From the NCBI GenBank assembly GCA_009845425.1, contig VXZQ01000006.1, positions 124,001 through 188,000 on the forward strand: a DNA stretch of 64,000 bases, in the 5' to 3' direction. Source of the DNA: Holophagales bacterium. Its GTDB lineage: Bacteria > Acidobacteriota > Thermoanaerobaculia > Multivoradales > Multivoraceae. The position numbers and the translations under genes are program-made. Positions 1 to 64,000 of this stretch are shown here, one piece after another (the first letter of the stretch is position 1; the number at the start of each line of letters is the position of its first letter). The notes under the pieces are model-generated. The model saw nothing but the letters and a program-made list of their open reading frames with translations, made no database searches and was not told the DNA's origin.

Positions 1-791
1 TTCGCGTGCGGCGGGCGATGACCCACGCGTACGACCAGAAGCGTGTGATCCGCGACGTGACCTACGGGGTCTACCTCGAGACCGACCAGCTCTGGGACAA
101 GGACCACATGGGCTACAACCCGGACGTCCCCAAGTACCCGTTCGACCTGGAACGCGCAGGCGAGCTGCTGGACGAGGCCGGCTGGCTACCGGACCCCGAT
201 GACGGCTGGCGGTACAAGGAGATCGACGGCGAGAAGGTGAAGTTCTCGTTCGAGCTGGAGCTCTCCCAGACCTTCGACGACGCGGTCAAGATGGCGGACA
301 TCTACCGCGAGGATCTGCGCAGCATCGGCGTCGAGCTGACCCTTCGCCAGTTCGAGAACGCGACCCATGAGCAGCACCTGCTGGAACACGAGTTCCAGGC
401 CCACGCCGACGCCGACGAGGTGACGACCGATCCGGACCAGTGGACGATTCGCCTCCACTCGACCAGCTATGACAATGCCCGCAACTACGTCGGCTACAAG
501 AGCGACCGGGTCGATGACCTGCTTGAGCGCGGTCGGCGCGAGTTCGACCCTGAAGCACGCGCCGCGATCTATCGAGAACTGGCCTACGTCGTCGCCGAGG
601 ACCAGCCGTTCACGATGATGTGGAACTACTCCGAGATCCGTGCCTTCAGCAAGCGCATCCGCGGCGTCGAGTTCGCGCCCTCCGGCGTCTTCCTGTTCCA
701 GCCGACTCCGCCCCCCGGCAGCGACTGGTGGACCAGCCCCGGCTGGTGGACGCACCGCGACGACGTCGCCGCGTACGCCTCCGGCGGCTAG
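1..791 (+). CDS. ABC transporter solute-binding protein, family 5 (3' part)
   Basis: This is the C-terminal part of an extracellular oligopeptide/nickel-type (SBP_bac_5) binding protein, which captures peptides or similar solutes outside the inner membrane and hands them to an ABC permease. The frame is open to the left edge, so the start and signal peptide lie outside the window. Family features are the RRAMTHAYDQ stretch near the left edge, the YPFDLERAGELLDEAGW segment (family: P-A-K-A-LL-x-x-AG), and a late WNYSEIRAF segment. The C-terminus is rich in Trp and Pro. No permease genes follow, so they lie upstream or elsewhere. The family call is firm; the substrate is unknown. Confidence 0.88.
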   Translation, partial: RVRRAMTHAYDQKRVIRDVTYGVYLETDQLWDKDHMGYNPDVPKYPFDLERAGELLDEAGWLPDPDDGWRYKEIDGEKVKFSFELELSQTFDDAVKMADIYREDLRSIGVELTLRQFENATHEQHLLEHEFQAHADADEVTTDPDQWTIRLHSTSYDNARNYVGYKSDRVDDLLERGRREFDPEARAAIYRELAYVVAEDQPFTMMWNYSEIRAFSKRIRGVEFAPSGVFLFQPTPPPGSDWWTSPGWWTHRDDVAAYASGG

Positions 792-808
792 ACGGCACTG
801 CTGCACCC

Positions 809-985
809 GCCCGCGGAGGGCTCAGGGGGAGGGGTCCCAGTCGGCCGTTCGCGCTTTCTCGGAAGTTGGTGGGTTGGCGCTCACTTCGCTTCACTCGCTC
901 CGGTCAGGCGTCGGTTGCAGGGAAGGCGCCGGGCGTCGCTCGTTCAGAGCCCGCTGGGACCCCTCCCCCTGAGCCCTCCGCGGGC
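809..985. repeat. Perfect 32-bp inverted repeat around a 113-bp spacer
   Basis: Bases 809-840 and 954-985 are exact reverse complements over 32 bp; the arms begin gcccgcggagggctcag and end ccctccgcgggc. The spacer (841-953) has no convincing gene. It fills most of the 293-bp gap between the binding-protein gene and the toxin-antitoxin pair. The loop is too long and there is no T-tract, so it is not a normal terminator. A REPIN-like or MITE-like non-autonomous element is more likely. I found no clear target-site duplication and no second copy in the window. Confidence 0.8.
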
Positions 986-1084
986 TGGACGCCGCTGGCT
1001 CGGCGGGTCCTCTCGAAGCTGGCTGACCGGAAGCGAGGACGACGCTGGAAGCCTGGTCTGCCCCTTGTGTAGGGTCGTCGAGTA

Positions 1085-1432
1085 ATGCAGAATAGAGAAA
1101 TGAATGCGCAACAGCCAACTCGCTTGCCGGAATCGACGATTACTTCCCGGGGGCAGACGACCCTTCCCAAGCAGGTGCGCGAAGCGCTTGACCTGAAGGC
1201 GGGGGACAAAGTGCGCTACCTCATCTGCGACGGGGAGGTCCGCATCGCGGCCGTGCAGCCGATCGAGCGCCTGTTCGGCATCTTGGAGTACGACGGACCG
1301 CCGGTGAGCCTGGAGGACATCGAGCGCGGCATCATCGAAGGAGCCTGCCGCAGTGCGCTGGGGGACGACTGGTCGCCGGAAACGCCAGAGGAAGCGGAAG
1401 GGGTCGCCGTCGGAGGCGCCGGTCGTAAGTGA
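1085..1432 (+). CDS. SpoVT/AbrB-type antitoxin
   Basis: Predicted 115-residue antitoxin that would bind and inhibit the PIN toxin encoded just downstream and repress its own operon. Residues 17-60 match a SpoVT-AbrB swapped-hairpin DNA-binding domain: a TSRGQTTLPKQVREAL segment, then LKAGDKVRYLICDGEVRIA. The acidic C-terminal half (ILEYDGPPVSLEDIERGI) is typical of the toxin-binding part. The start is uncertain: ATG at 1085 and an in-frame ATG at 1100 are both possible. A weak TTGTGT-N17-CAGAAT promoter-like element (1065-1093) would favour 1100. The stop overlaps the toxin start by four bases (GTGA), which implies coupled translation. Confidence 0.85.
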   Translation: MQNREMNAQQPTRLPESTITSRGQTTLPKQVREALDLKAGDKVRYLICDGEVRIAAVQPIERLFGILEYDGPPVSLEDIERGIIEGACRSALGDDWSPETPEEAEGVAVGGAGRK

Positions 1433-1830
1433 TCGCTCTCGACACGAACGTCCTCCTTCGGTTCTTCCTCCGGGATGACGAGGAGCAGGGGGAAGCGGCG
1501 GAGAAGCTGCTGCTGCAGTTGACGCTCGACGAGCCGGGGTTCGTCAGTCGAGAGGTTCTGGTCGAGCTGGTTTGGGCACTGGAGTACACCTTCCGTTTTG
1601 GGCGAGAGCGGATCGCAAGCTTCCTCGATCAACTCGTCCACGTTGCGGCGGTCGAGATCGAAAGCGCGAGCGACGTAGTGGAGGCCACAGGCGGCTATCG
1701 TCGTGGCGGCGCCGACTTCGCCGACCGGATGATCGCGGCCGCGGCTCGACGGGTCGGGGCGGTGCCGCTCTACACCTTCGACCGGAAGGCGGCGCGGCTG
1801 CCGGGCGTCACTCTGGTGGAGCCTGGCTAG
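1429..1830 (+). CDS. PIN-domain ribonuclease toxin (VapC-like)
   Basis: A 133-residue PIN-domain protein, the usual size for VapC toxins, which are Mg2+-dependent ribonucleases that cut specific RNAs. The acidic site is recognisable: Asp5 in ALDTNVLLRFF, Glu42 and Glu46, Asp96 and Asp99 in GADFADRMIAA, and Asp118 in TFDRKA. It starts with GTG inside the antitoxin stop codon. Its 3' end overlaps the convergent secreted-protein gene by 23 bases. The pairing of an AbrB-type antitoxin with a PIN toxin is common. The RNA target cannot be predicted. Confidence 0.9.
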   Translation: MIALDTNVLLRFFLRDDEEQGEAAEKLLLQLTLDEPGFVSREVLVELVWALEYTFRFGRERIASFLDQLVHVAAVEIESASDVVEATGGYRRGGADFADRMIAAAARRVGAVPLYTFDRKAARLPGVTLVEPG

Positions 1831-2758
1831 CCCGTTTCTCGTTGGTCCGCGCGTACTCGAGGATGTTGAGCAGGCCGTAGTTGCCCTCGTGGCAGGCGTA
1901 CTCGAAAATCGCCTGGTTCGACCGCTTCATTTCTACCCGTGCGCTCCAGCGGCGCTCAAAGGACTCCGGGTCGTCGATCGTGTACTCGTAGAGGAGGGTG
2001 TCCCCGTCGAAGCGGGTGAAGCGTTCTGTCAGCAGCATGTTGCCGCCGGAGCCGGCGAAGCTGATCCGGGGATCGAAGTTCCGGGTCTCGACCACCAGGG
2101 TCTCGCCGTCCCAGCGACCGCGCGAATCGCCCTTGAACTGGCGTACGTGCTCAGGCAGACGGGGCTGGTCGTCCAGGGGAACGATCCGGGTGTCGTGGAC
2201 CATCTCGTTGAGCAGCGCGACGGTGTCCTGCGTCACCAGGATCAGCACGTTGTTGTTGTAGCCGCCGGGGTTCATCGGCGGTCCGGCGTTGAATCCCATC
2301 AGGCAGCGTTCCCAGAGGTTGCGATCCTCGGGACCGGCCGGTGGGCTGGCGCGCAGGTCGCGCCGCTTCTGGGCGCGGCGCCGGCCGTCTTCGGTCATCG
2401 GAGGGATGCGGCCGTTCGGCGGGTCGAAGATCAGCGATGTGCGGCGCGACGGTTGCACGTTGCGTCCGTGGTCGAGCCAGTAGGGCGCGTGGACGCTCGG
2501 GCTCCGCTTCTGGGCCTCGGCGCGCCGCGCGATCGTGTCGCGTTCGAACTGTGCTGCCTCCTCGACCGTGAAGTACTCCTTTTCGGCATGCGCGGTCGGT
2601 CGCTGGAGCGGGGTCGCGGTGGCGAAGTCCCACAGCCCGTCGATGTCGCCGGGCGGGGACCAGACCGAGCCCGCCTGGGCGCAGAGCGGCGCGCTGGACA
2701 CCACGGCCAGTAGCAGGACGGCCGGGAAGAGGATGCGCTTTCTCCTGGTGGGGGACAC
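1808..2758 (-). CDS. Secreted protein of an Acidobacteriota-abundant orphan family
   Basis: A 316-residue exported protein of unknown function. The N-terminus has a basic start (MSPTRRKR), a hydrophobic core and a likely cleavage after CAQA near residue 29. The mature part carries the family blocks GLWDFATATPLQRP, DPPNGRIPPMTEDGR, YNNNVLI, a HDTRIVPLD segment, GDSRGRWDGETLVVETRNF and EYACHEGNYGLLNIL. The same order of blocks recurs in the protein at 49812-50894, so the two are paralogues. I know the family mainly from Acidobacteriota genomes and know of no assigned activity. The start is GTG at 2758; a later start is possible. Confidence 0.8.
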   Translation of the reverse strand: MSPTRRKRILFPAVLLLAVVSSAPLCAQAGSVWSPPGDIDGLWDFATATPLQRPTAHAEKEYFTVEEAAQFERDTIARRAEAQKRSPSVHAPYWLDHGRNVQPSRRTSLIFDPPNGRIPPMTEDGRRRAQKRRDLRASPPAGPEDRNLWERCLMGFNAGPPMNPGGYNNNVLILVTQDTVALLNEMVHDTRIVPLDDQPRLPEHVRQFKGDSRGRWDGETLVVETRNFDPRISFAGSGGNMLLTERFTRFDGDTLLYEYTIDDPESFERRWSARVEMKRSNQAIFEYACHEGNYGLLNILEYARTNEKRASQAPPE

Positions 2759-2821
2759 CAGCGATCAGGATAGCGCCTGCACCGCCCCCGTCAATTCGGT
2801 TGCGTGTAGGCTCCGCCGCCC

Positions 2822-3505
2822 ATGCCGCAACCGCTCACCCTCGTCATTGGCAACAAGAACTACTCATCCTGGTCGCTCCGGCCGTGGGCCCTGATGACCG
2901 AACTCGGCATCCCGTTTGCGGAACGGCTGCTGAAGTTCGACTCGGAGGACTGGGAGGCGAACATCGATCGCCTGTCGCCAGCGATGCTTGTACCCGTGCT
3001 CTGGGAGGGGGAACCCGGCGACGGTTTCGCGACGTTCGACACGGTGGCGATCGTCGAGCGGTTGAACGACCTCTATCCGGATCGCGGCATCTGGCCGGCG
3101 GATCCCCGGGCCCGGGCCCGCGGCCGCTCGCTCGTAGCGAACTTCCACTCCGGCTACCCGGCGCTGCGATCGGCCATGCCGATGAACGTTCGCTCGCACC
3201 ACCCGGGCAAGGGCCACGAGCCGGAAGTCCTGACCGAAATCGAACGACTGACTGCCTTCTGGCGCGATACCCGAGCCGAGTTCGGGACACGGAGTCCCTA
3301 CCTGTTCGGCAACTTCTCGGCCGCGGACGCCTACTTCCTCCCGGTGGCGTCCCGCTTCGCGACTTACGAGCCGCCACTGCGGGCGGAGGCCCAGGACTAC
3401 TGCCGCGCCCTGCTCGACACGATGGCGATGCGCCAGTGGAGCACGGCTGCCCGGCTGGAGACGGAGTTCGTGCCCGAGGACGAACCCTACGCCGATCCTC
3501 CCTGA
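2822..3505 (+). CDS. Glutathione S-transferase family protein
   Basis: A 227-residue cytosolic GST-fold protein. The N-terminal thioredoxin-like domain opens LTLVIGNKNYSSWSLRPW, the NYSSWSLR form used by one bacterial GST subgroup, where the Ser residues lie at the glutathione site. It continues to a VPVLWEG turn (the conserved cis-Pro) and a helical C-terminal domain with FGNFSAADAYFLPVASRF. Likely roles are conjugation or thiol exchange; the substrate is unknown. The gene stands alone, divergent from the secreted-protein gene with a 63-bp gap and convergent with the M50-like gene with a 16-bp gap. Confidence 0.9.
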   Translation: MPQPLTLVIGNKNYSSWSLRPWALMTELGIPFAERLLKFDSEDWEANIDRLSPAMLVPVLWEGEPGDGFATFDTVAIVERLNDLYPDRGIWPADPRARARGRSLVANFHSGYPALRSAMPMNVRSHHPGKGHEPEVLTEIERLTAFWRDTRAEFGTRSPYLFGNFSAADAYFLPVASRFATYEPPLRAEAQDYCRALLDTMAMRQWSTAARLETEFVPEDEPYADPP

Positions 3506-3521
3506 GGAGACGCTTCGCCGA

Positions 3522-4199
3522 TCAGGGAAGAACCAGGGGGCCGAGCACCGAGCCCCACAGGGCAATGCCGAGGGCCACTCCGAGCAACGGCGGCACGACG
3601 GCGCGCAACCTCTGGCCGCGAGGAGACGCGGTGACGAGGAACCAGTAGCTGAGCACCAGGCAAATGAGCCCGGGAAGAACGGCGAGCGACGCGGGGATTC
3701 CCGTGATCGCCGCAAAGTTGGCTTCGTCCTGGTTTCCCCTGAATCCGCCGCCAAACAGGTCGATGACGATCACCGGAATCGCCGCTATACCTTGCAGGGG
3801 AGCGACGAATCCGCTTCCGAGGACCAGCGAAAGGGGACCCGGACCGTGTTTCCGGACCCAGAGCACGAAGGCGATGGCCGTCACGTAGGAGACGATCGGT
3901 CCCGCGGCGGCGCTCAACGCCACTTGCCACGGTTCGGCAATCGCGGCCGCCGCCTCGACATCTCCGGCGCGCCAGAGCCGGCGGAACTCGCTGGATCCTG
4001 TCCAACTGACCGAGGCGTAGCGCAGAACGTTGTCGGGGAATCCACAGGCGACGTTGACGGCGAAGTGCCCCAGTTCGTGAAGCTGGATCCCGATGGGAGC
4101 GGCGATCGCGCCACCGGCCAGCCCGGCCAACCACTTGCCGCCTCGCAACCACTCGCGGAACGGGATCTGCGCTGTTCCCTGGGGCTCCCTGTCCGGCAT
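3522..4199 (-). CDS. Membrane protein with HExxH motif (M50-like, putative)
   Basis: A 225-residue integral membrane protein with about five hydrophobic stretches. The first membrane region holds IQLHELGHFAVNVACGF, an HExxH zinc motif next to the membrane, as in site-2 (M50) proteases. I do not see a clear third ligand such as NPxG/LDG, so peptidase activity is inference. It could instead be an inactive relative. An AGGGG ribosome site precedes the ATG, and it lies 8 bp after the M28 peptidase gene, so it is probably the last gene of that operon. Confidence 0.6.
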   Translation of the reverse strand: MPDREPQGTAQIPFREWLRGGKWLAGLAGGAIAAPIGIQLHELGHFAVNVACGFPDNVLRYASVSWTGSSEFRRLWRAGDVEAAAAIAEPWQVALSAAAGPIVSYVTAIAFVLWVRKHGPGPLSLVLGSGFVAPLQGIAAIPVIVIDLFGGGFRGNQDEANFAAITGIPASLAVLPGLICLVLSYWFLVTASPRGQRLRAVVPPLLGVALGIALWGSVLGPLVLP

Positions 4200-4207
4200 G
4201 GTTCCCC

Positions 4208-5209
4208 TTACAGAGACCGGTCCAACTCAAGCACAAGCGCCACGACCAGGTCGTGAAGGTGGTTCATCGCAGCTTCACTGACGTGCTCGATGGTGTCTCT
4301 GCTCGAGTGGATGATCCCGAAGACGTCCGGTACGAAGCCCTCGCGGAGCCCGGACTCGGGCCCCGCGTTCAGGGCGAGCCACATCTGATGCGATGCCGCC
4401 GCGCCGTTCATGGCGAGCGAGACGTTGGGGATTCCCGCGGCCTGAAAGGGGCGATCGTCGCTCGGGGGATAGCGGGGGAAACCCATGCACGTGATCTCGC
4501 TCGCCGCGCAGGCGACGCGGAGGCTGCGGTAGACGGTGTCGTTTCCGTCGTGGGACGTCGGTCCGTACATCAGCGTCTCGTCGCCGACGACCACGTCGAC
4601 GTTGACCATGGCGGCGACACGGGCGGTGTCTTCCGCCTGGACGTAGGCCTGAGAGCCGAGGAGCCCGGCTTCCTCGAGGTCGAAGAGAACGACCCGGACG
4701 CGGTGGCTCAACTCGTGTCGTTTCAGGGTCTCCGCGACCCTGGTCAGGACGACCGAGGCCGCGCCGTTGTCCACGGCGCCCCCGACGACCGTGCCGTCCG
4801 GGAGCCTGGCCACGTCGTAGTGCGCGCCGACCACGATGTCGCGAGGTCCTTCACCGACCGTGGCGACCAGGTTCCTCCCCGTTTCTCGCGGTTGCTGCTC
4901 TGTTGCCGTAGCCGGAAACTCTTGTTCAAGAGGTTCGAGCCCGCGCTCCTCGAACATGCGAAGCAGTTCGTCTCCGCGATCCACCGTCTCACGGCCGACG
5001 ATCCGACCCAGATCGTCGAGCAGACCGGTCAGCGGGCCTTGCCGCGGTTCGGCTGGGATCGGCGGGCTTTCCGGGCCCGGGGCGGCGATGTTGGAGCACG
5101 CCAGCGCCATGCAGGCGCACAGAGCGGCGCCCGCCAACCGGCGCTGGCGGGCGCGATGGCCGCCTGAGTGCGTTGCGGTCGTGAGAACCTCCCGTTTCGT
5201 GGGCGTCAA
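4208..5209 (-). CDS. M28-family zinc peptidase, lipoprotein
   Basis: A 333-residue aminopeptidase-type metallopeptidase (M28, PA domain absent) anchored as a lipoprotein: the segment LCACMALAC ends in a lipobox with Cys38. Two-zinc ligands can be read in order: His130 in VVGAHYDV, Asp147 in AVDNGAAS, Glu179/Glu180 in FDLEEAG, Asp205 in NVDVVV and a late His in FGIIHSSRDT. The family removes N-terminal residues from peptides. The start is TTG, overlapping the PhyH stop as TTGA, so translation is probably coupled. No better ATG or GTG precedes the signal sequence. Confidence 0.88.
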   Translation of the reverse strand: MTPTKREVLTTATHSGGHRARQRRLAGAALCACMALACSNIAAPGPESPPIPAEPRQGPLTGLLDDLGRIVGRETVDRGDELLRMFEERGLEPLEQEFPATATEQQPRETGRNLVATVGEGPRDIVVGAHYDVARLPDGTVVGGAVDNGAASVVLTRVAETLKRHELSHRVRVVLFDLEEAGLLGSQAYVQAEDTARVAAMVNVDVVVGDETLMYGPTSHDGNDTVYRSLRVACAASEITCMGFPRYPPSDDRPFQAAGIPNVSLAMNGAAASHQMWLALNAGPESGLREGFVPDVFGIIHSSRDTIEHVSEAAMNHLHDLVVALVLELDRSL

Positions 5210-6054
5210 GCGCCCTCGCCGACGATCACGTCAACCTGGTCTTGCGGCGCGTAGAAGTACGAGCCCGGCCGGAAGTCGTAGCCGAGGTCGCCGAGCAGGC
5301 GTCGCTGCCGCGGCGTGCAGCGCTCCAGGACTTCGGGTGTGGGCTCCGGGTCGTAGGTGCGCAGGAACAACTGACAGTAGTTGTAGAGGATCGTCTTGCG
5401 TGCGCGTGGCGACGCGTTGACGGACGGACCGTGCCAGAGCGAGTGCGGGAAGAGGATGCAGTCGCCGGCCTTGCCCTTGAGCTGGACCGCGCCCGGCGTC
5501 TGCGGTCCCGGCGCCGGGTAGGGGCGGTCGGGGAACGGGCGCATGTGGCTGCCGGGGAAGACGGTGAAGTTGCCGCTGTCGTCGTCGGTGATGTCGGAGA
5601 GCAGATACATCCCCTTCATCGCCAGCGGCAGGCTGGTTTCGGTGACCCGGATGCGGCGGAGCGCCTCGCCGCCGTCGGTGTGGGTGTAGCCGGGCCAGCG
5701 CGGGTTCGAGGGTCGGACGATCGCCTGGGTCATGCTGAGCACGACGTAGGGGCCCATGATGTCCGTGATCAGGTCGAAGACGGGGGAGGCGTCCATCAGG
5801 TCCAGGAACGCCTGGTCGTAGTGGAGCAGGACCCGGCGGTCCATGAAGCCCTCAGGATCGCGGTCCACGGCGTGGTCGAGCCAGGCGTAGTGGCCCAGCG
5901 GTCCGTCGGGGCTCGGCTCCCAGCCGGGAAGCTGGCGGACGCGGTCGAGCTCGGCGTCGAAGAACGCGACCTGGTCCGGTGACAGCGCCTGTTCGACGCG
6001 GATGTAGCCGTCGATCGCCCACTGTTCGCGCTGGGCCTGGGTCAGCTTCTGCAT
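5206..6054 (-). CDS. Phytanoyl-CoA dioxygenase (PhyH) family oxygenase
   Basis: A non-haem Fe(II)/2-oxoglutarate-dependent oxygenase of about 282 residues. The double-stranded beta-helix shows the iron HxD in YTHTDGGEAL, the distal His in LWHGPSVNAS, and nearby Arg residues (PRARKT) to bind 2-oxoglutarate. FPGSHMRPF is the usual PhyH SGSH-like block. The start is placed at ATG 6054, preceded by AGGAG at 8 bases; an upstream in-frame start lacks such a site. It is followed, with overlap, by the M28 peptidase gene. The substrate is unknown; the family hydroxylates many small molecules besides phytanoyl-CoA. Confidence 0.9.
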   Translation of the reverse strand: MQKLTQAQREQWAIDGYIRVEQALSPDQVAFFDAELDRVRQLPGWEPSPDGPLGHYAWLDHAVDRDPEGFMDRRVLLHYDQAFLDLMDASPVFDLITDIMGPYVVLSMTQAIVRPSNPRWPGYTHTDGGEALRRIRVTETSLPLAMKGMYLLSDITDDDSGNFTVFPGSHMRPFPDRPYPAPGPQTPGAVQLKGKAGDCILFPHSLWHGPSVNASPRARKTILYNYCQLFLRTYDPEPTPEVLERCTPRQRRLLGDLGYDFRPGSYFYAPQDQVDVIVGEGA

Positions 6055-6147
6055 GGCGAGTCTCCTATGGCGGATCCCGTTGGCGGCCTTGGGCCGCATC
6101 GCTTGCTTCGATCGTTGCCTGAGAGTATGCCGCCTCGCGCGGAAGGG

Positions 6148-7200
6148 TCACTCGCCGGCTTCACTGTCCGAACCGGCGCGTTCCATTGCGCTGCGGGCTC
6201 GGTCGGCCGCTGCGGGGTGGCTGGACAGCCAGGTGGGGAAGCTGCCGGTTCCGCTTTCGCGCTCAAGTCGCTCCAGGATGTCGCCGAGGCGAGTCGGCGA
6301 GATTCCGGCGCGGAGGAGATAGTCGGCGGCGAACTCGTCGGCGGCGCGCTCGAAATCGCGCGAGTAGCTCTGAGCGATCAACTGGTCCGGACCCAGGACC
6401 GAGAGCGCCGCTAGCGACACATCACCGGTAATCGCGGTCCACAACGCCAGCAGAGTGGATCTCTGGGCCATGGAGCGAAGCACGTGACGGCCCTCAACGT
6501 GCCCCAGTTCGTGGGCGAGTACTGCGATGATCTCCTCGTCATGCTCGGCGAACTCCACGAGTTCGTCCGTGACGACGAGGGTGCCGCCCGGCAGTGCAAA
6601 GGCGTTCGGAGCGCCCAGGGAGTAGAACTGGAGGTCTGCGTGTTCTACACCTGCTTCCCGCTTCATCTCTTCGAAGGCGGCCAGCAGGTCGTTTCTGCGA
6701 TTCGGCTCGAGCGCCGACGTCTCGAGGACCTCGAGCTGTCGGAGCAGGTTCAACCCGTTCTGACCGAGGAGCGCCTCCGCTTCCTGAGGCGTCGTTGCGA
6801 CGACCAGACTGGCCACGGCCGGAGCTCCCCACCTGGTGAACGAGTACATGACGGTCGCTACTACGGCCAGCGCCGCGGCCGCGCCTCGCCAGGTGCTGTC
6901 GAGGCGATGGACCAGGCGCCAGAACCGATCGCGCCGCGGCTCGGGGTCGTCGCGCCGAAGGCGGGCCCGGAGTTCGTCCAGGGCGTCGTTGTCCTGCACC
7001 TCGCAGACCGCACCGTCCGGCAGGTGAATGAAGCGTGGCGTGTCCGCGACGCGGTTCGGTATCCGCACGTCACGGTAGACGAGGCGCTCTTCGAGTTCGG
7101 CACCATCGACAATGAGGTCGCCGGCGTCGGTGAAGGTGAGAGCGGCGGCTTTCCGTCTGGACGACTTCCCGTCGTAGTACCGGCAGGCGACGGCGTTCAT
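6148..7200 (-). CDS. M48-family zinc metalloprotease
   Basis: A 350-residue Ste24/HtpX-related metalloprotease. Residues 1-85 form a small beta-rich N-terminal domain with CRYYDGKSS and FIHLPDGAVCEV, often seen before M48 domains in bacteria. One hydrophobic segment (about 108-122) follows. The protease domain has AVLAHELGHVEGRH (His230, Glu231, His234) and the third ligand Glu284 in SRDFERAADEFAADY. Family members degrade misfolded membrane or periplasmic proteins. The ATG overlaps the stop of the DUF898 gene (ATGA), so the two are translated together. Confidence 0.92.
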   Translation of the reverse strand: MNAVACRYYDGKSSRRKAAALTFTDAGDLIVDGAELEERLVYRDVRIPNRVADTPRFIHLPDGAVCEVQDNDALDELRARLRRDDPEPRRDRFWRLVHRLDSTWRGAAAALAVVATVMYSFTRWGAPAVASLVVATTPQEAEALLGQNGLNLLRQLEVLETSALEPNRRNDLLAAFEEMKREAGVEHADLQFYSLGAPNAFALPGGTLVVTDELVEFAEHDEEIIAVLAHELGHVEGRHVLRSMAQRSTLLALWTAITGDVSLAALSVLGPDQLIAQSYSRDFERAADEFAADYLLRAGISPTRLGDILERLERESGTGSFPTWLSSHPAAADRARSAMERAGSDSEAGE

Positions 7201-8327
7201 ATCCCGATCTCCAGGCCGAACTCGCCGGCGGCCTCCGCTCCGGTGGCGCCGACACTCTGCCTGTCGCCTGCTTCGTAAGCGTCCGGATCTTCGCGCTGGA
7301 GCACGCGGAACTCGCCCACGACGTATCGCAGGAAGCGGATTCTGGCGAACGGAATGAAGAGACCGAACGTAGTGACGATCGCCGCCGCGTTACTCGCGTA
7401 CAGCCAGAGCATGGTGGGAAAGGAGAGAGCGAGCGAGAACTCGTTGTCGCCCAGTCGCGAGGAGTTCCATCGATAGCAGAGCAGGCGCGTGCGGAGATAG
7501 GCGGCGACGAAGAGCATGACGAGTCCGACAATCGCCAGCGTGCCGATCATGAACGCGCCCATGTCCGGAGCCGCGGTTCCCGGATCGGCGCCGGTTGCCA
7601 TGGAGCGCCCGACTACGACGAGGAGCACGAAGAACACGCCGCCGACGTAGAGGACGCCAACCACCACCGCGGTGATGACGTACATCCGGTAGTAGGGCCC
7701 CGGCCGGCCTGTGAAGCCGAACGTCCTGTTGCCGAAGCTCGACTCGGTAACCAGGAAGCGGTCCCGTCCGAACACGGTCAGCGGTCTCGCCAGCCCGAGC
7801 GTCACGATGGAGGCGGCCCAGGACAGCGGATACCAGACGGCGGCGTCCCAGTACTTGCCGCTGAAGTCGAAGGCAAGGCTCCGATGTCTGGAGTTGCGCA
7901 TGTGGAAGGAACGCGCCCGGACCACCACCCACGGCACCAGCGGCATGAGAACCAGAAGAGCTGCGTAGTAGTACAGGATGGACACGCGCTGGGCCAGCGA
8001 GACGGGTACCAGGACGAGGAGAAGGAGGATCCTCCCCCTGAGGATCGCGACCGGGTTCGCGGTGTAGTCGAAGGCGTCGTCGCCGAGCCAGACGTTCCCG
8101 TACAGGTAGCGCCGCGCCCGCACCTTCGCCCACGCGGAGTAGATGCCAAGGGTCAGGAGCGTCAGCGCGACGTTGACGATCCAGATGCGGAAGTACTCCC
8201 GGCCGTCGCCGGTGAAACGTAGCTGCCGGGTCTGGGAAGAGGTTTCAGTGGCGCTCCGGCTGGGGCACTCCGGCGGCGACGCGGGCGATTCGCCGCCCGG
8301 ATCGACAGGCCCAGCGTCGTCCTTCAT
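7197..8327 (-). CDS. DUF898 (YjgN-like) membrane protein
   Basis: A 376-residue polytopic inner-membrane protein of the DUF898 family, function unknown. After a soluble N-terminal tail of about 35 residues it has the family opening LRFTGDGREYFRIWIVNVALTLLTLGIYSAWAKVR, and the same pattern returns later (FAFDFSGKYWDA with an FTG-type block, then FGLFIPFARIRFLRY). This gives the usual internal repetition of paired membrane segments. The start is ATG 8327; the open frame continues upstream but with no family similarity. In other bacteria DUF898 and M48 genes are often neighbours, as here. Confidence 0.88.
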   Translation of the reverse strand: MKDDAGPVDPGGESPASPPECPSRSATETSSQTRQLRFTGDGREYFRIWIVNVALTLLTLGIYSAWAKVRARRYLYGNVWLGDDAFDYTANPVAILRGRILLLLVLVPVSLAQRVSILYYYAALLVLMPLVPWVVVRARSFHMRNSRHRSLAFDFSGKYWDAAVWYPLSWAASIVTLGLARPLTVFGRDRFLVTESSFGNRTFGFTGRPGPYYRMYVITAVVVGVLYVGGVFFVLLVVVGRSMATGADPGTAAPDMGAFMIGTLAIVGLVMLFVAAYLRTRLLCYRWNSSRLGDNEFSLALSFPTMLWLYASNAAAIVTTFGLFIPFARIRFLRYVVGEFRVLQREDPDAYEAGDRQSVGATGAEAAGEFGLEIGI

Positions 8328-8427
8328 TCCGCGCAGATTACTAGCTGCCGGCCAGGGACAGGCGCGCTTGGCGATCGGAGGTCGCCAACGGACACGGCGA
8401 CCTGACGTAACTCCTTTTCCGCCAAGA

Positions 8428-8457
8428 GTTTGCGAGAACTTCGCAAACGAGTATGCT
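8428..8457 (+). promoter_or_regulatory. Promoter-like element with 21-bp dyad
   Basis: Bases 8428-8448 form a perfect 8-5-8 inverted repeat (GTTTGCGA, spacer gaact, TCGCAAAC). TTGCGA at 8430 and TATGCT at 8452, 16 bases apart, resemble a -35/-10 pair on the plus strand, so the dyad would cover the -35 box. It lies in the 262-bp divergent gap between the DUF898 gene and the LolA-like gene, and could control either. No other gene is seen in the gap. Confidence 0.45.
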
Positions 8458-8589
8458 GGCTTCCGGAGGGCTCGTCTGCAACCTCTTTCGCCAGTCCGGT
8501 TCGGGGTATCATGCCGGCACAGTTTGGGGCAGCGAGCCGCCCTGGCGCCCACCGGCGGGACTCGCGTTGGATGGCCAGCGGAGGATGAG

Positions 8590-10059
8590 ATGAAGGGATC
8601 TGCACCGATCGGCTCGGCGGCTCGTGTCCGGATGGCTCGCTGCGTGACCGTTCTGGCGGTTGTTTTGGCGGCGGCGCCAGCCTGGAGCCAGGAGGAGGCC
8701 GAGCCCAGCGAACTCGACCGCGTTCTCGCCGCCCACTTCGAGGCGCGTGGCGGGCTGGAGCGCCTGCGCGCCGTCACCGGTGTACGCGGCGCGGCCACGA
8801 TGTCCATGCAGGGAATGGAGGCGTTGTTCACGGTGCTCCTGCGGGCGCCGAACCAGGTGCGGATGGACGGCGATTTCGGCGGCATGGCCCTGATTCGGGC
8901 CTTCGACGGCGAGCAGGCCTGGGCTCAGCAGCCGGGGGAGATGAAACCGGTTCTGCTCGAGGGAGACCTGGCGGCCGTCGCCGCCGCGGACGCCGACGTC
9001 AGCGTGCAGGGCCTGGTCGACCTCGAGGAGCGCGGCTACGACCTCGAACTCGCCGGCCGCGAGGAGATCGAGAGCGGCGAGGCCTGGAGACTCCTCGTCA
9101 CGGCGCCGAGTGGTGTCGTGCAGCAGGTCTTCATCGGGGTCGAGGACGGCCTGGAGAGGAAACGCGTGGCACAGGTAGATCTCGGCTTCGGCCTGCAGGA
9201 GACGGCCACCCTGTTCGAGGACTTCCGCGAGGTCGACGGCCTGATGATCGCCCACCGGCACACGATGATCAGTCCGATGGGGGAGATGCCGCTCCAGTTC
9301 GAGTCCTTCGAGATCAATCCGGAGATCGACCCCGACGTCTTCTTCATGCCGGGCCAGATGGCCGACGCCGCGCTCGGCCTGGACGACGTGCTGGCGCGCT
9401 ACGAAAGCGCCCGCGGCGGTTCCGCCGCCGAAGTGGAGACGCTGAGCGCGGTCGGCACTGCGGTCCTGCTCGGCTTCGAAGTGCCGATGAAGGCGGCATT
9501 CGCCCGCCCGAGTTCGTTCCGCATCGACATCGACTTGCAGGGACTGTCGATGGTTCTGGCCTACGACGGCGAGACGCCGTGGAACCTGTCGCCGATGCAG
9601 GGCGTCGTCGAGCCCACGCCGCTGTCCCAGGAGACGGTCAGTGCGGCGGAGCTGCTCGGCGAGTTTCTGTGGGGGCTGCTCGCGAGCAGGGAGGAGCGTG
9701 GTCTGGAGGTCTCGTTCGAGGGCATCGGGAAGGTCGAGCGCGACGAGACGTACCGGCTCGACATCGTGACGCCGGAGGGGGAGGAGCGGACGCTTCATCT
9801 GGGCGGCGAGGACTTCCTGGAGCGCCGGGTCGGCTTCGACGGGGCGCTGCTGGGGTCCACCGGCGAGATCGAGGTGACGCTCGGCGACTACATGGACGCC
9901 GGCGGGCTGATGGTGCCGGGGACGATCCGGATCGCGGTGGCGGGCCAGGTTGCCGCCGAGTTGAGGATCCGGGAGGCCGACACCAACGCGGACGTCGACC
10001 CTGCATCGTTTACCATGCCCGCTCCCGCCGACCCGGAGGCGCCGGGTCCGGCCGCCTAG
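8590..10059 (+). CDS. Secreted protein with two LolA-like domains
   Basis: A 489-residue exported protein. The signal peptide ends near AWSQ (residues 30-34). The rest is two related halves, about 40-260 and 265-489, each starting with the pattern LD-VLA-x-x-x-x-ARGG (LDRVLAAHFEARGG and LDDVLARYESARGG), and each reading like an outer-membrane lipoprotein-sorting (LolA/LolB) fold with FDGE or YDGE turns and a final PDVFFMP or PASFTMP strand. It probably binds a hydrophobic or lipid ligand in the periplasm. The start is ATG 8590 with GGAGG at 6 bases. It precedes the TonB-dependent receptor by 10 bases, which suggests joint function. Confidence 0.75.
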   Translation: MKGSAPIGSAARVRMARCVTVLAVVLAAAPAWSQEEAEPSELDRVLAAHFEARGGLERLRAVTGVRGAATMSMQGMEALFTVLLRAPNQVRMDGDFGGMALIRAFDGEQAWAQQPGEMKPVLLEGDLAAVAAADADVSVQGLVDLEERGYDLELAGREEIESGEAWRLLVTAPSGVVQQVFIGVEDGLERKRVAQVDLGFGLQETATLFEDFREVDGLMIAHRHTMISPMGEMPLQFESFEINPEIDPDVFFMPGQMADAALGLDDVLARYESARGGSAAEVETLSAVGTAVLLGFEVPMKAAFARPSSFRIDIDLQGLSMVLAYDGETPWNLSPMQGVVEPTPLSQETVSAAELLGEFLWGLLASREERGLEVSFEGIGKVERDETYRLDIVTPEGEERTLHLGGEDFLERRVGFDGALLGSTGEIEVTLGDYMDAGGLMVPGTIRIAVAGQVAAELRIREADTNADVDPASFTMPAPADPEAPGPAA

Positions 10060-10069
10060 GAGCTTGTGC

Positions 10070-12250
10070 ATGTCGAATCTGACTTCCGCCTCGATCACGC
10101 GAACATCGGCTCGCCTCGTGAGCGGCCGCTTCCTCCCCGCCTCCGCGTTCGCTCTGGCGGTTACCGCTTCGGCGGCGTTTGCTGCCGCGTCGGTGGCTGA
10201 CGACGCCGAGGGTACCGAGCCGGTCGAGGACCCCGCCCTGGCCGAGACGATCGTCGTCACCGCCTCCCGCGCCGAACAGGAACTGGGTCAGGTGACGTCC
10301 AGCGTGTCCGTGCTCTCCGGCGAGGAACTCCGGGCCAGCGCTTCCCTGGCGCTCGACGACACCATGCGCCGGGTGCCTGGTTTCAGCCTCTTCCGCCGCA
10401 ACAGCTCGATGGTCGCCCATCCGACCAGCCAGGGCGTCTCGCTTCGCGGCATCGGACCGAGCGGAGTCAGCCGCACCCTGGTGCTGCTCGACGGCCTTCC
10501 GCTCAACGATCCGTTCGGCGGCTGGATCTACTGGGGACGGGTCGGCCGCGAGAGCCTGGACCGGATCGAGGTCGTGCGCGGCGGCGGCTCGAGTCTCTGG
10601 GGCAACTCTGCCCTGGGTGGGGTGATCCACCTGGTCACGGCGACCCCGCCGGAATCGGGACCCGGGTTGAGCCTCTCGGCGCTGGCCGGCGACCACGGCG
10701 TGCTCTCGGGCGACGCCTGGTTCGGGCAGGGATTCGAGAGCGCTTCGTTGACCCTGTCGGCGAGGAGCTTCGACATGGACGGCTACCCGGTCGTGCGGGA
10801 TGACCAGCGCGGGCCGATCGACGTCGACGCGTTCTCCGAGCAGACCAGCGTCGGCGGCCGGCTGACGTTCTCTCCCGGCGAGTCGGTGCAGATTGCGATC
10901 GGCGGCGACAACCTCGCCGAAGACCGCGGCAACGGCACGCCGCTCACCGGCAACGACACGGACCTGACTTCGTTCCGCTTCAGCGCGGACGTGGTGAGCG
11001 GCCGGGGCGATACCTGGACGGTCCGCGGCTTCACCCACGAGCAGGAGTTCGCCAGCCGGTTCAGCGCCCAGCAGGTCGACCGGTCGTCCGAACGGCCGGC
11101 CCTCGACCAGTTCCTGGTCGACTCCGAGGCCACTGGCCTCGGTGCGCAGTGGGAGGGCGAAGTCGGATCCGGCCTGTGGGTCGCCGGCGCCGAGTGGCGC
11201 AGCGTCGACGGTGCGACGAACGAGGACTTCTTCTACACGACGCAGTTCAACCGGCGCCGCATGGCCGGCGGCGACCAGTCGATTACCGGCGCGTACGTCC
11301 AGCGACGGGCCGACTTCGGCGATCGCCTGACGCTCGAACTCGGAGCTCGCATTGACCGTTGGCAGACGGGATCCGGCAGCCGGCTGGAGATCAACAAGGC
11401 CGACGGCTCGATTCGCCGCGATGACATGTTCGAGGACCGGGAAGAGACGGCGGCGTCGCCGCGGATCGGCTTCCTCTACGCCCTCGACCTGGGCTGGAGC
11501 CTGCGCGGTTCGGTGTACGGGTCGTTCCGGGCGCCGACCGTCAACGAGCTGTACCGGCCCTTCCGGGTTCGCAACGACATCACGGAGGCGAACGAGGCGC
11601 TCGAGCCGGAGCGGCTCTCCGGAATCGAGTTCGGCGCCGTGCGCTACCAGGGCGGTTCCAGGCTGTCGCTGAACGCCTTCCTCAACAGGGTCGAGAACCC
11701 GATCGCCAACGTGACGCTCGCGTCGATCGCGAGCAGCCGGTTCTTCCGGCCCTGCGGCTTCGTGCCCGGCGGCGGATCCTGCCGGCAACGGCTCAACCTG
11801 GACCGGACCCGCATTCAGGGTCTCGAGGCGGAACTCCGCCAGCGGCTCGGCGACGACTGGCGGCTCGACGTGTCCTATCTCTATAGCAACGCCGAGGTCG
11901 ACAGCGCGGCCGACTTCCCGGAACTCGAGGGGAAGCGGCTGGCGCAGACGCCCGAGCAGTCGGCGAGCTTCGGCCTCGAGTACTCGAATCCCGACGTGCT
12001 TCAGGCCCGCCTGGGACTCCGCTTCGTCGGCGAGCAGTACGAGGACGATCTGAGCACGAGGCCGTTGTCCAGTTTCGCCGTCGTGGACCTGAGCGCCGCC
12101 CGTGCGCTCAGTGACCGTTGGCATGTCTTCGCCGGTCTCGAGAACCTGCTCGACGAGGAAGTGCAGGTCGGTATCTCCGGTACCGGGCTGGTCACGATCG
12201 GCGCCCCCCGCATGGTGCATGTCGGAGTGCGCCACGTTCTGAACCCCTGA
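10070..12250 (+). CDS. TonB-dependent outer-membrane receptor
   Basis: A 726-residue beta-barrel receptor for energised uptake of a scarce ligand such as a siderophore or cobalamin. After a signal sequence (cleavage near AFAA) it has a TonB-box-like ETIVVTASR, then a plug domain with MRRVPGFSL, VSLRGIGPSGVSRTLVLLDGLPLN and IEVVRGGGSSLWGNSALGG. The barrel ends with an aromatic-poor strand and VGVRHVLNP. The length fits BtuB/FepA-type receptors. The start at ATG 10070 has GGAG at 7 bases. Regulation and ligand cannot be read from the sequence; the window carries a TonB gene at 52627-53352. Confidence 0.93.
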   Translation: MSNLTSASITRTSARLVSGRFLPASAFALAVTASAAFAAASVADDAEGTEPVEDPALAETIVVTASRAEQELGQVTSSVSVLSGEELRASASLALDDTMRRVPGFSLFRRNSSMVAHPTSQGVSLRGIGPSGVSRTLVLLDGLPLNDPFGGWIYWGRVGRESLDRIEVVRGGGSSLWGNSALGGVIHLVTATPPESGPGLSLSALAGDHGVLSGDAWFGQGFESASLTLSARSFDMDGYPVVRDDQRGPIDVDAFSEQTSVGGRLTFSPGESVQIAIGGDNLAEDRGNGTPLTGNDTDLTSFRFSADVVSGRGDTWTVRGFTHEQEFASRFSAQQVDRSSERPALDQFLVDSEATGLGAQWEGEVGSGLWVAGAEWRSVDGATNEDFFYTTQFNRRRMAGGDQSITGAYVQRRADFGDRLTLELGARIDRWQTGSGSRLEINKADGSIRRDDMFEDREETAASPRIGFLYALDLGWSLRGSVYGSFRAPTVNELYRPFRVRNDITEANEALEPERLSGIEFGAVRYQGGSRLSLNAFLNRVENPIANVTLASIASSRFFRPCGFVPGGGSCRQRLNLDRTRIQGLEAELRQRLGDDWRLDVSYLYSNAEVDSAADFPELEGKRLAQTPEQSASFGLEYSNPDVLQARLGLRFVGEQYEDDLSTRPLSSFAVVDLSAARALSDRWHVFAGLENLLDEEVQVGISGTGLVTIGAPRMVHVGVRHVLNP

Positions 12251-12266
12251 ACCGAAAGGGGCAGCT

Positions 12267-14012
12267 TTGGCGAAGCGAGTCACAGCCGAGACCCTCTCCC
12301 GCCGCCAGCGGGAGATCTCGGTATCGGAGTTCTTCGCCAAGAACCGGCACCTGCTCGGCTTCGATTCGCTCCGCAAGGCCCTCCTGACGACCGTCAAGGA
12401 GGCGGTGGATAACTCTCTCGACGCCTGCGAGGAGGCGGGCATCCTGCCCGAGATCCGGGTCGAGCTCGAAGCGGCCGAAGGAAACAACCGGTACGTCGTG
12501 CGTGTGACCGACAACGGCCCGGGGATCGTCGAAACGCAGGCGCCGCGGATCTTCGGGCAACTGCTCTACGGGTCGAAGTTCCACAGCCTGAAGCAGAGCC
12601 GCGGCCAGCAGGGGATCGGCATCTCGGCGGCTGCGATGTACGGCCAGTTGACGACCGGCAAGCCGGTGTCGATCGTTTCGCGCACCGGCCCCCGTTCGCC
12701 CGCCTATGCGATGCAGGTCGTCATCGACACGAACACGAACAAGCCGAAGGCGGTCGGGAAGAAGAAGCTCGACGACTGGGATCTCGATCACGGCACCCGG
12801 GTCGAGCTGGAACTCGAGGCGCAGTACATGAAGGGCCGCCAGTCGGTCGAGGAGTTCCTGCACCAGGTGGCCGTGGCGAACCCCCACGCAACGTTGCACT
12901 ACAGGGATCCGCACGGCGAAGAAACGGACTACGTCCGGGGCGTCCAGTCGAACCCGGCGGCGCCGAGCGAGATCAAGCCGCATCCGCACGGCGTCGAACT
13001 CGGCGTGCTGATGAAGATGCTGCAATCGACCCAGCACGCGACGATCAGCCAGTGCCTGTCCCGGGACTTCAGCCGGGTGTCGCCGCAGATGGCGGTGGGG
13101 CTCGCGAAACGGGCCGGGATCGATCCGAAGGCGCGTCCGAACACGGTCGTGCGCAAGGCCGCCGACCAGCTCTACCAGGCGCTGAACGACTCCGCGACCC
13201 GCATCCGGCCACCGTCGACAGACTGCCTGTCGCCGATCGGCGTGCAGGAGCTGCTGGCCGGGCTGACCAGGGGCATTCGGGCGGAGTTCTATGGCGTCGA
13301 GACGCGCCGGCCGGCGGTTTACCGCGGCAATCCGTTCCAGGTCGAGGTCGGCCTGGCCTGGGGCGGCGACCTGCCCGCCGACGACCTGGCCAAGGTGCTC
13401 CGGTTCGCGAACCGCGTTCCGCTGCAGTACCTTGCCGGCTCCTGCTGCATCACCAAGGCCGTGATGGACGTCTCCTGGCGCAACTACGGCTTGACCCAGT
13501 CGCGCGGCGCGCTGCCGTCGGGTCCGCTGATCGTGCTGGTCCATCTCGCCTCGGTGTGGGTTCCCTTCAGCTCCGAGAGCAAGGTCGCGGTGGCGGACTA
13601 CGACGAGATCCGCAAGGAGATCAAGCTCGCCGTGCAGACCTGTGGGCGCCGGCTCGGCCAGTACGTCAAGCGCAAGGCCCGGGCCAAGAGCGAGGCGCGC
13701 CGCCGGGAGGTGTTCAACCTCTACATCGAGGAGGTCGTCAACTCGGTGGAGGCGATCACCGGCAAGGACCAGAAGCTGTTCCGCGACCGACTGCTCGCGA
13801 TCAGCCGAAAGAAGACGGAGCTGGCGGGGATGCTCGAGGAGCAGGAGGCCTCCAGCGACGAGCTGGAAGCCTGCGAGAACGTCCTCGTCGTCGACCCGAA
13901 CGCGGAACCGCCTGTTGCCGAAGACGCCGAAGCGGTGGCCGCCGAGCATTTGCCGCCGCCGCTTCCCGCGGAGGCCGAGCGTGATCCCGGGTCGCAGCTG
14001 GAGCTGGTATGA
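12267..14012 (+). CDS. top6B: DNA topoisomerase VI subunit B
   Basis: The 581-residue ATPase subunit of type IIB topoisomerase, which with subunit A relaxes and decatenates DNA by passing one duplex through a double-strand break. The GHKL fold is clear: N-box EAVDNSLDAC (45-54), DNGPGI (82-87) and the glycine-rich SRGQQGIGIS (111-120). A middle H2TH region and transducer domain follow, with a conserved Lys-bearing region near SRGALPSGP. The C-terminus ends in an acidic Pro-rich tail. The start is TTG with AAAGGGG upstream. It overlaps top6A by ATGA. Topoisomerase VI is mainly archaeal and patchy in bacteria. Confidence 0.95.
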   Translation: MAKRVTAETLSRRQREISVSEFFAKNRHLLGFDSLRKALLTTVKEAVDNSLDACEEAGILPEIRVELEAAEGNNRYVVRVTDNGPGIVETQAPRIFGQLLYGSKFHSLKQSRGQQGIGISAAAMYGQLTTGKPVSIVSRTGPRSPAYAMQVVIDTNTNKPKAVGKKKLDDWDLDHGTRVELELEAQYMKGRQSVEEFLHQVAVANPHATLHYRDPHGEETDYVRGVQSNPAAPSEIKPHPHGVELGVLMKMLQSTQHATISQCLSRDFSRVSPQMAVGLAKRAGIDPKARPNTVVRKAADQLYQALNDSATRIRPPSTDCLSPIGVQELLAGLTRGIRAEFYGVETRRPAVYRGNPFQVEVGLAWGGDLPADDLAKVLRFANRVPLQYLAGSCCITKAVMDVSWRNYGLTQSRGALPSGPLIVLVHLASVWVPFSSESKVAVADYDEIRKEIKLAVQTCGRRLGQYVKRKARAKSEARRREVFNLYIEEVVNSVEAITGKDQKLFRDRLLAISRKKTELAGMLEEQEASSDELEACENVLVVDPNAEPPVAEDAEAVAAEHLPPPLPAEAERDPGSQLELV

Positions 14013-15118
14013 CGTCTGACCGGCTCAAGATCCCGGCCAGCCTCGACGCGAAGGCCAAGATCGAGTTCCTGGCGAAGAAGACGATCGCGATGGCTCGCCG
14101 CGAAGTCGACCCCTACGTCGACATCCCGTCGCGGACGCTCTCGAACGTCACGTTCTCGAAGCGCAGGAAGATCATCGAGATGGGCGACGCGACCCAGCGT
14201 CGCTCGCTGTTCAACCTGAACCAGGCCCGCAAGTACATGCAGACGCTCCTGGTTGCCCGCGGCTGCACCCAGCTCCTGGACGAGCAGAAGACGACCAGCA
14301 TCCGCGACCTCTACTACATGAGCAAGCACACCCTGGCCGACGGCAAGGAGAACACCTTCGATGGCCAGGAGGAATCGGACCCGATCATCGAGGACCTGGA
14401 GGTCACCCTGGGCGCCCTGCGCGAGGAACTCCACCTGTTCGCGGCCAAGCGCGGCTCGGTCGTCGGCCCGTTGACGCTGGTCGACGCCGGCGACGTGATC
14501 GACCTGTCCCGTATGGGCTCAGGGGGATGGTCGGTTCCCGGGATCGTCGAGCCGGAGACGATCCGCTTCGTCGGCCACGGCGCCAAGTTCATCCTGCTGG
14601 TGGAGAAGGAAGCGGTCTGGGCGCGGCTCAACGAGGACAAGTTCTGGAAGCGGCACAACTGCATCCTCGTTACTGGCCAGGGACAGCCGCCGCGGGGGGT
14701 GCGGCGTCTCCTCTACCGCATGGTCCACGAGCTGGAGCTTCCGCTCTACGTCTTCGTCGACAACGACCCCTGGGGCTACTACATCCACTCCGTGGTCAAG
14801 CAGGGCTCGATCGGCCTTGCCTTCGAGTCAAAGCGCATGGCCGTGCCCAAGGCACGCTTCATCGGTCTTTCCAGCTTCGATCCCGTCGCCTACGACCTCT
14901 CCGAAGACGTCAGCATCCGATTGAACGACCAGGACCGTTCCCGCGCGAAGGAGATCCTGAACTACGAGTGGTTCAAGGCGAAGCCCTGGCAGAAGGAGAT
15001 CAAGAACATGCTCAGCGCCGGCGTGAAGTGGGAACTCGAAGCCCTCTCCAGCAAGGGTCTCTCCTTCGTCACCGAGGAGTTCCTGCCGAAGAAGATCGCC
15101 GACCGCGACTGGATCTAG
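14009..15118 (+). CDS. top6A: DNA topoisomerase VI subunit A (Spo11 family)
   Basis: The 369-residue DNA-cleaving subunit. The winged-helix part holds TSIRDLYYMSKHTL with the likely catalytic Tyr103 that forms the 5'-phosphotyrosyl link. The Toprim domain has the metal residues in LLVEKEAVW (198-204) and VFVDNDPWGYYI (249-259, Asp251 and Asp253). The length and motif order match archaeal Top6A. The ATG overlaps the top6B stop, so subunits should be made in equal amounts. It ends 7 bases from the convergent DUF1214 gene. No gyrase or topo IV gene is in the window. Confidence 0.95.
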   Translation: MTSDRLKIPASLDAKAKIEFLAKKTIAMARREVDPYVDIPSRTLSNVTFSKRRKIIEMGDATQRRSLFNLNQARKYMQTLLVARGCTQLLDEQKTTSIRDLYYMSKHTLADGKENTFDGQEESDPIIEDLEVTLGALREELHLFAAKRGSVVGPLTLVDAGDVIDLSRMGSGGWSVPGIVEPETIRFVGHGAKFILLVEKEAVWARLNEDKFWKRHNCILVTGQGQPPRGVRRLLYRMVHELELPLYVFVDNDPWGYYIHSVVKQGSIGLAFESKRMAVPKARFIGLSSFDPVAYDLSEDVSIRLNDQDRSRAKEILNYEWFKAKPWQKEIKNMLSAGVKWELEALSSKGLSFVTEEFLPKKIADRDWI

Positions 15119-15125
15119 CGCCTCC

Positions 15126-16190
15126 TTACCACTCGCCCAACTCGACCTCCGGCGTCTCCGGCAACTCCTCGGCCAGCAGCCAGCGGGCGAAGAGAACGCC
15201 CTCGTTGTAGCCGGCGGTGCTGATCCAGTTCTTCGGTGCCTCGCGGTGGCTCAGGTAGACGACGTAGCTGCCGTCCGGCTCAGGTACCGCGGTCTGCTTG
15301 TTGACGCACACCGGGAAGTCCTCGTAGTTCATCGACTGCATCAGGTAATTCCACGTCTGGAGGCCCCAGTAGCACGCTTCCGGTGACCGGAAACGCACCT
15401 TCAGGTATTCGTTCTCCTGCAGCCGGAAGCGACAGAAGCAGTAGATGTTGTCGACCGTCCCCCAGCCGCCCTGCTCCGGGTCGAACTCCCACGGATCGCA
15501 GAACTCGTTGAACGGCAGGTGGACCGGCAGCGGGGCGATCCAGGTCGTGCACATGAAGAACATCGCCATGCTGCGGATGCGCCGCGCCAGTTCTGCGTCG
15601 TCCAGCGGCGGCGCGGGCGGCTGCGGTGAGGCGTTCTCGATGCTGAGGATGCTCTCTTTCGATGACGCGCGGTCGAGGAAGTACTCGCGAGTGAAGAGCG
15701 ACACCGAGTCGGGCTCGATCCGGAACTCGTTCGGACCCTGCGGATCGGGCGTCAGCTTGATCTCGAACGATCCGTCGTCCTCGAACGCGATGTCGCGGTG
15801 GTTGACGTTGAGGGTGACCCGGTCCGCCAGTTCGCCGTTGGGATCGCCGCCGTAGAGGCAGAAGCTCAGGTAGCAACTGCCGAAGTGTCGCCCGCGGATG
15901 ACGTACTCCTGGTCTCCCCGGACCTGGGAGAAGTAGTAGACCGAGTCCACGTTGTCACCGTAGAGCTTGCGGGTTCCCTCCGTGAGCCGCACGAGCCGGG
16001 GCCGCAAGGGGTCGTTGTGGAGGTAGAAGTCGACGGTTATCTGCATCAGGTGGAACAGGTGCTGGTAGCCGTCCACGTGGCCCTGGTGGTCGAGTTCCTT
16101 CTCGGGGTCGAGGAACGTCTGCTCCGCGTTGCGGATCACGTCCAGAAACTCGTGCAGCGCCTGTCGGCTCTCGAAGTCGGGTTCGCTCAT
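15126..16190 (-). CDS. DUF1214-domain protein
   Basis: A 354-residue soluble protein with no signal peptide. The C-terminal third reads as DUF1214: YWGLQTWNYLMQS, then VYLSHREAPKNWISTAGYNEGVLFARWLLAEE. The centre has DGSFEIKLTPD and an RIEPDSVSLFTREYF block. The family has no proven activity; members often sit in lipid or steroid degradation clusters. It lies 16 bases after the sulfotransferase gene, with a GGAG before its ATG, and is the last gene of a minus-strand run that also holds an SCP2 protein, in line with lipid metabolism. Confidence 0.82.
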   Translation of the reverse strand: MSEPDFESRQALHEFLDVIRNAEQTFLDPEKELDHQGHVDGYQHLFHLMQITVDFYLHNDPLRPRLVRLTEGTRKLYGDNVDSVYYFSQVRGDQEYVIRGRHFGSCYLSFCLYGGDPNGELADRVTLNVNHRDIAFEDDGSFEIKLTPDPQGPNEFRIEPDSVSLFTREYFLDRASSKESILSIENASPQPPAPPLDDAELARRIRSMAMFFMCTTWIAPLPVHLPFNEFCDPWEFDPEQGGWGTVDNIYCFCRFRLQENEYLKVRFRSPEACYWGLQTWNYLMQSMNYEDFPVCVNKQTAVPEPDGSYVVYLSHREAPKNWISTAGYNEGVLFARWLLAEELPETPEVELGEW

Positions 16191-16206
16191 CTCAGTGTCT
16201 CCAGGC

Positions 16207-17448
16207 TCATCTCCGGGTTTCCAGAAAGGCGAGATAGTGGGCGTACTCGTTCTCGATCTCGGCCCGTGTCGTGCCCATCTGGTCCAGCGAGTACTCGTGG
16301 ACGCCGTGCTTTCCCCGGCGCTCCTGCTGGAGGAATTGCTCCATGCGGCGCCGGTCCTCCGGCCGGAGGTCCCATCCGAAGCGGGCGTAGATCGCGTCGA
16401 CGACCGACATCTGGTCCTTGACGAAGTCGTCGAAGAACACGTCGACCATCTGTTCCTCGCGGTCGAGCTCCCGGCGGTCGTGCAGGAACCGGGCGAAGTA
16501 GTCGGCCCAGGTCAGGAGTTGCTCCCGCGCGGTTCGCGGCGTGTCCTCGTGGTCCGAGTAGAACGACCGCATCGACGACATCAGGCTCCCGACCGAGGGT
16601 ACGACGTCGGCCGGGTGGCGATGGGTGACAATGATCCGGGCATCCGGATAGACCTCGAAGAGAGCCCGCAGCCGCATCAGGTGGACGGGTGACTTCATCA
16701 GCCAGCGACGGGAGGGAACGCCGCCCGACTGGAGGAACTGCAGGAACCGCCGGTGCCAGCGCAGGTTCTGCGCCTGGTCGGCCTTCGCGAACCAGTCGAG
16801 GTACTCGGGCAGCCAGGCCATGGCGACGTACTGGAAGCTCGTGAAGTTGAGTGCCGTGATGCCGATGCATTCCTGCGGCGAGTCGGCGGTCATGTAGTGC
16901 TTGCGACGGAAGTCGGGCACGAGCCGGAAGATCTGGTCGAACTCCTTGCGCACAGTCTTGATCCGCTCGTTGTCCCGGTAGTCGTCCGGATTCGGCGCCG
17001 GGTGGGGCAGGAGGCACTCCCAGGACAGGGGCGCCCGGTGGTTCCGGTCCAGGTGCAGCAGGGCATGGAGGATCGTCGTCCCGCTCCGGGGCATGCCGAC
17101 GATGAAGACCGGCGCCCGGACCTGTTCGTCGCCGATCTCGGGGTGTTCCGAGAGCGCTCGCTCGACCCGGGACCGCGAGTCGGCCGAACGCTGCACGGTG
17201 CCGCGCGCGGCCAGCCGACCGAACGTGCTCAGCCGCGCGTGCGTCTCGAGCCCGTGCACGAGGCGCTCGACCCCCTCCAGGAACATCGGGTCGCGCACCT
17301 CGAACCCGCTGGCCCGACGCGCGTTCTCCAGAATCCGCTCGGGCGTCAGCCTGAAGGGCGTCAGTCCGCAGCGGTCGGCAACCGCTCCGACACGGTTGAC
17401 GGCCCTGAGCGCGACCGGCTGCCGGATCCGGATCGACGGGTTCGCCAA
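16207..17448 (-). CDS. Sulfotransferase family protein
   Basis: A 413-residue PAPS-dependent sulfotransferase-type enzyme, which would move a sulfuryl group to a small molecule or carbohydrate. The 5'-phosphosulfate loop is FIVGMPRSGTTILHALL (116-130), and the 3'-phosphate region is ARIIVTHRHPADVVPSVGSL. An N-terminal extension of about 110 residues precedes the fold. The start is TTG at 17448, 2 bases after the SCP2 gene's stop, so the two are co-transcribed. No PAPS-making genes are nearby. A second, shorter sulfotransferase lies at 39506-40114. Confidence 0.88.
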   Translation of the reverse strand: MANPSIRIRQPVALRAVNRVGAVADRCGLTPFRLTPERILENARRASGFEVRDPMFLEGVERLVHGLETHARLSTFGRLAARGTVQRSADSRSRVERALSEHPEIGDEQVRAPVFIVGMPRSGTTILHALLHLDRNHRAPLSWECLLPHPAPNPDDYRDNERIKTVRKEFDQIFRLVPDFRRKHYMTADSPQECIGITALNFTSFQYVAMAWLPEYLDWFAKADQAQNLRWHRRFLQFLQSGGVPSRRWLMKSPVHLMRLRALFEVYPDARIIVTHRHPADVVPSVGSLMSSMRSFYSDHEDTPRTAREQLLTWADYFARFLHDRRELDREEQMVDVFFDDFVKDQMSVVDAIYARFGWDLRPEDRRRMEQFLQQERRGKHGVHEYSLDQMGTTRAEIENEYAHYLAFLETRR

Positions 17449-17450
17449 GC

Positions 17451-17753
17451 TCAGGTCAGCTTCTTCAGCTTCGCGGCAATCGACATGTCGCCCTTGACCT
17501 TGATCTTGCCCGAGGCGACGGCCATGAACGGCTTGATCTCCTTGCGCTGCAGCTTGCCGAACGTGTCGATCGACATCCGCACCGTGCAGTCCGTCTCGAC
17601 CTCCTGTCCCGACACCTTCGAGACGACGTTCGCCTCGCCCGTCCCGTCGATCAGCATCTGCTCGTCGTCCAGCAGGAAGAGCAGCCTCTTCCCAAGGGGA
17701 TCGATACCCCCCGCCTTCACCGTCATGTCGGCAACGAACTCATCGATCGTCAT
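17451..17753 (-). CDS. SCP2 sterol-carrier domain protein
   Basis: A 100-residue stand-alone SCP2 domain, which binds fatty acyl chains or sterols in a hydrophobic tunnel. Typical features are LLFLLDDEQMLIDG, CTVRMSIDTFGKLQRKEIKPFMAVASGKIKVKGDM and a Lys-rich end (AAKLKKLT). I chose ATG 17753, with AGGAG 6 bases upstream; an in-frame GTG at 17810 would add 19 unlikely residues. Placed between a serine hydrolase and a sulfotransferase, it suggests a lipid or sterol-like substrate for this run of genes. Confidence 0.9.
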   Translation of the reverse strand: MTIDEFVADMTVKAGGIDPLGKRLLFLLDDEQMLIDGTGEANVVSKVSGQEVETDCTVRMSIDTFGKLQRKEIKPFMAVASGKIKVKGDMSIAAKLKKLT

Positions 17754-17813
17754 CACAAGCTCCTGGTCGTCGGAATCCGCGAACCCTAACCCAGGCTGAG
17801 CCGCGGTCACCAG

Positions 17814-19268
17814 TCAGTCCGCCGCCACAGCTGCAACCGGAAACGCCTTCAGCACCTCCCGCGTCATGTCCCAGCGGTCGAAGCCCTGGCGGCCCCAATC
17901 GAGGCCGCGGCGGACGATTACGAGGTCGTGGGAGGGGACGATGACGACGTACTGGCCGCGGTTGCCGGCGGTGGAGTACGCGTCCCTGGGGACGTCCTTG
18001 CGTTCGTCCGGGACGAGCCAGAACTGGCCGCCGTAGAAGTTGCCGCGTTCGGCGGTCGAGGGGGCCGGCGTGCGGACGAAGTCGATCCACTCTTCGGAGA
18101 GGAGGCGTTCGCCGTTCCAGACGCCGTTCTGGAGATAGAGAAGACCGAAGCGGGCGAGGTCGCGGGCGCTGGTGTAGACCTGACTGCTGAGGACGAAGTC
18201 GCCGAAGCGGTCGGTGCTGAGCAGGGTGTTTCGCATGCCGATCCGGTCGAGAAGGCGCTTGCGGGGGAACTCGTGGTACTTCTTCTCGCTGCCGAGAGCG
18301 CGCTTCATCGCGTAGACGGCGAGCAGGGTGTCGTAGTTCTCGTAGTCCCAGTTGGCGCCGGGCTCGCGGATCAGGGCGCGACGGCGCGCGCCTTCAACGG
18401 AACTGGCGCCGGCCCAGTAGGACATGCCGGAGCCGACGGCGTACTCCTGTCCGCCGTTGTCCACCGTCTGCAGGCCGCTCGACATGTTGAGGGCGTGACG
18501 GAGGGTGATCGCGGAGCGCGGGTCGGTCTCCGCCGCGGCGGCTTCCCTGGGAAGGAAGTCGAAGCCGAGCGGCTCGTCGAGAGCCAGCTTGCCGTCGTCG
18601 ACCAGCATGCCGATGAGCGTCGAGGCGATGCTCTTCGCCGTCGACCAGGTGCGCGTGCGCGTCGTCATGTCGACGCCGTCGGCGTAGCGCTCGTGGATGA
18701 TCTCGCCGCGATGCACGACGAGCAGGCTGAGGGTCACCTGCTGCGGCGACTCGCGGTCGAAGGCCCAGTCGGAGGCGGCCCGAAGTGCGTCCGCGTCGAC
18801 TTCGGACGGCGGTGGAATCGGACCGGTCTTGTCGCCGTCCGGCCACGGGATCTTCGTCGCATCGCCGGTCGGTTGTGGCATCCCGATCGCGGGCAAGCTG
18901 TCGATGTCGTCCAGCGTCTGGTCCGGCGCCAGGACGACGCAGCCGATTCCCTCGCGGAAGGCGGCCCGCATCTTCGGGACGCCGTGGCCCGAGCCGACCG
19001 TCACCGCCTTGCGTTCCCGATCGACCTTGTAGTCGCCGCCTTCCGCCGTCCCGACGGGTTCCGGCAAGTAGGCGAGTTCCTGGGCGAACACCTGCGCGAG
19101 GGTCCGATTCGAAGTGAACAACCCGTTGCACATGAAGATCGCCTGCTGGCCCAGGCGGACCATCTGTCGCTGCGGCTGCCAGTAGTCGTAGGTCTCTTCC
19201 TGCTGGGCAACGGCGGGGAGAGCAGTCAGCAGGATGGAGGCGACCAGAGCGGGACACAGGGACTTCAT
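17814..19268 (-). CDS. Secreted serine hydrolase of the beta-lactamase class C fold
   Basis: A 484-residue exported penicillin-binding-protein-like hydrolase. The signal peptide ends near AVAQ (residues 19-22). A region of about 150 residues precedes the catalytic domain. The nucleophile motif SxxK is Ser209-Thr-Ala-Lys212 in RTWSTAKSIAST. A YENYDT segment fits the second motif and a late FYGGQFWLV block lies near the end. Members are esterases, peptidases or beta-lactamases, and resistance cannot be assumed. A strong AAGGAGG lies 9 bases before the ATG. It follows the methyltransferase gene by 16 bases. Confidence 0.88.
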   Translation of the reverse strand: MKSLCPALVASILLTALPAVAQQEETYDYWQPQRQMVRLGQQAIFMCNGLFTSNRTLAQVFAQELAYLPEPVGTAEGGDYKVDRERKAVTVGSGHGVPKMRAAFREGIGCVVLAPDQTLDDIDSLPAIGMPQPTGDATKIPWPDGDKTGPIPPPSEVDADALRAASDWAFDRESPQQVTLSLLVVHRGEIIHERYADGVDMTTRTRTWSTAKSIASTLIGMLVDDGKLALDEPLGFDFLPREAAAAETDPRSAITLRHALNMSSGLQTVDNGGQEYAVGSGMSYWAGASSVEGARRRALIREPGANWDYENYDTLLAVYAMKRALGSEKKYHEFPRKRLLDRIGMRNTLLSTDRFGDFVLSSQVYTSARDLARFGLLYLQNGVWNGERLLSEEWIDFVRTPAPSTAERGNFYGGQFWLVPDERKDVPRDAYSTAGNRGQYVVIVPSHDLVIVRRGLDWGRQGFDRWDMTREVLKAFPVAAVAAD

Positions 19269-19284
19269 GGGTTGCGATCCTCCT

Positions 19285-20049
19285 TCAGCTCAAAGTAGCA
19301 GCACCGTCGCGAGCACCCAGCCAGTACAGATTCTGGCGGCCACCGGGCCCATCGGAACGGTAGCGGGCAACTTCGGCAAGCCGGAGGCCATGAGTGAGAC
19401 GATCGAGTTCCGATTCGTCGGTGTGGTGGCAGTAGCGGCGGGCCTGAGAGTTGCCCGGCCCCCAGCGCAGCAGATGGTCTCCGGGTTCGAGTTCCGCCGG
19501 GTCGACATCTGCTTCCGAGGCCCAGTCGAGCCGGCGGCGCTCGAAACCGGGGTCGTCCCCGAACTGCCAGCAGGTGAGGGCGAGGAGACCGCCGGGGCCC
19601 GCGGCGGATGCGGCGCGTTCGAGGGCGCGGCGGCGCGTGTCGAAGCCGGGGAGGTGGTGGAGAACGCCGAAGAGGGTGACGAGGTGGTAGGTCGAATCGT
19701 CGAGGGTGCAGTTCTCGATGTCGTCGACCTCGAACCGGATGTGGTCAAGGCCCTCGCAGGCCGCTCGGGCGTGGTCGATCAGCTCGCTGCTGAGGTCGAT
19801 GCCGTGGTAGACGAACGGCCGGTCTTGCCGAAGTTGGGAGTTGTGCTCCAGGAACAGGGCGAAACGGCCATTGCCGCAGCCGAGGTCGAGGACCCGCAAG
19901 GGACGGTTCGTGGTTTGGGCCGCGGTTTCGACGACCCGACGCCAGCCCGGCCAGCCGCCCGCGTGGCGGGTGCGGTCGAAGTCGGCGGCGTGGCGGCTGT
20001 AGAAGTCGCGGTTGATCCGGCTGAGCGCTGCTTGGGTTGGCGTGTTCAT
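19285..20049 (-). CDS. Trm9/ALKBH8-like tRNA methyltransferase
   Basis: A 254-residue class I S-adenosylmethionine methyltransferase. The SAM site is LRVLDLGCGNGRFALFL (51-67), then YHGIDLSSELIDHA, and FGVLHHLPGF. Unlike generic members it follows the Trm9 plan along its length: an FYSRHAADFDRTRH opening, a CWQFGD block after the GG turn, GDHLLRW, then RYCHHTDESELDRL and a final NLYWLG strand. In eukaryotes Trm9 methylates the cm5U made by Elongator to mcm5U. An Elp3 gene starts 0.9 kb away on the other strand. The family is certain; the tRNA role is inference. A Trm112-like partner is not visible here. Confidence 0.72.
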   Translation of the reverse strand: MNTPTQAALSRINRDFYSRHAADFDRTRHAGGWPGWRRVVETAAQTTNRPLRVLDLGCGNGRFALFLEHNSQLRQDRPFVYHGIDLSSELIDHARAACEGLDHIRFEVDDIENCTLDDSTYHLVTLFGVLHHLPGFDTRRRALERAASAAGPGGLLALTCWQFGDDPGFERRRLDWASEADVDPAELEPGDHLLRWGPGNSQARRYCHHTDESELDRLTHGLRLAEVARYRSDGPGGRQNLYWLGARDGAATLS

Positions 20050-20072
20050 GGCCGGCGCACCGGCAGTGGGCG

Positions 20073-20885
20073 CTACGGTGCGCCCAGGCTGAGCCCGCCG
20101 TCGACAGCGAGCAGGGCTCCCGTGATCCAGTCGTTCGCCGGGTCGCAGAGGAAGACGACGGCGCGCGCGACGTCGTCCGGCTCGCCGACGCGGCCCATCG
20201 GCACCTCGTTGCCGAAGCCTTCGAGGAAGGCGGCGGCCTCGTCCGGCGGCATGATCGTCTCGAAGATCGGGGTACGCACGACGCCGGGAAGCACCGCGTT
20301 GACCCGAATGCGGTCGCCGGCGAGTTCGGCCGCAAGGCTGCGGGTCAGCGCGTCGACGCCGGCCTTCGCGGCCGTGTAGACGGAGCAGTTGGCGAGCGGC
20401 GATTGTGTGAGCGACGACGAGATGTTGACGATCGAGGCGTCGCCGCGACCCGCGCGGAGATGGGGGATCGTGGCCCGGGTCGCGAACAGCACGCCCTTCA
20501 GGTCGACATCGATGACGAGGTCGACCGGGTCGGGTTCGGTTTCGTCGCTCTCGGCCGCGAGCGGACCGGCGCGGTAGACGCCGGCGCAGTTGACGAGGAT
20601 GTCCAGCCCTCCGAGTTCGCGTGCCGCTTCGTCAACGAGCTCCCGCGCGCCTTCCGCGGTCGAGATGTCGCCGGCGACGGCGACGGCGCGAAGGCCGAGC
20701 GCGCGCAGGTCGGCGGCGGCCGTTTCGACCACCTCCCGGCGGCGGCCGCCGAGGGTGATGCCGCATCCGCCCCGGGCAAGGGCACGGCCGATCGCCAGTC
20801 CGATGCCGCTGCCGCCGCCCGTGATCAAGGCCGCCCGCGCCTCGAACGGTGTCCCGGTGCCCGTCTCGCTGGCTGTGGTCGTCAT
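20073..20885 (-). CDS. Short-chain dehydrogenase/reductase
   Basis: A 270-residue NAD(P)-dependent oxidoreductase of the SDR family. The cofactor motif is ITGGGSGIG, followed by LVNCAGVY, catalytic Ser in NISSSLTQS, and YTAAK. The end GALLAVDGGLSLG is the usual SDR tail. I placed the start at ATG 20885, since the longer frame adds residues unlike the family. It lies 23 bases before the Trm9-like gene and diverges from elp3 across 48 bases. The substrate is unknown. Confidence 0.9.
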   Translation of the reverse strand: MTTTASETGTGTPFEARAALITGGGSGIGLAIGRALARGGCGITLGGRRREVVETAAADLRALGLRAVAVAGDISTAEGARELVDEAARELGGLDILVNCAGVYRAGPLAAESDETEPDPVDLVIDVDLKGVLFATRATIPHLRAGRGDASIVNISSSLTQSPLANCSVYTAAKAGVDALTRSLAAELAGDRIRVNAVLPGVVRTPIFETIMPPDEAAAFLEGFGNEVPMGRVGEPDDVARAVVFLCDPANDWITGALLAVDGGLSLGAP

Positions 20886-20933
20886 CGCCTCGTCGCCCCC
20901 AAGCGCCTGGTGCCGCCGTAGTAGGTTCCCGTC

Positions 20934-22769
20934 ATGGCGGCGACAATAGCCCCGAAGCGTTTCTCCTTCGAGCCCGAAGAACACGCGGCGGAGCTGGACG
21001 CGATCATCGGCGCCATCGAGAGCGCGTCACGCTTCGAGGCGCGTGATCTCGACGATCTGCTGCGCCGCCACCCGAAGAACGGCAGGGGTTTCTTCTCGAA
21101 GAGCGAGTTGATCCGCGGCTATCGCGCGCTTCGGCCCGATTCGGCGGGCGAGCAGACCTTCGTCGACCGGGTGCGGATGAAGCCGGTCCGAACGCGGAGC
21201 GGCGTGGCGCCGGTGACCGTGCTGACCAAGCCCTTCCCGTGCCCGGGCCGGTGCATCTTCTGCCCGAGCGACGTGCGGATGCCGAAGAGCTACCTGTCGT
21301 CCGAGCCCGGCGCCCAGCGGGCCGCCGAACACCAGTTCGATCCCTACCGCCAGACCCTCTCCCGCCTCCGCTCCTACCGCCACACCGGGCATCCGGTCGA
21401 CAAGGTGGAGTTGATCGTCCTCGGCGGCACCTGGTCGAGCTATCCGGAGGGCTACCAGGTCTGGTTCATACTGCGCTGTCTCCAGGCGATGAACGAGTTC
21501 GTCGACGTGTCGTCCAAGCCGGTGGTGGATCCGTTGCTGACCTTCGCTCCCGCGGTGGACTTTCGGCACCTCGAGGAGACGGTGCGGGGTGCGGAGGTCG
21601 GCCCGTCGGATGCGGCAGCGAGCCGCAGCTACAACCAGGTCGTTTCCGACTGGACCGCCGCCCATCCGCGAGCGGCGGCCGAGGCGCGCAAGCAGAACGC
21701 GGACTGGGCCGACTTGCTGGCGGCGCAGCGGAAGAACGAGACCTCGACGGTCCGCTGCGTCGGGCTGTCGCTCGAGACCCGGCCCGACCGGCTCGACGCG
21801 GCGGAGGCGCTGCGTATGCGGCGGCTCGGGGCGACCAAGGTCCAGATCGGCATCCAGAGCATGGACGACGATGTGCTGGCCCTCAATGGCCGCGGCCACG
21901 ACACGGCACGGTCGCGGCGCGCCGTGCGCCTTCTGCGCCAGGCCGGGTTCAAGATCCAGGCGCACTGGATGCCGAATCTCCACGGTTCCACGCCGGCCAG
22001 GGACAGGGAGGACTTCGACCGGCTGTTCGCGGATCCCGACGTACGTCCGGACGAGCTCAAGGTCTATCCGTGCTCCTTGATCGAGAGTGCCGAACTGATG
22101 GCGTACCACCGGCGCGGCGAGTGGCTTCCGTACGAGACGGACGAGCTGCTCGACGTCCTGGTTCACGGTCTGGGCGGCGCGCCGCGCTACTGCCGCCTCA
22201 GCAGGGTAATCCGCGACATTCCCGGCACGGACATCGTCACCGGCAACCGCACGACGAACCTGCGTCAGGTGGCCGAGGTCGAAGCGTCGGCGCGCGGGAT
22301 CCGCTGCCGGGACATCCGCGCCCGCGAGGTCGGCGGCCGCCCGGTCGATCCGCGCCGGCTTCGCCTGCGCCGCACGGACTACGGGGCGTCGGGCGGCCGG
22401 GAGACCTTCCTCGAGTTCGTGACCGCGAATGACCGGATCGCGGGGTTCCTGCGGCTTCACATGCCCGGGCAGCCCGCCACGGACGACATCTCGCTCCCGG
22501 AGCTGGCGAACAGGGCGATCATCCGCGAGGTGCACGTCTACGGAGCGGTCGTCAGCCTGGGCGAGCGGGAGGAGGGACGGTCGCAGCACGTCGGCCTCGG
22601 CCGGCGCCTGATCGCCGAGGCGCTGGACATCGCGGCCGGCGCCGGGTTTGGTCAGGTGGCCGTCATCTCCTCGGTCGGCACACGCGAGTACTACCGCCGG
22701 CTCGGCTTCGAGGACGGCGAGCTGTACCAGCACAGGTCGGCGCGGGAGCCGCTGGAGACTCCGACGTGA
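20934..22769 (+). CDS. elp3: Elp3: radical SAM/GNAT tRNA U34 carboxymethylation enzyme
   Basis: A 611-residue homologue of the catalytic Elongator subunit, which makes 5-carboxymethyl-uridine-type changes at wobble U34 from acetyl-CoA. The radical SAM site is FPCPGRCIFCP: Cys103, Cys107, Cys110 bind the 4Fe-4S cluster. The core has VGLSLETRPD and KVQIGIQSMDDDVLALNGRGH. The C-terminal GNAT domain has REVHVYGAVVSLG, QHVGLGRRLIAEA and REYYRRLGF. The length matches archaeal and eukaryotic Elp3. It is common in archaea and eukaryotes and sporadic in bacteria. It overlaps pncB by GTGA, so it is translated with NAD-salvage genes. Confidence 0.95.
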   Translation: MAATIAPKRFSFEPEEHAAELDAIIGAIESASRFEARDLDDLLRRHPKNGRGFFSKSELIRGYRALRPDSAGEQTFVDRVRMKPVRTRSGVAPVTVLTKPFPCPGRCIFCPSDVRMPKSYLSSEPGAQRAAEHQFDPYRQTLSRLRSYRHTGHPVDKVELIVLGGTWSSYPEGYQVWFILRCLQAMNEFVDVSSKPVVDPLLTFAPAVDFRHLEETVRGAEVGPSDAAASRSYNQVVSDWTAAHPRAAAEARKQNADWADLLAAQRKNETSTVRCVGLSLETRPDRLDAAEALRMRRLGATKVQIGIQSMDDDVLALNGRGHDTARSRRAVRLLRQAGFKIQAHWMPNLHGSTPARDREDFDRLFADPDVRPDELKVYPCSLIESAELMAYHRRGEWLPYETDELLDVLVHGLGGAPRYCRLSRVIRDIPGTDIVTGNRTTNLRQVAEVEASARGIRCRDIRAREVGGRPVDPRRLRLRRTDYGASGGRETFLEFVTANDRIAGFLRLHMPGQPATDDISLPELANRAIIREVHVYGAVVSLGEREEGRSQHVGLGRRLIAEALDIAAGAGFGQVAVISSVGTREYYRRLGFEDGELYQHRSAREPLETPT

Positions 22770-24181
22770 GCGCGCTCACGACCGACCTCTACCAGTTGAC
22801 GATGGCCCAGGGGTACTGGCGGCACGGCCGCCACCTGGACCGGGCCAGCTTCTACCTGTCCATTCGCCACACTCCGTTCGACGGCGGCTTCGCCGTTGCG
22901 GCGGGCCTCGAGCAGGTCGTGGATTTCCTGGTCGATCTTCGTTTCGAGCCCGAGGACCTCGAGTACCTGCGAAGCCTTGCCGGAAGCGACGGCAGGCCCC
23001 TGTTCGCCCCTGACTTTCTTGCGGCGCTGCCGACGCTCGACCTCTCCGTCTCGCTGGCCGCCGTCCCGGAGGGCACGGCCGTCTTCGCCAGGGAACCGCT
23101 ACTCCGGATCGAGGCGCCGCTGCTGGTCGGCCAGTTGATCGAGACGCCCGTCCTCAACATCTTCAACTTCCAGACGCTGGTGGCGACGAAGGCTGCCAGG
23201 CTTTGCCACATCGCCGCGCCGGGCCAGCCGGTGCTGGAGTTCGGTCTGCGCCGGGCGCAGGGCTTCGACGGCGGTTTGAGCGCCAGCCGCGCCGCCTACG
23301 TCGGCGGCTGCTTCGCGACCTCGAATGTCGAGGCGGGACAGCGCTTCGGCATTCCGGTGCGCGGTACTCACGCGCACAGTTGGGTCCAGGCCTTCGACTC
23401 GGAGCGTGAAGCGTTCGACGCGTTCGCGGAGACGATGCCGAACAACTGCGTCCTCCTGGTCGATACCTACGACGTGGAGCGGGGGATCGAGAACGCGATC
23501 GCCACCGCGCGGGTGCTCGAGCGCCGCGGGCAGCGGCTGCTCGGCATCCGTCTCGACTCGGGCGACCTGCTGCTGCAGAGCCGCGCGGCACGGCGGCGGC
23601 TCAACGAAGCGGGGCTCGAGGACGTCGCGATCGTCGTCAGTGACAACCTGGACGAGAAGAAGATCCTGGCGTTGCGGCGGGCCGGCGCGGCGATCGACAT
23701 CTGGGGCGTGGGCACCGCGCTGGTCACGGCGGCGGGCGCGGGCGCGCTGGGAGGCGTGTACAAGCTGTCGGCGATCCGGCGTAGCGGCGAAGATTCGTGG
23801 CGGCCGGTGTTCAAGTTCGGTGCCGGGGTCGGCAAGGCCTCCCTGCCGGGGAGGCTGCAGGTGCGGCGCTACCGCGATGCCGCCGGGGCTCTGGAGCGAG
23901 ACGTGATTCATGCGCTCGACGAGGGCGGGGAGGCCTCGGGCCTGGACGATCCGGGGGGCCAGAATCTGCTCGTGCCGGTGCTGGAGGACGGCCGGCTGAT
24001 CGAGCCGCTGCCGTCGCTCGACGCCGCTCGCGAGACGGCGGGGCGCGAGGTGGCTTCACTGCCGCCGGCGCTGCAGGACCTCGAGGCACACGGGCCGGCG
24101 CCGGTCGAGGTCACGGCGAGTCTGATGGAGCAGTGCGACCGGCTGGCGGTCTCGCACGCGCCGCCCGCCCGCTCGGCCTGA
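22766..24181 (+). CDS. pncB: Nicotinate phosphoribosyltransferase
   Basis: The 471-residue enzyme that joins nicotinate to PRPP with ATP hydrolysis, giving nicotinate mononucleotide for NAD. Features are TDLYQLTMAQGYW at the start, FGLRRAQGFDGG, the phosphorylated-His region VRGTHAHSWVQAF, and LLGIRLDSGDLL. The C-terminal part (VPVLEDGRLIEPLPSL) matches the longer bacterial and eukaryotic-like form. It starts with GTG inside the elp3 stop and is followed 46 bases later by nadE. Confidence 0.95.
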   Translation: MSALTTDLYQLTMAQGYWRHGRHLDRASFYLSIRHTPFDGGFAVAAGLEQVVDFLVDLRFEPEDLEYLRSLAGSDGRPLFAPDFLAALPTLDLSVSLAAVPEGTAVFAREPLLRIEAPLLVGQLIETPVLNIFNFQTLVATKAARLCHIAAPGQPVLEFGLRRAQGFDGGLSASRAAYVGGCFATSNVEAGQRFGIPVRGTHAHSWVQAFDSEREAFDAFAETMPNNCVLLVDTYDVERGIENAIATARVLERRGQRLLGIRLDSGDLLLQSRAARRRLNEAGLEDVAIVVSDNLDEKKILALRRAGAAIDIWGVGTALVTAAGAGALGGVYKLSAIRRSGEDSWRPVFKFGAGVGKASLPGRLQVRRYRDAAGALERDVIHALDEGGEASGLDDPGGQNLLVPVLEDGRLIEPLPSLDAARETAGREVASLPPALQDLEAHGPAPVEVTASLMEQCDRLAVSHAPPARSA

Positions 24182-24182
24182 A

Positions 24183-24212
24183 CCTCCGGAAACCGGCGCT
24201 TCGGAGGCCGGT
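24183..24212 (+). other. Two overlapping, mutually exclusive hairpins
   Basis: In the 46-base pncB-nadE gap, CCTCCG (24183-24188) can pair with CGGAGG (24202-24207), and ACCGG (24192-24196) can pair with CCGGT (24208-24212). The two stems cannot easily form together. There is no T-tract, so it is not a clear terminator. It might affect nadE translation or be chance in GC-rich DNA. Confidence 0.25.
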
Positions 24213-24227
24213 CGTTCATAATCCCGC

Positions 24228-26321
<2,094 letters not shown>

Positions 26322-26351
26322 AGGTGCCCGCGCTGACAAAGTCCCCGTGTC

Positions 26352-26380
26352 GGTGCGCCGGCCTTCCGGCCGGCCTCCGG
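26352..26380. repeat. 29-bp REP-like stem-loop, copy 1
   Basis: The 29-base unit begins GGTGCGCCGGCC and ends TCCGG, with a GCCGGCC/GGCCGGC stem around TTCC. It lies between the nadE stop and the nicotinamidase-like gene's stop. A copy with 25 of 29 identical bases lies at 30338-30366. In this convergent gap it could also act as a transcript-end hairpin. Confidence 0.65.
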
Positions 26381-26382
26381 AT

Positions 26383-27435
26383 TCAGCCCCAATCGGAAGC
26401 GTCGTCCTCCGAACTCGCGATGTGGACGCCGGCGGCCTTGTAGCGCTTGAGGGCCGCCTCGAACTCATCTGTGAAGTCGGCTACGAACTCGCCAGGACGC
26501 TCCGGGTCGGGTACGGCGACAGGCGACATGCAGTCGGCGAGCAGGTGCAATCGGCCCGCCGGAACATCGTGAGACGCCATCTCGATCAATAACTCATCGA
26601 CCGTGCTACGCACGCAGTGGCTGCCGGCCTGACCCGCCAGGATCACTGCGTCGGCGACCAGTAGCTGGTCGAGCAGCGCCTGGTTGCGCTCCGCCAGGGG
26701 TTGACCGTCGTGTCGGACAAGGACCTCGGGCGATAGCACCGAGTAGTTCTCCGTCAGCGCGTCGGATCCCTTGATCTCTATCGGTGTCTGCGCTCGCCGG
26801 GCGTAGGCGAAGAAGAGGCGCGCTTCCTGAACCGCGCCGACGATGGTTTGGCCCCGGCTGCCCAGCAGGCAGTGGGGGGGCCACAGGTAGAGCCGGTAAC
26901 GCCCCGTCGCCTCGAGTTTGCGGCAGTAGTCCTCGGCCTGGCGGCGCAGCCACTCCGGGCTGCCGTCGCCGAACCAGCCGGCCAAGTCCGGATTGGGGAC
27001 CGCGGCGCCTGCGGAGACCTGCTCGGCGGTCACTTCTCGGTAGGGATCGAGCGGGCGGCCCGCGGCGTCGGCCCAGAACGAAGAGAAGAAGATCTGGTAG
27101 GGCAGGTGGCTGTCGAGGCTGCTGACGATCTCCGTGAGGTTGCCGAGGTTACGGTAGACGAAGCGCACGAGGCGCTCCGTATCGTCGACCGCGCCGCGTC
27201 CGGAACGGCCGCCGACGAAGAGCGTGCCCTCAGGCAGGCAGAAGTCGCGCTGTTCGTCGACCAGGAGCAACAGCCGGCGCACGTCATCCGAGGCTGCGCC
27301 CGGGAGGTCATGGCGCCGGCGCCAGTCTTCGGCCGCCGCGGCGACGCGGGTCGGATCGGGATCGTGAGACCATCCATCGCTTCGTTCCCGGGCGACGCTT
27401 TCCTCGAAGCTCTCCGGTAGCGGCAGAAGGGTCAT
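26383..27435 (-). CDS. Nicotinamidase-like cysteine hydrolase
   Basis: A 350-residue isochorismatase-fold hydrolase with the PncA active site. Asp60 lies in LLLVDEQRDFC, metal ligands Asp108 and His110 in SLDSHLPYQI and His188 in WPPHCLLG, Lys222 in EIKGSDALTEN, and the nucleophile Cys274 in AGQAGSHCVRSTV. The order matches nicotinamidase (Asp, metal DxH, His, Lys, Cys). The protein is longer than bacterial PncA (about 210) because of an N-terminal extension of 50 residues and an insert at about 125-180. Convergent next to nadE and pncB, it could supply nicotinate. Confidence 0.82.
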   Translation of the reverse strand: MTLLPLPESFEESVARERSDGWSHDPDPTRVAAAAEDWRRRHDLPGAASDDVRRLLLLVDEQRDFCLPEGTLFVGGRSGRGAVDDTERLVRFVYRNLGNLTEIVSSLDSHLPYQIFFSSFWADAAGRPLDPYREVTAEQVSAGAAVPNPDLAGWFGDGSPEWLRRQAEDYCRKLEATGRYRLYLWPPHCLLGSRGQTIVGAVQEARLFFAYARRAQTPIEIKGSDALTENYSVLSPEVLVRHDGQPLAERNQALLDQLLVADAVILAGQAGSHCVRSTVDELLIEMASHDVPAGRLHLLADCMSPVAVPDPERPGEFVADFTDEFEAALKRYKAAGVHIASSEDDASDWG

Positions 27436-27570
27436 CGCCTGGAGGACGCTGCCAGCGGTCGGCGGCGCTTGTCAAGGAACGGAAGCGACTGGTTCCCAGG
27501 CTGCTGCTACTCTCGCGCCCTTCCACGAAACGGCCATAACGCGGCCCCGCAAGCGAACAGGAGCAGGCAA

Positions 27571-28362
27571 GTGAGCTACGAGTTTCTCCAGGTCGAGAAG
27601 AACGATCACGTTTGGGAAGTGACCCTCAACCGTCCCGAGCGCATGAACGCGATCCATCCGCCGACGAGTCAGGAGCTCGACTCGGTGTTCAACGATTTCG
27701 CGGCCGACGACGCCGCCTGGGTGGCGATTCTCACCGGCGCCGGCGACCGCGCCTTCTCGGCCGGCAACGACCTGAAGTATCAGGCCGAGCACGGCAGCAA
27801 GGTCGTGCGCGCCGGGATGAAGGGCGTGCGGGGCGGTTTCGGGGGCATCACGGCCCGCTTCGACCTGCACAAGCCGATGATCGCGGCGGTCAACGGCTTC
27901 GCGCTCGGCGGCGGCTTCGAACTGGTGCTGGCCTGCGACATCATCATCGCTTCCGAGAAGGCGACCTTCGGCCTGCCCGAGCCCCGGGTCGGCCTGATGG
28001 CGGGAGCGCTGGGCGTGCACCGGCTGCCGCGGCAGATTCCCTACCACCAGGCGATGGGCATGCTGCTGACCGGCCGCCACATCACGCCGCAGGAGGCGAA
28101 GGAACTGGGAATCGTCAACGAGGTCTGCGCTCACGACGAGTTGCTCGACCGGGCCCGGGCCTGGGCGGCGCAGATCCTGGAGTGCGCGCCGCTATCGGTG
28201 CGCGCCAGCAAGGAAGCCGCGAACAAGGGTCTCGGCATGGCGCTCGAGCAGGCAGCGGGTTCCATCTTCCCGTGGACGGCGCAGATGAACCAGTCGGAGG
28301 ACCTGATCGAGGGTCCGAGGGCGTTCGCCGAGAAGCGGCCGCCGAACTGGAAGGGACGCTAG
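27571..28362 (+). CDS. Enoyl-CoA hydratase/isomerase family protein
   Basis: A 263-residue crotonase-fold enzyme acting on acyl-CoA thioesters. The oxyanion-hole segments are AFSAGNDLKYQ and NGFALGGGFELVLACDII; the acidic position is in FGLPEPRVGLMAGALG. It starts with GTG at 27571, with AGGAG 7 bases upstream; the longer frame adds non-family residues. An SDR follows after 20 bases and probably acts in the same pathway. The acyl substrate is unknown. Confidence 0.92.
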   Translation: MSYEFLQVEKNDHVWEVTLNRPERMNAIHPPTSQELDSVFNDFAADDAAWVAILTGAGDRAFSAGNDLKYQAEHGSKVVRAGMKGVRGGFGGITARFDLHKPMIAAVNGFALGGGFELVLACDIIIASEKATFGLPEPRVGLMAGALGVHRLPRQIPYHQAMGMLLTGRHITPQEAKELGIVNEVCAHDELLDRARAWAAQILECAPLSVRASKEAANKGLGMALEQAAGSIFPWTAQMNQSEDLIEGPRAFAEKRPPNWKGR

Positions 28363-28382
28363 GCCGCCAGGGCGCCCGATCC

Positions 28383-29144
28383 GTGGAGATCGAAGGCAAG
28401 GTCGCCGTCGTCACCGGCTCGTCCTCGGGCGTTGGCCAGGCGACGGCGGAACTGCTGGCGAGCCTCGGCGCGTCGATCGTGGTGAACTACCACAGCGGCG
28501 CCGAAGCCGCCGAGCGGATCGTCGGCGGCATCCGCGACCGTGGCGGCAACGCCGTTGCCGTTCAGGCCGACATGCGGAAGGACGCCGACTGCCGGCGGCT
28601 CATCGCATCGGCTGTCGAAGCCTTCGGCGCGCTGCACATCCTCGTGAACAACGCGGGAATGACCCGTTTCATCGCCCATGACGACCTCGAGGGCGTCACC
28701 GATGAGGTCTGGAACGACATCCTCGGCGCCAACCTTCGCGGCGTCTTCAACTGCACGCGCGCGGCCGCGCCGCACATGAAGGAGGCGGGCGAAGGCGCCG
28801 TGGTCAACGTCGCCTCGATTGCCGGAATCGGTGGCGGCGGGAGCAGCATCCCCTATGCCGCGTCGAAGGCCGCGGTCATCGTGATGACGAAGTCGCTGGC
28901 GCGGGTGCTCGGTCCGGAGATCCGGGTCAACACGATCGCCCCCGGCTTCATCGAGGGGCGCTGGCTACGCGGCGGGCTCGGCGACGAGACCTACGACAAG
29001 GCGCAGCAACGCGTGAGCGCGGGCGCGCCGCTCAGGGGCGTGGCGACTCCCGAAACCTGCGCCGACGCGATCGTCGCCCTGATCGAGAGGAACGTCTTCG
29101 TCACCGGCCACACCGTGACCGTCGACGGCGGCTGGAGCCTCTAG
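28383..29144 (+). CDS. Short-chain dehydrogenase (FabG-like)
   Basis: A 253-residue SDR with VVTGSSSGVGQATAELL for the cofactor, LVNNAGMTRF, catalytic NVASIAG, YAASKAAV and the end TGHTVTVDGGWSL. NYHSG after the second strand is typical of NADPH-using members. It starts with GTG and probably forms an operon with the crotonase gene. Its last bases overlap the convergent racemase gene. A 3-hydroxyacyl or similar substrate is likely but not shown. Confidence 0.9.
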   Translation: MEIEGKVAVVTGSSSGVGQATAELLASLGASIVVNYHSGAEAAERIVGGIRDRGGNAVAVQADMRKDADCRRLIASAVEAFGALHILVNNAGMTRFIAHDDLEGVTDEVWNDILGANLRGVFNCTRAAAPHMKEAGEGAVVNVASIAGIGGGGSSIPYAASKAAVIVMTKSLARVLGPEIRVNTIAPGFIEGRWLRGGLGDETYDKAQQRVSAGAPLRGVATPETCADAIVALIERNVFVTGHTVTVDGGWSL

Positions 29145-30277
29145 ACCCGGGACGTTCGACGCAGCGTTTCCCGCTGCACCGTCAACGCCTCGATCCGCTC
29201 GCGGTCGACCTCCACGCCGAGGCCGGGGCCGTCCGGCACGTCGACCCAGCCGTCGGCATCCATCGTCCATTCCGGCGACACGATGTCCTGAGCCCAGTAG
29301 CGGCTGCTGGGGCTCACGTCTCCGGGGATCGTGAAGTTCGGCAGGGAGGCCAGGGCCACGTTGTACGCGCGGCCGATGCCGCTCTCCAGCATGCCGCCGC
29401 ACCAGACCGGGATGTCGTTCGCCTCGCAGAGATCGTGGATGGCCTTCGAGGCCGTGAACCCGGCGACGCGGCCCGGCTTGATGTTGACGATCCGGCCGGC
29501 TCGGAGCCGGATCATGTCCTCGGCGCGGGCGATGTTCGTGATCGACTCGTCGAGGCAGATCGGTGTCCGCATGCGTCGCTGGAGTTCCGCGTGGCGGGCC
29601 ACGTCGTCCCAGGCCAGGGGCTGTTCGACCATCACCAGGTCGAGGTCGTCGAGCTGGACGAGGTGGTCCGTGTCGTCCAGCGTGTAGGCGTTGTTCGCGT
29701 CGGCCATTAGCGGCGCGTCGGGTCCGAGCCGCTCGCGGACGGCGTGCAGGTAGTCGAGGTCCTGGCCGGGCTTGATCTTCAGCTTGATCTTCCGGTAGCC
29801 CTCGGCCAGCGCCTTCCCGGCCTTGTCGGCGAGGTCCGAGGGCGAGTTCTGGATGCCGATCGAGATGCCGGTACCGATCCGCTGGCGGGTGCCGCCGAGC
29901 AGCGACGACAGACTCTGGTCCGCCTTCGTTGCCGCCAGCGCCCAGGCCCCCATCTCGATCGCGGCCTGGGCCATCTCGTGGCCGCGGAGATCCGCGGACA
30001 GAGCCTCGGCTACGTCGCCGGGCGTGTCGAAGCGCCGGCCGAGCACCCGCGGCGCCAGCCACTCGCGAATCGCCAGGGTCGCCGTGTCGATGCTCTCGGG
30101 CGAGTAGTTCGGGAAGTCGCCGGCGACGCACTCGGACCAGGTCGAGACGCCGTCCGCGTCGACCAGCTCCAGCAGCAGGATGCGGCGGGTCGTCGTGACG
30201 CCGGACGAGATGCGGAACGGCTCGACCAGGGGCAATTGGATCTCGCGCAGGGTGATCGAGTCGATCTGAAGGCTCAT
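29141..30277 (-). CDS. N-succinylamino acid racemase / o-succinylbenzoate synthase family
   Basis: A 378-residue enolase-superfamily enzyme of the NSAR/OSBS branch. The site residues are Lys167 in RKIKLKIKPGQD, Asp193 in LMADANNAY, Glu218 in MVEQPLAWDD, Asp243 in CLDESI and Lys267 in VNIKPGRVAG; the spacing fits characterised NSAR enzymes. An adjacent GNAT of the type seen beside NSAR genes argues for racemising N-succinyl amino acids rather than menaquinone synthesis, and no other men genes are visible. The ATG overlaps the GNAT stop (ATGA). Confidence 0.87.
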   Translation of the reverse strand: MSLQIDSITLREIQLPLVEPFRISSGVTTTRRILLLELVDADGVSTWSECVAGDFPNYSPESIDTATLAIREWLAPRVLGRRFDTPGDVAEALSADLRGHEMAQAAIEMGAWALAATKADQSLSSLLGGTRQRIGTGISIGIQNSPSDLADKAGKALAEGYRKIKLKIKPGQDLDYLHAVRERLGPDAPLMADANNAYTLDDTDHLVQLDDLDLVMVEQPLAWDDVARHAELQRRMRTPICLDESITNIARAEDMIRLRAGRIVNIKPGRVAGFTASKAIHDLCEANDIPVWCGGMLESGIGRAYNVALASLPNFTIPGDVSPSSRYWAQDIVSPEWTMDADGWVDVPDGPGLGVEVDRERIEALTVQRETLRRTSRV

Positions 30278-31131
30278 CGCGTCTCCGCTCCTTCGAGCTT
30301 CTCGAGCCGATAGTAGTAGCGCCGGTTCAAGACACTGGGTGCGCCGGCCTCTTGGCCGGCATCCGGCTCTGCCCGCTCGCGCCAGGTGAACCCCGTCACC
30401 TCGTAGCCGTCCCCCAGGTGCTCCTGAAACTGCCCACGAGTGCGCTGCCGCCAGGCAGCGGCGTCCTCCGGCGCGGAGCGCAGGATGGAACCGATGTTCG
30501 GCGGCACCTCGACCCAGGCGGTGTTGACCAGGGTCTCGTCGACGGGGAAGGGAGGCATGTCCCGGGTCGGTCCCGCCGTCGGGCCTCCCTCCATCAGGCC
30601 CGCCACACGCTCGCTCCCGATCGGCCAGGCGACGATGAAGCGATCCGTGCCCAGTCCACTGTGCAGAATGCTGCCCGTGTCCTCGCCGTACATGTCCTCG
30701 ACGTACTCGACCGGCAGCGCGCCGAGCCGGTTCAGGTTCAGGTTCGCGTTCCGGGCGACCAGAGGGTCGTACGTCCAGTACACCGTCTCGACTTCGAGCT
30801 CCAGCAGGAGTTCGCGCTGGAACGCCTTGAGCTCGCGGCCCAGCCCGAGGCCGCGGGCGTCCCGCGTCACCGCCAGCATGTGGGACCAGTGGGCCCGCTC
30901 CCCGAAGCGGAAGCCGCTCATCCCGTAGATGAAGCCCAGCATCCGGCCGGCCCCGTCGTAGGCGCCGGCGACGACACCGCCCATCTTCTGGGAGATCTTC
31001 AGCATCGGCGGCGGCACCGCGTCGTCGAAGCTGTCGCCCCAGGTCTGCTGCTGGAGTTCGACCACCGCCGCGTAGTCCGCGTCGGAACTCGCGTTGCGAA
31101 GCTCGATGCCGGAGGCCAGCCGCCTGCGCAT
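30274..31131 (-). CDS. GNAT acetyl/succinyltransferase, NSAR partner
   Basis: A 285-residue GNAT-superfamily acyltransferase. Family blocks are VELQQQTWGDSF near the start, GGVVAGAYD, SHMLAVTRDARGLGLGRELK (acyl-CoA loop) and WTYDPLVARNANLNLNRLGALPVEY, typical of enzymes encoded beside N-succinylamino acid racemases, where they succinylate D-amino acids. I chose ATG 31131; an upstream ATG at 31218 would add 29 unlikely residues and run into the operator at 31211-31255. Residues 256-265 (PDAGQEAGAP) are coded by a REP-like repeat. Confidence 0.82.
   Translation of the reverse strand: MRRRLASGIELRNASSDADYAAVVELQQQTWGDSFDDAVPPPMLKISQKMGGVVAGAYDGAGRMLGFIYGMSGFRFGERAHWSHMLAVTRDARGLGLGRELKAFQRELLLELEVETVYWTYDPLVARNANLNLNRLGALPVEYVEDMYGEDTGSILHSGLGTDRFIVAWPIGSERVAGLMEGGPTAGPTRDMPPFPVDETLVNTAWVEVPPNIGSILRSAPEDAAAWRQRTRGQFQEHLGDGYEVTGFTWRERAEPDAGQEAGAPSVLNRRYYYRLEKLEGAETR
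30338..30366. repeat. REP-like stem-loop, copy 2, inside a gene
   Basis: GGTGCGCCGGCC, then TCTT, then GGCCGGC and ATCCGG: 25 of 29 bases equal copy 1 at 26352-26380. It lies within the GNAT gene near its 3' end, in frame, coding PDAGQEAGAP, just before the final strand (NRRYYYRLE). Confidence 0.65.
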
Positions 31132-31201
31132 GGTGGGCGATGGTACAGCGGCCCAAGGCGCAGCGATGCGAGCGGAGCGCTTTGGCTGCCCGCGGTGCCG
31201 G

Positions 31202-31230
31202 TTGACGCTCTGCCGCATTCAGTCTAGTCT
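31202..31230 (+). promoter_or_regulatory. Promoter of the toxin-antitoxin/ABC operon
   Basis: TTGACG (31202-31207), 17 bases, then TAGTCT (31225-31230). The -35 fits five of six consensus bases and the -10 fits four of six. The first ATG is 42 bases past the -10. The -10 lies inside the inner operator palindrome, so repression by occlusion is expected. Confidence 0.65.
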
Positions 31231-31255
31231 GAGACTAGTTAGATCCGATGCGGCA
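31211..31255. promoter_or_regulatory. Nested palindromic operator
   Basis: The inner arms CTAGTCT (31224-31230) and AGACTAG (31232-31238) form a perfect 7-1-7 dyad. The outer arms TGCCGCAT (31211-31218) and ATGCGGCA (31248-31255) are also perfect and share nearly the same centre (31231 against 31233). Phd/YefM antitoxins bind such sites to repress their own operon. The element overlaps the promoter. Confidence 0.7.
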
Positions 31256-31272
31256 AAGAAGGAGCTTGGTTC

Positions 31273-31515
31273 ATGTCCGAAGTCGGTGTGTTCGAGGCGA
31301 AGACCCACTTGCCCCGCCTGCTCAAGCGTGTGCAGGCCGGCGAGAGGTTCGTCATCACGCGGCATGAGCGGCCGGTCGCCGAACTGATCCCCTACCGAGG
31401 GGCCGATATGGACCAGGTACGCACCGCGATCGAGAACCTGAGGGAGTTCCGCAAGTCACACAGCCTGGGCGGCCTGTCGATTCGCGAACTGATCGAGGAG
31501 GGCCGTCGCTACTGA
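31273..31515 (+). CDS. Phd/YefM-type antitoxin
   Basis: An 80-residue antitoxin. The N-terminal fold reads VGVFEAKTHLPRLLKRVQAGERFVITRHERPVAELIPY, the Phd/YefM DNA-binding and dimer domain; the C-terminal SIRELIEEGRRY would wrap the toxin. It probably represses its own promoter through the palindromes just upstream. AGGAG lies 8 bases before the ATG. The stop shares one base with the toxin start (TGATG). Confidence 0.9.
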   Translation: MSEVGVFEAKTHLPRLLKRVQAGERFVITRHERPVAELIPYRGADMDQVRTAIENLREFRKSHSLGGLSIRELIEEGRRY

Positions 31516-31928
31516 TGGCGTTCGTGCTGGACGCTTCGATGACCCTGGCGTGGGTCTTCCCGGACGAGGCGACGGAGACGACCGACCGATTGCTCGAGTC
31601 ATTGCTGGAACGCCAGGCGTATGCGCCCGGCCTCTGGCCGATCGAGGTGGCGAACGCCTTTCTGGCGGCGACGCGCCGGCACCGACTCGAGGCGAGCAGA
31701 TGGCCGTGGATTCGACACTCGCTCGACTCTCTCCCCATCGCGGTCGAGCCCGTAGACCCGGCGCGTGTCGGGAGCGCCGTTCTCGAACTCGCGCATGATC
31801 GCGGAATCTCCGTCTACGACGCGATGTACCTTGAGTTGGCGCTGCGGATGGGGCTGCCGTTGGCCACTCTCGACGAACGACTTGCGGCCGAAGCACGGGC
31901 CGTGGGCGTGGAGGCGCTGGGCGGGTGA
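31515..31928 (+). CDS. PIN-domain ribonuclease toxin (VapC-like), second copy
   Basis: A 137-residue PIN protein. Asp6 lies in FVLDASMTLAWVF, Glu44 in PIEVANAF, Asp99 in SVYDAMYLELALRMG, and Asp116 in ATLDERLAAEA, giving the acidic site of VapC ribonucleases. It is unlike the PIN protein at 1429-1830 in length and antitoxin partner. Its stop overlaps the next gene, an ABC permease, by GTGA, so toxin and exporter genes are translated together, which is unusual for a toxin-antitoxin pair. Confidence 0.9.
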   Translation: MAFVLDASMTLAWVFPDEATETTDRLLESLLERQAYAPGLWPIEVANAFLAATRRHRLEASRWPWIRHSLDSLPIAVEPVDPARVGSAVLELAHDRGISVYDAMYLELALRMGLPLATLDERLAAEARAVGVEALGG

Positions 31929-33772
31929 CAGAAGGCCGGAAGAAGTACCTGCGGTTCGCCTATCCGATCCTCGGAGGGTTCTGGCTCTGCTTCGCCTGGA
32001 CGTTCGCGGAGTCGTCTGGCCCGGAAGCGATGTGGACAGGTCTTCTTGCAGGTCTTGCCTTTCTGGCGGCGTCTCTCCAGTTGGAGTGGAAGACCAGGCG
32101 AGAGAGGCGGTTGGGGGCGTTACGTGAGGAGGCGGGCGAGGACGATTCGGCGGCGCATTGGTCGTCGGGTGACGAAAACCGGAAGTCTCGCGTCAGTAGG
32201 GCGGTTGCTCGATCAGTCAGGAGCCATCCGAACGGTCCCGGCAGGGGGTTGTTCCCGTCGGTCCTCGCGGTGGTCCGGCTCCGTGCGCTGGCCGGATGGC
32301 GCAAGGCGCTGACGGAGAAAGCGAAGCTGGCGCTCGGCGTCGTGTTCACGGGCGTGTTTGCCGTGAACTACATGTTCAGCCTGCGCCGGATGGAGGATGC
32401 GCCGTTCGAGGATTCGCCGGTGGACCTGCTGTTCGTGGTCATGTCCCTCTTCGTTCTGGTGACGGTTCTCCAGGTGGCGCCGCTGACCCAGTGGTTCAGC
32501 CGGCATAAGGGTGCGCAGTTTGGGCTTTCGGTGCGGCAGCGCAGCGCGATGGCCGTGGGCACGGGCCTGATCGGTCTGCCGATGGTGCTCGTGTTGCTGA
32601 ACGAGGTCCTGGCGCTGGTGTTCGCCGGAAGCTCGGGTTGGCCCCGGGGCGTGGAATGGGTGTTAGAGGGGATTGACGTCGGTGGCGCCGTATGTGCTCT
32701 GGTGGCTGCGGGTCCGTTGGGGGCGGTCGTCATGGGCGGCCGGGGCCGCAGGCGCTGGTTCGGGTCTTGGCTCGCGATCCTGTTGCTCGGGGTGCTCGGT
32801 GCGAGCGCGGTCGCGCCGCTATGGGCCGCCGGCGGCCCTTGGACGAGCGCCGCCGTGAGCGTGGGGCGGCTCGTGTTGATCCTGCTGCTTCTGGCCGGCG
32901 CCTTTGTCCTGGAGCAGCAGAGCCCCGACGACCGCGGCGCGAAGGCGACGAAACGCCGCGGCCGGGCCGCGCCGAAGAAACCGACCGGCGATCGGCCCGC
33001 CGCCGTCGCCGTTCGGGCGCCGGCGGGCGTCTGGTCGCGGCCGATCTTCGTCGTCGCGCTGGCGCAAGCTCGGATGATGCTCCGCTTCCGCCAGGTGCGT
33101 CTGAACCTCTTCGTCAGTTGGGCCATGCCTCTCGTGATGGCCTTCCTGTTCAGAGGCGAGGAGTCAGCTTCCGGCGCGGGCCAGTTCGCCCTGTGGATGG
33201 CGGCTTCCGTCGCGGCCTTCCTCGGTGTGCTCTGGGTCGCGTTCTTCGCCAATCTTCTGGGGTTTGCCGCGAGCGGCGCCAGACGGCTCGCGATGTCGGC
33301 GGAGACCGCGCGGTTCGCCTGCCTGCCCGGTAAGGTGCTGGGCGTGGTCAGCGTGGTCGGCGTCTCGGTGATCGCTCAGACCATGGTCCTGACCATGCTG
33401 CTGGCTGACCAGATGCAGCCTGCCGAGCGGGCGCTTCCTTTCCTCGTCGCGGCCTTCTCGTTGGTGGGGTTGGCTGGCGCCGGCACGGTGGTTTCCGTCA
33501 CGTTCCCCAGGAAGCCGGAACTGCACGAGCAAAGGGACTTCTTCTGCAGCGTCCTGGGGCTGGTTGTGCTGGGGGCCGCCTGGCTGCTTCAGATGGCGGT
33601 CGCGGGAGGCGTTGTGGCGGCAGCGCGTGGCTTGGGCGGTTCGACGGCTGCGGTAACCGCGATGGTGGTGTTGCTTCTCCTGGCGGCGGCGGGCTGCGCG
33701 GGCCTAGTGGCCGCGCTGGCCAAGGGCGACTGGCTGCGACGGCGGTTGCGGGAATGGGCGGTGACGGTGTGA
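31925..33772 (+). CDS. Large ABC-exporter membrane protein (putative permease)
   Basis: A 615-residue polytopic membrane protein I do not recognise as a named family. It has about a dozen hydrophobic segments in two halves, split by a basic soluble linker near residues 335-370 (KATKRRGRAAPKKP). Each half opens with a region like ABC-2 exporter permeases (RLRALAGWRKALTEKAKLALG; LAQARMMLRFRQVRLNLF). With the ATPase gene starting inside its stop (GTGA) it very likely forms a complete exporter. Substrate unknown. Confidence 0.68.
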   Translation: MTEGRKKYLRFAYPILGGFWLCFAWTFAESSGPEAMWTGLLAGLAFLAASLQLEWKTRRERRLGALREEAGEDDSAAHWSSGDENRKSRVSRAVARSVRSHPNGPGRGLFPSVLAVVRLRALAGWRKALTEKAKLALGVVFTGVFAVNYMFSLRRMEDAPFEDSPVDLLFVVMSLFVLVTVLQVAPLTQWFSRHKGAQFGLSVRQRSAMAVGTGLIGLPMVLVLLNEVLALVFAGSSGWPRGVEWVLEGIDVGGAVCALVAAGPLGAVVMGGRGRRRWFGSWLAILLLGVLGASAVAPLWAAGGPWTSAAVSVGRLVLILLLLAGAFVLEQQSPDDRGAKATKRRGRAAPKKPTGDRPAAVAVRAPAGVWSRPIFVVALAQARMMLRFRQVRLNLFVSWAMPLVMAFLFRGEESASGAGQFALWMAASVAAFLGVLWVAFFANLLGFAASGARRLAMSAETARFACLPGKVLGVVSVVGVSVIAQTMVLTMLLADQMQPAERALPFLVAAFSLVGLAGAGTVVSVTFPRKPELHEQRDFFCSVLGLVVLGAAWLLQMAVAGGVVAAARGLGGSTAAVTAMVVLLLLAAAGCAGLVAALAKGDWLRRRLREWAVTV

Positions 33773-34491
33773 CGACGATGCTGTGGTTGGACTCGGTCGA
33801 CAAGTCGTACGGCGATCTGGAAGTCATGCGCTCCGTGAACCTGGAGATCGGATCCGGGGTGCAGTGCTTGGTCGGGAGAAACGGCGCCGGCAAGACGACC
33901 CTGATGCGACTCGGGCTGGGCTTGACCGAGCCGAGTGCGGGCACGGTGCGGATGTTCGGCTACGACCCGCGACTTCATCCGGAGGTGATGGCCAGGGTCG
34001 GCATCCTGCTGGAGGAGGACGAGCTGTTCGACTTCCTGCGGCCGGTCGAGTTCCTGGACTACTGCGCCGCCTTGTACGGTCTGGACGCTGGCGAGGCCCG
34101 CACGCGCGCTGTCGATCTCCTCGAGGCTCTGGAAGTGCCCGCGTCGGATCGTCTCTGCCATCAACTCTCGACGGGCAACCGCCGGCAACTGGCCCTGGCT
34201 GCGGCGCTGCTGCACGAGCCGGAACTGCTGATCCTCGACGAGCCGTTCAACGGTCTCGACCCGGTCGCGGTAGCGCGCCTGTGCCGGATGCTGCGGGACT
34301 TGGCCGCCGACGGCCGGGGAGTGCTGCTGTCGTCCCACCGCCTCGAACTGGTCGAGGAGATCGCGGACCAGGTCTACTTCGTGTCCGACTGTGCGGTGAC
34401 GCTCTGGTCGCCGGAGCGGGTCAAAGCCTGGTACGACGAGTTGAGGGTTGTCGGTGCAGGAGAGCGGCCGCGGGGCGAGTTGACCGCCTGA
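33769..34491 (+). CDS. ABC transporter ATP-binding protein
   Basis: A 240-residue ABC ATPase from GTG 33769. Walker A is GRNGAGKTT (36-44), the signature is QLSTGNRRQLALAAALL, Walker B is LLILDEPFNGLDP, and the switch His is in SSHRLELVEE. It resembles ATPases of ABC-2 exporters. The start is chosen for its GTGA overlap with the permease stop; an ATG at 33754 also fits. It is the last gene of the TA-ABC operon, one base from the convergent aldehyde dehydrogenase stop. Confidence 0.93.
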   Translation: MTTMLWLDSVDKSYGDLEVMRSVNLEIGSGVQCLVGRNGAGKTTLMRLGLGLTEPSAGTVRMFGYDPRLHPEVMARVGILLEEDELFDFLRPVEFLDYCAALYGLDAGEARTRAVDLLEALEVPASDRLCHQLSTGNRRQLALAAALLHEPELLILDEPFNGLDPVAVARLCRMLRDLAADGRGVLLSSHRLELVEEIADQVYFVSDCAVTLWSPERVKAWYDELRVVGAGERPRGELTA

Positions 34492-34492
34492 G

Positions 34493-35923
34493 CTACGCCA
34501 CTTCGGCTTCCTGGAAGGCCCTCGCCCGGAACAGGAAGTCGATGATGTTCCCTTCGTGCGGCTGGAGCCAGTTGAGCTGAATCGTCGGCACCGGGCCGAG
34601 GTTCAGGCGGTCGACGTGGGTGGCGTCGATCAGTTGGCGTCGCCAGCGGTCGTCGTTCGTGATCGCGCTGCACACCAGGGTGTCGCCGATCGCGCTCAGC
34701 ATCTTCTCTTGCGGACACTCGACGACGGAGACGAAGGGGAACATGTATTCGACGTTTGCCGCTTCGGTGTCCGCGTCGGCGCAGTGGAGGACCGTCGGCA
34801 GCAGGTAGTCGCAGCGCTCGCGTTCGTTGAGCCGCCCGTTGCCTCGGATCTTGGAGGTCAGGTCGCGGACGCCGGGAACGTCGACCTGCCGCTCGATCAT
34901 GCCGTCGATCGCTTTCGCCATGCCCGGCACGGTGAAGGCGGCGAGCGGCGATTCGGGATCGTCGGCAGGCTTCGGCAGGACGGGCGCCAGCCGCTCGGCA
35001 AGCGCCTGGGCGATCTCCTCCGTGTGGCGCGAGGCCCAGACGCCGGAGCAGGAGATGCAGCTCCGGCCGCTGTTGACCAGCACACTGTCGACCATCACGT
35101 CGAGGTACTGCTCCCAGTCGTCGACGACGTCGTCGCCGAGCAGGATCTTGCTGAAGCCGGGGCCGTGCGGCTGGACCCGGGGATCGTTCTGGTAACGGGC
35201 GACGGTGTCCGCGCCGCCGAAGATCATGCTGCGGGAGCAGGAAGCGAGAACCGCCGCGCCGATGTCGCCTTCGCCCGGGTAGATCGAGATCGCCTCGCGG
35301 GGCACGCCGGCCTGGGCGAACGCTTCGGTCATCCGGTAGGGCGTCCACGGCTCCTGCGGTCCGGGCTTGAACACGAGGCCGATCTGAAGCGGAATCACCG
35401 GCATCCACAGCGTGTGCACGCCCGGCGAGTTGGACGGCAGCACCAGGCCGATCACCGGCGCCTGCGCCTGGTAGCTGACCGGCACGCCGCGCTCTTCGAT
35501 GCCGTGGCCCCGGGCCAGAATGTCGAGGTCGAGACCGCGGGTCAGCGCCTCCAGCACCTCGCCCATGTTCGTCAGCACGAAGTGGTTCTTGTCCATGTTC
35601 GCCCGGCACATGTGCTCGGGCAGGCCGGTCGTCGCCGACTGGTAGTGGACGAAGTCCTCCGGAGTCTGGCTGCCACTGCCGAGCGGCAGGTCCGCGTTCA
35701 GGTAGAGGTCGGCGGCCCTGATCACCATCGAGATCAGTTCGCTGGACGGGATCTCGCGCAGGATGTCGCGGGCGCGCTGGGCGCGGCGCATGTCGCGCTG
35801 GACCAGGCCGGGGTTCGTCTGGTGCAGCGTGGCCAGCTCCTCGCCGGTCTCGAAGTGGACGATCGTCGCCTTCTCGAGCGACTCGTAGGGCTTGCCCCAA
35901 CGGATGGCGGGGATGTCGATCAT
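34493..35923 (-). CDS. Aldehyde dehydrogenase family protein
   Basis: A 476-residue NAD(P)-dependent aldehyde dehydrogenase fold. The nucleotide region includes VIGLVLPSNSPGVHTLW and VFKPGPQEPWTPYRM; the nucleophile is in SVLVNSGRSCISCSGVW, a variant of the GQxC loop. The start at ATG 35923 has AGGT upstream; the longer frame has no family match. It is divergent from the Rieske/PQQ pair, so it may oxidise the aldehyde that the PQQ dehydrogenase makes. Which aldehyde is unknown. Confidence 0.82.
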   Translation of the reverse strand: MIDIPAIRWGKPYESLEKATIVHFETGEELATLHQTNPGLVQRDMRRAQRARDILREIPSSELISMVIRAADLYLNADLPLGSGSQTPEDFVHYQSATTGLPEHMCRANMDKNHFVLTNMGEVLEALTRGLDLDILARGHGIEERGVPVSYQAQAPVIGLVLPSNSPGVHTLWMPVIPLQIGLVFKPGPQEPWTPYRMTEAFAQAGVPREAISIYPGEGDIGAAVLASCSRSMIFGGADTVARYQNDPRVQPHGPGFSKILLGDDVVDDWEQYLDVMVDSVLVNSGRSCISCSGVWASRHTEEIAQALAERLAPVLPKPADDPESPLAAFTVPGMAKAIDGMIERQVDVPGVRDLTSKIRGNGRLNERERCDYLLPTVLHCADADTEAANVEYMFPFVSVVECPQEKMLSAIGDTLVCSAITNDDRWRRQLIDATHVDRLNLGPVPTIQLNWLQPHEGNIIDFLFRARAFQEAEVA

Positions 35924-36022
35924 GGTGGTTACCTGTACGCGGCCGGGTCGGTGGCCGGAGGATGAATCGAGCGTTCGGAAGCGGCGGAATGGTAGCACCG
36001 GGGCTGCTAGCCTTCGCCGGCC

Positions 36023-36586
36023 ATGGAGGACCGTCGCACCGTTCTGAAATCGGCCCTGGCGCTGGGTTTGGGTGTGCGTGGCCTGAACGTGCTCCAGGCG
36101 CAGGTAGACGATCCGCGAAAGGCCCGGCCGCAGGAAGGCGACCGCTTTGTCTTCGCCTTCGGGCCGCGCCAGGGCGAGACGGTCCGGGTCGACGACGTTC
36201 CCCTGGCGAGCGAGCAGCTCATCTGCTACGCGATGGACCCGTCGTCCGGCGCCGTGCGTGACGGCTCGCGCCTGAACCAGGTGCTGCTGTTGCGCTTCGA
36301 GCCCGATTCGCTGACCCCGGAGACGCGGGAAGCGTCCGCGGACGGCGTCGTCGCCTACTCGGGCATCTGCACCCACACCGGCTGCGACATCGAGGACTGG
36401 TCCGACGAGGCGGAGTTCCTGGTCTGTTCCTGTCACGACTCGGAGTTCGACCCTCGGGACGGCGCCGAAGTCATCTCGGGACCGGCCCCGCGCCGGCTGC
36501 CGTCGCTGCCGCTTCGCTCGGAAGGGGGCGTGCTCGTGGCGGCCGGCGGCTTCAGCGCGACGATCCGGTTCGAGAGGGAGTTCTGA
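36023..36586 (+). CDS. Exported Rieske 2Fe-2S protein
   Basis: A 187-residue protein with a Rieske cluster domain. The N-terminus MEDRRTVLKSALALGLG is a twin-arginine-type signal, so it is probably folded before export. The cluster boxes are Cys116-Thr-His118 with Cys121, and Cys135-Ser-Cys137-His138; the second Cys of each box fits a disulfide, as in bc1-type Rieske proteins. No cytochrome b gene is present. Two bases after its stop starts the PQQ dehydrogenase gene, so it may take electrons from that enzyme. Confidence 0.9.
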   Translation: MEDRRTVLKSALALGLGVRGLNVLQAQVDDPRKARPQEGDRFVFAFGPRQGETVRVDDVPLASEQLICYAMDPSSGAVRDGSRLNQVLLLRFEPDSLTPETREASADGVVAYSGICTHTGCDIEDWSDEAEFLVCSCHDSEFDPRDGAEVISGPAPRRLPSLPLRSEGGVLVAAGGFSATIRFEREF

Positions 36587-36588
36587 CG

Positions 36589-38304
36589 ATGGTGGATCGG
36601 CAAGCAGTGCTTCGACGGACGGTCACTCTCCTCGTTCTCTGCGCCGTCGTGGCGCCGGCGATGGGCCAGGAGCGGCCATACCGCGCGGTCACCCAGGAGC
36701 GGCTGCTCGCCCCCGAGCCCGAGAACTGGCTCATGTACCGGCGGACGTACGACGGCTGGGGCTACAGCCCGCTCGACCGGATCGACACCTCGAACGTCGC
36801 CTCGCTGGCGCCGGTCTGGACCTTCTCGACCAGCATCAACGAGGGCCACCAGGCGCCGCCGATCGTCAACGACGGCACGCTGTTCATCACCACGCCGGGG
36901 AGCCGCGTGCTCGCGCTCGATGCGGGCACCGGCGAACTGCTGTGGCGTTTCGTCCCGGAGCTCCCCGAAGACTTGCAGCAGATGCACCCGACGAACCGTG
37001 GCGTCGCGCTATGGGGCGACTTGGTCTACGTCGCCACGGTCGACGCGCGGCTCTTCGCGCTCGACGCGCGGACGGGAAGGGTGGCCTGGGAGACGGCGGT
37101 CGAGGACTACGCCCGCGGCTACTACATGACGCTCGCGCCTCTGGCGGTCGAGGGCAAGGTGATGGTCGGCGTGTCCGGAGGCGAGTGGGGTATCCGCGGT
37201 TTCGTCGCCGCCTACGACGCGGACAGCGGAGACGAGCTCTGGAAGACCTACACGATTCCCGGCCCCGGGGAAGCTGGCCATGACAGTTGGCCCGGAGACA
37301 CCTGGCGGACCGGCGGCGTGCCCGTCTGGGTCACCGGGACCTACGACCCGGAACTGCGGCTGACCTACTGGGGCACCGGCAACGGCGGTCCCTGGATGGG
37401 CGACGCCCGCCCGGGCGACAACCTCTACGCCACCTCGGTGCTGGCCCTCGACGTCGACACCGGCGAGTTGAGGGCGCACCACCAGTACCACTGGAACGAC
37501 AGTTGGGACTGGGACGAAGTCGACCCGCCTCTTCTGATCGACGTGGAGCGCGGCGGCTCGACCCGCAAGGCGCTCGTTCATCCGGGGCGGAACGCGTATC
37601 TCTGGGTGCTCGAGCGGAGCGCTGACGCGATCGGCTTCCTGGACGCCACACCCTTCGTCCACCAGGACGTGTTCACCTCGATCGATCCGGAAACCGGCCG
37701 GCCGGAGTACGACCCGGAGAAGACGCCCGCGACGGGAGAAGGAGCCGTGTTCTGTCCGTCGTGGTCAGGCGCGAAGAACTGGCCTCCGGCCGCATGGAGC
37801 CCGGACACGAAGCTGCTCTACATCCCGGCCAACGAGAACACCTGTTCCTACCTGGAGGGAGTCGAGGCGGACTATCGGCCCGGCCGCACCTTCATGGGCA
37901 TGGAGGGAGGCTTCGTCTCGCGCGAGGGCGCCGAGCACTACGGAGAACTCCAGGCGTGGAACCTCGATACGCGAGAGAAGGTGTGGACCGTCGAGTTCGA
38001 GCGCAAGCTCTGGGGCCCGGTGCTGACGACCGGCGGCGGCCTCGTCTTCGTCGGTGGCACGAGCGACCGTTACTTCCGGGCCTTCGACGCCGCCACGGGA
38101 GACCTCCTGTGGCGACAGCGGACGAACTCTGGCGTCAGCGGCGTTCCCACGTCCTTCGAGGTCGACGGCGTGCAGTACATCGCGGTCCAGTCGGGCTGGG
38201 GCGTCGACGCGCAGCGCGGCACGGCTCACCTGGACGGGGCGATCGGCACGAACACCTACGTGCCGCAGGGCGGTGTGCTCTGGGTCTTCGCGTTGCCCGA
38301 CTAG
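36589..38304 (+). CDS. PQQ-dependent alcohol dehydrogenase, lanthanide-type signature
   Basis: A 571-residue secreted eight-bladed quinoprotein dehydrogenase that oxidises alcohols in the periplasm. A signal peptide ends near AMGQ (residue 26). Tryptophan-docking repeats such as LDAGTGELLWRF recur. Metal-site residues: Glu199 in SGGEWG, Asn265 in WGTGNGGPW and Asp307-Trp-Asp309 in NDSWDWDEV. The Asp two residues after the catalytic Asp is the mark of lanthanide (XoxF-like) enzymes. No c-type haem motif (CxxCH) is present, so electrons leave through another protein. Substrate unknown. Confidence 0.88.
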   Translation: MVDRQAVLRRTVTLLVLCAVVAPAMGQERPYRAVTQERLLAPEPENWLMYRRTYDGWGYSPLDRIDTSNVASLAPVWTFSTSINEGHQAPPIVNDGTLFITTPGSRVLALDAGTGELLWRFVPELPEDLQQMHPTNRGVALWGDLVYVATVDARLFALDARTGRVAWETAVEDYARGYYMTLAPLAVEGKVMVGVSGGEWGIRGFVAAYDADSGDELWKTYTIPGPGEAGHDSWPGDTWRTGGVPVWVTGTYDPELRLTYWGTGNGGPWMGDARPGDNLYATSVLALDVDTGELRAHHQYHWNDSWDWDEVDPPLLIDVERGGSTRKALVHPGRNAYLWVLERSADAIGFLDATPFVHQDVFTSIDPETGRPEYDPEKTPATGEGAVFCPSWSGAKNWPPAAWSPDTKLLYIPANENTCSYLEGVEADYRPGRTFMGMEGGFVSREGAEHYGELQAWNLDTREKVWTVEFERKLWGPVLTTGGGLVFVGGTSDRYFRAFDAATGDLLWRQRTNSGVSGVPTSFEVDGVQYIAVQSGWGVDAQRGTAHLDGAIGTNTYVPQGGVLWVFALPD

Positions 38305-38400
38305 CGGCTCACCGGGGGAGTCGCCGCTGCGGTCGGTGCTGTAGTCTGCCGCCGCTTCAGCCCGCCGATCACAGCAGGACCGACCGATTGGAGTTCGCAG

Positions 38401-39495
38401 ATGGAAGTCGCCAGCGCTGACGCCCAGGCCCAGGCCAGGGAACGACTCGATGCCCACGTCCGCGACATGATGGAGTGGCACTTCAGCCCGGAGACCGGAA
38501 CACCGTTCTGGCTGGACTTCGCCTCGAAGCTCGACTTCGATCCCCGCAGCGACGTCGCCTGCTACGCGGACTTGCGCAAGTTCCCGCCCTTCGAGGACGA
38601 GTGGCTGCGCGGCGGCCCGGTGCGGCGCTGGGTGCCAAAGGCGATGGCCGACGATCCGATCTACGTGTTCGAGACCGGCGGCACGACGGGTATCCCGAAG
38701 AGCCGGGTGGCGCTCAACGACTTCCGCACGGACTACGAGCTGTTCAGCGCGAGCCTGCCCGACGAGCACTTCCCGCCGGGTTCCAACTGGCTGATGCTGG
38801 GGCCGTCGGGTCCACGCCGGCTACGTCTGGCGGTGGAGCACCTCTGCCAGTACCGCGGCGGCATCTGCTTCTGCGTCGACCTCGACCCGCGCTGGGTGAT
38901 CAAGCTGATCAAGAAGGGCTGGATGGAGCACCTGGAGGCGTACAAGGACCATGTGATCGACCAGGCGCTGACCGTGCTCTCGGCCGGTCACGACATCCAG
39001 GCCATGTTCGCGACGCCGAAGCTGCTCGAGTCCCTTTGCCTGGCGCTCGAGGACCGCGGCCAGACCCTCGCGGACACCGGGATCAAGGGCATCTTCTCGG
39101 GCGGTACCGAGTTCACGCCGCAATGGACCCGCTTCGCGGTCGAGGAGTTGCTCGACGGCGTCTACATGACGCCTACCTACGGCAACACGCTGATGGGCCT
39201 GGCCGCTTCCCGGCCGGTCACGGCGGCGGACGGCTACACGATCGCCTACTACGCGCCGCAGCCGCGGGCCGTGCTGGAGGTCGTCGATCCCGACGACCCG
39301 GACCACGTCGTCGACTACGGCGCCACCGGGCGCGTCCGGCTGACGACGCTCACCCGCGAGTTCTTCGTCCCCGGCTTCCTCGAGCGCGACGAGGGGGAAC
39401 GGGAGCAGCCCTACGTCGACTACCCCTGGGATGGCGTCAGCGGCGTGCGGCCGTTCGCGAGGCTAGCCTCGGCGACGACCGTCGGCGTGTACTAG
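38401..39495 (+). CDS. Phenylacetate-CoA ligase-like adenylate-forming protein
   Basis: A 364-residue relative of PaaK-type adenylate-forming enzymes. The AMP motif is IYVFETGGTTGIPKSR, with the later GIFSGGTEFTPQW and MTPTYGNTLMGLA. A typical PaaK ligase has about 430 residues; the C-terminal lid domain is short here, ending in VRPFARLASATTVGVY. It may adenylate an aromatic acid without standard CoA transfer. It follows the PQQ gene by 96 bases and may be co-expressed. Confidence 0.78.
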   Translation: MEVASADAQAQARERLDAHVRDMMEWHFSPETGTPFWLDFASKLDFDPRSDVACYADLRKFPPFEDEWLRGGPVRRWVPKAMADDPIYVFETGGTTGIPKSRVALNDFRTDYELFSASLPDEHFPPGSNWLMLGPSGPRRLRLAVEHLCQYRGGICFCVDLDPRWVIKLIKKGWMEHLEAYKDHVIDQALTVLSAGHDIQAMFATPKLLESLCLALEDRGQTLADTGIKGIFSGGTEFTPQWTRFAVEELLDGVYMTPTYGNTLMGLAASRPVTAADGYTIAYYAPQPRAVLEVVDPDDPDHVVDYGATGRVRLTTLTREFFVPGFLERDEGEREQPYVDYPWDGVSGVRPFARLASATTVGVY

Positions 39496-39505
39496 GAGTC
39501 TCCCG

Positions 39506-40114
39506 CTAGGGCGCGGTGCGGTTGCGGTAGAGCGCCGGATCGACCACCTCGGCCATCGCTCGTTCGTCCAGGCCGTCCACGAGCCCCGCGACTCGCGTGG
39601 CCGCCGCTGCGGGGTTCCGCAGAGCCTCGCCGTAGTCGATCTCGACCCACTCGAACTGCGGCGCGTGGCGCAGGAGGTAGTTCACCCGCCAGAGCTGGTC
39701 CTGCCACAGTTCCATCATCCGCTCGTCCGGCGTGTCGTCCGTCTCGTTGCGCCGGTTGAGCATTTTGCGCTGCGATGCAAGGACCTCGGTCAGGTCGCGA
39801 CGCATCAGGATGACGCTGTAGTTCAGGTTCGGCGGCAGGTCCTTGAGCAGGAAGGAGATGACCTTGACGGCCCGGCCACGTGAGGCGCGGAGCCAGGACT
39901 TGTCGGGAGCGTTCGCGAGGTCCTTGACCCGCTCGTCCTCGTAGTAGCCGCGGGGGTTGTCCTCGTCGGCCTCGCGCTCCCCGTCGGTCACGACTTCCAT
40001 GCCGCCGGCCTCGAGCATCCGCATTGCCATCGACGTGCCCGAACGGGGCAGGCCGGAAACGACGACGATGGGCCGGCCGTAGCGGAATCGTCTCCAGAGT
40101 GTTCTGGCGCTCAT
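39506..40114 (-). CDS. Small sulfotransferase family protein
   Basis: A 202-residue sulfotransferase-fold protein. The PAPS loop is VVVSGLPRSGTSMAMRML (17-34). The 3'-phosphate part is around YSVILMRRDLTEVLASQRK. I chose ATG 40114 because the upstream frame is not family-like. It is about half the length of the one at 16207-17448 and close to compact bacterial versions. Convergent with the adenylate-forming gene and divergent from the phosphodiesterase operon. Confidence 0.85.
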   Translation of the reverse strand: MSARTLWRRFRYGRPIVVVSGLPRSGTSMAMRMLEAGGMEVVTDGEREADEDNPRGYYEDERVKDLANAPDKSWLRASRGRAVKVISFLLKDLPPNLNYSVILMRRDLTEVLASQRKMLNRRNETDDTPDERMMELWQDQLWRVNYLLRHAPQFEWVEIDYGEALRNPAAAATRVAGLVDGLDERAMAEVVDPALYRNRTAP

Positions 40115-40211
40115 GGCGAAGGGGATGCTACCCCCGGCTTGGTATGCTCCGCGGCGCTTCGCGAGCCGCCGCACTCCTGCGCTCGGGCGGCGTCAGCACT
40201 TGGAGAAACCG

Positions 40212-42338
40212 TTGCCAGCTCAGCGTCTCGTAACCGTCGCGCTGGCGCTTCTGGCGGCGCTCTTCGCCGCCGCGCCGGCGGCCGCCTACATCGGTCCGGG
40301 GGCCGGGTTCGCGCTCATGTCGTCCTTCCTGGTGCTGCTGGCGACGGTAGCGCTCGCGTTCCTCTCGCTGCTCGCCTGGCCGGTGCGGACCCTGTGGCGG
40401 GTCGTGCGGCGCAAGAAGCCGCCGAAGGCGCACGTCAAGCGACTCGTGTTCGTTGGGCTCGACGGCCAGGACCCGCGGTTGACCGAGCGGATGATGAAGG
40501 AAGGCAAGCTGCCCAACTTCAAGCGCCTCGGCAGGCAGGGCAGCTACCGCCGGATCGCCAGCACCTACCCGGCCCTGTCCCCGGTCGCCTGGTCGACCTT
40601 CGCCACCGGCGCGAATCCGGGCAAGCACAACATCTTCGATTTCCTCGACCGCGACCTGCGGAGCTACCTGCCGAAGCTGTCCTCGGCCCACATCGGCCGG
40701 GTGGAGCGATTCCTGAAGCTGGGCAGGTGGAAGATTCCGCTGCAGAAGCCGGAGATTCGCATGCTGCGGCGGTCGAAGCCGTTCTGGACGGTGCTCGGCG
40801 AGCGGAACGTATGGAGCACGGTGCTGAGGGTGCCCATCACCTTTCCGCCGGACCGGTTCTACGGCGCGCAACTCGCGGCGATGTGCGTGCCGGACCTGGT
40901 GGGCAGCCAGGGCACTTTCCTGCTCTACACGACCCGGCCGGCGACGGACGCGATCCGGGAGGGTGGATTGCGGGTGCCGCTGAGTTCCAACGGTTCCGGC
41001 CCCGACCACTTCGACTGCGTGGTCGAGGGACCGGAGAACAGCTTCCTGGAGGGCCATCCGCCGCCTCCTCTCCGCGCGGCGATGACGGTCGAGGTCGACC
41101 GCAAGGAGAAGGCCGCGACGGTCCGCGTGGCGGGAGAGACGGTGGAACTCCAGCAGGGAGAGCTTTCCGACTGGGTGCGTCTCGAGTTCCGGGCCGCGCC
41201 CGGGATCAAGGTCCACGGCCTGACCCGGATGCTGCTGACGGAAGCCGCCGAGCACACATCGCTCTATCTGACCGCGATCCACATCGACCCCGAGAAACCG
41301 GCGATGCCGATCTCGCACCCGTCCTACTACGCCCCGTACCTGGCCAAGCGGGTCGGCGACTTCGCGACGCTAGGCCTGGCCGAGGACACGACGGCCCTGA
41401 ACGAGGGAGTGACCGACGACGCGACCTTCCTCGGGCAGTCCTACGACATCGACCGCGAGCGCGAGGAGATGTTCTTCGCAGCGCTTGAGCGCCTGCGCCG
41501 CGGTTCGCTGACCTGCGTCTTCGACGCCACCGACCGAATCCAGCACATGTTCTGGCGCTACATGGAGGACGGACATCCAGCGGCCAGCGGTCGAAAGACG
41601 GGCAGGCAGCGCCGGACGATCGAAGAGCACTACCGGCACAACGACGCCCTGGTCGGCCGGGTGATGGAGAAGCTGGGCGAGGACGACCTGCTGATCGTCC
41701 TCTCGGACCACGGCTTCGCCTCCTTCCGGCGAGGCGTGAACCTGAACCGCTGGCTTCTCGATCACGGCTACCTGGTGTTATGCGAGGACGCGGACGGCAC
41801 GGAGGAGTGGCTCGAGGGTGTGGACTGGTCGCGTACCCGGGCCTACGCGCTCGGACTCGCCGGCGTTTTCCTGAATCTCAGGGGCCGCGAGGCGGGCGGC
41901 ATCGTCGAACCCGGCGAGGAGGCGCGGGCGCTCAAACGCGAACTGATTGCCGCCTGGGACGGTCTGCGCGACGAGGAGCGAAGCGCGGTCGGCATCAACG
42001 CCGCCTTCGACGCGGAGGATCTGTACACCGGTCCCTACAAGAGGAACGCCCCCGACCTGATCGTCGGCTACAACGACGGCTACCGGGTGTCCTGGGACTG
42101 CGCCGTCGGCGTGGTCGCGGGCCCGGTCTTCTCCGACAACACGAAGGCCTGGAGCGGCGACCATTGTGTCGACCCGCGGCTGGTCCCGGGCATCTTCTTC
42201 AGCAGCCGCCCGGTCGACCGCGACGACGACCTGTCGCTGCTCGACATGGCGCCGACCGCGCTGGCCCTGTTCGGCATCGACAAGCCGGACTACATGGAGG
42301 GAGAGTCGGTGTTTGACCCAGCGGGAATGGCGGCGTGA
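40212..42338 (+). CDS. Membrane alkaline-phosphatase-superfamily phosphodiesterase
   Basis: A 708-residue protein of the type I phosphodiesterase/nucleotide pyrophosphatase group. It has an N-terminal signal or anchor, a second membrane segment near residues 35-60, then KRLVFVGLDGQDPRLTERMM (first metal Asp) and STYPALSPVAWSTFATG (probable Thr/Ser nucleophile region), and ends with LIVLSDHGFASF and WSGDHCVDPRLVPGI metal sites. The start is TTG 40212 with GGAG 7 bases before. Downstream, GTGA overlap couples it to a paralogue. It may cleave phosphoesters of lipids or envelope glycans. Confidence 0.85.
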   Translation: MPAQRLVTVALALLAALFAAAPAAAYIGPGAGFALMSSFLVLLATVALAFLSLLAWPVRTLWRVVRRKKPPKAHVKRLVFVGLDGQDPRLTERMMKEGKLPNFKRLGRQGSYRRIASTYPALSPVAWSTFATGANPGKHNIFDFLDRDLRSYLPKLSSAHIGRVERFLKLGRWKIPLQKPEIRMLRRSKPFWTVLGERNVWSTVLRVPITFPPDRFYGAQLAAMCVPDLVGSQGTFLLYTTRPATDAIREGGLRVPLSSNGSGPDHFDCVVEGPENSFLEGHPPPPLRAAMTVEVDRKEKAATVRVAGETVELQQGELSDWVRLEFRAAPGIKVHGLTRMLLTEAAEHTSLYLTAIHIDPEKPAMPISHPSYYAPYLAKRVGDFATLGLAEDTTALNEGVTDDATFLGQSYDIDREREEMFFAALERLRRGSLTCVFDATDRIQHMFWRYMEDGHPAASGRKTGRQRRTIEEHYRHNDALVGRVMEKLGEDDLLIVLSDHGFASFRRGVNLNRWLLDHGYLVLCEDADGTEEWLEGVDWSRTRAYALGLAGVFLNLRGREAGGIVEPGEEARALKRELIAAWDGLRDEERSAVGINAAFDAEDLYTGPYKRNAPDLIVGYNDGYRVSWDCAVGVVAGPVFSDNTKAWSGDHCVDPRLVPGIFFSSRPVDRDDDLSLLDMAPTALALFGIDKPDYMEGESVFDPAGMAA

Positions 42339-44335
42339 AGCGGCCGCTTCTGGCAGCGGCGGCGCTCGTTCCGGTCGTCCTGGCGATCGGGTGCGGCGGC
42401 GGTGGCGTCGGCCCGTCCGAGGGGCCGAAGGTCATCGTGCTCGGCTTCGACGGCCTGGACCCTGAGCTCACCCGGCAGTTGATCGACGAAGGGAGGCTGC
42501 CGAACTTCGCCCGGCTCGAGGCGATGGGTGGCTTCACGGAGCTGGAGACGACGATCCCGCCGCACAGCCCGGTCGCCTGGTCGAGCTTCGTCACGGGCAT
42601 GGACCCGGGCGGCCACGGCATCTTCGACTTCCTGCACCGGGACCCGGAGACGATGATCCCGTACTCGTCGACGGCCGCGGCGTCCTCCGGCGGACGCTTC
42701 CTGGAGGTGGGACCCTGGCAGTTCCCGCTCACCAGCGGGGACTACGTGCAGTTCCGGCACGGTACGCCCTTCTGGGAGGTGCTGGAGGAGCACGGCGTGC
42801 GCACGACCGTAGTCCGCATGCCGGCGAACTTCCCAGTCTCGGGCACGGCGAGCCGCGAACTCTCGGGCATGGGCACGAGCGACCTCCTCGGCACCGACGG
42901 CACCTTCACGTTCTACACCTCGGAGCTGTTCGCGGACCGGGACATCAGCGGCGGCGACATCGTCGAGCTGGACATCTACGACAACGTGGTCGAGGCCGAA
43001 TTGCTCGGACCCGACAACCCGTTGCTGCGGGAGCCGGTCAAGCTGACCGCGCCGTTCACCGTCTACCTCGATCTTGAGACGGAGAGCGCCAAGATCGAGC
43101 TCGGCGACCAGCAGATCGTGCTCCGGGTCGGGGAGTGGAGCGACTGGCTGGAGGTCGACTTCGAGATGATGCCGACCCAGCACCTGCGCGGTATCTGCCG
43201 GATGTACCTGCGCGCGCTCGAGCCGGAGTTCGAGCTCTACGTCAGCCCGATCGACCACGACCCGATGTCGCCCGCGGCGCCGATCTCGACGCCGCCCGAT
43301 TTCGCGGCCGAACTGGCGGAGGCGGTCGACCGCTTCTACACGGAGGGGATGCCCGAAGACACGAAGACGCTGACCGAGGGCGTCTTTACCCCGGAGGAGT
43401 TCCTGGCCCAGGCCAAGATCGCCGGCGACGAGGTTGCCGAGCAGTACGGCTACGTGCTGGACCGCTACCTCGAACAGCAGGGAGGCTTCCTGTTCTACTA
43501 CTTCGGCAACGTGGATCAGATCGGCCACGTCCGCTGGCGGTCACGCGATCCGGAGCACCCCGTCTACGACCCGGAAGTCGACGCGGTGCACGAGGACCTG
43601 ATCCCGATGCTCTACGAGGGACTCGACGTCGTCGTGGGGCAGACGCTGGACCGGCTCGAGGCCGAAGCCGGCCTTGGCGACGGCGACGCGGACGAGCCGC
43701 TCCTGATCGTCATGTCGGACCACGGGTTCGCCTCCTGGCGCCGCGCCTTCCACCTGAACGCCTGGCTGCTCGAGAACGGCTACCTGACGGCGAGAAGCCC
43801 GGATCCCTACGCGGACGAGGGCTTCCTGCTGAACGTCGACTGGGACGAGACCCGGGCCTACGGGATCGGCTTCTCGGGCCTCTACGTCAACCTCCGCGGT
43901 CGTGAGCGCGATGGCACGGTGACGGCGGCGGAACGCCTCGACCTGGTGCGCGAGCTGAAGCGGGAACTGCTGGCGGTCGTCGATCCGGAGACGGGCGAGC
44001 CCGCGATCACGGAAGTCCACCTTCGCGAGGACTACGCCTTTCAGCAACAGACCGCGATCGGCCCGGATCTGGTCGTCGGCTACGCCAAGGGTTACCGCGG
44101 GGCGACGGAGTCGGCGTCGGGCGAGGTCGTGGGTGAGGTCTTCAGCGACAACGACAGCGCCTGGAGCGGCGATCACATGATGGACCACCGGACCGTTCCG
44201 GGGGTTCTCCTGGTCAGCCGTCCGCTTGGCCGCCCCGCTCGGGGCATCGTCGACCTGGCGGCCTCGATCCTGGCCGAGTACGGCGTGGAGGAGTTCCCGC
44301 CGCTGGTGGGCGGCGGCGCGACGGGTTCGCCCTGA
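42335..44335 (+). CDS. Phosphodiesterase-superfamily lipoprotein, paralogue
   Basis: A 666-residue lipoprotein: LAIGC is the lipobox (Cys20). The same superfamily blocks occur as in the preceding protein: KVIVLGFDGLDPELTRQLI, TIPPHSPVAWSSFVTG, LIVMSDHGFASWRR, LYVNLRGRERDGTV and WSGDHMMDHRTVPG. The two are tandem duplicates, one probably membrane-anchored and one lipid-anchored. The start is GTG, overlapping the previous stop. Catalytic substrate unknown. Confidence 0.87.
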   Translation: MKRPLLAAAALVPVVLAIGCGGGGVGPSEGPKVIVLGFDGLDPELTRQLIDEGRLPNFARLEAMGGFTELETTIPPHSPVAWSSFVTGMDPGGHGIFDFLHRDPETMIPYSSTAAASSGGRFLEVGPWQFPLTSGDYVQFRHGTPFWEVLEEHGVRTTVVRMPANFPVSGTASRELSGMGTSDLLGTDGTFTFYTSELFADRDISGGDIVELDIYDNVVEAELLGPDNPLLREPVKLTAPFTVYLDLETESAKIELGDQQIVLRVGEWSDWLEVDFEMMPTQHLRGICRMYLRALEPEFELYVSPIDHDPMSPAAPISTPPDFAAELAEAVDRFYTEGMPEDTKTLTEGVFTPEEFLAQAKIAGDEVAEQYGYVLDRYLEQQGGFLFYYFGNVDQIGHVRWRSRDPEHPVYDPEVDAVHEDLIPMLYEGLDVVVGQTLDRLEAEAGLGDGDADEPLLIVMSDHGFASWRRAFHLNAWLLENGYLTARSPDPYADEGFLLNVDWDETRAYGIGFSGLYVNLRGRERDGTVTAAERLDLVRELKRELLAVVDPETGEPAITEVHLREDYAFQQQTAIGPDLVVGYAKGYRGATESASGEVVGEVFSDNDSAWSGDHMMDHRTVPGVLLVSRPLGRPARGIVDLAASILAEYGVEEFPPLVGGGATGSP

Positions 44336-44371
44336 ACCGGTCGGACGACCGCTAACGCAAGGAGGAGAAGG

Positions 44372-44566
44372 ATGTTTGGCGGTGGCAAGGTCAAGCTCGA
44401 CAAGGAACTCATCGCGCGGGTGAAGCGCTACAGCGACATTGCGGGCTACTCGTCCGTCGAGGAGTTCATCACCCATGCGCTGGAGAAGGAGTTGGCCAAG
44501 CTCGAAGGCGCCGAGTCGAGGGAGGAGATCGAGAAGCGGCTGCGCGGCCTGGGGTACATCTCCTAG
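44372..44566 (+). CDS. Small ribbon-helix-helix-like protein
   Basis: A 64-residue protein with a strong ribosome site (AAGGAGGAG). KVKLDKELIARVKRYSDIAGYSSVEEFITHALEKEL reads as a beta strand and two helices of the RHH/CopG type, followed by a charged helix ending LRGLGYIS. The family binds DNA as dimers, so it might regulate this operon; a partner-protein role is also possible. It lies 36 bases after the phosphodiesterase gene and 18 before the membrane protein. Confidence 0.6.
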   Translation: MFGGGKVKLDKELIARVKRYSDIAGYSSVEEFITHALEKELAKLEGAESREEIEKRLRGLGYIS

Positions 44567-44584
44567 CGCCGCCCAAGCTCGCCG

Positions 44585-45451
44585 ATGTCCCTCCTGAACG
44601 CCGCCCTCCGCGCCGTCTTCGACGTGGCGCTCCGGCCCTTCGCGGCCTTGCCGCCGATCCTGCCGGTGGCCATCGTGGCGCTGGTCTCGGGCATCTTCGC
44701 TCTGCTGGTCTATCGCTGGACGTCGAACCAGACGGCGATCGCCGCGGTCAAGCGGCGGCTGTTCGGGCACCTGCTCGAGGTGCGGCTCTTCAACGACGAC
44801 CTGCGGGCGGTGCTGGCAGCCCAGCTTCGGCTGCTGCGCGAGAACCTCACCTACCTGCGGCTGAACCTGATTCCGCTCCTGTGGATGATCGTGCCCTTCA
44901 TGCTGCTGATCGCCCAGCTTCAGTTCCACTACGGCTACGACGGGCTCGAAGTGGGCGAGCGCACACTGCTCGTCGTCGACCTGGCGCCGGCGGAGGCGGC
45001 GGCCGCAGGCGGGGATGAAGCCGCGCCGCGCCCGCCGATCGAGCTGGAGGCGCCGGCCGGCGTCGCGGTGGAGACGGCCGGCGTCTGGGTGCCGAGCCTG
45101 CGGCAGGTCGTGTGGCGGCTGCGCGCGGACGAGCCGGGGCGGCATGAACTCGTCGTGCGCGCGGACGGCGGGGCGTTCACGAAGAGCCTCTTCGTCGAGG
45201 ATCCGGAGGGCGGCGCGCTGTGGGCGCGTCGCTCGCCGACGAGGCGCCGGGCGGCGATTCTCGACCAGTTGCTCTACCCGGCGGAGCCCTCGCTGCCGCG
45301 CGACGGGCCGATCGAGCGGATCGACGTGCGGTACGGCACGGCCACGATCTCGTTCTTCGGGCTGCTCGACATGCACTGGCTGATCGCCTTTCTGATCCTC
45401 TCCCTCGCGTTCGCGTTCGCGCTGCGGAACCGTTTCGGCGTCACCTTGTGA
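44585..45451 (+). CDS. Membrane protein, distantly YidC/EMC3-like
   Basis: A 288-residue protein with three membrane segments: about 22-43, 90-112 and 263-281. After the first comes YRWTSNQTAIAAVKRRLFGHLLEVRLF, then a coiled-coil stretch (LRAVLAAQLRLLRENLTYLR), recalling the Oxa1/YidC/EMC3 (DUF106) layout, where proteins insert others into membranes. A periplasmic beta-rich part (115-260) is extra. The similarity is to layout more than sequence. The GT2 gene overlaps its stop by GTGA. Confidence 0.55.
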   Translation: MSLLNAALRAVFDVALRPFAALPPILPVAIVALVSGIFALLVYRWTSNQTAIAAVKRRLFGHLLEVRLFNDDLRAVLAAQLRLLRENLTYLRLNLIPLLWMIVPFMLLIAQLQFHYGYDGLEVGERTLLVVDLAPAEAAAAGGDEAAPRPPIELEAPAGVAVETAGVWVPSLRQVVWRLRADEPGRHELVVRADGGAFTKSLFVEDPEGGALWARRSPTRRRAAILDQLLYPAEPSLPRDGPIERIDVRYGTATISFFGLLDMHWLIAFLILSLAFAFALRNRFGVTL

Positions 45452-46149
45452 CCGCGCCGTCGATCGACGTCGTCATCCCCGCCTACAACGAGGAGGAGTC
45501 GATCGGCCTGGTTCTCGCCGACATGCCGGCCGACCTGGTGCGCCGTGTCATCGTCGCCGACAACAACTCGCGGGACGCGACGGCGGTGCGGGCGCGCGAG
45601 GCCGGGGCCGAGGTCGTGCCGGCGCCGGTGCAGGGCTATGGCAGCGCCTGTCTGGCCGGGCTCGACCATCTGCGGCGGACCGGACCGCCCGAGATCGTCG
45701 TCTTTCTGGACGCGGACTACTCGGACCACCCCGACGAGATGCCGCGGCTGGCGGAACCGATCGCGCGCGGCGAGGCGGATCTGGTCATCGGCTCGCGGGT
45801 GCTGGGAGAGGCCGAACCGGGCGCCCTGCTACCGCAGGCGCGATGGGGCAACCGGTTCGCCTGCATGCTCGTGCGCCTGCTCTACGACTACCGCTATACC
45901 GACCTGGGACCGTTCCGCGCCGTCTCGTGGCAGGCGCTCGAGTCGCTCGACATGAGCGATCCGAACTTCGGCTGGACCGCGGAGATGCAGGTCAAGGCGC
46001 TGCGGCGGGGTCTGCGGGTCGTCGAGACGCCGGTCAGCTACCGCCGCCGGACAGGCGTTTCGAAGATCACCGGCACCGTCTCGGGCACCGTGCGAGCCGG
46101 CTGGAAGATCATCGTCACCGTACTCCGCTACAGTCGCGGGCCGATATGA
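45448..46149 (+). CDS. Family 2 glycosyltransferase
   Basis: A 233-residue GT-A-fold enzyme. Opening APSIDVVIPAYNEEESIGLVL, sugar-nucleotide region FLDADYSDHPDEM (DxD-like), and the late GWTAEMQVKALRRG. It resembles DPM1/UDP-glucose-dolichyl-type transferases that load polyprenyl phosphate, but lacks the C-terminal membrane segments of ArnC-type. It starts with GTG at 45448 in the previous stop, and the thioesterase gene overlaps its own stop (ATGA). Confidence 0.9.
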   Translation: MTAPSIDVVIPAYNEEESIGLVLADMPADLVRRVIVADNNSRDATAVRAREAGAEVVPAPVQGYGSACLAGLDHLRRTGPPEIVVFLDADYSDHPDEMPRLAEPIARGEADLVIGSRVLGEAEPGALLPQARWGNRFACMLVRLLYDYRYTDLGPFRAVSWQALESLDMSDPNFGWTAEMQVKALRRGLRVVETPVSYRRRTGVSKITGTVSGTVRAGWKIIVTVLRYSRGPI

Positions 46150-46607
46150 ACGGGATGACGGGTACTGCCGTGAACGCCGCCGGCGGGGAAGTGCCGGCCA
46201 GCGAGATCGAGGTCGAGGTCCGCTACAAGGAAACGGACCAGATGGGGGTGGTCCACCACTCCAACTACCTCGTGTGGTTCGAGCTCGCCCGCACTCACCA
46301 CTGCCGCGTCGCGGGCATGGCCTACCGGAAGATCGAGGACGAGGGCTACTGGCTGATGGTCACCGGGGTCCAACTGAGGTATCGCGGGGGCGCCCGCTAC
46401 GGCGACAGGGTTCGCGTCGTCTGCTGGCTCGATCGGCTGAAGAGCCGCGCGATGAGCTTCGGCTACCGCGTGGAGGTCGATGAGCGGGTGCTGGTCGAGG
46501 GCCGGACCGATCACGTCTGGGTCGACAAGGCGTCCGGCAACCACTGCCGGATGCCGGAAGTCGTCGTCCCGATCTTCCGCTCGATGGAAGATCAGAAACA
46601 GGCGTAG
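46146..46607 (+). CDS. Hotdog-fold acyl-CoA thioesterase (YbgC/FadM type)
   Basis: A 153-residue hotdog-fold protein. YKETDQMGVVHHSNYLVWFELART holds the conserved Asp and the substrate-binding helix of 4-hydroxybenzoyl-CoA thioesterases. It would hydrolyse an acyl-CoA or acyl-ACP. Its ATG overlaps the GT2 stop, so it is the last gene of the phosphodiesterase-GT operon. It overlaps the convergent SDR gene's end by 16 bases. Confidence 0.9.
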   Translation: MNGMTGTAVNAAGGEVPASEIEVEVRYKETDQMGVVHHSNYLVWFELARTHHCRVAGMAYRKIEDEGYWLMVTGVQLRYRGGARYGDRVRVVCWLDRLKSRAMSFGYRVEVDERVLVEGRTDHVWVDKASGNHCRMPEVVVPIFRSMEDQKQA

Positions 46608-47362
46608 CCGCCGTCGATCACGAACTCGTCGCCGGTGTGGTAGCTCGACGCTCTGCTCGCCAGATAGACGGCGATGCCGCTGAAGTCCTCGCCGACGCCC
46701 CAGCGGCGCACCGGAACCCGCCGCAGGACCTTGGTCTGGAATGCTTCCGTGTTGATCGCCCGCTCGGTCATGGCGGTAGCGATCCAGCCGGGCAGCACCG
46801 AGTTGACCCGGATGCCGTGGCGCGCGTGCTCGACCGCCAGCCCCCGCACCATCGCGTTGAGTCCCGCCTTGGTCGACGCGTAGTGCTCGCTGCGCGGCGC
46901 CCCGAAGACGGCGGACAGGCTGCTGGTTGCGACCAGTGAGCCGCCCTCGCCGCGCTCGACCATGTGCCGGATCGCCTGCTGGAAGGTCTGGAAGACACCC
47001 TCCATGTTGACCTGGAAGATCCGCCGCCACTCCTCCAACGACATGTCGATGAATGGCGTGCCGCGGCCGCCGATCCCGGCGTTGGCGAAGCAGGAATCGA
47101 CCTTGCCCAGCAGCTCGACCGTTCGCGCGAACGAGGCCGCCACCGCGTCGGCATCACCGACATCGCAGCGCAGGGCCTCCACCCGCGTGCCGTGGCGCGC
47201 CAGTTGCTCCCGCGCGTTCGTGTTCTTCTCCTCGTTCGTGCCCCAGATGCAGACGTCGGCGCCCGCCTGCGCGAGTCCTTCGGCAAAGCCGAGGCCGATT
47301 CCGGAGTTGCCGCCGGTGACGAGAGCCACCGATCCGCTCAGGTCGAATGCGTCGTAAGCCAA
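46592..47362 (-). CDS. Short-chain dehydrogenase
   Basis: A 256-residue SDR: VTGGNSGIGLGFAEGL for the cofactor, FANAGIGG, catalytic ATSSLSA, YASTKAGLNAMV, and final HTGDEFVIDGGYACF. The start is TTG 47362, supported by AAGGAG 8 bases upstream. Its substrate is unknown; the separate transcription unit runs against the phosphodiesterase operon. Confidence 0.9.
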   Translation of the reverse strand: MAYDAFDLSGSVALVTGGNSGIGLGFAEGLAQAGADVCIWGTNEEKNTNAREQLARHGTRVEALRCDVGDADAVAASFARTVELLGKVDSCFANAGIGGRGTPFIDMSLEEWRRIFQVNMEGVFQTFQQAIRHMVERGEGGSLVATSSLSAVFGAPRSEHYASTKAGLNAMVRGLAVEHARHGIRVNSVLPGWIATAMTERAINTEAFQTKVLRRVPVRRWGVGEDFSGIAVYLASRASSYHTGDEFVIDGGYACF

Positions 47363-47441
47363 GGTCGTTTCTCCTTCTTCCGTCCCGTCCGTCGTTCGTC
47401 GATGCGGCGCGGAGCATAGCGCCGCCAGGCGGTTCCCGGGC

Positions 47442-48185
47442 TCAGCCGAACCAGAGGCGCACGGCGAACAGGACCACGGTGACGGTGACCACGCGCTGGA
47501 CCCACGTGTGGCCCTTGAGCACGGTGAGCCGCACGCCCAGCCAGCCGCCAGCCATGTTTCCGACCGCGAGGGCGAGACCGAAGGCCCAGTCGACGCGGCC
47601 GGAGAGCGCGAACAGGAGCAGTGACAGACCGGTGAAGCAGAGGATACTGAGCACCTTCACCGCGTTGCCGCGGACCAGGTCCAGGCCGGCCAGCGAGGTC
47701 GCGGCAAGGATGAAGAAGCCGACGCCGGCCTGGACGAAGCCGCCGTAGACGCCGACGCCGAAGAAGCCGAGCGCAAGGAGACCCACCCGGAGCGTCGCTG
47801 GTTGCCCCTCGGGTTCTGCTCGCCGCGAGATCAGGGTCCAGAGGGTCACTACGACCATCAGAGCCGCCAGCACGCGACGAAACGCGTCGTCGCTGATGAC
47901 GAGAGCCGCCCAGGCGCCCAGCCCGGCGCCGGCGGTTGCGGGCAGCGCCGCCCACAGGATCGCCCGCCGGTCGAGAACGCCGTGACGGTGGAAGCCCCAG
48001 GAGGCAACGACGTTCTGGAGCAGGATCGCGACCCGGTTGGTGCCGTTGGCAACACCGGGAGGGAGGCCAAAGAAGATGAGGATCGGCAGCGTGAGGAATG
48101 AGCCGCCCCCCGCGACCACGTTCAACGCGCCGGCGACCAGGCCGGCGAGTGCGAGCGCGGGGTAGACGATCGCCGGCTCGTTCAC
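47442..48185 (-). CDS. TauE/SafE family sulfite or anion exporter
   Basis: A 247-residue eight-helix membrane protein. Key blocks: GALNVVAGGGSFLTLPILIFFGLPPGVANGTNRVAILLQN in the first repeat and VQAGVGFFILAATSLAGLDLVRGNAVKV in the second, the two related halves of TauE/SafE. The start, GTG 48185, is the best available; the longer frame runs into the next promoter. Members export sulfite, sulfonates or organosulfur ions; here the substrate is unknown. Confidence 0.9.
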   Translation of the reverse strand: MNEPAIVYPALALAGLVAGALNVVAGGGSFLTLPILIFFGLPPGVANGTNRVAILLQNVVASWGFHRHGVLDRRAILWAALPATAGAGLGAWAALVISDDAFRRVLAALMVVVTLWTLISRRAEPEGQPATLRVGLLALGFFGVGVYGGFVQAGVGFFILAATSLAGLDLVRGNAVKVLSILCFTGLSLLLFALSGRVDWAFGLALAVGNMAGGWLGVRLTVLKGHTWVQRVVTVTVVLFAVRLWFG

Positions 48186-48221
48186 GGCGAGGAGGTTAAC
48201 GCTCCGAAGGTAGACTCCGAA

Positions 48222-48473
48222 ATGATGGCCGATCAGACGACGCCGAGCCGCGGCTCCAGCAACTCGTCGCTGTTCTCCTTCCTTGGCGGCCTGCGCTTCC
48301 CGCAACTGTTCGTCGTTCTGGCGGTCGTCTTCCTCATCGACCTGTTCATCCCCGACGTCCTTCCCTTTGTGGACGAGCTGATCCTGGGGCTTCTCACCCT
48401 GATGACCGGCACATGGCGCGATCGTCGGCGTCCGCCGGAGAAGAACGTGACGCCGCCGGAGACGTCTGGATGA
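48222..48473 (+). CDS. DUF6116-like small membrane protein
   Basis: An 83-residue protein with the pattern FLGGLRFPQLFVVLAVVFLIDLFIPDVLPFVDELILGLLTLM, two short membrane segments with IPD-PF-DE between, typical of DUF6116. Function unknown. Its stop overlaps the secreted protein's start by ATGA. Confidence 0.8.
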   Translation: MMADQTTPSRGSSNSSLFSFLGGLRFPQLFVVLAVVFLIDLFIPDVLPFVDELILGLLTLMTGTWRDRRRPPEKNVTPPETSG

Positions 48474-49747
48474 CGATCGGCCGGCTCCTCCTGGCGTTGG
48501 CGGTGGTCCTCACCGCGGCCGCCCCGGCGCCGGCCCAGGAGTGGAGCGGCAGCAACGGTTTTCGGGTTGTGGTCACGGACGACGCCGGCCAGCCGTTGCC
48601 GGGGGTCACGGTCATGGTTCTCCTGGCCGAGCCTGATCGTTCCGGCGGACCGCCGCCGCTGCTGACCGACGCATCCGGCGTGGCGGAAGTCAGCGGTCTG
48701 TCGGCGGGGGAGTGGCAGGTCGAACTGCGGCGCGAGGGGTTCATGATCGTGAGCTCCTACCTGAGGCTCGAAGACGGGAAGCGGCCGCAGGTCGGATTCA
48801 CGTCGCGCCAGCGCACGGGCCCCTTCTGGGCGCCGATGAACGTCGGCTACTCGAGCGTCGGCGTAGCGACCACAACCGCACGCGCCGGTTCGCCGCGGGC
48901 GATCAGTCGGGCTCAGCGACGGGCCGAGCGACGGGCCGCGCAACGGGAGCGACGGCTGCGGAGCGAGAACGTGGCGCGAGTGGTGGAGCGGCCGCCGGAA
49001 CCCCCGGAGGTGCCTGCCCCGCAGCCCGTGGCTGTGGCGGAACAGCCGGTTGCGGAGTCGCCGCCGGAGGAACCTGCCCCGGTGGCACCACCCGAGCCCG
49101 AACCCGAGCCGGCGCCGGAGCGGGTAGTCGAGCCCGAACCTGAGCCCGCACCCGAGCCGGTCGTGGTGCGTCTGCTGCCGAACCGCACGTTGCTGCGGGC
49201 GGGCGCCTGCCCCGAGTGCGGGCCCGGCGAATGGTCGGTGGCGAGCAACTGGCCAGCCGCGCCGAGGGCGACCGGAACGGTCGCCTGCGCCCCTGATCTG
49301 GCCGAGCGGATGGAGCGCGTGGCGAAGGTCGTCGAAGAGTCGTTGCCGGTCGACTTCCGCGTCTATGCGGGCGCGCTCGCCGAGCCCACCGGCAACGACG
49401 TGCTGCGGTTGCTGCCGGATGAGGTCCGCGGCGAAGTCCAGGAACTGCTGCCGCCGATCCTCGATCCGGAACGATCCTGCCAGGTCCTGGGCATCTTTCT
49501 GCCCGAAGGGGCGCGGTTCATCGGCTTCCAGTACGAGGCCGCGGATCTCGAGAGTCGAGGCAGTTGCCTCCCGGACCAGCCCTGCGAGATCGGTGATGCC
49601 GCCTGGCGGGGCAACCCGGTGATCCACAGTCACCAGCACGGCACCTTCCTCTACGGAGTGTTCGAGAACCTGTCCCCGGAGCGTCGGCGGGAAGCCAACT
49701 TCAAGGCGTACTTCCGCCCTCCGCGCGGCTGGCTTCCGCCGCGCTGA
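48470..49747 (+). CDS. Secreted protein with carboxypeptidase-regulatory-like domain and EP-rich linker
   Basis: A 425-residue exported protein. The signal peptide ends at PAPAQ (residue 23). Residues 30-100 read as a CarboxypepD_reg-like beta domain (VVVTDDAGQPLPGVTVMVLL). A basic stretch (RAQRRAERRAAQRERRLR) precedes a long linker of PEPEPEPAPE repeats (about 175-235), and a Cys-containing C-terminal domain of about 190 residues (ACPECGPGEW) that I do not recognise follows. The linker could span the periplasm. It is coupled to DUF6116. Confidence 0.75.
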   Translation: MTIGRLLLALAVVLTAAAPAPAQEWSGSNGFRVVVTDDAGQPLPGVTVMVLLAEPDRSGGPPPLLTDASGVAEVSGLSAGEWQVELRREGFMIVSSYLRLEDGKRPQVGFTSRQRTGPFWAPMNVGYSSVGVATTTARAGSPRAISRAQRRAERRAAQRERRLRSENVARVVERPPEPPEVPAPQPVAVAEQPVAESPPEEPAPVAPPEPEPEPAPERVVEPEPEPAPEPVVVRLLPNRTLLRAGACPECGPGEWSVASNWPAAPRATGTVACAPDLAERMERVAKVVEESLPVDFRVYAGALAEPTGNDVLRLLPDEVRGEVQELLPPILDPERSCQVLGIFLPEGARFIGFQYEAADLESRGSCLPDQPCEIGDAAWRGNPVIHSHQHGTFLYGVFENLSPERRREANFKAYFRPPRGWLPPR

Positions 49748-49811
49748 CCGTCGTTTCGCCGGTCTCCTGCGTTAGGCTCGGCGCAGCCATTCCCCCGCAA
49801 GGAGAGCCACC

Positions 49812-50894
49812 ATGCCGTTTCGCCGAAGCGTCTTCAGCCTGTTCGTTGCCCTCGCCCTTTTATCGCTCCTCGCCTCGCCCGTCGTTGCGGCCGGCGACGA
49901 CGACGTCCGGCGCACGGCGAGCGGCCGGCCGGACCTGTCCGGCAACTACGACGTCGCCAACCTGACACCGTTCGAACGGGATCCCCGCCTCGGCGACAAG
50001 CAGTTCATGACGGCGGAGGAGGCGGAGCGGATCGCCGCCGGGATGGCGGCGGCCAGCGCAGGCGCCAACGCGGTCAGCGACCCGGACCGTGAGGCGCCGC
50101 CGCCGGGCGGCGACGGCTCCGCGGGAGCCGCCGGCGCGGTCGGCGGCTACAACTTCTTCTGGCTGGACTTCGGCAACCAGGCGTATCCGATCGATGGCCA
50201 GTACCGGACATCGGTCCTCACCGACCCGGCGAACGGCCGCATGCCGGAACTCACTGAGGCCGGCAAGGCGCGGCGGGCCAGGGTGAACCCGTACCTCTAC
50301 AAGAACACCGGCGACGCCTGGTGGATCGAGGCCGACGACGATCCCTACGACGGCCCCGAGACGCTGACGCCCGGCGACCGCTGCATCTACACCGGCGTGG
50401 CCACCACCCCGGTGCGTTCCCTGCCCTACAACAACCTGAAGACGATCACCCAGACCGAGGACCACGTCGTCATCCTGGTCGAGTGGATGCACTGGGCGAA
50501 GGTCGTCCGGCTGAACGCGGAGCACCCACCGGCCGAGTACCGTTCCATGGGCGGCGATTCGATCGGCTGGTGGGAAGGCGACACCCTGGTCGTGGAGACG
50601 ACGAACTTCCTCGACAGCCAGAGTGACCCGCGCGACGGCCTGAAGGTCATCGAGCGCTTCAGTCGCCACGGCGCGAAGGATCTGCTCTACGGGTTCACGG
50701 TCCATGACACGGACTACGCCGCGCCCTACAGCGGCGAACTCATCTGGCCGGGAACCGACGACCTCCTTTACGAGTACGCCTGCCACGAAGGCAACTACGC
50801 GATGGGCAACATCCTGCGCGGCGCCCGCCTGCTGGAGAAGGAGTACTACGAGAAGAAGGGGCAGGGGGCCAGCACGGGGTCCGGCAGCGAGTAG
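49812..50894 (+). CDS. Secreted orphan-family protein, paralogue of 1808-2758
   Basis: A 360-residue exported protein: signal peptide to VVAAG near 28, then GRPDLSGNYDVANLTPFERDP, a Gly-rich insert, DPANGRMPELTEAGKARR, an RCIYTG block, HPPAEYRSMGGDSIGWWEGDTLVVETTNF and DLLYEYACHEGNYAMGNILRGAR. The same order is found at 1808-2758. Function unknown. AGGAG precedes the ATG (spacing 8). Confidence 0.8.
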   Translation: MPFRRSVFSLFVALALLSLLASPVVAAGDDDVRRTASGRPDLSGNYDVANLTPFERDPRLGDKQFMTAEEAERIAAGMAAASAGANAVSDPDREAPPPGGDGSAGAAGAVGGYNFFWLDFGNQAYPIDGQYRTSVLTDPANGRMPELTEAGKARRARVNPYLYKNTGDAWWIEADDDPYDGPETLTPGDRCIYTGVATTPVRSLPYNNLKTITQTEDHVVILVEWMHWAKVVRLNAEHPPAEYRSMGGDSIGWWEGDTLVVETTNFLDSQSDPRDGLKVIERFSRHGAKDLLYGFTVHDTDYAAPYSGELIWPGTDDLLYEYACHEGNYAMGNILRGARLLEKEYYEKKGQGASTGSGSE

Positions 50895-50900
50895 CCAGTC

Positions 50901-51212
50901 ATGCCGAAACCCGCGGGTTGTATCGTGACTAGCCTAGCCGTGGCTGCCCTCGCGGGATCCCTGAACGCTCAAGAGCTGCCGTGGTGCCAGGTCGTTCACG
51001 GAGAGAGACCCGACGGTGGGTGCCGCGCCCCCCAGTTCTGGGGCGACATACACGAGGACGTGACCCAACTGGGTGAACGCAATCAGATATCGGTCTGGAT
51101 CCTCTACAAACCGCCTGGTTCCCCCGAATGGCCTCGGGCGTTGGTGGTACCGGACCTGCCGCCAAGACGGACAGCGGGTACGTGGAAGCCAGCGTCGCGA
51201 GGCACTAGCTGA
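50901..51212 (+). CDS. Doubtful small secreted protein or gene remnant
   Basis: A 103-codon frame with a plausible signal peptide (CIVTSLAVAALAGSLNAQ) but no recognised domain, no good ribosome site and a tail (PPRRTAGTWKPASRGTS) that looks like shifted frame. It could be a short lineage-specific protein or the start of a broken gene. An opposite-strand frame over the same bases looks less protein-like. The rest of the gap, 51213-51344, holds only palindromes. Confidence 0.3.
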   Translation: MPKPAGCIVTSLAVAALAGSLNAQELPWCQVVHGERPDGGCRAPQFWGDIHEDVTQLGERNQISVWILYKPPGSPEWPRALVVPDLPPRRTAGTWKPASRGTS

Positions 51213-51254
51213 CCGAGGCCATTGGTTCCGGCCGTTTGTGGCGCACTTGTGCGA

Positions 51255-51270
51255 GACAAACCGGTTTGTC
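51255..51270. promoter_or_regulatory. 16-bp perfect palindrome beyond the fic 3' end
   Basis: GACAAACCGGTTTGTC is fully self-complementary. It lies 75 bases past the fic stop and is similar to the ACAAGC-TG-GCTTGT element on the other side of fic. A second, shorter palindrome (GAGTT-TGACG-AACTC, 51303-51317) is nearby. The role is open: operator, recombination site or chance. Confidence 0.4.
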
Positions 51271-51344
51271 GAACACCTTGAAGGCCGAATCGTCACACAA
51301 CGGAGTTTGACGAACTCTCGTGTACGACAACACGATGGCGTTCG

Positions 51345-52460
51345 TCACCCGGTCGCGCTCTCCTCGGCGATGTCGAGAAGCTCGTCGAACATGAAGATCG
51401 CAGCGCGACGGCCGCTCGGTGGCCGCACCGTCCGCAGCACGCCGTCGTCCCGGAGGACGTTCAGGATGCGGCGGGCAGCCGGCGCCGGCACACCGTCCTG
51501 GGCGATGAAGTCGGTGCTGGCGAACACCGGGAGTTCGAAGATGAAGTCCAGTGCCGAGATCGCGTACTGCGAGTGCGTGAGTTCGGCCACGTGGCGTTTC
51601 ATCCGGTCGTAGAGATCCAGGATCGCCCTGGCCTTGGCGATGTTGTCGTCGGCCTGCGCGCGTACCGCCTCAAGGAAGAACCGGCACCAGCCGGTCCAAT
51701 CGTCGTCGCGGGACACGGCCAGAAGCCGCTCGTAGTAGACGTCGCGGTGCGCCTCAAGGAAGGCGCTGATGTAGAACATGGGCTGGCTGATGAGACCCTT
51801 CTCCGCTAGGTAGAGGGGCACGAGCATGCGCCCGAGGCGACCGTTGCCGTCGAGAAACGGGTGCAGCGCCTCGAACTCCGCGTGGAGCACGGCTAGTTGA
51901 ACCAGGCGATCCCGGGTCTCATCGTGCAGGTAGCGCTCCCATCGGCTCAGGCCGTCGGGGAGCTTGTCGGCGGTGACGGGGACATAGCTAGCCTCGTCGA
52001 TCGCGCAGCCGGGCGGGCCGATCCAGTTGGGGATACGCCGGAACTCGCCTGGCGCCAGACCCCTGCCTCGCGCGCCGCGGAGCAGGATTCGGTGCGCTCG
52101 ACGGACGACTTTCAGGCAGATGGGCAGGTCTTTCAGCAGGGCCTGCGCCTCGCGCATGGCGCGACGGTAGTTCATGACTTCGACAAGATCGTCGCGGCGT
52201 TCCGGGGACGGCGGCTCCTGGCCCGCCTCGTATTCGAGTACTTCTCGCGTCGTCGCCTCCGTGCCCTCGATGCGGGACGAGAGCACGGCTTCCTGAGCGC
52301 CGAGGGGTGCCAGCAGGACGTCAGGGTTCGGCACGGCTTCGAGCAGACCGTCGTAGCGAGCGATCGCGCCCGTTGCCGGGCCGATGGCCGGTACGAGTTC
52401 GGCCCAGTCGAGCCGATCGTCAGGCGGGAAGGCGCCCGCTTGGTAGTGGACTGGAGGCAT
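51345..52460 (-). CDS. Fic-domain AMP-transferase (Fic/DOC family)
   Basis: A 371-residue Fic protein, which transfers AMP (or another phosphate-linked group) to target hydroxyls. The active motif is His200-Pro-Phe-Leu-Asp-Gly-Asn-Gly-Arg208. An inhibitory helix motif SSRIEG (61-66) matches the class II form S/T-x-x-x-E-G/N, so it would self-inhibit until released. The N-terminal FPPDDRLDW and SSRIEGTEAT parts match the Fic N-terminal domain, and the end carries a winged helix. I chose ATG 52460; a TTG at 52541 lies inside a palindrome. Confidence 0.9.
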   Translation of the reverse strand: MPPVHYQAGAFPPDDRLDWAELVPAIGPATGAIARYDGLLEAVPNPDVLLAPLGAQEAVLSSRIEGTEATTREVLEYEAGQEPPSPERRDDLVEVMNYRRAMREAQALLKDLPICLKVVRRAHRILLRGARGRGLAPGEFRRIPNWIGPPGCAIDEASYVPVTADKLPDGLSRWERYLHDETRDRLVQLAVLHAEFEALHPFLDGNGRLGRMLVPLYLAEKGLISQPMFYISAFLEAHRDVYYERLLAVSRDDDWTGWCRFFLEAVRAQADDNIAKARAILDLYDRMKRHVAELTHSQYAISALDFIFELPVFASTDFIAQDGVPAPAARRILNVLRDDGVLRTVRPPSGRRAAIFMFDELLDIAEESATG

Positions 52461-52507
52461 TCGGGCGTGGAGAGGCGGTCGGTCGTCTTGTGTGACAGTT
52501 GTGTGCG

Positions 52508-52521
52508 ACAAGCTGGCTTGT
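52508..52521. promoter_or_regulatory. Palindrome upstream of fic
   Basis: ACAAGC-TG-GCTTGT is perfect (6-2-6) and lies 48 bases upstream of the fic ATG. It is related to the 16-bp palindrome at 51255-51270. The surrounding 52490-52560 is relatively AT-rich (ttgtgtgacagttgtg), unlike the neighbours. It may be the binding site of the Fic winged helix. Confidence 0.45.
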
Positions 52522-52626
52522 GTCGCGATCTTCGGGGTCAAGTGTTACACAAACCGTCTTGACTTGCACAGGTGCAACACGACGCCGGCCTCGGCGCAGG
52601 CGGGGCTATCCGCAGCGAGTAGCCGC

Positions 52627-53352
52627 CTACTGCAGTGAAAAGTTGACGGTCAGGTTGATGTAGACAGGGACCGGTTCGCCGTTCAGGGTGGCGGGCTCGT
52701 AACGCCATTCCTGGACGACCTGGACGGCGGACTCGGTGAGACCTTCCGGCAGTCCCTTGAGCACCTTGACGTAGCCGACGTGGCCCAGGGTGTCGACGAC
52801 GGCCTGCAGGATGACGACGCCCTGGATGCGTGCCTGGCGCGCCTCTTCGGTGTAGTTCGGCAGCGGAGCGTAGGTCTTCTTGGGAGGCAGGACATCGCCT
52901 TCGACCCACATGGTGCCGGGCGGTCCGGCGGGCGAGGGGGCTTCGGGGAGGTCGAACAGGACGTCGGCGATGCCGTCGATCTCCAGTTGCGGCGCTTCGA
53001 AGAGCTGTTCCCGAATGAGCGGTTCGGGTTCGTCGGGAGTCGGGTCGGGAATCGGGATCTTCTTCGTCCTGCGCTGGGGAATGGGTTCCGCCTTGGCAGG
53101 TGGCGGCGGCTTGAAGCGCACGGCCTGGACGACGAACGCCTTCGGCGCCTGCGCGGCCTGGAGGGCCCGCGGCCTCATGCTGGGAAAGCTGATGACGAAG
53201 AGCAGCGCGTGGAAGGCGATCGTCGCGATGACGGCGATTCGCAGCGGGGTCCGGTTCTCGGGCTCCAACTCGTATGGAGATCCACCGAGATGGAGGGAAC
53301 CGGGTGCGAACTTCGACCGGGTGGTCTCGCGTCGCTCGAGCTTGAAGGCCAT
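52627..53352 (-). CDS. tonB: Energy-transducing TonB protein
   Basis: A 241-residue TonB. One membrane segment (about 38-56, LRIAVIATIAFHALLFVISF) is followed by a Pro-rich spacer (FKPPPPAKAEPIPQRRTKKIPIPDPTPDEPEP), and a C-terminal domain with PLPNYTEEARQARIQGVVILQAVVD and VQEWRYEPATLNGEPVPVYINLTVNF, the TonB_C fold. It passes proton-motive energy to outer-membrane receptors such as the one at 10070-12250. ExbBD genes are not in the window. Confidence 0.93.
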   Translation of the reverse strand: MAFKLERRETTRSKFAPGSLHLGGSPYELEPENRTPLRIAVIATIAFHALLFVISFPSMRPRALQAAQAPKAFVVQAVRFKPPPPAKAEPIPQRRTKKIPIPDPTPDEPEPLIREQLFEAPQLEIDGIADVLFDLPEAPSPAGPPGTMWVEGDVLPPKKTYAPLPNYTEEARQARIQGVVILQAVVDTLGHVGYVKVLKGLPEGLTESAVQVVQEWRYEPATLNGEPVPVYINLTVNFSLQ

Positions 53353-53400
53353 GGTGCTAGCGGTTTACAACGCGCCGGGTGCCGTTTCGCTTCCAGGATT

Positions 53401-54300
53401 CTACGCGTCGGGCGACAATTCGCGATCGAGCACGGCGTCGAGAGTAGAGAAGCGATACCGGAAGTTAGTGTCCTGCAGGACCGTGGGAACGACTCTGGCG
53501 CTGGCAAGCAGTGTCTCCCGGGCCATGGCTCCGAAGGTCAGGCGGAGTGCTGATGAAGGCACCGGGAGCAGAGACGGACGCCCCAGCGTGGCGGCGATGG
53601 CTCTGGTCAAGTCGGCGTTCGTGACCTGTTCCGGAGCGACCAGGTTGACGGGTCCCCGGATGTCGCGTTCCATCACGTGCCGGATCGCGGCCACCGCGTC
53701 GTCGATGTGGATCCAGGGGAAGTACTGCCGCCCGGATCCGAGGCGCCCGCCAAAGCCCAGCCGGAAGGGCGGCAGCATCCTGGCCAGGGCGCCGCCTCGC
53801 GCCGAGAGCACGACCCCGAAGCGGAGGATCACGACGCGCTCGCAGACTGTGCTCGCCGTCCAGGCGGCGGACTCCCACTCCCGGCATACGGAGGCGAGGA
53901 AGCCGCCACCGGACATCGACTCCTCGTCCAGCAGATCGTTGCCCCGGTCGCCGTAGTAGCCGACCGCGGAAGCGCAGACGAAGACCCGCGGGGCCTGTTG
54001 GAGACGGCTCATCGACTCGACCAACCGCCGGGTCGCGGGTCCGCGCGAGGCGCTGATCCTGCTCCGGCGCCCGGCGGTCCATCGGCCGGCCGCGACGTTC
54101 TCGCCGGCCAGGTGGACCAGAACGTCAAGTCCGGACGCAGCCTCCGAATCCGCCAGACCGTGTTCAGGCCTCCACTCGAGTTCATCCGCCCGCGACGGCG
54201 TGCGGCGCACGAGCCGGTGGCAACGACTACCCGCGGCCTCGAGGCTGCGGGTGAGCGCGCTGCCGATGAGTCCCGACGCGCCGCTCAGGGCCACATTCAT
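53401..54300 (-). CDS. TIGR01777-family NAD-dependent epimerase-like protein
   Basis: A 299-residue extended SDR. MNVALSGASGLIGSALTRSL carries the Gly-rich cofactor loop; HLAGENVAAGRW and ASAVGYYGDRG, ending in WIHIDDAVAAI and a GPVNLVAPEQVTN segment, are the marks of the SulA-like TIGR01777 family, whose role is not settled. ATG 54300 is well supported by the family start. It is divergent from nth by 48 bases. Confidence 0.9.
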   Translation of the reverse strand: MNVALSGASGLIGSALTRSLEAAGSRCHRLVRRTPSRADELEWRPEHGLADSEAASGLDVLVHLAGENVAAGRWTAGRRSRISASRGPATRRLVESMSRLQQAPRVFVCASAVGYYGDRGNDLLDEESMSGGGFLASVCREWESAAWTASTVCERVVILRFGVVLSARGGALARMLPPFRLGFGGRLGSGRQYFPWIHIDDAVAAIRHVMERDIRGPVNLVAPEQVTNADLTRAIAATLGRPSLLPVPSSALRLTFGAMARETLLASARVVPTVLQDTNFRYRFSTLDAVLDRELSPDA

Positions 54301-54348
54301 CACACCAAGGTAACAGCCGGGCCGAGCGGCGCTATTCTCGCGGCCACC

Positions 54349-55026
54349 GTGCCCGCGCTGCCGACGCCGCCGACGAACCGCCGCCTGGCCGCGATGCTCC
54401 GTCGCATCCGGCGGCACCTGGAGGGCTCGGAACTGCCGATCGTGACCCTGATCGCGGAGACCGAGCGCGACCCCTTCAAGGTGCTGGTGTCGACGATCCT
54501 GAGCGCGCGGACCAAGGACGAGGCGACGGCGGAGGCAACGAGGCGGTTGTTCCAGGCGGCGTCGACGGCGGAAGAGATCGGCAACCTGCCGCTAGCGGAA
54601 CTGGAGCGGCTCATCTTCCCGGTCGGCTTCTACCGCACGAAAGCGAAGAACCTGAAGCTCGCGATGACGGTGCTGCGCGAGCGGTTCGGCGGTGAGGTGC
54701 CCCGGACGGTCGATGAGCTGGTCGAACTCCCCGGCGTCGGCCGCAAGACGGCGAACCTGGTCGTCACCGAGGGGTTTCGCCGCCCCGGCATCTGCGTCGA
54801 CACCCACGTGCACCGGATCACGAACCTCTGGGGCTACGTGGAGACGAAGACCCCGCTCGAGACGGAGATGGCGCTGCGCCGGAAGCTGCCGCGCAGCCAG
54901 TGGATCGGCCTGAACAAGACGCTGGTCAGCTTCGGCCAGAAGCTGTGCCTGCCGGTGAGTCCCTGGTGTTCCCGCTGTCCGGTCGAGGAGTGGTGTCCCA
55001 AACTCGGGGTTGGACGGAGCCGCTGA
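54349..55026 (+). CDS. nth: Endonuclease III
   Basis: A 225-residue base-excision glycosylase/AP lyase acting on oxidised pyrimidines. The helix-hairpin-helix ELPGVGRKTANLVV carries Lys133; Asp151 is in CVDTHVHRI; and the 4Fe-4S site is Cys200-x6-Cys207-x2-Cys210-x5-Cys216. The length matches E. coli Nth (211). The start is GTG 54349; the open frame extends upstream without family match. It is convergent with a helicase gene. Confidence 0.96.
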   Translation: MPALPTPPTNRRLAAMLRRIRRHLEGSELPIVTLIAETERDPFKVLVSTILSARTKDEATAEATRRLFQAASTAEEIGNLPLAELERLIFPVGFYRTKAKNLKLAMTVLRERFGGEVPRTVDELVELPGVGRKTANLVVTEGFRRPGICVDTHVHRITNLWGYVETKTPLETEMALRRKLPRSQWIGLNKTLVSFGQKLCLPVSPWCSRCPVEEWCPKLGVGRSR

Positions 55027-55029
55027 CCG

Positions 55030-57186
55030 CTACGAGCCGCCCGCCTGATCCTCGAGCGACCACAGCCGTTCCCACTCGCTGAGCAGGCTGCTGTCGACGC
55101 GCGTCAGGAGGGCGTGGAAGTAGCCGAGCTGGTCGAACACCGCGTCCGTCTTGAAACGGTCCGGAACACCGCGACTCAGGACCTTGAACAGCCGGCTCAG
55201 GTAGCGGAGAACGACGCCTTCGGACCGCTGCAGGTCATAGCGCCTGATGAACTCGTCGAAGCTCAGGGAGCCCTCGTAGACCTCGCGGCCGACCCGTTTC
55301 GGCCGGATCGAGTCGCCGCGCACCCACGGATGGGAACGGCGGAACTCATCGAACGTCGGTTCGATCAGGTCGGCCAGGGGTCGTGGATGGGTGACCTCGC
55401 GCAGCCGTTCCATCCGTTCCTCGAACGGCACCCGTTTCGCCTTGAGCCGTGCCGCGAGTTCGTCCCGCAGCCTGGCGGCCTGGCGCCGGAGCACGATCCC
55501 GGGATCCTCCAGGATCGCCTCGACCAGGCTGAGCAGGTCCAGGGCGTAGTCCGGGTCCTGCCGGTCGAGCAGTTCCAGCGTCGAGACAAGGTAGAGCGAC
55601 AGGTTCTGGTGCATCGAGAATTCGATCTGCAGTTCCCGGTCAGCCTCGACGACGTAGTCGCCGCCGGGCCGCGCAGTCATCCGCAGGATGCCGGCGCGGT
55701 GCAGTGCCCGCACGAGTTCGGCTGACTGGCCGATCAGACGGTCCCTGGTCGCGGCCGGTTCGTGGCAGGCGGCGATCAACCGTCGCAACGAGCCGAAGTT
55801 CGTGTGCCGACTGACGTTGCGTGACGACTCGTCGGCCTGGATCAGGTCGAACACCATGCCGTGCCGGAGCCGGAAGCGGGATTCCAGAGTCTCGGGCCGA
55901 CTGGTTACAAGACGCTCGAAAGTGCGTTTCTCCCAGGGCACGAATCCGCGCGGAGGTGGCCGTTTTCGGACTGGTTTGCGGCTCCTCCCGCGCGGCGAGG
56001 CTCTCGCCTTCAGACTCCTGCGCCGGTTCTCGATCTCGTGCGCCGGTGCCTGGCAGACCACCCAGCCCAGTTCATCGAACCCCTTGCGGCCGGCGCGACC
56101 GGCGATCTGCTGGAAGTCCCGTACCTTGAGGATCGTGTCCTTCTCGCCGTCGAACTTGCAGAGCTGGCTGAAGAGGACGGTGCGGATCGGCACGTTGACG
56201 CCGACGCCCAGCGTGTCCGTTCCGGCGATCACCTTGAGCAGCCCCGACTGGGTGAGCTTCTCGACAAGCAACCGGTACTTGGGCAGCAGCCCCGCGTGGT
56301 GGACGCCGATGCCGAAGCCGAGGAAGCGCCGCATCTCCTTGCCGTAGGCCGTGTCGAAACGGAAGTCTCCGATCTCCCTGAAGATCGTCTTCTTCTCCTC
56401 CCGCGAACAGAGTCTCAGGCTGGTCAGGCTCTGGGCGAGCCGCGCGCAGTCCCGCTGGGTGAAGTTGACGACGTAGATGGGCGCCCGGCCGGCGTTTGCG
56501 AGTTCCTCGATCGTGACGTGCAGCGGCGTCTCGCGGTACTCGTACTCGAGCGGCACCGGCCGATCCCGGCTGCTGATGAGCGCCACGGGGCGGCCTGTCG
56601 CGCGCTCCAGGGCCTCGCTGATCGGCGCCATGTTGCCGAGCGTCGCCGACATCAGGAGGAAGGTCGTGTCGGGAAGCGTGATCAGGGGCACCTGCCACGA
56701 CACGCCGCGCTCCGGGTCCGCGTAGAAGTGGAACTCGTCCATCACCACGTAGTCGACGGGCAGGTCCGCACCCCGCCGTAGCGCCATGTTCGCGAGCACT
56801 TCGGCGGTGCAGCAGACGATCGGCGCCTTCGGGTTGATGCTGGCGTCGCCGGTCAGCATGCCCACCCGCTCGGCGCCGAACTCGCTGCACATGCGGAAGA
56901 ACTGCTCGGAAGCCAGTGCCTTGACCGGCGCCGTGTAGAAGCCGGTCCTGCCCTCGCACAGTCCCTTCCACAGCATCGCCATCGCGACCAGCGACTTGCC
57001 CGAGCCGGTCGGCGTGTCGAGGACTACGTGCCGGCCGGCCATCACTTCGATCAGCGCTTCTTCCTGCGCGGGGAACAGTTCGAAGCCGAGCCTGCTGACC
57101 CAGTCGAGGAAGCGGGTCAGGATGACCTCGGATGACACCGCTCCCGGGCTCTCGGGCAACCGATCGGCCAAGCGAGCACCAGTCAC
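55030..57186 (-). CDS. Ski2-like DEAD/DEAH helicase with DUF3516
   Basis: A 718-residue superfamily 2 helicase. Motifs: TPTGSGKS (58-65), TAPVKAL, Asp150-Glu-Phe-His153 (Walker B), MSATLGN, and QIAGRAGRKGF (motif VI), a Ski2 type RNA/DNA helicase. The C-terminal third (after about 420) matches the DUF3516 helicase-associated domain. A basic spacer (RGRSRKPVRKRPPPRG) separates the parts. Start GTG 57186. The role may be RNA turnover or repair; nth lies next to it but faces it. Confidence 0.88.
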   Translation of the reverse strand: MTGARLADRLPESPGAVSSEVILTRFLDWVSRLGFELFPAQEEALIEVMAGRHVVLDTPTGSGKSLVAMAMLWKGLCEGRTGFYTAPVKALASEQFFRMCSEFGAERVGMLTGDASINPKAPIVCCTAEVLANMALRRGADLPVDYVVMDEFHFYADPERGVSWQVPLITLPDTTFLLMSATLGNMAPISEALERATGRPVALISSRDRPVPLEYEYRETPLHVTIEELANAGRAPIYVVNFTQRDCARLAQSLTSLRLCSREEKKTIFREIGDFRFDTAYGKEMRRFLGFGIGVHHAGLLPKYRLLVEKLTQSGLLKVIAGTDTLGVGVNVPIRTVLFSQLCKFDGEKDTILKVRDFQQIAGRAGRKGFDELGWVVCQAPAHEIENRRRSLKARASPRGRSRKPVRKRPPPRGFVPWEKRTFERLVTSRPETLESRFRLRHGMVFDLIQADESSRNVSRHTNFGSLRRLIAACHEPAATRDRLIGQSAELVRALHRAGILRMTARPGGDYVVEADRELQIEFSMHQNLSLYLVSTLELLDRQDPDYALDLLSLVEAILEDPGIVLRRQAARLRDELAARLKAKRVPFEERMERLREVTHPRPLADLIEPTFDEFRRSHPWVRGDSIRPKRVGREVYEGSLSFDEFIRRYDLQRSEGVVLRYLSRLFKVLSRGVPDRFKTDAVFDQLGYFHALLTRVDSSLLSEWERLWSLEDQAGGS

Positions 57187-57205
57187 CTGTGTAGCCTAGG
57201 GGGCT

Positions 57206-58042
57206 GTGGTTCGGGAACGCAACGGTGCCGCGGTGTCCGACATCCGGTCGCCCGTGATCGTCCTGGTCGGTCCGCAGATGGGCGAGAACGTCGGCGCCGC
57301 GGCCCGGGCGATGCTGAACTGCGGGCTGACGGAACTGCGGCTGGTCTCGCCGCGCGATGGTTGGCCGAACGAGCGGGCGCAGGCGATGGCCACGGGAGCG
57401 TCGCACGAGGTCGTCGACCGGGCGCAGGTCTTCGAGAGCACGGCGGCGGCGGTCGCCGACCTGCACCGGGTCTACGCCACGACAGCCCGGCGCCGGGACA
57501 TGCTCAAGCCTGCGATCGGACCCCGGGATCTGGCTTCCGAGATCAGAGACTACGCCGCCGAGGGACTGCGATCCGGCGTGCTCTTTGGTCCCGAGCGGGC
57601 GGGTCTCGACAACAACGACGTCGCTCTGGCCTCGCACATCGTCCACATCCCGCTGAACCCCGGATACTCGTCCCTCAACCTGGCCCAGGCCGTGTTGCTG
57701 ATCGGTTACGCCTGGTTCGAGGCAGAGACGGGCGCCGCGGCTCCGCGCGAGCAGGCTTCGGCGACGCCTCCGGCCACGTTGGCGCAGCTCGTCAACCTGT
57801 TCGAGCACCTGGAACAGGAGCTCGACGCCTCCGGCTTCCTGCGGGTGGCGGAGAAGCGTGGCATCATGGTTCGCAACCTGAGGAGCATCCTCCACCGCGC
57901 CGAACTCAGGGAGCACGAGGTGCGGGCGCTGCACGGCGTGGTCAGTTCATTGGCCGGCCGGCGCAAGGACGGCAGACCGGTGCGGCAACCGGCACTCGCG
58001 GCCGAGGCGATCGGGGAAGATGGCGAGTCTGGATCGGGTTGA
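57206..58042 (+). CDS. trmJ: tRNA (cytidine/uridine-32-2'-O)-methyltransferase
   Basis: A 278-residue SPOUT enzyme. VLVGPQMGENVGAAARAMLNCGL, LFGPERAGLDNNDVALASH and IPLNPGYSSLNLAQAVLL are the three SpoU knot motifs of TrmJ, which methylates the 2'-O of residue 32 in tRNA. The C-terminal extension (HLEQELDASGFL) is TrmJ-specific. GTG start at 57206 or 57233. Its stop abuts the phosphatase gene. Confidence 0.9.
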   Translation: MVRERNGAAVSDIRSPVIVLVGPQMGENVGAAARAMLNCGLTELRLVSPRDGWPNERAQAMATGASHEVVDRAQVFESTAAAVADLHRVYATTARRRDMLKPAIGPRDLASEIRDYAAEGLRSGVLFGPERAGLDNNDVALASHIVHIPLNPGYSSLNLAQAVLLIGYAWFEAETGAAAPREQASATPPATLAQLVNLFEHLEQELDASGFLRVAEKRGIMVRNLRSILHRAELREHEVRALHGVVSSLAGRRKDGRPVRQPALAAEAIGEDGESGSG

Positions 58043-58050
58043 ACCGGACG

Positions 58051-60072
58051 ATGAAGCTGCGTAGCCAACTCATCCTCGCCTTTCTGGTACTGGCGGTACT
58101 CCCCCTGGCCGGCATCGTCGGCTACACGTACGTCTCCTCGGCAAGGGCATTCCGGGCCGCGGTCGAGGCGGAGTCTCTTGAGGTGACCAGGCAGATATCG
58201 GTCGGTCTTCTCCGGACCAGGGACGATGTTCAGGGGTACATGCGGAGGCTTGGCACGATGCTGCCCTTCGACGATCCGCAGTACGCCGACCCGGAGGCCC
58301 TCGTGGAGTTTCTCTGGAGCAACATGGGCGATGGCGCGGACTTTGTCGATGGACTCGAACTTGTACCCGCGCTCACGCCGGAGCGGGAGTCGGCTGCTGA
58401 GCCGGGCCGGAATCCCGGCGGTCCTGGTCCACGGGGGCTGCGGGGGATGGAGGGCCGGCGCGTCTTCTGGTCACGAAGGGGCGATCGGGACCGCTTGCCG
58501 ACTGGTGACCGCCCGGGTGAACGGCTCGTGGTTGAACGGGGTGAAGCGGAGGACGGGGAGGCGGACCTCGAGTGGGCGCATAGGGCGCGTGAATGGGCCG
58601 CTCGGGTTTTCGGTGGCCCCGTTTCCAGTCCCGTTCACCGCGACGGTGACATCGTTGCGCACCTGGAGGCCGCGATTCGGCCCGAGAGTGTGATGCGCTA
58701 TGTCCTGCGGCGCATTCCACGCAGCGGCGGCGCGGTGCCGTTCGCACTGGACGCGGAGGGCGAGATCTACACCTCCGAGCCGGAGGAACTGGAACTCCTC
58801 GAGGAAGTGCACTGCGCTGGCAACGAACCCCTTCTCGAAGCGCTTGCCGAGGGGCACGAGGACCTTTGCCAGGGAATGAGCGAGTGGGTGGTCGCCACGC
58901 AGGCCGCTGCGGGAGGCGAGTTGATCTACGGCATCGTGCGTCCGATCGGCCCGTCCCTGGCCGAAATGAGGAACGCGTCGCTACGCAACCTGGGCGTCGG
59001 CGTGGGGATCCTCAGCCTGTCGATGCTGGCGGTGGCGCCGCTCTCGAACCGCCTGACCCGGAGGCTCAGCCACCTGACCAGGCAGGTCGACCGGCTGGCC
59101 CGCGGCGACGCTGCCGCCCGGGCGCGACTCGGCGGCCGGGATGAGGTCGGCAAGCTGGGCGAAGCGTTCAACCGCATGGCCCGCGACCAGGAAAAGAGCC
59201 GGCAGCAGTTGCTCGAGCAGGAGCGGGAGCGGCGTCGTCAGGAAGTCGACCGTCGCCTGCTGGAGGCGGAGAACGAGCGGCAGACCAGCGAACTCGAGGA
59301 GGCGCGCACGTTCCAGCTCTCGCTGCTGCCCGCCGGCATCCCCGAGCACCCGGACCTGGAGATCGCCGTGTTCCTGCGCACGGCCTCGGAGGTCGGGGGC
59401 GATTACTACGACTTCAGCCGGCTCCGGCCGGACGGTTTGCTGACCATCGCGGTCGGCGACGCAACCGGCCACGGCGCCCGCGCGGGGACGATGGTGACGG
59501 TGGTGAAGTCGCTGCTGTCGTCGGCGGACATGGGCCACTTCCGCTCGGTCAGCGGCACGGCCTCGCCGGCGCCCGGTGCGCCCGGTGCACCCGCACTGCT
59601 TGACCTGGCCGACTTCCTGTCCCACGCGACAGCGACGATCCGCTCGATGAACCTGGGGCGGCGGGCGATGGCTCTGGTGCTGGCGCGCTACCGGGACGGG
59701 GCGCTCGACCTGGCGTCGGCCGGCATGCCGCCGGTGCTGGTCAGCCGCTTTCCAGCGGGTGAGGTCGAGGAGATCATGACGTCCGGCGTGCCGCTCGGCA
59801 CTCTGGCGAACGCGTCCTACGAGAATCGCCGGGTGCGGCTTGAACCCGGCGACGCGGTCCTGCTGATGAGCGACGGTTTGCCGGAGATGCTCGGCGAGGA
59901 CGGCGAGCCGATCGGCTACGCGGCGGTCGCCGAGCGCTGGCGGGAGGTCGGGCAACGTCCGGCGGCGGAGGCGGTGATGGAGTTCGAACGCTGGGTGGAG
60001 GAGCTGTCGCCGCAGGGAGTTCCCGCCGACGACGTGACCTTCGTCGTGATCAGGCGCCGGCCGCTCGAGTAG
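58051..60072 (+). CDS. HAMP-linked SpoIIE/RsbU-type PP2C phosphatase sensor
   Basis: A 673-residue sensor phosphatase: membrane segment 7-28, a periplasmic part to about 310 including a low-complexity Gly/Arg/Pro-rich stretch, a second membrane segment (312-332), HAMP, a coiled coil (EQERERRRQEVDRRLLEAENE) and the PP2C domain with VGGDYYDF, GDATGHGA, LMSDGLPEML and PADDVTFVV metal/acid sites. Such proteins dephosphorylate anti-sigma antagonists in response to an outside signal. No anti-sigma partner is nearby. Start ATG 58051, or TTG 58039 overlapping trmJ. Confidence 0.9.
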   Translation: MKLRSQLILAFLVLAVLPLAGIVGYTYVSSARAFRAAVEAESLEVTRQISVGLLRTRDDVQGYMRRLGTMLPFDDPQYADPEALVEFLWSNMGDGADFVDGLELVPALTPERESAAEPGRNPGGPGPRGLRGMEGRRVFWSRRGDRDRLPTGDRPGERLVVERGEAEDGEADLEWAHRAREWAARVFGGPVSSPVHRDGDIVAHLEAAIRPESVMRYVLRRIPRSGGAVPFALDAEGEIYTSEPEELELLEEVHCAGNEPLLEALAEGHEDLCQGMSEWVVATQAAAGGELIYGIVRPIGPSLAEMRNASLRNLGVGVGILSLSMLAVAPLSNRLTRRLSHLTRQVDRLARGDAAARARLGGRDEVGKLGEAFNRMARDQEKSRQQLLEQERERRRQEVDRRLLEAENERQTSELEEARTFQLSLLPAGIPEHPDLEIAVFLRTASEVGGDYYDFSRLRPDGLLTIAVGDATGHGARAGTMVTVVKSLLSSADMGHFRSVSGTASPAPGAPGAPALLDLADFLSHATATIRSMNLGRRAMALVLARYRDGALDLASAGMPPVLVSRFPAGEVEEIMTSGVPLGTLANASYENRRVRLEPGDAVLLMSDGLPEMLGEDGEPIGYAAVAERWREVGQRPAAEAVMEFERWVEELSPQGVPADDVTFVVIRRRPLE

Positions 60073-60111
60073 TCCGAGCAAGCCGAAACCAGTGTAGAAT
60101 CAACAGTTACC

Positions 60112-62349
60112 GTGGCGAACCCGGTAAATGCCTTGACGAATCCAGAAGGCGCAGCCGCTGAAGATCTGCTCGAGCCGTCGACCGCGACGGTTCCGGTCGA
60201 ACCACTGGAGGCGGCTGAACCATTGGAGGCGGAGGGGGACCCGCCCGCGAAGCGGCACGTGCCGGCCATCGTGCCGGGTCTCGCCGAGCACTACATCAAC
60301 CGGGAGCTGAGTTGGCTGCGTTTCAACAGTCGGGTTCTCGAAGAGGCTCACGATTCCCGGCATCCGCTGCTCGAACGGGTCAAGTTCCTCTCGATCTACG
60401 GCAGCAACCTGGACGAGTTCTTCATGGTTCGCGTCGCGGGTCTGGTCCGGCAACTCGAACGCGGCGCGCTGGAGGCGCCTGCCGACGGGATGACGCCGTC
60501 CGAACAGTTGGCCGGCATCCGCTCCCAGCTTGAGCGCGAACGCCGGCTCGTCTATGGCTGCTGGCATGACGACCTGCTGCCCAAGCTGAACGAGGCAGGG
60601 ATCAAGATCGTCTCGTACGACTCCCTTTCGGCCAAGAAGAAGCGCAAGCTGCGGGCGTACTTCAAGCGCGACATCTTCCCCGTCCTGACACCGCTGGCAT
60701 TCGACCCGAGCCACCCGTTTCCTCACGTCTCGAATCTGAGCCTGAATCTGGCAGTGGTCATCGACGACGGCAGTCACGGTGAGCGCTTCGCCCGCGTCAA
60801 GGTGCCGCAGGTACTGCCGCGGCTGGTGCGAGCGCCGGGCAGCAGCCGCGACGAACTCGGCCTCGAGTCGGGGCGGGGCAGATTCGTGTGGATCGAGGAG
60901 CTGATCGCGGCCAATCTCGACCTGCTGTTCCCCGGCTTCGAGATCGCGGCCGCCTACCCGTTCCGGGTCACGCGAGACGCCGACCTGGAGGTGGAGGAGG
61001 ACGAGGCGGGTGATCTGCTGACGGCGATCGTCGAGGTTGTCGGGCAGAGGCACTTCGGTTCCGTCGTGCGCCTGGAGGTACGCGAGGACATGCCGAAGCG
61101 CATCCGGGCGATCCTGGAGCGGAACATGGGGTTGGCGCGGTTCCAGGTCGACACGTTGCCGTCGCCGCTCGGCCTGGCCGACCTGAGCGAGATCGCCTTC
61201 CTCGACCTGCCCGAACTCCGCGACAGCACGATCCGCCCCGTGCGCCATGCGGCGCTCAGGAGCGACGAGTCCCTGTTCGAGGCGATCCGCCGACGCGATC
61301 ACGTCCTCTATCACCCGTACGACAGCTTCTCCCCGGTCGTTCGGCTGCTGCAGGAGGCGGCGGCCGACCCGGACGTGATCGCGATCAAGCAAACCCTCTA
61401 CCGTGTGGGGGCGAACTCGCCCGTCGTCGAGGCCCTGATGGAGGCGCGGGAGAAGGGAAAGCAGGTTTCGGTCCTGGTCGAGTTGAAGGCGCGTTTCGAC
61501 GAGGAGTACAACATCGGCTGGGCGCGGGCGCTGGAAGCCGCCGGCGTTCATGTCGTGTACGGCGTGATGGGGCTCAAGACCCACGCCAAGATGTGCCTCG
61601 TGGTGCGTCGGGAGGCGGGCAAGCTGCATTCCTACGCGCACCTCGCGACCGGAAACTACAACCCGGTGACCGCCCGTATCTACACGGACATCGGACTGCT
61701 GACCGATGACTCCGAGATCACTTCGGACGTCGCCAAACTGTTCAACGCGATCACCGGATACGCCCGTGAGGAGCGCTACAGCCGCCTCCTGGTCGCGCCG
61801 CACCAGATGCGCCGTGAACTCATCCGGCGAATCGAACGGGAGATCGAAGGCCACCGGCTGCGCGGAGACGGCCGCCTGATCTTCAAGATGAACTCGCTGG
61901 TCGACCGCGAGTGCATCGACGCGCTGTACCGCGCCTCCCAGGCCGGCGTCGAGGTGCTGCTGCAGGTGCGTGGAATCTGCTGTCTGCGTCCGGGCGTGCC
62001 TGGCCTGTCCGAGAACATCTCGGTGACTTCGATCGTCGGCCGGTTCCTCGAGCACTCGCGGCTGTACTACTTCCGGAACGGCGGCGACGAGGAGCTGTTC
62101 ACCGGTAGCGCCGATCTGATGCCTCGCAACCTGAACGGCCGCGTCGAGCTGCTGTGTCCGATCCTGGATCCGGACCTGCGGCAGGCGGCGCTCCGGGACA
62201 TTCTGGCGCCGCACCTCGCCGACACGGCGAACTGCCGGCGCCTGGAGTCCGACGGCAGCTACGTGCCGGTCGGGCCGGGGGCCGGCAGCGAGCCCTTCGA
62301 TTCCCAGCGGGCGCTGCTCCAGGGCAGCCACGGCTGGCACCTGGAGTAG
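60112..62349 (+). CDS. ppk1: Polyphosphate kinase 1
   Basis: A 745-residue PPK1, which reversibly makes polyphosphate from ATP. Blocks: INRELSWLRFNSRVLEEA, KFLSIYGSNLDEFFMVRVAG, the phosphorylated His in VMGLKTHAKMCLVVRRE, and the second catalytic His region YAHLATGNYNP. The first 45 residues are an Ala/Glu-rich tail not in the core. The start is GTG 60112. It follows the phosphatase gene by 39 bases, which links stress sensing and polyphosphate. Confidence 0.96.
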   Translation: MANPVNALTNPEGAAAEDLLEPSTATVPVEPLEAAEPLEAEGDPPAKRHVPAIVPGLAEHYINRELSWLRFNSRVLEEAHDSRHPLLERVKFLSIYGSNLDEFFMVRVAGLVRQLERGALEAPADGMTPSEQLAGIRSQLERERRLVYGCWHDDLLPKLNEAGIKIVSYDSLSAKKKRKLRAYFKRDIFPVLTPLAFDPSHPFPHVSNLSLNLAVVIDDGSHGERFARVKVPQVLPRLVRAPGSSRDELGLESGRGRFVWIEELIAANLDLLFPGFEIAAAYPFRVTRDADLEVEEDEAGDLLTAIVEVVGQRHFGSVVRLEVREDMPKRIRAILERNMGLARFQVDTLPSPLGLADLSEIAFLDLPELRDSTIRPVRHAALRSDESLFEAIRRRDHVLYHPYDSFSPVVRLLQEAAADPDVIAIKQTLYRVGANSPVVEALMEAREKGKQVSVLVELKARFDEEYNIGWARALEAAGVHVVYGVMGLKTHAKMCLVVRREAGKLHSYAHLATGNYNPVTARIYTDIGLLTDDSEITSDVAKLFNAITGYAREERYSRLLVAPHQMRRELIRRIEREIEGHRLRGDGRLIFKMNSLVDRECIDALYRASQAGVEVLLQVRGICCLRPGVPGLSENISVTSIVGRFLEHSRLYYFRNGGDEELFTGSADLMPRNLNGRVELLCPILDPDLRQAALRDILAPHLADTANCRRLESDGSYVPVGPGAGSEPFDSQRALLQGSHGWHLE

Positions 62350-62373
62350 CGGCCGGCGTCGCCCGCCTCCGCT

Positions 62374-63201
62374 TCAGTCGACGTCGGCGAAGCTGGGCGC
62401 CCGCTTCTCCATGTTCGCCGTCACCGCCTCGACCTGATTCGGTGAACCGATCAGGCCGACCTGCAGCCGCTCCTCGGTCTCGAGTCCTTCGCGAACACTG
62501 GCCCTCGAGGCCGTGTCCAGCACCTGCTTGGCGGCACGGATCGCGTGCGGTGAGTTGCCGGCGATCTCGCGCGCCAGGGCGAGGGCGTCATCGAGCGGAT
62601 TCTCGGACAGACGGGTGACGAGGCCGAGTTCCGCGGCCTCGACGCCGCTGATCACGCGTCCGGTGAAGGTCAGCTCCTTGGCGATGTCGGCGCGCACCAG
62701 GTGCCGCAGCAACTGGGGACCGGCCATGTCGGGGATCAGACCCCAGACGATCTCGCGCACGGAGAGCCTGGCTTCCGGGTGGACGATCCGAAGATCGGCG
62801 CCCAGCGCGATCTGGAAGCCGCCGCCGTAGGCTACGCCGTGAACCGCCGCGATGACGGGAACGGGCATCGCGTGCCAGCCCCAGGCCGCGAACTGTGCGC
62901 GGTTGGCGGGGTTCTCGTCGGTCCGCTGGACCAGTTCGCGCGTCGAGGATGGTCCGTCGCCGCTCTGCTGCATGGCGCGGAAGCTGCCGAAGTCGAGGCC
63001 GGCGCAGAAAGCGCGGCCGTTGCCGGAGAGCACGACTGCCCGCACCGACGTATCCTCGGCCAGCTCGCGGGCGGTGCTGCCCAGGGCGTCGAACATCGCG
63101 CCGTCCAGCGCATTCAGCTTGTCGGCGCGGTCGAGACGCACGTCGGCGACGCCGGCTTCGATGTCGACGGTGAGGCGGGGGCGGGCGGCTACATCGGTCA
63201 T
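62374..63201 (-). CDS. Enoyl-CoA hydratase/isomerase family protein
   Basis: A 275-residue crotonase. AFCAGLDFGSFRAM and HGVAYGGGFQIALGADLRI form the oxyanion hole; an acidic position is visible at VREIVWGLIPDMAG. It differs from the enzyme at 27571-28362 by a longer loop after DFGSF. The acyl substrate is unknown. It runs toward ppk1 and is separate from it. Confidence 0.92.
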   Translation of the reverse strand: MTDVAARPRLTVDIEAGVADVRLDRADKLNALDGAMFDALGSTARELAEDTSVRAVVLSGNGRAFCAGLDFGSFRAMQQSGDGPSSTRELVQRTDENPANRAQFAAWGWHAMPVPVIAAVHGVAYGGGFQIALGADLRIVHPEARLSVREIVWGLIPDMAGPQLLRHLVRADIAKELTFTGRVISGVEAAELGLVTRLSENPLDDALALAREIAGNSPHAIRAAKQVLDTASRASVREGLETEERLQVGLIGSPNQVEAVTANMEKRAPSFADVD

Positions 63202-63250
63202 TGCGATCTCCGGAAGTGTGGTCGGTTCAAGGGGCGAGAGCGTACCGCAG

Positions 63251-64000
63251 CTACGCTTCGACCCAGGCCCGTGATCTCTCGATCGCCCGCTGCCAGCCGG
63301 CGGCGAGGCGGCGTCGGCCCGCGGGTGTCGATCGCGGTTCGAACTCCCGATCGAGGGCCCAGTTGCTCGTTACGTCGGCCTGGTCGCTCCAGAAGCCGAC
63401 GGCGAGTCCGGCGAGGTAGGCGGCGCCCAGCGCCGTCGTCTCCGCGACGACCGGCCGCTGCACGCGTTTGCCGAGCAGGTCCGCCTGGAACTGCATCAGG
63501 GTGTCGTTGACCGCGGCGCCGCCGTCGACTCGCAGTTCGCGCATTCGTGAACCGGCATCGGCCTCCATGGCGCCGACGACGTCGAGGCTCTGGTACGCCA
63601 TCGACTCGACGGTGGCTCTGGCCACGTGGCCGGCGGTGGTCGAACGCTCGAGTCCGATGAGGAGACCCCGGGCGTAGGGATCCCAGTGCGGTGCCCCGAG
63701 GCCGACGAACGCCGGAACCAGGAAGACGCCGCCGCTGTCCGGCTCGCTTGCGGCCAGTTCCTCGATCTGATCCGAACGGTCGATGAGCCCCAGTCCGTCG
63801 CGCAGCCACTGGACGGCGGCGCCGCCGACGAACACGGACCCCTCGAGGCAGTACGTGGGCTTGCCGCCCCGCATCCAGCCGACGGTGGTGAGGAGGCCGT
63901 TCTTCGACGGAACGGCCCGGCTTCCGGTGTTCATCAGGATGAAGCAGCCGGTGCCGTAGGTGTTCTTCACCATGCCGCGCCGGAAGCAGCCCTGTCCGAA
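63251..64000 (-). CDS. glpK: Glycerol kinase, C-terminal part
   Basis: The last 249 residues of a FGGY-type glycerol kinase, which phosphorylates glycerol. The frame is open to the window edge, starting with [19 protein letters not shown], the family's nucleotide site. [17 protein letters not shown] and [21 protein letters not shown] (starting FLVPAF) and the late [20 protein letters not shown] all match GlpK. The gene starts beyond the right edge. It is separate from the crotonase by 49 bases. Confidence 0.95.

Follow-up and report, generated by a model that had tools for sequence, protein, structure and literature searches.

A candidate Elp3 and Trm9-like methyltransferase pathway for wobble uridine in MnmG-lacking Thermoanaerobaculia

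Known Elp3 and Trm9 systems

In eukaryotes (Saccharomyces cerevisiae, human), mcm5U34 is made in tRNA by Elongator (Elp3) together with Trm9/ALKBH8-Trm112, and it has so far counted as a hallmark of eukaryotes that extends to archaea to a limited degree. Archaea are, to our knowledge, without MnmEG, and no MnmG match was found in four archaeal control genomes. Homologues of Elp3 and Trm9 have been predicted in Haloferax volcanii and Sulfolobus solfataricus (PMC2584109; reviewed in PMC5372719), and (m)cm5U34 is reported from H. volcanii (PMC6367351). Work on the stand-alone bacterial Elp3 of Dehalococcoides mccartyi (PDB 5l7j) treats this enzyme alone and is not known to describe a methyltransferase partner or downstream product (PMC6367351). 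According to reference texts, bacteria make (c)mnm5U through MnmEG (PMC5400242, PMC2584109), and a 2017 review describes homologues of the Trm112-dependent eukaryotic methyltransferases as undetectable in bacterial genomes and bacterial Trm112 as being without known function (PMC5372719).

We analysed a 64,000-nt stretch of DNA (the window) from Holophagales bacterium (GCA_009845425.1, contig VXZQ01000006.1, positions 124,001-188,000 of the forward strand), a member of the class Thermoanaerobaculia (Acidobacteriota). Its Elp3 and a methyltransferase of a Trm9-like family (hereafter MT; Table 1) represent the two enzyme classes of the eukaryotic pathway. The radical SAM and KAT motifs of Elp3 are intact, as in eukaryotes, and MT shares with Trm9 the TRxxPW N-terminal block, the GCGNG SAM motif, HH, the xxLLxW lid, R-Y-x-H and the N-x-Y/W C-terminal block, along with four of five substrate residues. 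Also encoded in the window's genome (98% complete) are an 85-aa Trm112-like protein with a zinc knuckle and the full set of five tRNAs expected as Trm9-type substrates. Unlike in eukaryotes, Elp1-2 and Elp4-6 are not expected here, Trm9 Tyr243 is replaced by Cys or Leu, the bacterial thiolase MnmA is encoded, and the Elp3 and MT genes sit next to each other in divergent orientation on a bacterial genome. The archaeal systems resemble the locus in having Elp3 without other Elongator subunits and, in S. solfataricus, clustered Elp3 and Trm9 genes; they differ in that the window pair lies within a class of bacteria in which the other families rely on MnmG, and in that the radical SAM domain carries an insertion throughout its bacterial Elp3 clade except in the Elp3 of genome G028. 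The D. mccartyi enzyme, stand-alone as here, matched the window Elp3 with E 1.4e-99. The MnmE/MnmG system (cmnm5U34) likewise modifies these split-box tRNAs at C5 of U34, but no Elp3-encoding genome of the class has MnmG, and the window's genome also lacks MnmE.

Table 1 Features of the Elp3 and MT locus (window positions)
Feature	Position	Strand	Remarks
MT, Trm9-like SAM-dependent methyltransferase, 254 aa	19285..20049	-	Proposed cm5U34 carboxymethyl O-methyltransferase
MT Asn240 codon	19330..19332	-	Yeast Trm9 Asn271 (alignment)
MT Arg205 codon (RYCH)	19435..19437	-	Yeast Trm9 Arg241 (RYYH) (alignment)
MT His131 codon	19657..19659	-	Yeast Trm9 His115 (alignment)
MT Arg28 codon	19966..19968	-	Yeast Trm9 Arg29 (alignment)
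SDR-family oxidoreductase	20073..20885	-	ORF open to 20984; not counted in module
Elp3, 611 aa, radical SAM and GNAT/KAT domain	20934..22769	+	TIGR01211, PDB matches; proposed cm5U34 synthase
Elp3 radical SAM [4Fe-4S] motif C103-x3-C107-x2-C110	21240..21263	+	Sequence; kept in aligned Elp3s
Elp3 KAT acetyl-CoA binding motif QHVGLG	22584..22601	+	Alignment with PDB Elp3s

Conservation of Elp3 and the methyltransferase

A preliminary description of this DNA had placed Elp3 and MT about 0.9 kb apart on opposite strands, and we found both open reading frames there, 885 bp start to start. The SDR gene that it noted between them is present (most likely starting at the ATG at 20885), although it occupies this position only in the window's family and is better regarded as a local insertion outside the module. 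SDR and NAPRT were both rejected as module parts, since outside the window's family neither lies close to the pair. The window Elp3 scored 471.6 bits against TIGR01211 (Elp3; cut-off 350) and matched PDB Elp3s with E down to 3.4e-103. Its CxxxCxxC and GNAT parts are intact as described earlier, with CPGRCIFC supplying Cys103/107/110 and QHVGLG the Q-x-x-G-x-G acetyl-CoA motif, and both the cysteine triad and Q-H-x-G-x-G are conserved across 12 aligned Elp3s.

MT is a class I SAM methyltransferase with a SAM motif, and its AlphaFold model (pLDDT 91.9, pTM 0.91) has hundreds of class I methyltransferase fold matches. In Pfam and NCBIfam it was matched by generic methyltransferase models only, and a single-sequence phmmer search of the PDB did not reach Trm9. 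With the MT family profile, the best PDB match was Yarrowia lipolytica Trm9 (5cm2, E 7.6e-13), whose 51.3 bits are tied with the scores of 5wp5 and 3bus (51.1 bits for 3bus), generic enzymes that align to the SAM core only. No other named family was thus clearly better than Trm9, but its first place is shared in bits. The profile-profile alignment with two yeast Trm9s (probability 98.9%, E 2e-17, 199 columns, ~23% aligned identity) extends beyond RYYH and is the longest confident profile alignment of MT, and several methyltransferases of the phylum have a higher overall profile score. In Foldseek 5cm2 ranks 17th, with the highest target-normalised TM (0.77) among the best 50 matches listed; in VIA-align METTL6, NTMT1 and others have tied Z, and 5cm2 is not among the 50 matches listed. 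Trm9 is therefore not singled out by overall score or fold alone.

Residues beyond the SAM core are more specific and align with yeast Trm9 position by position, so that the window MT follows Trm9 along its length. All five sequence blocks from which a Trm9-like order had been proposed were found, and the order is kept across five families, in MT homologues that share 35-47% identity. Since it is retained at this identity and the non-core residues match yeast Trm9, the block order is not due to chance. In yeast Trm9, mutation of R29, H115, R241 or N271 lowers tRNA affinity and kcat (PMC5372719). These four of the five yeast residues that position cm5U34/tRNA are invariant in the 19-member MT family (R28 and N240 in 18/18 members covering the site; H131 and R205 in 19/19), and the quartet occurred in 0/27 control methyltransferases. 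The fifth, Y243, is not kept (Cys207 in the window; Cys in 18/19 members, Leu in 1/19), and for this reason we term MT Trm9-like and not Trm9.

Distribution across Thermoanaerobaculia

Among 120 Thermoanaerobaculia genomes, 34 encode Elp3 and 86 do not. We found that MT tracks Elp3, being present in 32/34 Elp3-encoding genomes (the exceptions are G053 and G001) versus 0/86 of the others, and that MnmG shows the opposite pattern (0/34 versus 58/86). Counted by family, Fisher tests gave p = 7e-4 (MT and Elp3) and 0.038 (MnmG and Elp3). Both MnmG and Elp3 are missing from 28 genomes of the class, and therefore MnmG loss does not require Elp3. A match to MT in G118 belongs to another methyltransferase family, with the MT family motifs missing.

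MT and Elp3 are divergent and at most 3.5 kb apart in 26 genomes from five families, although these genomes are not independent because most belong to one order. A mirror-tree comparison of Elp3 and MT divergence was weak and not significant (Spearman 0.28, p 0.15). Plasmid searches found no relevant MT. They found one Elp3, which is haloarchaeal and has no MT annotated within 6 kb of it; viral contigs held generic methyltransferases only.

In the window's genome MnmG (TIGR00136) had no match and MnmE (TIGR00450) only GTPase-domain matches (at most 90.6 bits; cut-off 252.6). The Trm112-like gene is found in 113/120 genomes of the class; since it occurs whatever their Elp3 status, it gives no specific support.

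Proposed pathway and alternative readings

The locus probably encodes a two-enzyme wobble-uridine pathway of eukaryotic/archaeal type that replaces MnmEG. Elp3, acting without other Elongator subunits, would add a 5-carboxymethyl group to U34 through SAM radical chemistry and acetyl-CoA, giving cm5U34 in tRNAs such as Lys(UUU), Glu(UUC), Gln(UUG), Arg(UCU) and Gly(UCC). MT would move a methyl group from SAM onto the carboxylate, converting cm5U34 to mcm5U34, and the product would be mcm5s2U34 where MnmA acts; the pair would take the place of the missing MnmE/MnmG. The earlier proposal of a bacterial mcm5U pathway is in this way supported by MnmEG absence, co-occurrence and the Trm9 residues, with the chemistry predicted from sequence, and the data suggest that a subgroup of the class without the usual wobble enzymes carries a yeast/human-type pair for a putative eukaryotic-type tRNA modification. 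We regard as possible, though somewhat doubtful, a hybrid mcm5s2U34 pathway in a bacterial order, in which stand-alone Elp3 and the Trm9-like enzyme, the latter activated by a Trm112-like protein, would build a C5 side chain of eukaryotic type, MnmA would supply sulphur and MnmEG would be displaced; if so, the orphan Trm112-like family would gain its first function.

MT may instead convert the Elp3 product into a compound that is not the plain mcm5U ester (for example a further derivative or an intermediate on the way to ncm5U), or may work on a side chain related to cm5U. The loss of the substrate-contacting Y243 and the low identity to Trm9 are consistent with this, but the remaining four substrate-orienting residues are retained and no amidase or hydroxylase was found as a conserved neighbour among homologues of the window's neighbouring genes, and we consider such a product improbable. 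A generic small-molecule or protein methyltransferase, linked to Elp3 by ancestry without functional meaning, is less probable still: generic models fit about equally well and the linked genomes are mostly of one order, but Trm9-specific non-core residues are invariant across distant homologues, the linkage persists in families in which the other neighbouring genes of the window pair were not found, and the families of the order without Elp3 are also without MT. It is very unlikely that MT is CmoM-like and methylates cmo5U34 apart from Elp3 chemistry. CmoM (8joz) is among the PDB matches of the MT profile (E 4.7e-9; structure Z 19.3), but it falls below Trm9, MT follows Elp3, and CmoB, which cmo5U requires, is absent from the window's genome (TIGR00452: best 24.2 bits versus a cut-off of 275).

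The preliminary description had also considered a two-step pathway in one bacterial locus to be new. An archaeal Elp3/Trm9 cluster was predicted before (PMC2584109), and the new part is the putative Elp3/Trm9-like pair in bacteria as an MnmEG replacement. A bacterial Elp3/Trm9-like module exclusive with MnmG would mean that a tRNA modification nearly universal in bacteria has been replaced by a non-orthologous system; bacterial Elp3 would gain a concrete downstream role, the function of bacterial Trm112 would become directly testable, and the module would offer a minimal system for a pathway that needs at least 15 proteins in yeast.

Co-occurrence of Elp3 and the methyltransferase

The preliminary description had proposed a bacterial tRNA U34 pathway from one locus, in which a divergent Elp3 gene and a Trm9-like SAM methyltransferase gene (MT) flank a short-chain dehydrogenase (SDR) ORF. 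The positions and orientation of the genes were confirmed, as were the intact radical SAM cysteines of Elp3. The Elp3 ORF scored 471.6 bits against TIGR01211 (curated cut-off of 350) and matched PDB Elp3 structures down to E 3.4e-103. Its radical SAM motif CPGRCIFC (C103, C107, C110) and acetyl-CoA motif QHVGLG are both intact and common to 11 homologues from other genomes.

Association of the two genes was borne out in the class Thermoanaerobaculia. By using the same 120 class genomes for all three genes, we found Elp3 in 34 genomes, MT in 32 (all Elp3-positive) and MnmG in 58, none of which encodes Elp3. Two Elp3-positive genomes lack MT: G053, which belongs to the same order and is in 500 contigs, and the distant 2-Mb genome G001. 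A match in a further genome, G118, was rejected as a member of another methyltransferase family. Fisher tests at the genome level were extreme but involve related genomes; counted by family, the association of MT with Elp3 gave p = 7e-4 and that of MnmG against Elp3 gave p = 0.038. Neither MnmG nor Elp3 was found in 28 of the 120 genomes (e.g. G005, G049, G065, G069), including one with a listed completeness of 100%, so MnmG has been lost more widely than Elp3 has been gained. Within a 396-genome phylum sample, Elp3 and full-length MT copies were found only in Thermoanaerobaculia, and contigs homologous to the window carry Acidobacteriota labels, mostly Thermoanaerobaculia or Holophagales.

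MT and Elp3 are divergent and at most 3.5 kb apart in 26 of the 32 MT genomes. They directly adjoin in examined members of families f17, f4 and f6 and in one f7 member, while some other DNA separates them in other f7 members. Among the examined families, an SDR between the genes or beside MT occurs only in the window's family (f1), and the same holds for a nicotinate phosphoribosyltransferase directly beside Elp3. The conserved unit is the MT-Elp3 pair, not the remaining neighbours.

Two side observations concern these genes. Most Elp3s of the order, and that of G001, carry a conserved YNxVVS-like motif in a radical SAM domain insertion that is missing in G028 and, by PDB alignment, in M. infernus Elp3. 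The genus member G037 has its full-length MT 1.9 Mb away from Elp3, and MT gene fragments coding for 84 C-terminal, 40 N-terminal and 37 C-terminal residues lie elsewhere in G037 and in a second genus member, G077.

Features of the Elp3-MT locus (window positions) and MT fragments in other genomes (genome:contig:positions)
Feature	Position	Strand	Basis
MT, SAM methyltransferase, 254 aa	19285-20049	-	generic Pfam/NCBIfam models
SDR	start probably ATG 20885	-	between MT and Elp3
Elp3 ORF	20934-22769	+	TIGR01211 match and PDB Elp3 matches
Elp3 insertion in radical SAM domain	~21504-21707 (residues ~191-258)	+	Elp3 alignments
MT gene fragments	G037:C1:3306980-3307231 and 1187552-1187671; G077:C1:535742-535852		

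Resemblance of the methyltransferase to Trm9

Pfam and NCBIfam name MT only as a generic methyltransferase. We therefore aligned 19 homologues collected from the class (identity down to 35%), and the best PDB match of this family profile was Yarrowia lipolytica Trm9 (5cm2, E 7.6e-13), the only one of the top three whose alignment also takes in the TRxxPW block that precedes the SAM core. Total bits were 51.3 for 5cm2 versus 51.3 and 51.1 for enzymes matching the SAM core only, a nil margin, and thus score alone is not decisive for Trm9 identity. Profile-profile comparison with two yeast Trm9 sequences gave 98.9% probability over 199 columns, reaching the RYYH block; generic controls could score equally high, but their alignments spanned 59–185 columns, mostly of SAM core, and had a lower summed probability. 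AlphaFold models MT with high confidence (pLDDT of 91.9), but fold comparison gave tied scores for hundreds of class I methyltransferases, so the model speaks to the predicted fold of MT and not to its function.

Substitutions R29A, H115A, R241A, Y243A and N271A in yeast Trm9 lower tRNA affinity and kcat, leaving SAM binding unaffected (PMC5372719). By alignment, the MT equivalents are R28, H131, R205, C207 and N240. The yeast reference sequence was checked against 5cm2 (E 9.9e-71), and its residues 29, 115, 241, 243 and 271 (R, H, R, Y, N) agree with PMC5372719; 5cm2 itself was taken from match alignments, without a short stretch between its two matched pieces. The R/H/R/N quartet is kept in every family member covering the site and in both yeast Trm9s, and in 0 of 27 control methyltransferases (same genome, best out-of-class phylum matches, viral contigs). 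The Tyr243 position holds Cys in 18 of the 19 members and Leu in one, a replacement that could alter fine specificity.

In several members of the window's genus (L036, L037, L039, L041, L042), the LLRW and RYCH blocks of MT are separated by an in-frame Arg-rich insert of ~25 residues (EGRRQSRRRSSRRLRRQRV...); yeast Trm9 has a long Lys/Glu-rich insert at this place.

A candidate U34 pathway

In the window's genome (G000), searches for MnmE returned GTPase-domain matches only, and CmoB was not found; the genome thus lacks the pathways that bacteria usually use at C5 of U34, and a CmoM-type role for MT is very unlikely. A Trm112-like protein (85 aa) is encoded, as the preliminary description had suggested checking, yet such genes occur in 113 of the 120 class genomes and so give no evidence of partnership with MT. 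MnmA is present in two halves at contig ends, making 2-thiolation likely. In yeast, mcm5U or mcm5s2U is borne by tRNAs Arg(UCU), Gly(UCC), Lys(UUU), Gln(UUG) and Glu(UUC), and G000 encodes all five.

In the proposed pathway, Elp3 would form cm5U34, as expected from a conserved family whose archaeal members have been characterised biochemically and for which structures from both bacteria and archaea are solved (PMC6367351, PMC13315578, PMC5372719). R28, H131, R205 and N240 of MT would then orient cm5U34 for SN2 methylation of its carboxylate, a step suggested by the identity of these residues to those of yeast Trm9. More tentatively, in the tRNAs for Lys, Glu and Gln, MnmA might thiolate the product, giving mcm5s2U34.

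Elp3 and Trm9 homologues were predicted earlier in archaea and are clustered in Sulfolobus solfataricus (PMC2584109), and Elp3 itself is known from some bacteria (PMC6367351). The literature gives MnmEG as the bacterial U34 pathway, and as of 2017 no homologues of Trm112-dependent eukaryotic methyltransferases had been found in bacteria (PMC5372719). We found no later report of a bacterial Elp3/Trm9-like pathway in the open-access literature. The pathway type is thus known, while its bacterial occurrence in place of MnmEG appears unreported.

A contig break cuts mnmA (loci L198, L212): its N-terminal part stops at 43.6 kb, at the end of contig C10, and its C-terminal part is found at an end of C12, which suggests that these contigs join at mnmA. 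ARAGORN also reported a tRNA-Sec (anticodon tca) on C12 (L170:726-824), and G000 may use selenocysteine.
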